Virus record (IMG/VR): IMGVR_UViG_3300032893_000309
Span: 1 to 20,087 of that record
DNA length: 20,087 nt
Source: a virus
Direction: 5' to 3' (one strand)
Positions 1-20,087 of this stretch are shown here, piece after piece. The notes under the pieces are model-generated. The model had not been told where the DNA came from. It made no database searches and saw nothing but the letters and a program-made list of their open reading frames with translations. Both the position numbers and the translations under genes were made by a program. The stretch's first letter is position 1, and the number at the start of each line of letters is the position of its first letter.

Positions 1-124
1 TGGCAAGTTTTGTCCGTCCATCTTTGTCAATTCGCTGCTCAAGTTCGGGACATGTGGCACGAGTGTATCCTATACCTTGGCAAGATGGGCATTCACTGGG
101 CTTGGCCTTCGTCAAACGCTTCAT
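1..124 (-). CDS. Partial small zinc-motif protein (5' end only)
   Basis: Reading leftward from an ATG at 124 gives 41 codons before the window edge. The visible N-terminus starts MKRLTKAKPSECPSCQG and continues with a CPSC pair, a further Cys near residue 25 and a charged stretch. The CxxC pair looks like half of a zinc knuckle or a DnaJ-type zinc site, but the partner cysteines are outside the window. A GGAG lies 9 bases upstream of the start, inside the 3' end of the preceding gene, which it overlaps by about 30 bp in another frame. Function unknown. The start and frame are well supported; the length is unknown. Confidence 0.6.
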   Translation of the reverse strand, partial: MKRLTKAKPSECPSCQGIGYTRATCPELEQRIDKDGRTKLA

Positions 125-344
125 CGTCTTCGTCTCCCTCCATGTTCTCTAGTAACCAATTGTCATAGGTATCTGGCGCTAATTCCACGTCGTCGAGCAA
201 AGGAGGCTCTGCGAGCACTTCATACTCAGCTAATTCTTCGAGTAGCCCATCCATAAGCTTAGCGGCTTCATCGACTGTTACTGGATCACTCCTGCGCCAG
301 CGATTGAGAAAATCTTCTGCATCGAGAAAAGTCTTAGAAGGCAT
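93..344 (-). CDS. Small acidic hypothetical protein (83 aa)
   Basis: An 83-aa protein with strong net negative charge: the C-terminal third is mostly Asp and Glu (ENMEGDEDDEAFDEGQAQ) and there is no membrane segment or Cys motif. An AAGGTGG lies about 9 bases before the ATG. It is the penultimate visible gene of the leftward cluster and overlaps the start of the next gene. Small acidic phage early proteins often act as protein-binding inhibitors or DNA mimics, but nothing here shows that directly. No family was recognised. Confidence 0.65.
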   Translation of the reverse strand: MPSKTFLDAEDFLNRWRRSDPVTVDEAAKLMDGLLEELAEYEVLAEPPLLDDVELAPDTYDNWLLENMEGDEDDEAFDEGQAQ

Positions 345-377
345 AATGTAGGCCCACCTTTTATGTAAAGTCCTATG

Positions 378-572
378 TCACTTTCCGATGTGATCGGCTT
401 TCCACTTCCTCAACTCTATTAGCTCCTGCTTCATTTCCTCTGCCAGCTTGGCTTCGATGTCACCCGCAGCAGAAGCAGCCAAGCTATGCCCTGCTACGAA
501 AGCAATTCCCATCAGTATCAAGATTCCAAATAAAGTTAACATATCAGATAGCATCATCAATGTATCAGTCAT
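378..572 (-). CDS. Small membrane protein with C-terminal charged helix (64 aa)
   Basis: The protein begins MTDTLMMLSDMLTLFGIL. Residues about 10-35 form one hydrophobic membrane-spanning segment, followed by a charged amphipathic helix (EAKLAEEMKQELIELRKWK). The longer in-frame reading back to 665 was rejected because the ATG at 572 overlaps the stop of the upstream gene by 8 bp, a typical translational coupling, and the extra N-terminus is Cys- and Ser-rich with no clear ribosome binding site. It resembles a Type I or III single-pass phage membrane protein, perhaps spanin-like or holin-like in topology only. Function unknown. Confidence 0.6.
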   Translation of the reverse strand: MTDTLMMLSDMLTLFGILILMGIAFVAGHSLAASAAGDIEAKLAEEMKQELIELRKWKADHIGK

Positions 573-882
573 GCTCACCAAACCCGTTCTCCGAAGCTCC
601 GCGCTCAGCACGCAGAACGCTCGTGAGGCTCTGTTGGTACATGTACAGCCGCTCCCTGACTTCATCAGGGCACTCGCCTATCGACACCCCACAATCAATT
701 AGCGCCTGCCGCAAGAGAATGTCGAGCTGCTGTGCGCCACAGGTACACGGGCCGTGCCGCTTGCCCTCACGAGGATAACGGCAATCCGCACCGTGGACGG
801 CCTCGGGGCGACACACGCGCTTGTTCCGCAGCAGAACCAGTAGGCGCTCAACGTCCGATTCGCCTCTGCCGGTTCTGCTCAC
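565..882 (-). CDS. Hypothetical Cys/Arg-rich protein (105 aa)
   Basis: A 105-aa protein started by GTG, with GGAG 8 bases upstream. The start overlaps the stop of the preceding gene (GTGA), and its own stop overlaps the next start, so it sits in a coupled chain. Cysteines at about residues 24, 34, 46, 48, 64 and 71, with nearby His, suggest metal binding (CTCGAQQLDILLRQALIDCG). The rest is helical and charged. No known domain was recognised. Confidence 0.6.
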   Translation of the reverse strand: MSRTGRGESDVERLLVLLRNKRVCRPEAVHGADCRYPREGKRHGPCTCGAQQLDILLRQALIDCGVSIGECPDEVRERLYMYQQSLTSVLRAERGASENGFGEHD

Positions 883-1208
883 GAACGCTGCTCCGCTTTC
901 GTCTCGTCCGGTGGTGCGGCTTCGAGAACTCGTTTAGCCATGCGCCTATGGAAAGAACAAATTTCACACTGTCCGACGCTTTCCAGCGCCGCGCGCAGCC
1001 GCTCCTCGCGCTCGGCAGCATCGTCCACGAAGTTCTTGTAGCCTTGCATCAGGTCGTCGCGGCTCTTGGTCAGCCGCTCGATCTCGTCGGCGGCCTGCTC
1101 GATGTCATCCTCCATCGAATGGCTCATGTTCTGGCCGACTTCGCGAGCGATATGGCGCAGCTCCTGAAGATCGACCCGCTGATTTGAGGGTTTGTCGTGC
1201 GCGTTCAT
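879..1208 (-). CDS. Coiled-coil hypothetical phage protein (109 aa)
   Basis: The middle of the protein (about residues 35-78) is a charged heptad-like helix (EQAADEIERLTKSRDDLM), typical of small phage coiled-coil proteins. A CEICSFHRR motif near residue 80 is a possible zinc or redox site, and the C-terminus is Lys/Glu-rich. A GAGG precedes the ATG by about 10 bases. The gene follows the primase with a 64-bp gap and is coupled to the 105-aa gene downstream. It is likely a small early accessory protein. No catalytic motif is seen. Confidence 0.65.
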   Translation of the reverse strand: MNAHDKPSNQRVDLQELRHIAREVGQNMSHSMEDDIEQAADEIERLTKSRDDLMQGYKNFVDDAAEREERLRAALESVGQCEICSFHRRMAKRVLEAAPPDETKAEQRS

Positions 1209-1272
1209 GTGTGCCGAACCTCAATTCCATTCCGCATACATGTATGTTGCGCGAAACTGATCGTTTCTACTG

Positions 1273-2067
1273 TTAAGTAGCCATTTCCGCGCCATAAAAA
1301 ATTTTGCGAACCACGTCAGGAGTTTCATCTTTGATGTCCTTGTCCAGAATGATGATTTTGCACGAATCGAAAGCCTGTCCCCATTTCCGCGCAATCGAGA
1401 ATGCCTGCCCTGTGGCATCGGCATCGAGCGCGATCAGAATGCGGCTAGTGCATCGCTGTAGCTCGGCGACCTTTTCTTGATTTACTCCTGTGCCAAGAAT
1501 AGCGACTGCTGACAAGCAAGTATCCCATGCAACGCGGATCGCACTGATTTGATCTTCGACTAGCACAACAGGACCATCGCCCATGTTATGCCAATCTTGC
1601 ACAGGCTCCTCGTTGTCCATGAACGTGAGCGATTTTACTTCTGTGCCTTGGGATGGGATCGGAGCGCCGTCCCACGGCCTTCGACTCACCCAGCCGCGCC
1701 TCGTACCTTCAGGGCCGATGATCGGTAAAAAGTATCGACCACCTGACTTGCGGATATGCTCAAATGCTTCCTTTGGTGCATGGAATCGTCGGCTGAACCA
1801 ATTCAGGTCAGTATCATCGACGAGTTGCATATCCCCCGTATACGGACGGGCACGGCTGGGACGGACTTCGAGTGCGCCCCTTCCGGGGCGCTGATTATCG
1901 TAGCGAAAGCCACAGCTTGCTCTGTGGCATATCGCCGCTATATGCGGCGGATCGACCAGCATCGACATCGCATCATCCGGGGATCGACACTCCGGGCACC
2001 TAAGCCCGGTGTGCTGTCCCGGACCTATCCGCGCTGCTAGGTCCGCCAATTCGATTTCATTCCGCAT
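1273..2067 (-). CDS. Stand-alone DNA primase (zinc finger plus TOPRIM)
   Basis: Predicted to make RNA primers for phage DNA replication. The N-terminus has a zinc-binding site with Cys at 24, 27, 47 and 52 (CPEC and CHRASC), as in T7 gp4-type primases. Residues about 165-245 fit a TOPRIM fold: VVLVED with acidic E171, LGTGV around 191-195, and ALDADATG with D215 and D217 as metal ligands. AAAGGTGA lies 7 bases before the ATG. The 264-aa length matches the primase half of T7-like primase-helicases. No helicase domain is fused and none is seen elsewhere in the window, so the partner helicase would be elsewhere in the phage or supplied by the host. It could be another TOPRIM enzyme, but the zinc site plus this spacing favours a primase. 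Confidence 0.85.
   Translation of the reverse strand: MRNEIELADLAARIGPGQHTGLRCPECRSPDDAMSMLVDPPHIAAICHRASCGFRYDNQRPGRGALEVRPSRARPYTGDMQLVDDTDLNWFSRRFHAPKEAFEHIRKSGGRYFLPIIGPEGTRRGWVSRRPWDGAPIPSQGTEVKSLTFMDNEEPVQDWHNMGDGPVVLVEDQISAIRVAWDTCLSAVAILGTGVNQEKVAELQRCTSRILIALDADATGQAFSIARKWGQAFDSCKIIILDKDIKDETPDVVRKIFYGAEMAT
1874..1891. repeat. GC-rich hairpin inside the primase gene
   Basis: GCGCCCC and GGGGCGC form a perfect 7-bp stem around a TTCC loop. The same stem recurs at 2120-2137 with loop TGCC. Here it encodes part of the linker between the zinc finger and the TOPRIM domain (residues 59-65). Confidence 0.55.
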
Positions 2068-2090
2068 TTTGGGATCACCTTTGTATATTG

Positions 2091-2120
2091 CATATGAATA
2101 TTCATATGCATATGAATATG
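2091..2120. promoter_or_regulatory. AT-rich palindromes upstream of primase
   Basis: CATATGAATATTCATATG (2091-2108) is a perfect 18-bp palindrome. It is followed at once by another CATATGAATATG copy (2109-2120) that runs into the GC hairpin. It lies just upstream of the primase ribosome binding site, so it could be an operator or an RNA structure in the primase leader. No binding protein can be named. Confidence 0.5.
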
Positions 2121-2142
2121 CGCCCCTGCCGGGGCGCTTTTC
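2120..2142 (+). terminator. Candidate intrinsic terminator, plus-strand direction
   Basis: A GCGCCCC/GGGGCGC stem with a TGCC tetraloop is followed on the plus strand by TTTTC. The genes on both sides read on the minus strand, where no T-run follows the stem. If it terminates, it stops transcription coming from the left against the early genes. On the minus strand it could instead be a processing or stability hairpin between the sigma-like gene and the primase gene. Confidence 0.45.
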
Positions 2143-2180
2143 ATTTGCAATATCCTATTGTTGCTGGAATCGAGAGGATT

Positions 2181-2576
2181 TTATGTTGAATCGCGCACGT
2201 AGTGCGTATGCCACACGTAATCGAATGCCTCGATTTCATCTGCAACGTCGTCAATCTGGATGGCTTCGATGGCAGATTGTGCTTCATCATCTGTGAAAAC
2301 TGGTACACCACGATGGTCTCCGGTTATCCCCACCGATGCAGTTCGCCACGCCGCTTTGAGTTGTGCCCGTGCAATCGGCTTACTAAGATAAGTCCGAAGA
2401 TTACCACGGCTAGGATCAAAGCTACCAATCGAAACAAGTGCAGCCAAAATGCCTTCCTGTGCCAAATCTTCATAGTCCTCCTCGTCCAGACGTGTAGGTA
2501 ACCTACCGTCCCGTCGTAATGCCGCCAGCACGGCAACTGATAGCTTATGTAGTAATGCTGGGTCAACATCAGTCAT
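2181..2576 (-). CDS. Sigma-factor region-2-like protein (131 aa)
   Basis: Residues about 34-78 resemble sigma70 region 2: DYEDLAQEGILAALVSIGSF, then DPSRGNLRTYLSKPIARA, parallel to the sigma70 pattern of DLxQEG followed by FDxxRG.xFxTYA...R. That region binds the core polymerase clamp and the -10 element. Region 4 is missing: after residue 80 the sequence is acidic and ends at 131. The start at 2576 was chosen over 2609 because AAAGGAG lies 7 bases before this ATG. It may be a phage sigma-like or anti-host transcription regulator, or a region-2 mimic that sequesters core polymerase. The region-2 likeness is by eye. Confidence 0.6.
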   Translation of the reverse strand: MTDVDPALLHKLSVAVLAALRRDGRLPTRLDEEDYEDLAQEGILAALVSIGSFDPSRGNLRTYLSKPIARAQLKAAWRTASVGITGDHRGVPVFTDDEAQSAIEAIQIDDVADEIEAFDYVWHTHYVRDST

Positions 2577-2782
2577 TAGGATTCTCCTTTCAAATTCAAT
2601 CGAGGGCACTCCATGAGTATGCCGCTAGTCGCAAACAGCGTAACGCCGCGATCTTTAAGTCTACAACACTAACGCGATAATAATTGCGCTAGCTTTCGGT
2701 CCATAGTTTATAAGCTAGGAACCTATTGTATGCAGACCGTCGTTTTACTGCTCGGCACACTCAGGGAATGCCCTCTGTTGAA
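2577..2782. other. Intergenic stretch, no gene recognised
   Basis: About 200 bp between the sigma-like gene and the 35-aa membrane peptide. The only minus-strand reading frame with an ATG is 11 codons long and has no ribosome binding site. The ribosome binding site of the sigma-like gene is at its left end. No convincing promoter or terminator was found. Confidence 0.5.
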
Positions 2783-2890
2783 TCACCTGAAGAACCATGC
2801 AATCAGCCAAAAGTAAGCACAGGCAATGATAGCGGTGATTACCCAGCCTAACGCATGATACACAGGCTCAGTGTCAAGGCATTTGAACAT
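2783..2890 (-). CDS. Single-span membrane micropeptide (35 aa)
   Basis: The peptide begins MFKCLDTEPVYHALGWV, has one hydrophobic span (about residues 14-34, rich in Ile, Ala, Trp and Phe) and ends in Arg just before the stop. Its ATG shares one base with the stop of the glutamine amidotransferase gene (TGATG), so translation is probably coupled. The size and topology fit an accessory membrane anchor or regulator. Being co-translated with the amidotransferase and amidoligase, it might place them at the membrane; that is inference only. Confidence 0.55.
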   Translation of the reverse strand: MFKCLDTEPVYHALGWVITAIIACAYFWLIAWFFR

Positions 2891-4164
2891 CACTTTTCAC
2901 TCACTCTGGGAAGATAGATCACCTTGCCATCAACAGCGCGCACAATCCTATGCGCTCCGGCCCTTTCCGCGAGCCACCGTTGTACTTCTGAGGCGTTATC
3001 AACCTCAAGCTCTGCGAGGCATTCACGGCAATCTTCCCAATTGTCGTTTCCATGCTCGCAAACCGACGTAGAAGGCTTAGGAGCGGGTTTCTCTTCAGGG
3101 TGCTCCCCAACCTCCAATGTAGGCCCGGACGGCATGGCGGGCTTTTCCGGGGCTTTGGCGGCCTCTCTCGTGGCCTGTTCCCGGTAGTACCGCTCTAGCC
3201 GATCCTCGGGGCACCAGCAAGGTAAGAACCCTTGCGGAGGGTCTTTCTTAAAGCGCAGGCACAACGGGCATTTCCTTGTGTCATTCTCCGTTGTCGGTCT
3301 CGAAGTCTCATCAATCCGCTGTTGCTGCACTTGCCTCTCAGCATCGCGTTGCTTATAGACTTCTCTCATGTCAATAAGTTCGCCTTTCTCTACCTTAAGT
3401 TTCTGGAATGTCATCCCTTCCCAGAAACCGTAAGAGTTATGCTGATAGCTCCAGATTATTGACGTGCCATAAGGGCCGCCGTAATCACTGGCGCGTGTGC
3501 TCGTCGGAAGGTAGCTCTGCCCACCAGTCGGGAATATACCCGTAGAGCGATTGTAGTAGCCGCCCGTCGTATACCTTTGACTCGCCGGGCGCATGCGAGT
3601 AGGAACAAAATGAAAGCCTGTCTTCATGGAGCTTGGCAGACTGTACTGGTTGCTATACCAAATTCCGTCAATCGTAATGCCCTCGTCGGCGTTCAGAGTG
3701 ACGAACTTTCCGCCCTCATACATGACAATGCCCTTGTTAGAGCGTCCCATATCGGAGCAGATTTTGTTCCAATACTCCAAGTCATCGTTTGTGCTTGGCG
3801 CGTCAATGAGTTTGTTTACATAAAGCAGCGTATCGGATGCATCCTCGTCTGCATCCTTTGCCGTGCTTCCGATGACGCCATTATGCATCATCCAAGCTTC
3901 CACGTTCGGTAGCTTGAATGGATGACACAAGGCCAAGCCTCTCGCGCCATGCGTTGCAAAGCGCCAATGAACAGCATGGGACAAGCCTTCCTTGGCAAGC
4001 CCCGCGATGTACACGCGGGCACGCTTCAATTGCTTGTTTCCGTAGAACTTCTCGACGCCTTGCGCGGACATGACGCCAATGCCATCAGGGTTCACCCGAT
4101 TTGCATTGTCAATCACTTCGCGTGTCAGGCTTTTGCCTTTCGGCACGTAAGCGATAAGACACAT
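2890..4164 (-). CDS. Class II glutamine amidotransferase-like protein (Ntn hydrolase)
   Basis: Predicted to release ammonia from glutamine for the amidoligase encoded just upstream. The start at 4164 places Cys at residue 2 (MCLIAYVPKG), the N-terminal nucleophile of this family after Met removal; AAGGAG sits about 8 bases before it, and the upstream stop is one base away. Further family features are NPDGIG (25-30), HWRFATHG (66-73), WMMHNG (91-96) and SDT (110-112). The glutaminase-like domain spans about 1-200. The rest (to 424) is Gly/Tyr/Ser-rich, then charged, with two Cys clusters (299, 302, 316, 318 and 369, 379, 382) that look like zinc sites. No synthetase domain is fused. It could be another Ntn amidohydrolase, but the neighbour favours a glutaminase role. 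Confidence 0.85.
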   Translation of the reverse strand: MCLIAYVPKGKSLTREVIDNANRVNPDGIGVMSAQGVEKFYGNKQLKRARVYIAGLAKEGLSHAVHWRFATHGARGLALCHPFKLPNVEAWMMHNGVIGSTAKDADEDASDTLLYVNKLIDAPSTNDDLEYWNKICSDMGRSNKGIVMYEGGKFVTLNADEGITIDGIWYSNQYSLPSSMKTGFHFVPTRMRPASQRYTTGGYYNRSTGIFPTGGQSYLPTSTRASDYGGPYGTSIIWSYQHNSYGFWEGMTFQKLKVEKGELIDMREVYKQRDAERQVQQQRIDETSRPTTENDTRKCPLCLRFKKDPPQGFLPCWCPEDRLERYYREQATREAAKAPEKPAMPSGPTLEVGEHPEEKPAPKPSTSVCEHGNDNWEDCRECLAELEVDNASEVQRWLAERAGAHRIVRAVDGKVIYLPRVSEK

Positions 4165-4165
4165 A

Positions 4166-5896
4166 TCAGATGTCTCCTTCGGTTGGTTCACATAACACAT
4201 GTCCGGGGATATCTCCCCAATCACGTCCTAACGCTCGCGCCTTTTGCGCTGCACGAGCGAATGCCTTCGTCGGCTGATATTCTTCCTTGATAAACTTCAC
4301 AAGATGCGGATACAGTCCTTTGTTATCGTATATCCATTCAACCATAGCGGCAGGATCGTGCATCTTCTGGATGCTCTGCTCAAGTGCATAGATGCACAAG
4401 GCTTCGGCAAACTCCAGATTTTTCATCACGCGCTCATACCGCAGATTGCCACGGAATATACGCAACTCGGCCGTTCCTTTGTTCTTAGACGTACTCAGCG
4501 CGCCATGTGCCTCGTCACGAATAAGCTTGCCGCCATCGGCAACTTTCTTCACGTAACGATGGCAATACTGCGCTTCACTGCGCTGCGCAATGGTAACGAT
4601 TAGCTGCTGCATTTCTGGAGCATTGACTGCTACCAACATCTTGCCAAGCTGCAAGCTTGACAATGCACGGCGATTGATATGGATATGCATTCCACACTGG
4701 CGCGTATTCTGTCCTGACTGCGCTACTTTACGTAACTCACCAAGGATCGCTGTCCATTGAACATACTTATCCGATTTGTGATCGGCAAGCGTGTATGGCA
4801 ACGTAATCATTTCCACGCCATTGCTTCCTAAGCTGCTATCCGCACACAGAATGTACGGACGCCCAGCTACCCATTTGCCGCCTAAAGCAGCAACTACGTG
4901 TCCAAGGTTATGCTTAGGATTCGATTGCATTTCCAACTCTACGCCAAAGCAAAGCGAGTCCTTTTTAGTCACAGCCGGAAAGCCGTGCATCTTTATCACG
5001 TTAGTTCCGTAGGAAAAGACTGGTGTACTTGACGCATGCCGCGACAGCACAAGCTGCTGATACGTGGCGTCTGCATTGTACAGAACTGCATCGGCCTCAG
5101 CCTCAGTCATGAACCAATATTCAGGTCCTTGGAACCAATGCCGTTGCGCATACATCGCTGAAGCATACACGCGCTGTCCATTACGCATTGCCCACACAGA
5201 ATCATTGTGCCGGATATATCCGCCATCTGTCTCTGTCGCATTGATGAAGTATTCGTCAATGCAGCTACGGCATACCCTACCGTTGCGTACTGTATCTCGC
5301 ATAGCAGTCGCCGCTACGCTTTCTCCGCAGCTTGGGCACTCTACGCGAGCAGGCATTGCGTCGTGCTTAGCCTTGAGTTTGGCAAAGCAAGCCATGCACA
5401 GATGTCCTTTCGGGTGTCCTACCGTGCCGGCAAATGCCATGAATGGCGTATTTGCTGGGATAGTTCTGTTCGGTGCCGCATAAGTTTGACAACGATACCC
5501 TGCACATCCATGTTGACGGCTGAGCGGATTCTCCCACTGCGCTTGCAAATAATTTCCAGGCTGAAAATTATTGTCTCGCTTGGTGATGATGTTATCTGGC
5601 GCATCATCATAGTTGGCATCCTCGGCATCAGCCGAGAATAGCTCCGGGGCAATCTCTTGCAAATTCGGAGCGCCGAAATAGCTATGCGCGCAGTCGAGGC
5701 ACAGGACATATGCTGGTGTTGCCCAGCATGCCCTATGCTGCGGAGTGCGGCAGCTTCCGCACTCTCCACCGTTGACAAACGGTATGACAAAGAACCGCAT
5801 GTTAGTAGCTTGCGCGTCTTGCACGCGGAGACGCTGGGGAGGGCTTTGCCAGTGTCGCCCCTCTTGGCGTCGTTCAGGTTCCCATACACAAGGCAT
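4166..5896 (-). CDS. Zinc-ribbon amidoligase (COOH-NH2 ligase, GS-like fold)
   Basis: Predicted to activate a carboxylate with ATP and join it to an amine or ammonia. The C-terminal part (about 312-510) has the signature of the glutamine-synthetase-like amidoligase family: FGVELEM (317-323), ADSSLGSNGVEMITLP (352-367), CGMHIHINRR (401-410) and AELRIFRGNL (476-485). The conserved acids and His (E320, E322, E362, H404, H406, E477, R479) are all present. The N-terminal half has several Cys pairs (46/49, 66/69; 131/136; 167/170; 187/190, 209/212), probably zinc ribbons that select the target. AAAGGAGG precedes the ATG by 7 bases. The next gene is a class II glutaminase. The substrate is unknown: cell-wall peptide, protein or small molecule are all possible. 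Confidence 0.85.
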   Translation of the reverse strand: MPCVWEPERRQEGRHWQSPPQRLRVQDAQATNMRFFVIPFVNGGECGSCRTPQHRACWATPAYVLCLDCAHSYFGAPNLQEIAPELFSADAEDANYDDAPDNIITKRDNNFQPGNYLQAQWENPLSRQHGCAGYRCQTYAAPNRTIPANTPFMAFAGTVGHPKGHLCMACFAKLKAKHDAMPARVECPSCGESVAATAMRDTVRNGRVCRSCIDEYFINATETDGGYIRHNDSVWAMRNGQRVYASAMYAQRHWFQGPEYWFMTEAEADAVLYNADATYQQLVLSRHASSTPVFSYGTNVIKMHGFPAVTKKDSLCFGVELEMQSNPKHNLGHVVAALGGKWVAGRPYILCADSSLGSNGVEMITLPYTLADHKSDKYVQWTAILGELRKVAQSGQNTRQCGMHIHINRRALSSLQLGKMLVAVNAPEMQQLIVTIAQRSEAQYCHRYVKKVADGGKLIRDEAHGALSTSKNKGTAELRIFRGNLRYERVMKNLEFAEALCIYALEQSIQKMHDPAAMVEWIYDNKGLYPHLVKFIKEEYQPTKAFARAAQKARALGRDWGDIPGHVLCEPTEGDI

Positions 5897-5926
5897 TGTC
5901 TGCCCTCCTTTTGCAATTATTCAAAA

Positions 5927-5953
5927 TACGGCACTCGTGAACTGAATGCCGTA
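5927..5953 (-). terminator. Weak terminator or attenuator hairpin before amidoligase
   Basis: On the minus strand, TACGGCA and TGCCGTA make a 7-bp stem with a 13-nt loop, followed by TTTTGAATAATT. It lies in the 98-bp gap between the 91-aa gene and the amidoligase, about 20 bases before the amidoligase ribosome binding site. A second small stem (GGTAG/CTACC, about 5974-5989) precedes it. It could partly terminate transcription and so set the level of the amidoligase and amidotransferase. Confidence 0.4.
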
Positions 5954-5994
5954 GGCTTGAATAAGCGCTTGTTAGGTAGGACCAGCTACCGTGC

Positions 5995-6270
5995 TTATAC
6001 GGCTACGGCAGCCTTCCCGTTGATGATGTTTCCGTCCTTGTCGAACACGTTGCCCGAGCCCCCGTTCAGGGCATTGATCTTGTTCAAGGCAGCGCCTCGA
6101 CTGGTGTGACGGGACAGCACGACAAAGCGGCTATCCTCGCCATCGAACATCCAGTAGCCCACGACTGTCGAAGTCGGTGACTCGCCGCGATAGACGATGG
6201 CACTCGTGGTCACTCCGCCCTCTTTCGACAGTGCAGTGACCTTGGCATTGGCTCCGGTCTTTCTCGACAT
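5995..6270 (-). CDS. Hypothetical protein (91 aa) upstream of amidoligase
   Basis: A basic N-terminus (MSRKTGANAKVTALSKEGG) precedes an alternating beta-like core (SAIVYRG, STVVGYWMF, DSRFVVLS) and a small C-terminal tail ending in small and hydrophobic residues (NGKAAVAV). AGGAGAG lies 7 bases before the ATG. No known family was recognised and there is no Cys or membrane span. It is the gene immediately before the amidoligase, so it could be its substrate or a partner; there is no direct evidence. Confidence 0.65.
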   Translation of the reverse strand: MSRKTGANAKVTALSKEGGVTTSAIVYRGESPTSTVVGYWMFDGEDSRFVVLSRHTSRGAALNKINALNGGSGNVFDKDGNIINGKAAVAV

Positions 6271-6298
6271 TTGCTTTCTCTCCTGTGGCTATGCCACG

Positions 6299-6541
6299 TT
6301 ACATGTCATTGAATGGATCAAATTCACACTCGAAAATGCGGCGTGAGCGCATGTCTGCTTCAAAGGCTTTGTAGTCTGCCTCGTCCGCAAATAACGCACC
6401 CTGTGCCGTGCCATACTCACACGCTTCGCAGACAATGAGCTGCTTGCGTTTAGTACAGGTGTCTCGGGAATGGACACGCATATCAGCATCCCAGCTACCA
6501 GAAGGCTTAGCGCGTCTCTCGAAAGGAATGACTTTGCCCAC
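6299..6541 (-). CDS. Small Cys-motif protein, GTG start (80 aa)
   Basis: It starts MGKVIPFERRAKPSGSW, a common N-terminal style for small cytoplasmic proteins, from GTG with GAGG about 9 bases upstream. Cysteines at about 29, 38 and 41 (VCEACEYG) make a partial zinc knuckle, and the C-terminus is acidic and ends FECEFDPFNDM. An alternative frame starting two bases upstream (84 aa) was rejected because it is Cys- and Ser-scattered without a plausible fold. Function unknown. It lies 28 bp before the 91-aa gene. Confidence 0.6.
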   Translation of the reverse strand: MGKVIPFERRAKPSGSWDADMRVHSRDTCTKRKQLIVCEACEYGTAQGALFADEADYKAFEADMRSRRIFECEFDPFNDM

Positions 6542-6547
6542 ATTGGC

Positions 6548-6685
6548 CTACCTCGTTATCCACGCAAAAGCGTAGAGTATAGCCATTAGCAACATGATTG
6601 CTGCTATGGCGATTCTGAATGGGGGACTTATCGAATTGCCTACAGTCTTTCGACGGCAAGCTTCGCATTGCTTAGGGTGGTGCAT
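6548..6685 (-). CDS. CxxC membrane micropeptide (45 aa)
   Basis: It begins MHHPKQCEACRRKTVGNS, with a CxxC pair (7/10) and His residues that could bind metal, then one membrane span (about 25-43, rich in Ile, Ala, Met and Leu) and a final Arg. AGAAGG lies 8 bases before this ATG, whereas the in-frame starts further upstream have no ribosome binding site. The start overlaps the end of the preceding gene by 14 bp. Likely orientation is Cys end in the cytoplasm, by the positive-inside rule. Function unknown. Confidence 0.55.
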   Translation of the reverse strand: MHHPKQCEACRRKTVGNSISPPFRIAIAAIMLLMAILYAFAWITR

Positions 6686-6839
6686 GTGCTGCGCCTTCTC
6701 TGTGATATGCTTCTCGAATGAACATGCCGTGACAGTACCTTGCGGCTCTGACTGCGGCAGCCCGCTCATCAATGCTATTACGTTTGCGTGCGACGCGCAT
6801 CCATTGCATCGCTCTGGCTCGCCAGCCTAGCGCTGACAT
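6672..6839 (-). CDS. Small basic protein (55 aa)
   Basis: It starts MSALGWRARAMQWMRVARKR and is rich in Arg and Ala, with one helix-forming core (SIDERAAAVRAARYCHGMF). The ATG shares one base with the stop of the upstream gene (TAATG) and GAGG is only 4 bases away, so translation is probably by coupling. The composition could suit nucleic-acid or protein binding. No family was recognised. Confidence 0.5.
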   Translation of the reverse strand: MSALGWRARAMQWMRVARKRNSIDERAAAVRAARYCHGMFIREAYHREGAAHAPP

Positions 6840-6988
6840 TAACCTCGACCATCCGGGCAATCGGCACCATGCTGCGGACATGTATGTCGCACACGATGAC
6901 GGCATGTCCAGAACCCCATCGCAAGTTGAATGGCATAGACTAACTCACGCCATTCAATAATGTCACGTAATCCATTTTTAATATCCAT
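6839..6988 (-). CDS. Small Cys/His protein (49 aa)
   Basis: It starts MDIKNGLRDIIEWRELVYAI and ends in a Cys/His cluster (CRHRVRHTCPQHGADC) that fits a compact zinc site. The start overlaps the end of the upstream gene by 11 bp and AGGG lies about 11 bases before it. Its stop shares a base with the next start (TAATG). This double coupling is the main support, since the reading is short. Function unknown. Confidence 0.5.
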   Translation of the reverse strand: MDIKNGLRDIIEWRELVYAIQLAMGFWTCRHRVRHTCPQHGADCPDGRG

Positions 6989-7175
6989 GGTCATATATCC
7001 CTGTAGCTGTGGCAGCGTCGGTCATTTCATATCGAGACCGAATCCTAATCTGTTGCGACTGTCGATTGTGCCTCTTAAGCTCATCGACAATATCATCCGG
7101 GTATGTGCTGCCATTGTGCCGCTTGAGATAGCGGGCACGCGCTTTGTCTTTCGACGTTGAGCGTTTGTTAGCCAT
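6978..7175 (-). CDS. Small basic hypothetical protein (65 aa)
   Basis: It begins MANKRSTSKDKARARYLKRH. The N-terminal 45 residues are rich in Lys and Arg, so nucleic-acid binding is plausible, but no fold was recognised. The ATG at 7175 was preferred over the one at 7181 because GGAG is 8 bases from it and only 2 from the other. It is the first gene after the 310-bp repeat-rich gap, so it probably leads the coupled micro-gene chain that ends in the amidoligase unit. Confidence 0.6.
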   Translation of the reverse strand: MANKRSTSKDKARARYLKRHNGSTYPDDIVDELKRHNRQSQQIRIRSRYEMTDAATATGIYDHGY

Positions 7176-7192
7176 CGACATTACTCCGTGTT

Positions 7193-7216
7193 GCGCTGTT
7201 CGCCTTGCGAACTAGC
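7193..7216. repeat. Conserved GTTCGC/GCGAAC hairpin, copy A
   Basis: GTTCGC and GCGAAC pair around a CTT loop, flanked by GCGCT on the left and TAGC on the right. It lies just upstream of the 65-aa gene. Confidence 0.65.
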
Positions 7217-7223
7217 TGAAGGC

Positions 7224-7251
7224 ATCGACATCGACAATTATCGACATCGAC
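7224..7251. repeat. Direct repeat of ATCGACATCGAC
   Basis: Two perfect 12-bp copies, each itself two ATCGAC units, are separated by AATT. It lies about 50 bp upstream of the 65-aa gene and could be a protein binding site. A related ATCGACAT also occurs over that gene's start codon (7174-7181). Confidence 0.55.
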
Positions 7252-7377
7252 TAATAGGCCCGCAGCCCTGTCTGGTTCAGTTTCCATCCCCAGACAAGGC
7301 CACTTCCTGCGAGATTGCATGACTTATAGGCGATGTTTCACTGTCGCTCATGCATGGGGTAGTCGCAGGCTGCAAAG

Positions 7378-7402
7378 GCGCTGTTTGCTTGTGCAAACTA
7401 GC
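7378..7402. repeat. Conserved hairpin, copy B with compensatory changes
   Basis: The stem is GTTTGC and GCAAAC around a TTGT loop. Relative to the other copies one C-G pair became T-A on both arms, so pairing is kept while the sequence changed. The GCGCT and TAGC flanks are conserved. Confidence 0.65.
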
Positions 7403-7469
7403 TGATAATTGTAGGCATGCATGCTTGGTGGCATGCTAAGCGGCAAGCCTGTGCCGAAATCCATCACAA

Positions 7470-7493
7470 GCGCTGTTCGCTTTGCGAACTAGC
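7470..7493. repeat. Conserved hairpin, copy C, at the JAMM gene stop
   Basis: GTTCGC and GCGAAC pair around a TTT loop. Its right flank CTAGC contains the stop codon of the JAMM gene (TAG on the minus strand), so the hairpin begins right at the 3' end of that mRNA. Confidence 0.65.
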
Positions 7494-7890
7494 GGAGCGA
7501 AAAACCATCGGCATGAAAGCCGACAACTATACGCTGTGGAACTGCGACAATGAACATTGGCACATGCATACGCTGTGCTAATGCCACGTCACTGATTGAT
7601 AGCCTGTCTGCCGTCTCAATCGTGGCAGGGTACAAGCCGGGATGCGTATGCCACAAGGCAGCAAGTGTAGCGCCGACAGGCAACGCGACTCGATAATCAA
7701 TCTCGTACGTTTGCCTCTGAGTCACAGGCAATGTGTAGCAAAACTTACCGTCCTTGGAGTAGATAGCGCCACCAACCTCGTACTGTTCAGTCATCGACAA
7801 GGCTGCGCGCGCTGCTGCCATCATGGCAGGACGCATGGCATTAAAGCATGCTGCTGCGTCAATCGGTCCAGATACAGGTAACACAGACAT
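7489..7890 (-). CDS. JAMM/JAB metallopeptidase-like protein (DUF4329-like)
   Basis: A 133-aa protein with a full JAMM motif: E38 in YEVGGAIYSKDGK, H81 and H83 in WHTHPG, and S98-x-x-D101 in RLSISD. This zinc site cleaves isopeptide or peptide bonds in JAB/MPN proteins, and the pattern of GGAIY, then PVGATLAALWHTHP, then SxxD is close to the DUF4329 group. The start at 7890 has GGAG 8 bases upstream; the longer reading from 7941 has none. It is in the same leftward unit as the amidoligase, about 1.6 kb upstream. It may remove a modification, process a phage protein or act in host interference. Confidence 0.7.
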   Translation of the reverse strand: MSVLPVSGPIDAAACFNAMRPAMMAAARAALSMTEQYEVGGAIYSKDGKFCYTLPVTQRQTYEIDYRVALPVGATLAALWHTHPGLYPATIETADRLSISDVALAQRMHVPMFIVAVPQRIVVGFHADGFSLR

Positions 7891-7968
7891 GACACATACT
7901 CCGCTAGTCAACGAATAGGGGCAGGGTACGGGGCGCGCCATTGTGGCAGCATGCCCCGGCCCTGCGAT

Positions 7969-8178
7969 TTAGCCTTGCTGACCAAAGGGCCACCAGTCAG
8001 GCTTGTCTACTGCTAGCAAGCGCCGTTGCTGTGTGTGACCTAATGCGCTGGCAAGCAAGGCATTGCGAAACCATGAACGGGCCGACGGCAACGGCAACGC
8101 AATTTGACTTATGCGCTGCCAATTGCCGTTAGCCTGTCTCTCGTGTAGGGCAAAGTACAGTAAGCCGTTAGCTCTCAT
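7969..8178 (-). CDS. Small basic hypothetical protein (69 aa)
   Basis: It begins MRANGLLYFALHERQANGNW and has Trp and Arg clusters in the middle (SARSWFRNALL) and a WWPFG near the C-terminus. The start overlaps the stop of a 23-aa membrane peptide by ATGA, and GGGG lies about 8 bases before it. No family recognised; Trp- and Leu-rich helical segments could mediate protein contact. Confidence 0.55.
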   Translation of the reverse strand: MRANGLLYFALHERQANGNWQRISQIALPLPSARSWFRNALLASALGHTQQRRLLAVDKPDWWPFGQQG

Positions 8179-8246
8179 CGTAAATACCCCAATACATGCA
8201 AAGTCAAAAGCAGTGCAAGGGTATATATAAACACAAACTTAAACAT
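8175..8246 (-). CDS. Membrane micropeptide (23 aa)
   Basis: It reads MFKFVFIYTLALLLTLHVLG and ends YLR before the stop, so almost the whole peptide is one hydrophobic span. GAGGAG lies 8 bases before this ATG, and an in-frame ATG two codons upstream (8252) overlaps the preceding stop as TAATG. The stop overlaps the next gene start. The double overlap and strong ribosome binding site are the evidence; the length is too short for family assignment. Like the 35-aa peptide near the amidotransferase it starts MFK. Confidence 0.5.
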   Translation of the reverse strand: MFKFVFIYTLALLLTLHVLGYLR

Positions 8247-8251
8247 AGGCA

Positions 8252-8449
8252 TTACTCCTCACTGCCCGCCCATCCTCGATTGATGACTGCGACCTGTAAA
8301 CCGCTCTCATCCCAGCCGCAGGCTATTGGCCCTGCTAGCACGAATGAGTCGCCGTTCAGGCTTACATAGTCCTTAACCTTCTCCCGCTCGTCATCCATGC
8401 CATAGAGCATGATGTTAAGCAGGTCAATCGCACTAGCTAACTCAAGCAT
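8252..8449 (-). CDS. Small acidic hypothetical protein (65 aa)
   Basis: It begins MLELASAIDLLNIMLYGMDD and is acidic, with a helical N-terminus and a beta-like C-terminal half (SFVLAGPIACGW and LQVAVINRGW). GGGAG is 8 bases before the ATG. It heads the unit with the 23-aa and 69-aa genes. No family was recognised. Confidence 0.6.
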   Translation of the reverse strand: MLELASAIDLLNIMLYGMDDEREKVKDYVSLNGDSFVLAGPIACGWDESGLQVAVINRGWAGSEE

Positions 8450-8490
8450 GATGCACTCCCATCAATGCGCGTATTGCGCGGAACCATTAC

Positions 8491-8514
8491 GCTAGTTCGC
8501 GGAGCGAACAGCGC
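8491..8514. repeat. Conserved hairpin, copy D (inverted orientation)
   Basis: GTTCGC and GCGAAC pair around a GGA loop, with the flanks in reverse order (GCTA left, AGCGC right) relative to copies A-C. It lies in the gap upstream of the 65-aa gene. Confidence 0.65.
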
Positions 8515-8642
8515 CTGCGAAACACCGCGCCAAACCGCATACGAGCGCGCTGGAGCGGCGATCCGCCGAAACCCGCTAGCACCGTACCGGCCCGCATTGC
8601 ACCGCATGGGCGCGTTTTTACGCGGTTTTTCACATAATTTCC

Positions 8643-8707
8643 GTTGCGTTCCAGCAACATACAGGAAAGGGCGCGGAGCGCTGTTGCGCAACACCCCACG
8701 CCCTTTC
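8643..8707. other. Structured intergenic region after the 94-aa gene
   Basis: GAAAGGGCG (8665-8673) and CGCCCTTTC (8699-8707) form a 9-bp perfect stem around a GTTGCGCAAC palindrome. A second stem (GTTGC/GCAAC, about 8643-8657) follows in the minus direction. No T-run is seen, so it looks like an mRNA end-stabilising or processing structure, not a simple terminator. The gap 8450-8710 has open minus-strand frames, but no ribosome binding sites. Confidence 0.45.
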
Positions 8708-8710
8708 GCT

Positions 8711-8995
8711 TTACGCTGCTTTGGCCTGAGCCGCTATAGGGCCTTTGATGGCCAACTTGCTGCGGTTATCCGTCACAAACTGCCGAATGGTTGTGCCCAT
8801 GTCCAGCACCTTGAGCCACTGCTCACCGTACAGAGTCACGGGGAAGCGCCCCATTCCGTACAGGCTCACAGCGCCCTTGGTGGACACCTTCAGGCTGATC
8901 TTACGCTCGGTCTGCTGCTTGAGCGCATCACGCTCCGCAGTAAGCGCCTGAATCTGCTTGAGAAGATCGGCATTGCTGACGTTCTGGTTTGACAT
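8711..8995 (-). CDS. Conserved small phage protein, coiled coil plus beta domain (94 aa)
   Basis: Residues about 4-30 form a coiled coil (ADLLKQIQALTAERDALKQQ). After that comes a compact domain: ISLKVSTKGAVSLYGMGRFP, then VTLYGEQWLKVLDMG, ending in a basic helix. This second pattern is a widespread small protein of phages and some bacteria that I recognise only as a conserved hypothetical. AAGGTGA lies 6 bases before the ATG at 8995. It is the first gene of the leftward unit next to the control region, so it is probably expressed early. Confidence 0.7.
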   Translation of the reverse strand: MSNQNVSNADLLKQIQALTAERDALKQQTERKISLKVSTKGAVSLYGMGRFPVTLYGEQWLKVLDMGTTIRQFVTDNRSKLAIKGPIAAQAKAA

Positions 8996-9394
8996 AAAGT
9001 TCACCTTGGAAGTAGTTGAATATGCAGCAAATGCGCTGCGGCATGACTGTTACAGGTTTGTAACAATGCCATGCCGAAACACACTAGCCGCTAGTGATAC
9101 CTGCTTGTCCTATGCACCGACTTTAACGGTAGGCTCATCAGGCTGCGTTCCCAGTGATCCGCGTCTTGTCACTACGAGTGAGGCCGGTTGCCTCTCACCC
9201 TCTCGGGTCGTCAGTAGCGCCCCATTGCGCTGCCGCTCCCGGCGATGTGCTACTCACATCCCAATTGATCTAGTGCGCACAGTATGGCACAGCGGGAGCG
9301 CGGATGTGGCCGATTTAACATTAATGTGGATTTTATTTTATTTTGTGACGCAGTTCACAGTTTCCGCACAAAGTACTTGACAGCATGTGCTCAC

Positions 9395-9452
9395 TCACAA
9401 GTCGGAGTGAATGTCAAGGTAAAGTTTACTTGACATCAGGCCGCTTATGTGC
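9395..9452. promoter_or_regulatory. Paired TTGACAT-N10-ATGTGC modules, divergent
   Basis: A plus-strand module spans 9430-9452 (TTGACAT, 10 bases, ATGTGC). A minus-strand module spans 9395-9417 (TTGACAT, 10 bases, TTGTGA). The two TTGACAT ends face each other and form a near-perfect 26-bp inverted repeat (9411-9436, one extra G). Each module also has an ACAT/ATGT dyad. This is the layout of an operator or of divergent -35 elements. Confidence 0.55.
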
Positions 9453-9578
9453 CACACCCCACACACCCCATGTAACGGCGTTGCCGCTCATCCCCATTGT
9501 CAAGCAATATTATTGCGTATTTTGATCTGTTTGCGCAACATCGTTGCTCGTATCGAACGAAGAACGCAACAAAGTTGC

Positions 9579-9607
9579 TTGACATTCCAGTCCATATGTG
9601 CTATGGC
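9579..9607 (+). promoter_or_regulatory. Candidate rightward promoter with extended -10
   Basis: TTGACA is followed after 17 bases by TATGGC, with TG one base before it (TGC-TATGGC). The third TTGACAT-N10-ATGTGC module (9579-9601) covers it. TTGACA is ideal but the -10 matches only in TAT, so strength may depend on the bound regulator. Confidence 0.4.
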
Positions 9608-9755
9608 GAGGCAGGGTGCCCCTGTGTAGTCGCGATGGGGGGCGCGAGCGAAGCGACCCACATCCGTACCAAAAAATAAAAAATAACAGGCGCAAGAACA
9701 GACCCCTGTAAAAACAATCTGCTGGCGGATAACACGAAGCAAAAATGAAAAATAT

Positions 9756-9784
9756 TTGAAAATAAGTGGGTTTTTTAACATAAT
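9756..9784 (+). promoter_or_regulatory. Candidate rightward sigma70 promoter for late genes
   Basis: TTGAAA and CATAAT are separated by exactly 17 bases, each matching the consensus at 5 of 6 positions. It points toward the first late gene 300 bp downstream, with no open gene in between. The long transcript leader would include the hairpins at 9840-10010. Confidence 0.55.
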
Positions 9785-9839
9785 TTTTATTTGCCTTCAG
9801 CAACAATGTATATTGAAATAGATATGCAATATGATATTG

Positions 9840-9870
9840 GCTCCTGCGGAGCCCAAAGCGGAGCAGGAGC
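9840..9870. other. Late-leader hairpin 1
   Basis: GCTCCTGC and GCAGGAGC pair perfectly over 8 bp around a 15-nt loop. Confidence 0.5.
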
Positions 9871-9888
9871 AAATGACAATAACAATAT

Positions 9889-9907
9889 GTTCCCGCGAAG
9901 CGGGAAC
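9889..9907. other. Late-leader hairpin 2
   Basis: GTTCCCGC and GCGGGAAC form a perfect 8-bp stem with a GAA loop. No T-run follows; an AT-rich stretch with TATAAT (9912-9917) does, but without a -35. Confidence 0.55.
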
Positions 9908-9992
9908 AATATATAATAATATCAATATGATATACAATAGACGATGTGCGATGCTCCGTTCTGGACTCCGCATCGCCGCATAGCAGATGACC

Positions 9993-10010
9993 CGCCCCCT
10001 TTGGGGGGCG
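9993..10010. other. Late-leader hairpin 3
   Basis: CGCCCCC pairs with GGGGGCG across a short TTTG loop, 70 bp before the first late gene. The loop and stem style resemble the hairpin at 2120-2137. Confidence 0.5.
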
Positions 10011-10080
10011 CATCCTACTGGTGGATAGCATCTGCGCTCGCATCTCACCCTGCTCGCGACAAGCACATAGGATAAGACCG

Positions 10081-10482
10081 ATGACTGATTCGGCTCATAG
10101 CTCCCATACCCGGAGTGGTACTGGTCTTAAGGCCCAGACCCCGGATGCTCTGAACGATATCCCCGTGTCTCTGGACCCGAATATTTCCGGGACTGCCCCT
10201 ACCGAGGATACGTACACTTGGCAGGCGGGAAAGATGTCCGCTTGGGCCGAGAACGATGATTACCGGCATTTCTTCGAGGCTAATAACGTAGCCGAGAGCC
10301 GGACTACCCATCAGTATGATACCGTCCATGACGGGGACTATGACGACAATGGAGGGCATCCTACGGGCATTGGGCATGTCCGGGGTATTCATGGGCCTGT
10401 AGAGTCTGGGACTGGGGAGCCGACCCTTCCTAGCGGGCATAGCCCATTTGCCATCAGCCCGGTTATCCGTGGGAGATTGTAA
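10081..10482 (+). CDS. His-containing hypothetical protein, first late gene (133 aa)
   Basis: It begins MTDSAHSSHTRSGTGLKAQT and has nine His, many Asp, Gly and Ser, and no membrane span. The start at 10081 is preferred over 10021 because AGGA precedes it and the extra N-terminus falls in the hairpin leader. The fold looks loose and Gly/Pro-rich (GGHPTGIGHVRGIHGPVESG). It is probably a virion or assembly protein because of its place at the head of the structural unit. No family recognised. Confidence 0.6.
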   Translation: MTDSAHSSHTRSGTGLKAQTPDALNDIPVSLDPNISGTAPTEDTYTWQAGKMSAWAENDDYRHFFEANNVAESRTTHQYDTVHDGDYDDNGGHPTGIGHVRGIHGPVESGTGEPTLPSGHSPFAISPVIRGRL

Positions 10483-10523
10483 TGCGCCGAAACGAAGTTT
10501 CTAGCTTGGTTACGGAGTAACCT

Positions 10524-11009
10524 ATGCCACTGGAGTCGGGATCATCCCAGAAGGTTATCTCGCACAACATCTCTGAGTTGACCCATCATGGGTCTAGGCC
10601 ACGGAGCCATGAGCAGATCGTGGCTATCGCTCTCAGCAACGCACGCAAGACGGGACATATGAGCCATCAGCAGAACGATACGCTCCATGAGCACGCCCAC
10701 AAGGTCGATGACCATGGACACAAGGGGTCACATCAGCATGACCATGTGATTTTGCATAATGCACATCCTCATGCACATCCTACCCATCCGCACATCAACC
10801 GCAGTGATGGGGATGTTAACCCGAATGCCAAGGATCATATGGCCATCCCCCATGCTGGTGGGACAGAGCATGTGATCCGTGGATCAGTCCCCCATCATAC
10901 ATACAAGCACTTTGTCCATGACCGTAGGGACAAAGGGCCGGAACATCATCCCCCGCAGGGATTGATGAATCATCAGTCTGCATCAGCAGACAACTCTGGA
11001 AACCTATAG
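10524..11009 (+). CDS. Histidine-rich protein with conserved phage N-terminus (161 aa)
   Basis: About 30 of 161 residues are His, in runs such as HEHAHK, HNAHPHAHPTHPH and HHTYKHFVH. The first 45 residues (MPLESGSSQKVISHNISELT, then RPRSHEQIVAIALSNARKTG) match a small-protein type common beside phage structural genes, with an ordered helix that ends at the His-rich tail. GGAG is 7 bases before the ATG. The tail could bind Zn, Ni, Fe or other metals in the virion or be a pH-sensing linker. The N-terminal type is recognised by eye only. Confidence 0.65.
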   Translation: MPLESGSSQKVISHNISELTHHGSRPRSHEQIVAIALSNARKTGHMSHQQNDTLHEHAHKVDDHGHKGSHQHDHVILHNAHPHAHPTHPHINRSDGDVNPNAKDHMAIPHAGGTEHVIRGSVPHHTYKHFVHDRRDKGPEHHPPQGLMNHQSASADNSGNL

Positions 11010-11020
11010 GAGAGATAGAC

Positions 11021-11197
11021 ATGGAACTCATTGGACTTTTCGCTCAGATTTTTGCTTATTTCCTCCCTTATGTCGCTTGCGCGGCGGGTGGGGCCTTTCT
11101 TGAATACAAGTTCGGCAATAAGGTCTCTGCGGCGGTTAAAGCCGATGTAGCGGCTCTGAAGGCCGATGTTACTGCCCTTAAGGCAAAGGTGCCCTAA
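11021..11197 (+). CDS. Small membrane protein with coiled-coil tail (58 aa)
   Basis: It begins MELIGLFAQIFAYFLPYVAC, a hydrophobic span of about 22 residues, then a short linker and a repeated heptad tail (VKADVAALKADVTALKAKV). AGGAGAG lies 6 bases before the ATG, and the stop shares a base with the next start (TAATG). The topology resembles small holins or membrane-anchored coiled coils. A holin role is possible but no endolysin neighbour is seen. Confidence 0.6.
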   Translation: MELIGLFAQIFAYFLPYVACAAGGAFLEYKFGNKVSAAVKADVAALKADVTALKAKVP

Positions 11198-11427
11198 TGT
11201 CTTCTCCGTATCGTCCTGAGCAGCCGTCTCCTATGACTGGCTCCTCGGTAGCCCACGGGCTTGCTGGGGGCGTTATGCTACCCAAGGCCATTGCTGGGAT
11301 GGATTCCCATTTCCAGACACCCAAGCTCGGGCATCCTATGTTCAACAAGTCCAGCTTTCCAGCCCCTACCCATAGCTATGCTGGGGGTATGCAGGGGCAG
11401 CACGTGATTCACTCGCCGCGCGTCTAA
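11197..11427 (+). CDS. Small His/Gly/Pro-rich hypothetical protein (76 aa)
   Basis: It begins MSSPYRPEQPSPMTGSSVAH and is rich in Pro, Gly, His, Met and Ser, with a low-order look. It is translated from a TAATG overlap with the preceding membrane protein. Six His add to the His-rich character of this cluster. No family recognised. Confidence 0.5.
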   Translation: MSSPYRPEQPSPMTGSSVAHGLAGGVMLPKAIAGMDSHFQTPKLGHPMFNKSSFPAPTHSYAGGMQGQHVIHSPRV

Positions 11428-11461
11428 ACTGTTAAATACATTTAACTTCATAGGAGAGGAC

Positions 11462-11758
11462 ATGAAGCTTCCATTAGATCAAGTATTGGTCAATATTGAC
11501 GATTCCCCGGCTAAGGACGAAGGCGGGAATGAAATTACTCTGCGTTCCGCACTGATCCGCTCAGTGCTGGCAGAGGTAGATGGGGACATGCAGCCCGTTA
11601 AGGGCGAGGATAAGATCAAGCGGTACAGCTTGTACCGTACCATCAAGAAGGCTACTCCAGAGACGGAGTTTGAGCCGGAAGATGTGGTTCTTCTCCGCAA
11701 GGCATGTCTGGTTTTCGCTCCCCTGTCCGCTGGGCAGATACGCGAATTGCTTTCTTAA
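11462..11758 (+). CDS. Conserved small late protein (98 aa)
   Basis: It begins MKLPLDQVLVNIDDSPAKDE and continues with an ordered helical domain (LRSALIRSVLAEV, IKRYSLYRTIKKA, VLLRKACLVF, AGQIRELLS). AGGAGAGGAC precedes the ATG. The N-terminal pattern and the helical arrangement resemble a frequent small protein in the structural clusters of phages, often annotated hypothetical. A head or connector accessory role is likely from context, not from motifs. Confidence 0.6.
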   Translation: MKLPLDQVLVNIDDSPAKDEGGNEITLRSALIRSVLAEVDGDMQPVKGEDKIKRYSLYRTIKKATPETEFEPEDVVLLRKACLVFAPLSAGQIRELLS

Positions 11759-11827
11759 CATCCGGCTACGGGTTCCAGTAGCGAGTCGCGTTCTCTCTTA
11801 GAGCGCATAACAAAAAGGTAAAATAAC

Positions 11828-12637
11828 ATGGGTATTGGCACTCTCGTTGGCGCACAGGTTCAGGACACGACTACGACTACTGGCACGGGGGCTATTACCC
11901 TTGCCGGGTCGGTTCCGTCCGGTGCTCCGGCTGGCTCTACGACTTTTGCTCAGCAGTTCGGTAGCTCGGCGCAGACGGCTCCGGGCAATACGTTCTACGC
12001 CATCATCGACGGCTCTGGCAACATTGAAGTCGGCCTTGGCACTTTCAATGGCACGACCACGCTGACCCGCGATTACGTTCTCGGCAGCTATACTGGTGGG
12101 CAGATTTCGGTTGCCAACCAGACGCCGGATGGCACGCACGTTAACTTCGCGGCAGGCACCAAGAACGTCTATAGCAACGCGGCTTTGTTTGCTGCTTCTG
12201 TGGCGTGCTGGGCGCGTATCCCGGATGATAATGCGGCTAACATCTTCAACGCCACGATGTCCGGTACGTTTACGATCACCGTGACTCAGGGCGCTGTTAA
12301 TACTCAAGGCACTTGCCGTTATAAGATCACGAATGAGGGATTGTGCATTCTGACGTTCCCCGCAGCTATTACGGCTAACGGGTCGGCAACGACTTGTACC
12401 TTGAGTGGCATCCCGGCGTTCTTGACCAGCGTTGGTGTGTCGCAGATCAGTTCTCTGAATGCGGTTACAGTGAACGGGGCCACTATCATTGGCGCTCTCC
12501 AGATCGTTGCCGGCGCTTCGCCGACTACGAATGGTACGGCAAACCTGTTGAGTGGTACGACTCTGACGACTACAACTACTACTGGTACGGCTAGTGGCGT
12601 CAACGCAGGTTCGACCTTCGCTTTTCCGCTGTTCTAA
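11828..12637 (+). CDS. Thr/Gly-rich probable virion fibre or decoration protein (269 aa)
   Basis: The N-terminal 90 residues (VQDTTTTTGTGAITLAGSVP, then FYAIIDGSGNIEVGLGTFNG and TLTRDYVL) match the short beta-rich domain repeated at the start of many phage tail and head fibre proteins. The C-terminal half is Thr/Ala/Gly-rich with beta-strand alternation and ends GSTFAFPLF. AAAGGTAAAATAAC precedes the ATG. It is likely a surface protein of the virion; whether tail or head cannot be told. Confidence 0.7.
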   Translation: MGIGTLVGAQVQDTTTTTGTGAITLAGSVPSGAPAGSTTFAQQFGSSAQTAPGNTFYAIIDGSGNIEVGLGTFNGTTTLTRDYVLGSYTGGQISVANQTPDGTHVNFAAGTKNVYSNAALFAASVACWARIPDDNAANIFNATMSGTFTITVTQGAVNTQGTCRYKITNEGLCILTFPAAITANGSATTCTLSGIPAFLTSVGVSQISSLNAVTVNGATIIGALQIVAGASPTTNGTANLLSGTTLTTTTTTGTASGVNAGSTFAFPLF

Positions 12638-12639
12638 AC

Positions 12640-12825
12640 ATGAGCGATACCAAGAAAACTGGTACGTTCCACGGCAAGAGCAACGCTCTGGGTCATGGGG
12701 GGCGCGCAGCGCAACTCAAGGCTCAGGGCGTGCCCGGTGGTGTGATTGGGGCTATTGCCAGACGTAAACATGCTGCGCCGGGGCAGGAACACTATCACGG
12801 CGGACATCATAAAGGACACGGCTAA
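12640..12825 (+). CDS. Small protein with His-rich tail (61 aa)
   Basis: The core (SNALGHGGRAAQLKAQGVPG and GVIGAIARRKHAAPGQ) is an ordered small domain also seen in other phage structural clusters. The tail (HYHGGHHKGHG) is a metal-binding-like His cluster. It starts 3 bases after the fibre-like gene and ends with a TAATG overlap into the next gene. No known function. Confidence 0.6.
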   Translation: MSDTKKTGTFHGKSNALGHGGRAAQLKAQGVPGGVIGAIARRKHAAPGQEHYHGGHHKGHG

Positions 12826-13193
12826 TGGCTCTCGTATTTGCCCCCGGCAATTTCCAGCAGCAGAGGGAAGTTAACGGGGCTCCTACAGGCATCCCGCATG
12901 CTGGCAACTCTGCGGTAGGCAGCATCGGTACGACTAGTACCAATCTTGCTCTGCCGGTCGATGGTGCCAGCAAGCCGTACAATGCCGTGCTGATTACGGC
13001 TACGATCCCGGCTTGGGTGGCCTTCTGCTCGTCTGGCTCCGATACGGTGACGGCGGCCACTGCTCCGGCCTTCCTTGTGGCGGCCAGCGCGGCTCCGGTG
13101 CTACTGGCAGTTCCTCCGGGGGCTACCAACGTGGCGTTCATTGACATTGACGCCTCTAGCACAGGGAAGATTAGTTTCCTCGGAATCTACTAG
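12825..13193 (+). CDS. Ala/Val-rich probable virion protein (122 aa)
   Basis: It begins MALVFAPGNFQQQREVNGAP and is followed by beta-like strands rich in Ala, Val and Thr (YNAVLITATIPAWVAF, APVLLAVPPGATNVAFIDID), ending ISFLGIY. This looks like a small beta-sandwich, as in head decoration or tail proteins. It is joined by TAATG to the previous gene and by TAGTG to the next. No family recognised. Confidence 0.6.
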   Translation: MALVFAPGNFQQQREVNGAPTGIPHAGNSAVGSIGTTSTNLALPVDGASKPYNAVLITATIPAWVAFCSSGSDTVTAATAPAFLVAASAAPVLLAVPPGATNVAFIDIDASSTGKISFLGIY

Positions 13194-13411
13194 TGGGCGA
13201 TTCAATACAGACCGGGGGGCCGCCCTATCCTAACTTCAATTGGCCGTACCCTACGCCTCCGAGCACAGGGATACAGCTATTTGCAGTTGGATCGGATGCC
13301 CCGCATTGGACTGGACAGCACTCACTGAGTCAGATGGCATATGGAGCACCAAGTAAAGATGGAGGGGGAGTTGGGGCAAGTGGCGGAGGTAGCGCCAGCA
13401 GCGGTAGTTGA
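13193..13411 (+). CDS. Small Pro/Gly-rich protein, GTG start (72 aa)
   Basis: It starts from GTG at a TAGTG overlap: MGDSIQTGGPPYPNFNWPYP, then a Gly/Ser tail. The last 70 bp overlap the next gene in another frame, so either this frame ends early in reality or both are used. It is low complexity with no motif. The overlap makes it less certain. Confidence 0.4.
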   Translation: MGDSIQTGGPPYPNFNWPYPTPPSTGIQLFAVGSDAPHWTGQHSLSQMAYGAPSKDGGGVGASGGGSASSGS

Positions 13412-13814
13412 TCGCTCGGTAGCTACTCGATGGAAAAAGGGGCAAAGCGGGAATCCTGCTGGACGCCCTCCGAGCATACGCGCCAAGATTGGTCTCAATC
13501 AGGCGCTCATGGAGAACTTCGTGCGGGGGCGTGTCCCCGCCAAGGATGTTCTCAAAGTAGTTCAACAGACCTTCCGGGATGCGCTCAGCGATAACCCGAA
13601 GGTGAGTACTCCTAATCGCAAGCTTGTGTTTGAGTTCTTTATTCAGAAGCCTCGCGATGTAGAAGTGGCAGACGATAAGAGCAACACTGTGGTAATTCGG
13701 ATCGAGAACGCGACGTTCAAGGCAATGCAAGGCTCCGACGGAGCCGAAGCAACACATGCCTCCGATCCAGAAGTGATCGAAGGCGAAGTCATAGAGGTAA
13801 AAGAAAATGAGTAA
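13341..13814 (+). CDS. DUF5681-like protein, candidate small terminase (157 aa)
   Basis: The segment RWKKGQSGNPAGRPPSIRAK (about 30-50) is the DUF5681 signature, often found just upstream of phage large terminases. The rest has helical regions that could bind DNA (LNQALMENFVRGR) and an acidic C-terminus (EVIEGEVIEVKENE). No strong ribosome binding site marks the start; ATG 13341 or ATG 13359 are both possible. A small-terminase role is inferred from position. Confidence 0.6.
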   Translation: MEHQVKMEGELGQVAEVAPAAVVDRSVATRWKKGQSGNPAGRPPSIRAKIGLNQALMENFVRGRVPAKDVLKVVQQTFRDALSDNPKVSTPNRKLVFEFFIQKPRDVEVADDKSNTVVIRIENATFKAMQGSDGAEATHASDPEVIEGEVIEVKENE

Positions 13815-14019
13815 AGGCTTTACTGACCGAGTACTGCCGCGTTCCAGCCCAGCGGCGATGGACCGTGGTTGTCAGGAAGCGCCTGACGCGGAGCAGCCGA
13901 AAGGCGGCAATCTGTCCGGGCACGATCCTGTGGTTGATTTGTATATGGTTCCAGATTTTCAGGGTATGAGTGGAGAGGGTAACAATCAGAGTACCCATCG
14001 TCCAAAGGGGTCTACTTAA
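13807..14019 (+). CDS. Small hypothetical protein (70 aa)
   Basis: It begins MSKGFTDRVLPRSSPAAMDR, overlapping the previous gene by ATGAGTAA with AGAGG about 10 bases before. It is polar, with Gly, Asp and Pro, and has no motif. Its stop is joined to the next start by TAATG. Function unknown. Confidence 0.5.
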   Translation: MSKGFTDRVLPRSSPAAMDRGCQEAPDAEQPKGGNLSGHDPVVDLYMVPDFQGMSGEGNNQSTHRPKGST

Positions 14020-14342
14020 TGGCGCTTTTTGCAAGGCAATTCGAGGGCCTTTTTGACCTCGTAGAAGTCGTGCAGGCTTCCGCTACGGTCGCTTCAACGA
14101 ACGCAGGCGCTAGCTCTGTTACGGGTTCGATTACACCGACTGGTTCTCAGGCGGCACTTGGCGATGTTGTGTTAGTTAGCTGTCCTGTCAATACGGCGGG
14201 TGCTGTTCTTGAGGCTAGCGTAACGGCGACTGGTACGTTCGTCATCGCTTGTATCAACCCGACTGGTGGCTCAACGTTCAATCCGGGCGCGCAGACGTAC
14301 ACGTTCTACGTGCTGCGTTCGACGTTCAAGGGTGCTAGCTAA
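14019..14342 (+). CDS. Small beta-rich probable virion protein (107 aa)
   Basis: It begins MALFARQFEGLFDLVEVVQA and is then rich in Ala, Thr, Val and Gly in a beta-sandwich rhythm (GDVVLVSCPVNTAGAVLEAS, ATGTFVIACINPTGG, AQTYTFYVLRST). It is joined by TAATG to the previous gene. The type is common for head-decoration or tail proteins but cannot be narrowed. Confidence 0.6.
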   Translation: MALFARQFEGLFDLVEVVQASATVASTNAGASSVTGSITPTGSQAALGDVVLVSCPVNTAGAVLEASVTATGTFVIACINPTGGSTFNPGAQTYTFYVLRSTFKGAS

Positions 14343-14345
14343 GTC

Positions 14346-14555
14346 ATGGGTACGTACTCTGATGAGAGCCCTGACGCTAGCATCGGGGAACGCATCGCTA
14401 ACTCCATAAAAAAGACTGTGGCGGATGTGGCGCAACTTGCTGCGCCGCATTCCGTTACGGACATTAAGGCGAGGAACGATGCAGCCGAAGATGCCAACAC
14501 TTCAAGCAATACTGGGCCAAGCGGCCAGAGCACAGACGCATATAACAAGTACTAG
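14346..14555 (+). CDS. Small polar hypothetical protein (69 aa)
   Basis: It begins MGTYSDESPDASIGERIANS and has one helical core (IKKTVADVAQLAA) and a polar tail. It lies 3 bases after the preceding gene and 14 before the terminase, with a weak AAGGG upstream. Function unknown. Confidence 0.5.
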   Translation: MGTYSDESPDASIGERIANSIKKTVADVAQLAAPHSVTDIKARNDAAEDANTSSNTGPSGQSTDAYNKY

Positions 14556-14569
14556 CCTCCCGGTGACAG

Positions 14570-15883
14570 ATGGCAGAGAGGGTCTTCCGGGTAGCACTGC
14601 ACGCAGCGCAGCAGGCTATCTACAATTCAAACAAGCGCTTCCGCGTGTGCGCGGCAGGACGGCGGTTTGGCAAGACAATGCTAGCTGCGTACCTGCTCGG
14701 CATCGAGGCGCTCAAAGAGGTCAATGAAAGGGGCTACAAGCTCACTCCTGAACATGGGGTGTACTATGTGGCCCCTACTTTCGATCAGGCCAAGCGAATC
14801 ATGTGGAGACGCCTCCGCATCATTCTTGGCTTCGCCAAGCAGGGAGGTTTCATCCTTGGCGAGAATATCAACGATGGTTACTTCGAGCTAATCAACCATC
14901 GTCGTATCTACATCAAGGGCGCCGACAACGAAGATGCCCTACGAGGCGAAGGATATAGCTTCGTAGTACTTGACGAATACGCGGATATGAAGGCGAATGT
15001 CTGGAGTGAGATTATTCGTCCCGCGCTCATGGACGTTGAGGGCGGCGCTCTCTTTATCGGTACGCCGAAGGGCAAGAACCACTTCTACAAGCTGTTCATG
15101 GGAGCGCTTGAGCAGAAGAAAGGCTTCGAGGAATGGGAAGCCTTTCACTTCAAGTCCTATGACAACCCGTACCTGAAGGCACGCGAGATAGCTGCCATCA
15201 CAGACGACCCGAACATGACTCGGGAAGTGTTACGGCAGGAGATTGAAGCGGATTTCGTCAGTGGCGGTGGACGCATTCTCAATCCCGCCAACTTCCCAAT
15301 TATCCCGATCTGCCCAGAGTTAGGGGCGCTGTTCATCACTGCCGACCTAGCCGGATTCAAGAGCAGCAATCAAGGGAAGCGAGTCACGCGTACTGATGAG
15401 AGTGTTATCTGTGTGACATCAGTGATCGAGGACAATTGGGATGTACTCGACATGTTGCACGGGCATTGGGGGGTACGTGAAACAGCGCTCAACATTATCT
15501 CGACTGCTCGCTCATATCCGGGGTGCAGACTCGGGATCGAGCAGGGAGCACTGCTCAACGCAGTTGGACCGTACCTTGAAGAATATATGCGGACCTTCGG
15601 GCGGTACATCACTCCTGAACCTCTGCACCACAATAATCAACGCAAATACGACCGGATACTGTGGGCTCTACAGGGTCGCTCCCAGCGAGGCAAGATCAGT
15701 CTTGTCGAAGGGGACTGGAACAAGTGGCTACTCGACCAAGTGGCCGACTTCCCTGACCCACTAGCCCATGATGACGGTATTGACGCGCTGGCCTACGTAG
15801 ACCAGCTTTCAACAGCCAACTTCGCAGATATGGACTCCGTTGAGGAAGCCGAATGGGTCGAAGCTGAGCTATACGTTCACTAA
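14570..15883 (+). CDS. Terminase large subunit
   Basis: It powers DNA packaging into the prohead and cuts the DNA. ATPase: Walker A AGRRFGKT (29-36), Walker B FVVLDE with D135 and E136, and coupling motif GTPKG (164-168). Nuclease: D259 in FITADLAG, E324 in LGIEQG and the D401/D402/D405 cluster in HDDGIDAL. A 437-aa length is ordinary for the family. GGTGA sits just before the ATG. It is followed at 9 bp by the portal gene, the usual order. Headful versus cohesive-end packaging cannot be told here. Confidence 0.9.
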   Translation: MAERVFRVALHAAQQAIYNSNKRFRVCAAGRRFGKTMLAAYLLGIEALKEVNERGYKLTPEHGVYYVAPTFDQAKRIMWRRLRIILGFAKQGGFILGENINDGYFELINHRRIYIKGADNEDALRGEGYSFVVLDEYADMKANVWSEIIRPALMDVEGGALFIGTPKGKNHFYKLFMGALEQKKGFEEWEAFHFKSYDNPYLKAREIAAITDDPNMTREVLRQEIEADFVSGGGRILNPANFPIIPICPELGALFITADLAGFKSSNQGKRVTRTDESVICVTSVIEDNWDVLDMLHGHWGVRETALNIISTARSYPGCRLGIEQGALLNAVGPYLEEYMRTFGRYITPEPLHHNNQRKYDRILWALQGRSQRGKISLVEGDWNKWLLDQVADFPDPLAHDDGIDALAYVDQLSTANFADMDSVEEAEWVEAELYVH

Positions 15884-15892
15884 GGTTTATCC

Positions 15893-18022
15893 ATGAGTGT
15901 AATGCCAACGCGCGGACAAAGCATCATCGTAGAGACTGCGGAGTCTCTGGATGCCGACCGGCGCAAGCTGACACAGCCTGCCTCGTCGCAGCTTTGTGGC
16001 TGGATAAGCTCGAAGGTAAATATTTGGGAAGATGTCCGGAACCGTGGCTACCAGCGTCTCTGGGGCGAGTACTGGAGAATGTGGCGCGGGAAGTGGAACG
16101 AGGCAGACATGAATCGTCTGTCTGAGCGCAGCAAACTGGTTGCTCCTGCGCTCGCCCAATCTATCGAACAGACCGTCAGCGAGATTGAGGAAGCTATCTT
16201 CTCTCGCAAAGAATGGTTTGATGTTGGCGACAAGCAGAAGCTTGCCGACCAACTACAGGCATTGATCCTCCGCGATCAACTTATTGATGACCTTGATGTG
16301 ACGAATGTCAAAGATCAGTTAATGGAGGCCGTAACCAACGGCGCTCTATTCGGCACGATGATCGCCAAGGTCAATGTTTTCGTCGGGCACGAGCAGAAAG
16401 CTAAGAGAGACTCTGCAACATACGAACTCAAGTCCACGAATAAGAAACGAGTGCTCGTCTCTGTAGAGTCGATTCGGCCCGACGAGTTTGTACCTGATCC
16501 TGTCGGCAAGGATGTGCAGCAAATGCTCGGATGCGCACAGCGCATTCAGCGGACGCTGCATTATGTACATGAGCGGATTGAGCAGGGTATCTACCGCAAG
16601 GATTCCTTGACGCAGATATTCCCTACCCGCCGTCTCAAGAACTCAGACATAGATCAGGAAGACCCACAGTCAATCAATACGACTTACGAATCCGAACAGG
16701 TTGACATCATCGAGTACCACGGGAAGGTGCCCCTCCGATTCCTCACGATGATTGGCAAGGCAGAAAAGAAGACTGCCATAGATCGTGTGTTGGAAGCTAG
16801 TGGCGACAAAGAGGCCGTGCAGGAGGAGGAGAATGCTGACGGTCCTATGGTCGAAGCTATCGTCACTATCGCCAACAACGGAGTGCTGCTTCGCGCTATG
16901 GTTAACCCTTTCACGCTCCAAGACCGCTCGATTGTGGCTACTCAGTTTGAGAAGGTTCCCGGTAGATTTTGGGGACGCGGTGTTGCGGAGAAAGGATACA
17001 ACCCGCAGAAGGCGCTCGATGCAGAGCTACGCGCGCGTATGGATGCTCTTGGCTATATTTCTGCTCCTATGCTCGGGGTCGATTCTGGGCGGCTTCCTCG
17101 TGGATTCAGATTTGAAGTTAAACCGGGCAAGGTATGGACAACGCAAGGGCCTCCGAAGGATGTTCTCCAGCCTGTTACGGTAGGGGATTACACCACGCTC
17201 ACATTCCAGCAAACGCAGGAAATGGAGCGCATGGTGCAGATGGGTACTGGCAGCTTCGATACCGCCAGTGCATTGAAAGCACAGAGCCAGAGTGGTGCCA
17301 ACGGCGCAAGCAGCAACTCGGCCCTAATGGGTGCTTTTGTAAAACGCTCGAAACGGTCTATTGCAAACATCAGCCGTAACTTCATCAAGCCAGTCTTGCA
17401 GAAGTGCCTCTGGCGATACATGCAGTATGACCCGATCCGTTACCCGACTGACTTTGACATTGATATTAAGACGACTATCGGCATCGTAGCTCGCGAAGTC
17501 GAGGCGATGCAGATGACGCAGCTAATGGGCATGCTGCCGCCTGAGTTCCATCAGGTGCAGTTGGTTCTGGCTAAGGGCGTCATTGAGAACACGTCGCTGT
17601 CTAACAAGGCAGAGATTCTCAAGGTCATTGACAGCATCATCAATCCGTCGCCGCAGCAACAGCAGATGGCACAGCAACAGCAGCAGATACAGCAGCAGTT
17701 GGCGCAGGCCCAGATGGCATTGGCACAGGCCGAAGCCACCAGAGCGCAAGCACAGGCCGATCTGGCTCACGCTCAGGCATTCAAGACGACGCACGAGGCA
17801 CAGCAGGAGACGCTGGGCCATCAGGTAGACATCAGCCGGTTGCAGCTTGAGGGCCACGAACAAGGCATTCAGGCAGGCCAGCTTGGTATCAGTCGGTCGA
17901 AGCTAGACATTGATCGCGTCAAGGCGATGGCTTCGCTGATTAGTGCAAAGGCCGCGCAGACGAGTGCAGATGCGGCCATGCACAAGGCAAAGAATCCGCC
18001 GAAGCCAGCGGCTACGGCTTAA
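15893..18022 (+). CDS. Portal protein (podovirus-like, 709 aa)
   Basis: Forms the ring through which DNA enters and leaves the head. Position after the terminase, 709-aa size (the range of large podoviral portals) and the N-terminal helical region (VNIWEDVRNRGYQRLWGEYW and then LAPALAQSIEQTVSEIEEAI) support it, as do the central alpha/beta region and the long helical C-terminus. Residues about 587-690 are a Gln/Ala-rich coiled coil (AQQQQQIQQQLAQAQ). It is a long portal with a low-complexity tail, which may be the barrel-like crown. AAGG lies about 8 bases before the ATG. Confidence 0.85.
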   Translation: MSVMPTRGQSIIVETAESLDADRRKLTQPASSQLCGWISSKVNIWEDVRNRGYQRLWGEYWRMWRGKWNEADMNRLSERSKLVAPALAQSIEQTVSEIEEAIFSRKEWFDVGDKQKLADQLQALILRDQLIDDLDVTNVKDQLMEAVTNGALFGTMIAKVNVFVGHEQKAKRDSATYELKSTNKKRVLVSVESIRPDEFVPDPVGKDVQQMLGCAQRIQRTLHYVHERIEQGIYRKDSLTQIFPTRRLKNSDIDQEDPQSINTTYESEQVDIIEYHGKVPLRFLTMIGKAEKKTAIDRVLEASGDKEAVQEEENADGPMVEAIVTIANNGVLLRAMVNPFTLQDRSIVATQFEKVPGRFWGRGVAEKGYNPQKALDAELRARMDALGYISAPMLGVDSGRLPRGFRFEVKPGKVWTTQGPPKDVLQPVTVGDYTTLTFQQTQEMERMVQMGTGSFDTASALKAQSQSGANGASSNSALMGAFVKRSKRSIANISRNFIKPVLQKCLWRYMQYDPIRYPTDFDIDIKTTIGIVAREVEAMQMTQLMGMLPPEFHQVQLVLAKGVIENTSLSNKAEILKVIDSIINPSPQQQQMAQQQQQIQQQLAQAQMALAQAEATRAQAQADLAHAQAFKTTHEAQQETLGHQVDISRLQLEGHEQGIQAGQLGISRSKLDIDRVKAMASLISAKAAQTSADAAMHKAKNPPKPAATA

Positions 18023-18040
18023 CATAGGAGGAGAGGAACT

Positions 18041-18409
18041 ATGGCAGGCATTGGACAACCGCCCGATCCGCAGGACTTTGAGCCGTTGGATATGGAGGAG
18101 CTTAAGATGCTCCCCGACGAGTTCAAAGACAAGTACATGCTCTTGGAGCGCCTCTATGGTGACAAGGCATGGGCATTGGTGAAGGCATGGGCTGAGCAGA
18201 GCGCTAACCAACAGGTACAGGCGATTCTACAAGCCCCTAATTGGGATCAAACTGTGTATGCGCGCGGTAAACGCGACGCATTCATGGAAATGCTCCACAT
18301 GGAGCACGGAACGAACTTCCAGTTCCGTAACATCATTCGGGATGGGTTGGCGAAACAGGCTGCCGATGAGGAAGCCGCGCTGGCCCGCTCGGAAGAACTC
18401 AATGAGTGA
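18041..18409 (+). CDS. Hypothetical protein between portal and scaffold (122 aa)
   Basis: It begins MAGIGQPPDPQDFEPLDMEE and is helical and acidic at the N-terminus, with a mixed helical body (RLYGDKAWALVKAWAEQSAN). AGGAGGAGAGG precedes the ATG. It could be a head-assembly accessory. No family recognised. Confidence 0.65.
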   Translation: MAGIGQPPDPQDFEPLDMEELKMLPDEFKDKYMLLERLYGDKAWALVKAWAEQSANQQVQAILQAPNWDQTVYARGKRDAFMEMLHMEHGTNFQFRNIIRDGLAKQAADEEAALARSEELNE

Positions 18410-18689
18410 TAAACTCTTGATGTTCGATTGGCGATGCAAAACTTGCGGCGCTGAGTTTGAGGATTTGGCTAAATCTGATGTATTTCAGACGCCATGCCCC
18501 AAGTGCAGTCAAACCGCAAATCGCATCATAAGCTGCCCGAGGATCGACAAGACGGCTATGGCCCTCCAAGAGTGGGCTACCGAAACGTCTTTGAAGCACT
18601 TCGAGCGGATACATCAGCAACAGAAGGCAAAAGAGGAAAAGTCTTTCCGGGACCACGGTGATTATGGCAAGGCCCCCGGCTCAGATTGA
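18402..18689 (+). CDS. FmdB-like zinc ribbon protein (95 aa)
   Basis: Residues 8-40 hold FDWRCKTCGAEFEDL and then TPCPKCSQTANRII, that is Cys at 12, 15, 32 and 35: the FmdB-type zinc ribbon, common as small regulatory zinc ribbons in bacteria and phages. The tail is a charged helix (HFERIHQQQKAKEEKSF). The start at 18402 overlaps the preceding stop by 8 bp; an upstream in-frame start at 18258 lies within that gene. A zinc ribbon in a head cluster is notable; the role is unknown. Confidence 0.7.
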   Translation: MSDKLLMFDWRCKTCGAEFEDLAKSDVFQTPCPKCSQTANRIISCPRIDKTAMALQEWATETSLKHFERIHQQQKAKEEKSFRDHGDYGKAPGSD

Positions 18690-18744
18690 TCTTCTTCTTC
18701 AAACCTACTCACAATCCAGACATGGACGAGTATAGGAGAACCAA

Positions 18745-19587
18745 ATGTCACTTAGTATCATCAGCGACGTTCAAGTACCCAACACAGATACACGCGCTCT
18801 AGCTGACGAGCTTCGAGCAGCGAGGGGAGCTACCCAGCCAAACCCTGCCCCGGCTTCGGCTTCGCCGACAGCCCCAGCCCCCACGGAACCGCGCAGATTC
18901 GCCGGCAAATCTCGTGAGGACATCATGGAAATGTATCTCCATCTGGAGAAACATGACGGGCGACTCGCCAACGAAAATGGTCAGATGCAGCGCGCTCTAC
19001 AGGAGCTACTTGTCGATAAACGTGCTCGTGATCTGGCAGCGAATGGCGGAAAGACGGTGGATACCACTGTTAACCCCGCCGATCTGCTGCAACGTCCCAC
19101 TGAGGCGCTAGACCCCTTTATCGAGGAGCGCGTCAACCGGGCTATCAGTCCCCTTCAGGAAAAGCTTACTCGTCTTGAGAGTTTGCTGGGACAGTCGGTG
19201 TTCAATACACATCATGCCGACGCGCAGGATGTGACGAGTTCACCGGAGTTCGCTGAATGGGTGCAGAAGACTCCGCTTCGTCGGAGTATTGCTGCAATGG
19301 CTGCTGGTGGCAACACGCAAGCCGCAGACGAATTGCTGACTGAGTTCAAGAAAACCCGCGAGGCTAATGCCCAGCGGACTACGGACGAGGAGCAGGCAAG
19401 GCTGAACGCGGCGTCTAAAGTGTCTCTTGAGGCGAGCCGGACGGGCAACGACGGCACGCCACAGAAGAAGGGGAAGGAATATACGCGGGCTCAGATGCTC
19501 GCGCTTATGCAGTCCTCCGCTTACCAGAACGACGATGCACTTCGTGAGGAAGTCTCACGGGCTTACATCGAAGGCAGAGTCAAGTAA
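18745..19587 (+). CDS. Probable scaffold protein (280 aa)
   Basis: Supports prohead assembly and is expected to leave it. It has a Pro/Ala-rich disordered N-terminal region (about 30-50), a helical, charged middle (REDIMEMYLHLEKHDGRLAN to LQEKLTRLESLLG, about 55-150), and a charged C-terminal helix likely to bind coat (KEYTRAQMLALMQSSAYQND). GGAG is 8 bases before the ATG. It is followed by the coat gene with a 50-bp gap, the usual place. There is no protease motif. Confidence 0.75.
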   Translation: MSLSIISDVQVPNTDTRALADELRAARGATQPNPAPASASPTAPAPTEPRRFAGKSREDIMEMYLHLEKHDGRLANENGQMQRALQELLVDKRARDLAANGGKTVDTTVNPADLLQRPTEALDPFIEERVNRAISPLQEKLTRLESLLGQSVFNTHHADAQDVTSSPEFAEWVQKTPLRRSIAAMAAGGNTQAADELLTEFKKTREANAQRTTDEEQARLNAASKVSLEASRTGNDGTPQKKGKEYTRAQMLALMQSSAYQNDDALREEVSRAYIEGRVK

Positions 19588-19637
19588 GGCGATAAAGGTT
19601 GCCTAGCACAAACAAACAACTCGAAAGGTAATATCTC

Positions 19638-20087
19638 ATGGCAACCGCACTTGTCCTGAGCAATGATATTGCAACGAGCCTCACGGGTGGACCCGGTTCT
19701 CCGAACGATGTCCATGCCGCAAACTTCGTACCCGCTCTGTGGTCCGACGAGGTAGTCGCAGTATACAAGAGCAATCTGGTGGCCGCAAACCTGATTCGCA
19801 AGCTCAACCATCGCGGCAAGAAGGGCGATACGATCCACATTCCGACTCCCGCTCGTGGCGTCGCTGTGAACAAGGTCGCTCAGTCTGTTGTGACCCTCCA
19901 GCCGTTCGTGGATGCTTCGGGCATCGGCGGCATCACAATCTCCATCAACAAGCACAAGGAATACTCGCGCTTGATTGAGGATATTGTGGACGTACAGGCG
20001 CTCCCCAGCCTTCGCCGGTTCTACACCGACGATGCAGGGTACGCCATTGCGAAGCGCGTTGATCGCGACATCTACTTCCAGTTGGCC
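19638..20087 (+). CDS. Major capsid protein (5' part only)
   Basis: From ATG 19638 the frame stays open for 150 codons to the window end. Features typical of a phage HK97-fold major capsid protein of the Gp10A/P22-coat-like sort are AANFVPALWSDEVVAVYKSN, KGDTIHIPTPARG, ITISINKHKEYSRLIEDIVD and AIAKRVDRDIYFQ, following the usual pattern of FxPExWS, then GDTVxIP, then IDxDI. AAAGG lies about 10 bases before the start. The C-terminus is outside the window. Confidence 0.85.
   Translation, partial: MATALVLSNDIATSLTGGPGSPNDVHAANFVPALWSDEVVAVYKSNLVAANLIRKLNHRGKKGDTIHIPTPARGVAVNKVAQSVVTLQPFVDASGIGGITISINKHKEYSRLIEDIVDVQALPSLRRFYTDDAGYAIAKRVDRDIYFQLA

Follow-up and report, generated by a model that had tools for sequence, protein, structure and literature searches.

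A compact amidoligase and class II glutaminase gene pair in a divergent phage: predicted chemistry and candidate roles

The window analyzed here is a 20,087-base virus record from IMG/VR, and all of its features are given in window coordinates. It encodes an amidoligase-like protein, a glutaminase-like protein and a short membrane peptide in direct succession (Table 1). This raises the question of which reaction the two enzymes perform together, on what they act, and whether the peptide belongs to them. A sequence-only reading had proposed an ATP-dependent amide-forming machine which takes ammonia from glutamine and is perhaps held near the membrane. The coordinates, motifs, one-base gap and TGATG junction named there were all confirmed. 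Phages are known to carry such enzyme pairs (Iyer 2009 as cited in PMC10580990; PMC5498523), and the pair in our window is of this known kind, in a new and divergent phage.

The stop codon TGA of the amidoligase gene (4168-4166) is followed by a single T and then by the glutaminase ATG (4164), and the sequence TGATG (2892-2888) is common to the glutaminase stop and the start of the membrane peptide. A ribosome-binding site (AAGGAGGG) precedes the amidoligase ATG and AAGGAG lies upstream of the glutaminase ATG; in both enzyme genes the site is purine-rich and spaced as expected. The hairpin just upstream suggests that the pair either opens its own transcription unit or is located behind a leaky terminator. 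This interpretation of the sequence is tentative, because the consensus scan found 12 terminators in total, which is not clearly above shuffles (mean 8.9, sd 4.1).

Table 1. Features of the amidoligase/glutaminase locus in window coordinates.
Feature	Coordinates	Strand	Description
Amidoligase, 576 aa	5896-4166	-	Amidoligase_2 protein, Cys-rich motifs upstream of the catalytic domain
Class II (Ntn) glutamine amidotransferase, 424 aa	4164-2890	-	Start MCLIAYVP
Single-pass membrane peptide, 35 aa	2890-2783	-	ATG overlaps the glutaminase stop (TGATG)
Terminator-like hairpin	5927-5953	-	Found by consensus scan; 10-pair stem, T-rich tail; just upstream of the amidoligase gene

The enzyme genes share the minus strand of the left part of the window with a Toprim primase-like gene and a gene whose product has sigma-70 region 2, and the plus strand of the right part carries genes for terminase, portal and major head protein. 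TerL and portal were less than 60% identical to everything compared, and no host was inferred. Three further open reading frames were noted. The sigma-70-related protein (142 aa, 2181-2609, minus strand) contains region 2 only (37 bits), and its gene overlaps an ORF for a short membrane protein (2324-2569) that is read in a different frame. A 150-aa protein encoded on the strand of the enzyme pair (7489-7941, minus) matches DUF4329 with 34.6 bits and has an HTHPG plus SxxD pattern that recalls JAB/JAMM metallopeptidases; it was absent in the 10 related records searched. A His-rich open frame of 161 aa (10524-11009, plus), close to where the plus-strand genes begin, has no Pfam match.

The family identity of the amidoligase, for which the sequence-only reading had proposed a Pfam profile search, was borne out by this search: Amidoligase_2 (PF12224) matched with 29 bits at a cut-off of 22. 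PHROG 16683 matched the same protein (3e-20). An AlphaFold2 model based on 22 sequences is mostly of high confidence for residues ~311-549, and in fold comparisons this part matched YbdK with Z 11.6 and 11.4, glutamine synthetases with Z ~10, and PafA/Dop with Z ~9. By its predicted structure, it is a COOH-NH2 ligase domain of the glutamine-synthetase/GCS fold. Among 29 aligned relatives, E320, E322, D353, S355, E362, H404, H406, R439, T475, E477, and R479 are invariant in all that cover these positions. This set includes acidic metal ligands, acidic residues of the ATP site, the HxH and TxExR motifs, and the His/Arg set. The protein probably is an ATP-driven amide-bond former.

Ahead of the ligase domain, CxxC motifs are located at positions 46, 66, 167, 187, and 209, and two or more such motifs precede the catalytic domain in 25 of the 29 aligned amidoligases. 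The earlier label of a zinc-ribbon protein is firmer than these motifs allow. As the Cys-rich N-terminal region is modelled with a pLDDT below 50, zinc binding is read from the motifs only, and the segments are termed probably zinc-binding here. The amidoligases of L006 and L007, the two with no glutaminase in their vicinity, also lack CxxC motifs before the catalytic domain. This relation between the motifs and a glutaminase neighbor is only suggestive, because the amidoligase of another locus (L044) has no motifs and yet is accompanied by a glutaminase.

The assignment of the second enzyme to the class II glutaminases was supported as well. On its own, the protein remained below the Pfam cut-off (GATase_6, 16.8 versus 27 bits), as did several of its relatives, but a profile built from 21 relatives matched the solved structures of GlmS (1xff, E 8e-7) and PurF (E 1e-6). 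EgtC was not among the structure matches of this family profile up to E 0.1. Since the protein starts with MCLIAYVP, Cys2 is the predicted nucleophile directly behind the initiator Met. NPDGIG, HWRFATHG, and HNG are present as well. C2, H66, R68, N95, and G96 are conserved in 34 out of 34 aligned relatives and D111 in 33; the glutamine-binding Arg (R68), the oxyanion Asn-Gly (N95-G96), and the amine-binding Asp (D111) are all kept. Thus, the catalytic residues of both enzymes align with their families, as had been anticipated. Residues 1-180 were modelled with block means of pLDDT between 80 and 97, most of them exceeding 90, and residues 2-184 matched EgtC (Z 12.7) and GlmS (Z 12.5) equally well, so that each of the two enzymes has the expected predicted fold. 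The C-terminal part from about residue 190 contains two CxxC motifs (299 and 379) and has no confident model. Sequence and model together assign the protein to the class II (Ntn) glutamine amidotransferases, and it probably splits glutamine.

Three independent searches supplied the relatives, namely with the glutaminase against annotated phages, with the glutaminase against IMG/VR, and with a DNA motif of the amidoligase alone against IMG/VR. Only the last set, comprising 34 loci, is a fair test of coupling. In all 34, a profile match identifies an amidoligase. The contig ends beside the ligase in six loci, which were left out of the count; in the remaining 28 a glutaminase adjoins the amidoligase on the same strand in every case. 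The coupling suggested by the sequence-only reading is therefore near-obligate in viruses. In these loci the two genes mostly overlap by 10 bases. Because the glutaminases of all IMG/VR loci form seven clusters at 50% identity, these pairs do not represent one phage sampled repeatedly. With the glutaminase as starting point, an amidoligase was found nearby in MW202733, MEP401, MEP402, Marvin, C75C1, a Christensenellales phage, StenR_269, phiM6, RHph_N3_19, and an Acinetobacter phage, and by weak profile matches only in Bifidobacterium phages. IMG/VR scans with either window protein as single query yielded no relatives. A search with the exact amidoligase motif gave 34 real viral loci but only one match among 84,980 species genomes of bacteria and archaea, a comparison which covers this exact motif only. 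The single match, in a Bdellovibrionales MAG, was rejected as a chance hit, being located in an unrelated reading frame without a profile match.

Some loci deviated from the simple arrangement. In L021, a partial tandem duplication has left a second, truncated copy of the glutaminase C-terminus (4656-5063) beside an additional primase-like gene. The Acinetobacter phage vB_AciJM_313 (PX050566.1, L034) has three amidoligase places, two of which have identical scores and are located near both genome ends; these perhaps are terminal repeats. On the human faecal contig MT839723 (L039, 4161-6163), a Cys-rich amidoligase is encoded beside a PurF-like glutaminase. This short contig also carries an Lgt-like gene and is perhaps bacterial, not phage.

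The pair occurs in a compact and in a larger form. The nearest kin, two IMG/VR records (L061, IMGVR_UViG_3300032009_000044; L051, 3300031831_000157), share the gene order of the window, the CxxC pair before the ligase domain, and the presence of a short membrane peptide behind the glutaminase. Between L061 and the window, the ligases are 46% identical over 254 aa and the glutaminases 52% over 180 aa, in each case within the catalytic part. In contrast to the window, the proteins of both records are shorter and the glutaminase is devoid of the Cys-rich C-terminal extension. The podovirus MW202733 (Manatee Spring), the Methylophilales phages MEP401 and MEP402, and the Mycobacterium phage Marvin likewise have an adjacent CxxC-bearing amidoligase and class II glutaminase, but identity is only ~20-26%, the hosts are different, and the N-terminal regions vary in length and content. 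With the models used, no gamma-glutamyl cyclotransferase (GGCT) or ATP-grasp partner was found in the 20-kb window or in these four phages, and the second ligase, COOH-NH2_lig (PF14395), was not found in the window or in the three phages tested (MW202733, MEP401, and Marvin). As the records of all four phages were deposited as complete and hold the pair without a GGCT or ATP-grasp partner, ligase and glutaminase constitute the core. The window is a 20-kb fragment, and other cassette genes may be missing from it for that reason.

In StenR_269, phiM6, and RHph_N3_19 the pair is part of a larger cluster that includes genes for gamma-glutamyl cyclotransferase and ATP-grasp, and a gamma-glutamyl cyclotransferase is also encoded in L021. 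In C75C1 (L008, 4001-4897) one fusion protein combines the glutaminase domain with that of a gamma-glutamyl cyclotransferase (PF06094, 76.8 bits) and is annotated only as the latter. According to the citation in PMC10580990, Iyer 2009 described cassettes of amidoligase, glutamine amidotransferase, GGCT, and ATP-grasp, which also appear in PMC5498523. Going by such citations in later papers, the description of the pair of amidoligase and glutamine amidotransferase dates back to 2009, and annotations in many phages have followed. The phiEco32/LUZ24/RIO-1-type peptidoglycan modification cassettes resemble the window in having Amidoligase_2 and a class II glutaminase in the phage early region (PMC5498523; PMC3890496), but comprise larger gene sets including GGCT, ATP-grasp, and the second ligase, none of which was found in the 20-kb window. 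The compact form with Cys-rich motifs may be new to the literature as such, but its published examples, Marvin and MEP401, are known phages. EgtA/EgtC, GlmS/PurF, YbdK, and PafA/Dop share folds and the catalytic residue pattern of both domains with the window pair, but these are cellular enzymes with a known substrate and only ~8-17% identity over the aligned part.

Glutamine-dependent, ATP-driven amidation of a carboxylate by a two-enzyme phage module is the best explanation of these data, and we consider it somewhat better than an even guess. The pair would be expressed from the early/metabolic strand of the phage. The class II glutaminase would split glutamine by means of its N-terminal Cys nucleophile, the amidoligase of the glutamine-synthetase fold would activate a carboxylate with ATP and metal, and the ammonia released, presumably passed from glutaminase to ligase, would amidate the activated carboxylate. 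The Cys-rich segments before the ligase domain and at the glutaminase C-terminus are likely docking or substrate-recognition parts. The family profile of the glutaminase argues for this chemistry in favoring GlmS and PurF, which are ammonia donors. Two fold comparisons argue against it: the glutaminase ties with EgtC, a gamma-glutamyl hydrolase transferring no ammonia, and the best match of the ligase, YbdK, is a gamma-glutamyl ligase.

In ergothioneine biosynthesis, a gamma-glutamyl bond is made by EgtA and later hydrolyzed by EgtC. The main rival to amidation follows this scheme. The amidoligase would link an amine to glutamate or to a different carboxylate; later, the gamma-glutamyl group would be taken off by the Ntn enzyme, without any ammonia transfer. 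Both closest folds are in line with it, YbdK being ahead of glutamine synthetase by about 1 Z unit, and so are the gamma-glutamyl cyclotransferases added in StenR_269, phiM6, RHph_N3_19, and L021 as well as the fusion in C75C1. However, the Z values tie with GlmS and nearly so with glutamine synthetase and do not separate the two readings, the sequence profile points to GlmS and PurF, and several complete genomes hold the pair without GGCT. We regard this ligase/hydrolase chemistry as rather unlikely. Compatible with either chemistry, and concerning target and role only, is a function within a peptidoglycan-modifying cassette, in which altered cross-bridge or stem-peptide linkages would block superinfecting phages. 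This has been put forward repeatedly as a proposal for these genes in phiEco32/RIO-1/LUZ24-like phages (PMC5498523, PMC10580990, PMC11945000), and the larger cassettes contain the same enzyme families. The cell-wall target comes from these proposals only, and no experimental test of the reaction or target of the phage pair was found in the literature searched. Furthermore, the compact form is devoid of the other cassette members, and the Cys-rich modules show no obvious wall-binding feature. A role at the cell wall is possible for the window pair, though less likely than not.

We attach little weight to a three-component system in which the 35-aa peptide would hold the enzymes at the membrane. 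The peptide was correctly recognized at TGATG and has a 19-residue hydropathy maximum of 2.10. Translational coupling at this junction would fit an anchor, as would the nearest kin: a 44-aa membrane peptide is encoded ~60 bases downstream of the glutaminase in L061 and L051, and its changes by codon position (7/5/14) identify it as a real gene by their third-position bias. However, this gene does not overlap the glutaminase gene, its product is not similar in sequence to the window peptide above shuffles (p ~0.19), and in most other loci a short membrane ORF is missing behind the glutaminase, only the nearest kin clearly having one. Moreover, several other short membrane ORFs are located on the same strand in the window. 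Not being conserved, the peptide was rejected as a core component of the system; it may be an accessory. Similarly improbable is a virus-specific, self-contained and zinc-guided amidation machine, in which Cys-rich modules would guide both enzymes to a protein of host or phage, or to a nucleic acid, for amidation of its carboxylates early in infection. If true, this would be a modification not yet known in phages. A defence system was rejected, since neither protein had a PADLOC match at E up to 0.01; NCBIfam gave no match for the window proteins either. DNA hypermodification, as with the class II glutaminase of Gat-QueC, was set aside, since neither QueC nor another such partner was seen.

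Pairs of amidoligase and glutaminase are widespread among tailed phages whose hosts differ greatly, and the compact two-gene form with its conserved catalytic residues offers the simplest start for finding reaction and target. Knowing them would tell whether the substrate amidated in phage infection is the cell wall, a host protein or a small molecule.

A repeated leader of 27 bases (like CTCACTCACACGGAGCACACGACAATG) was observed in L061 at 6978-7004, 7590-7616, and 10313-10339, and a similar sequence occurs in L051. In several L061 genes its end coincides with the start codon, among them the gene of the membrane peptide that follows the glutaminase.
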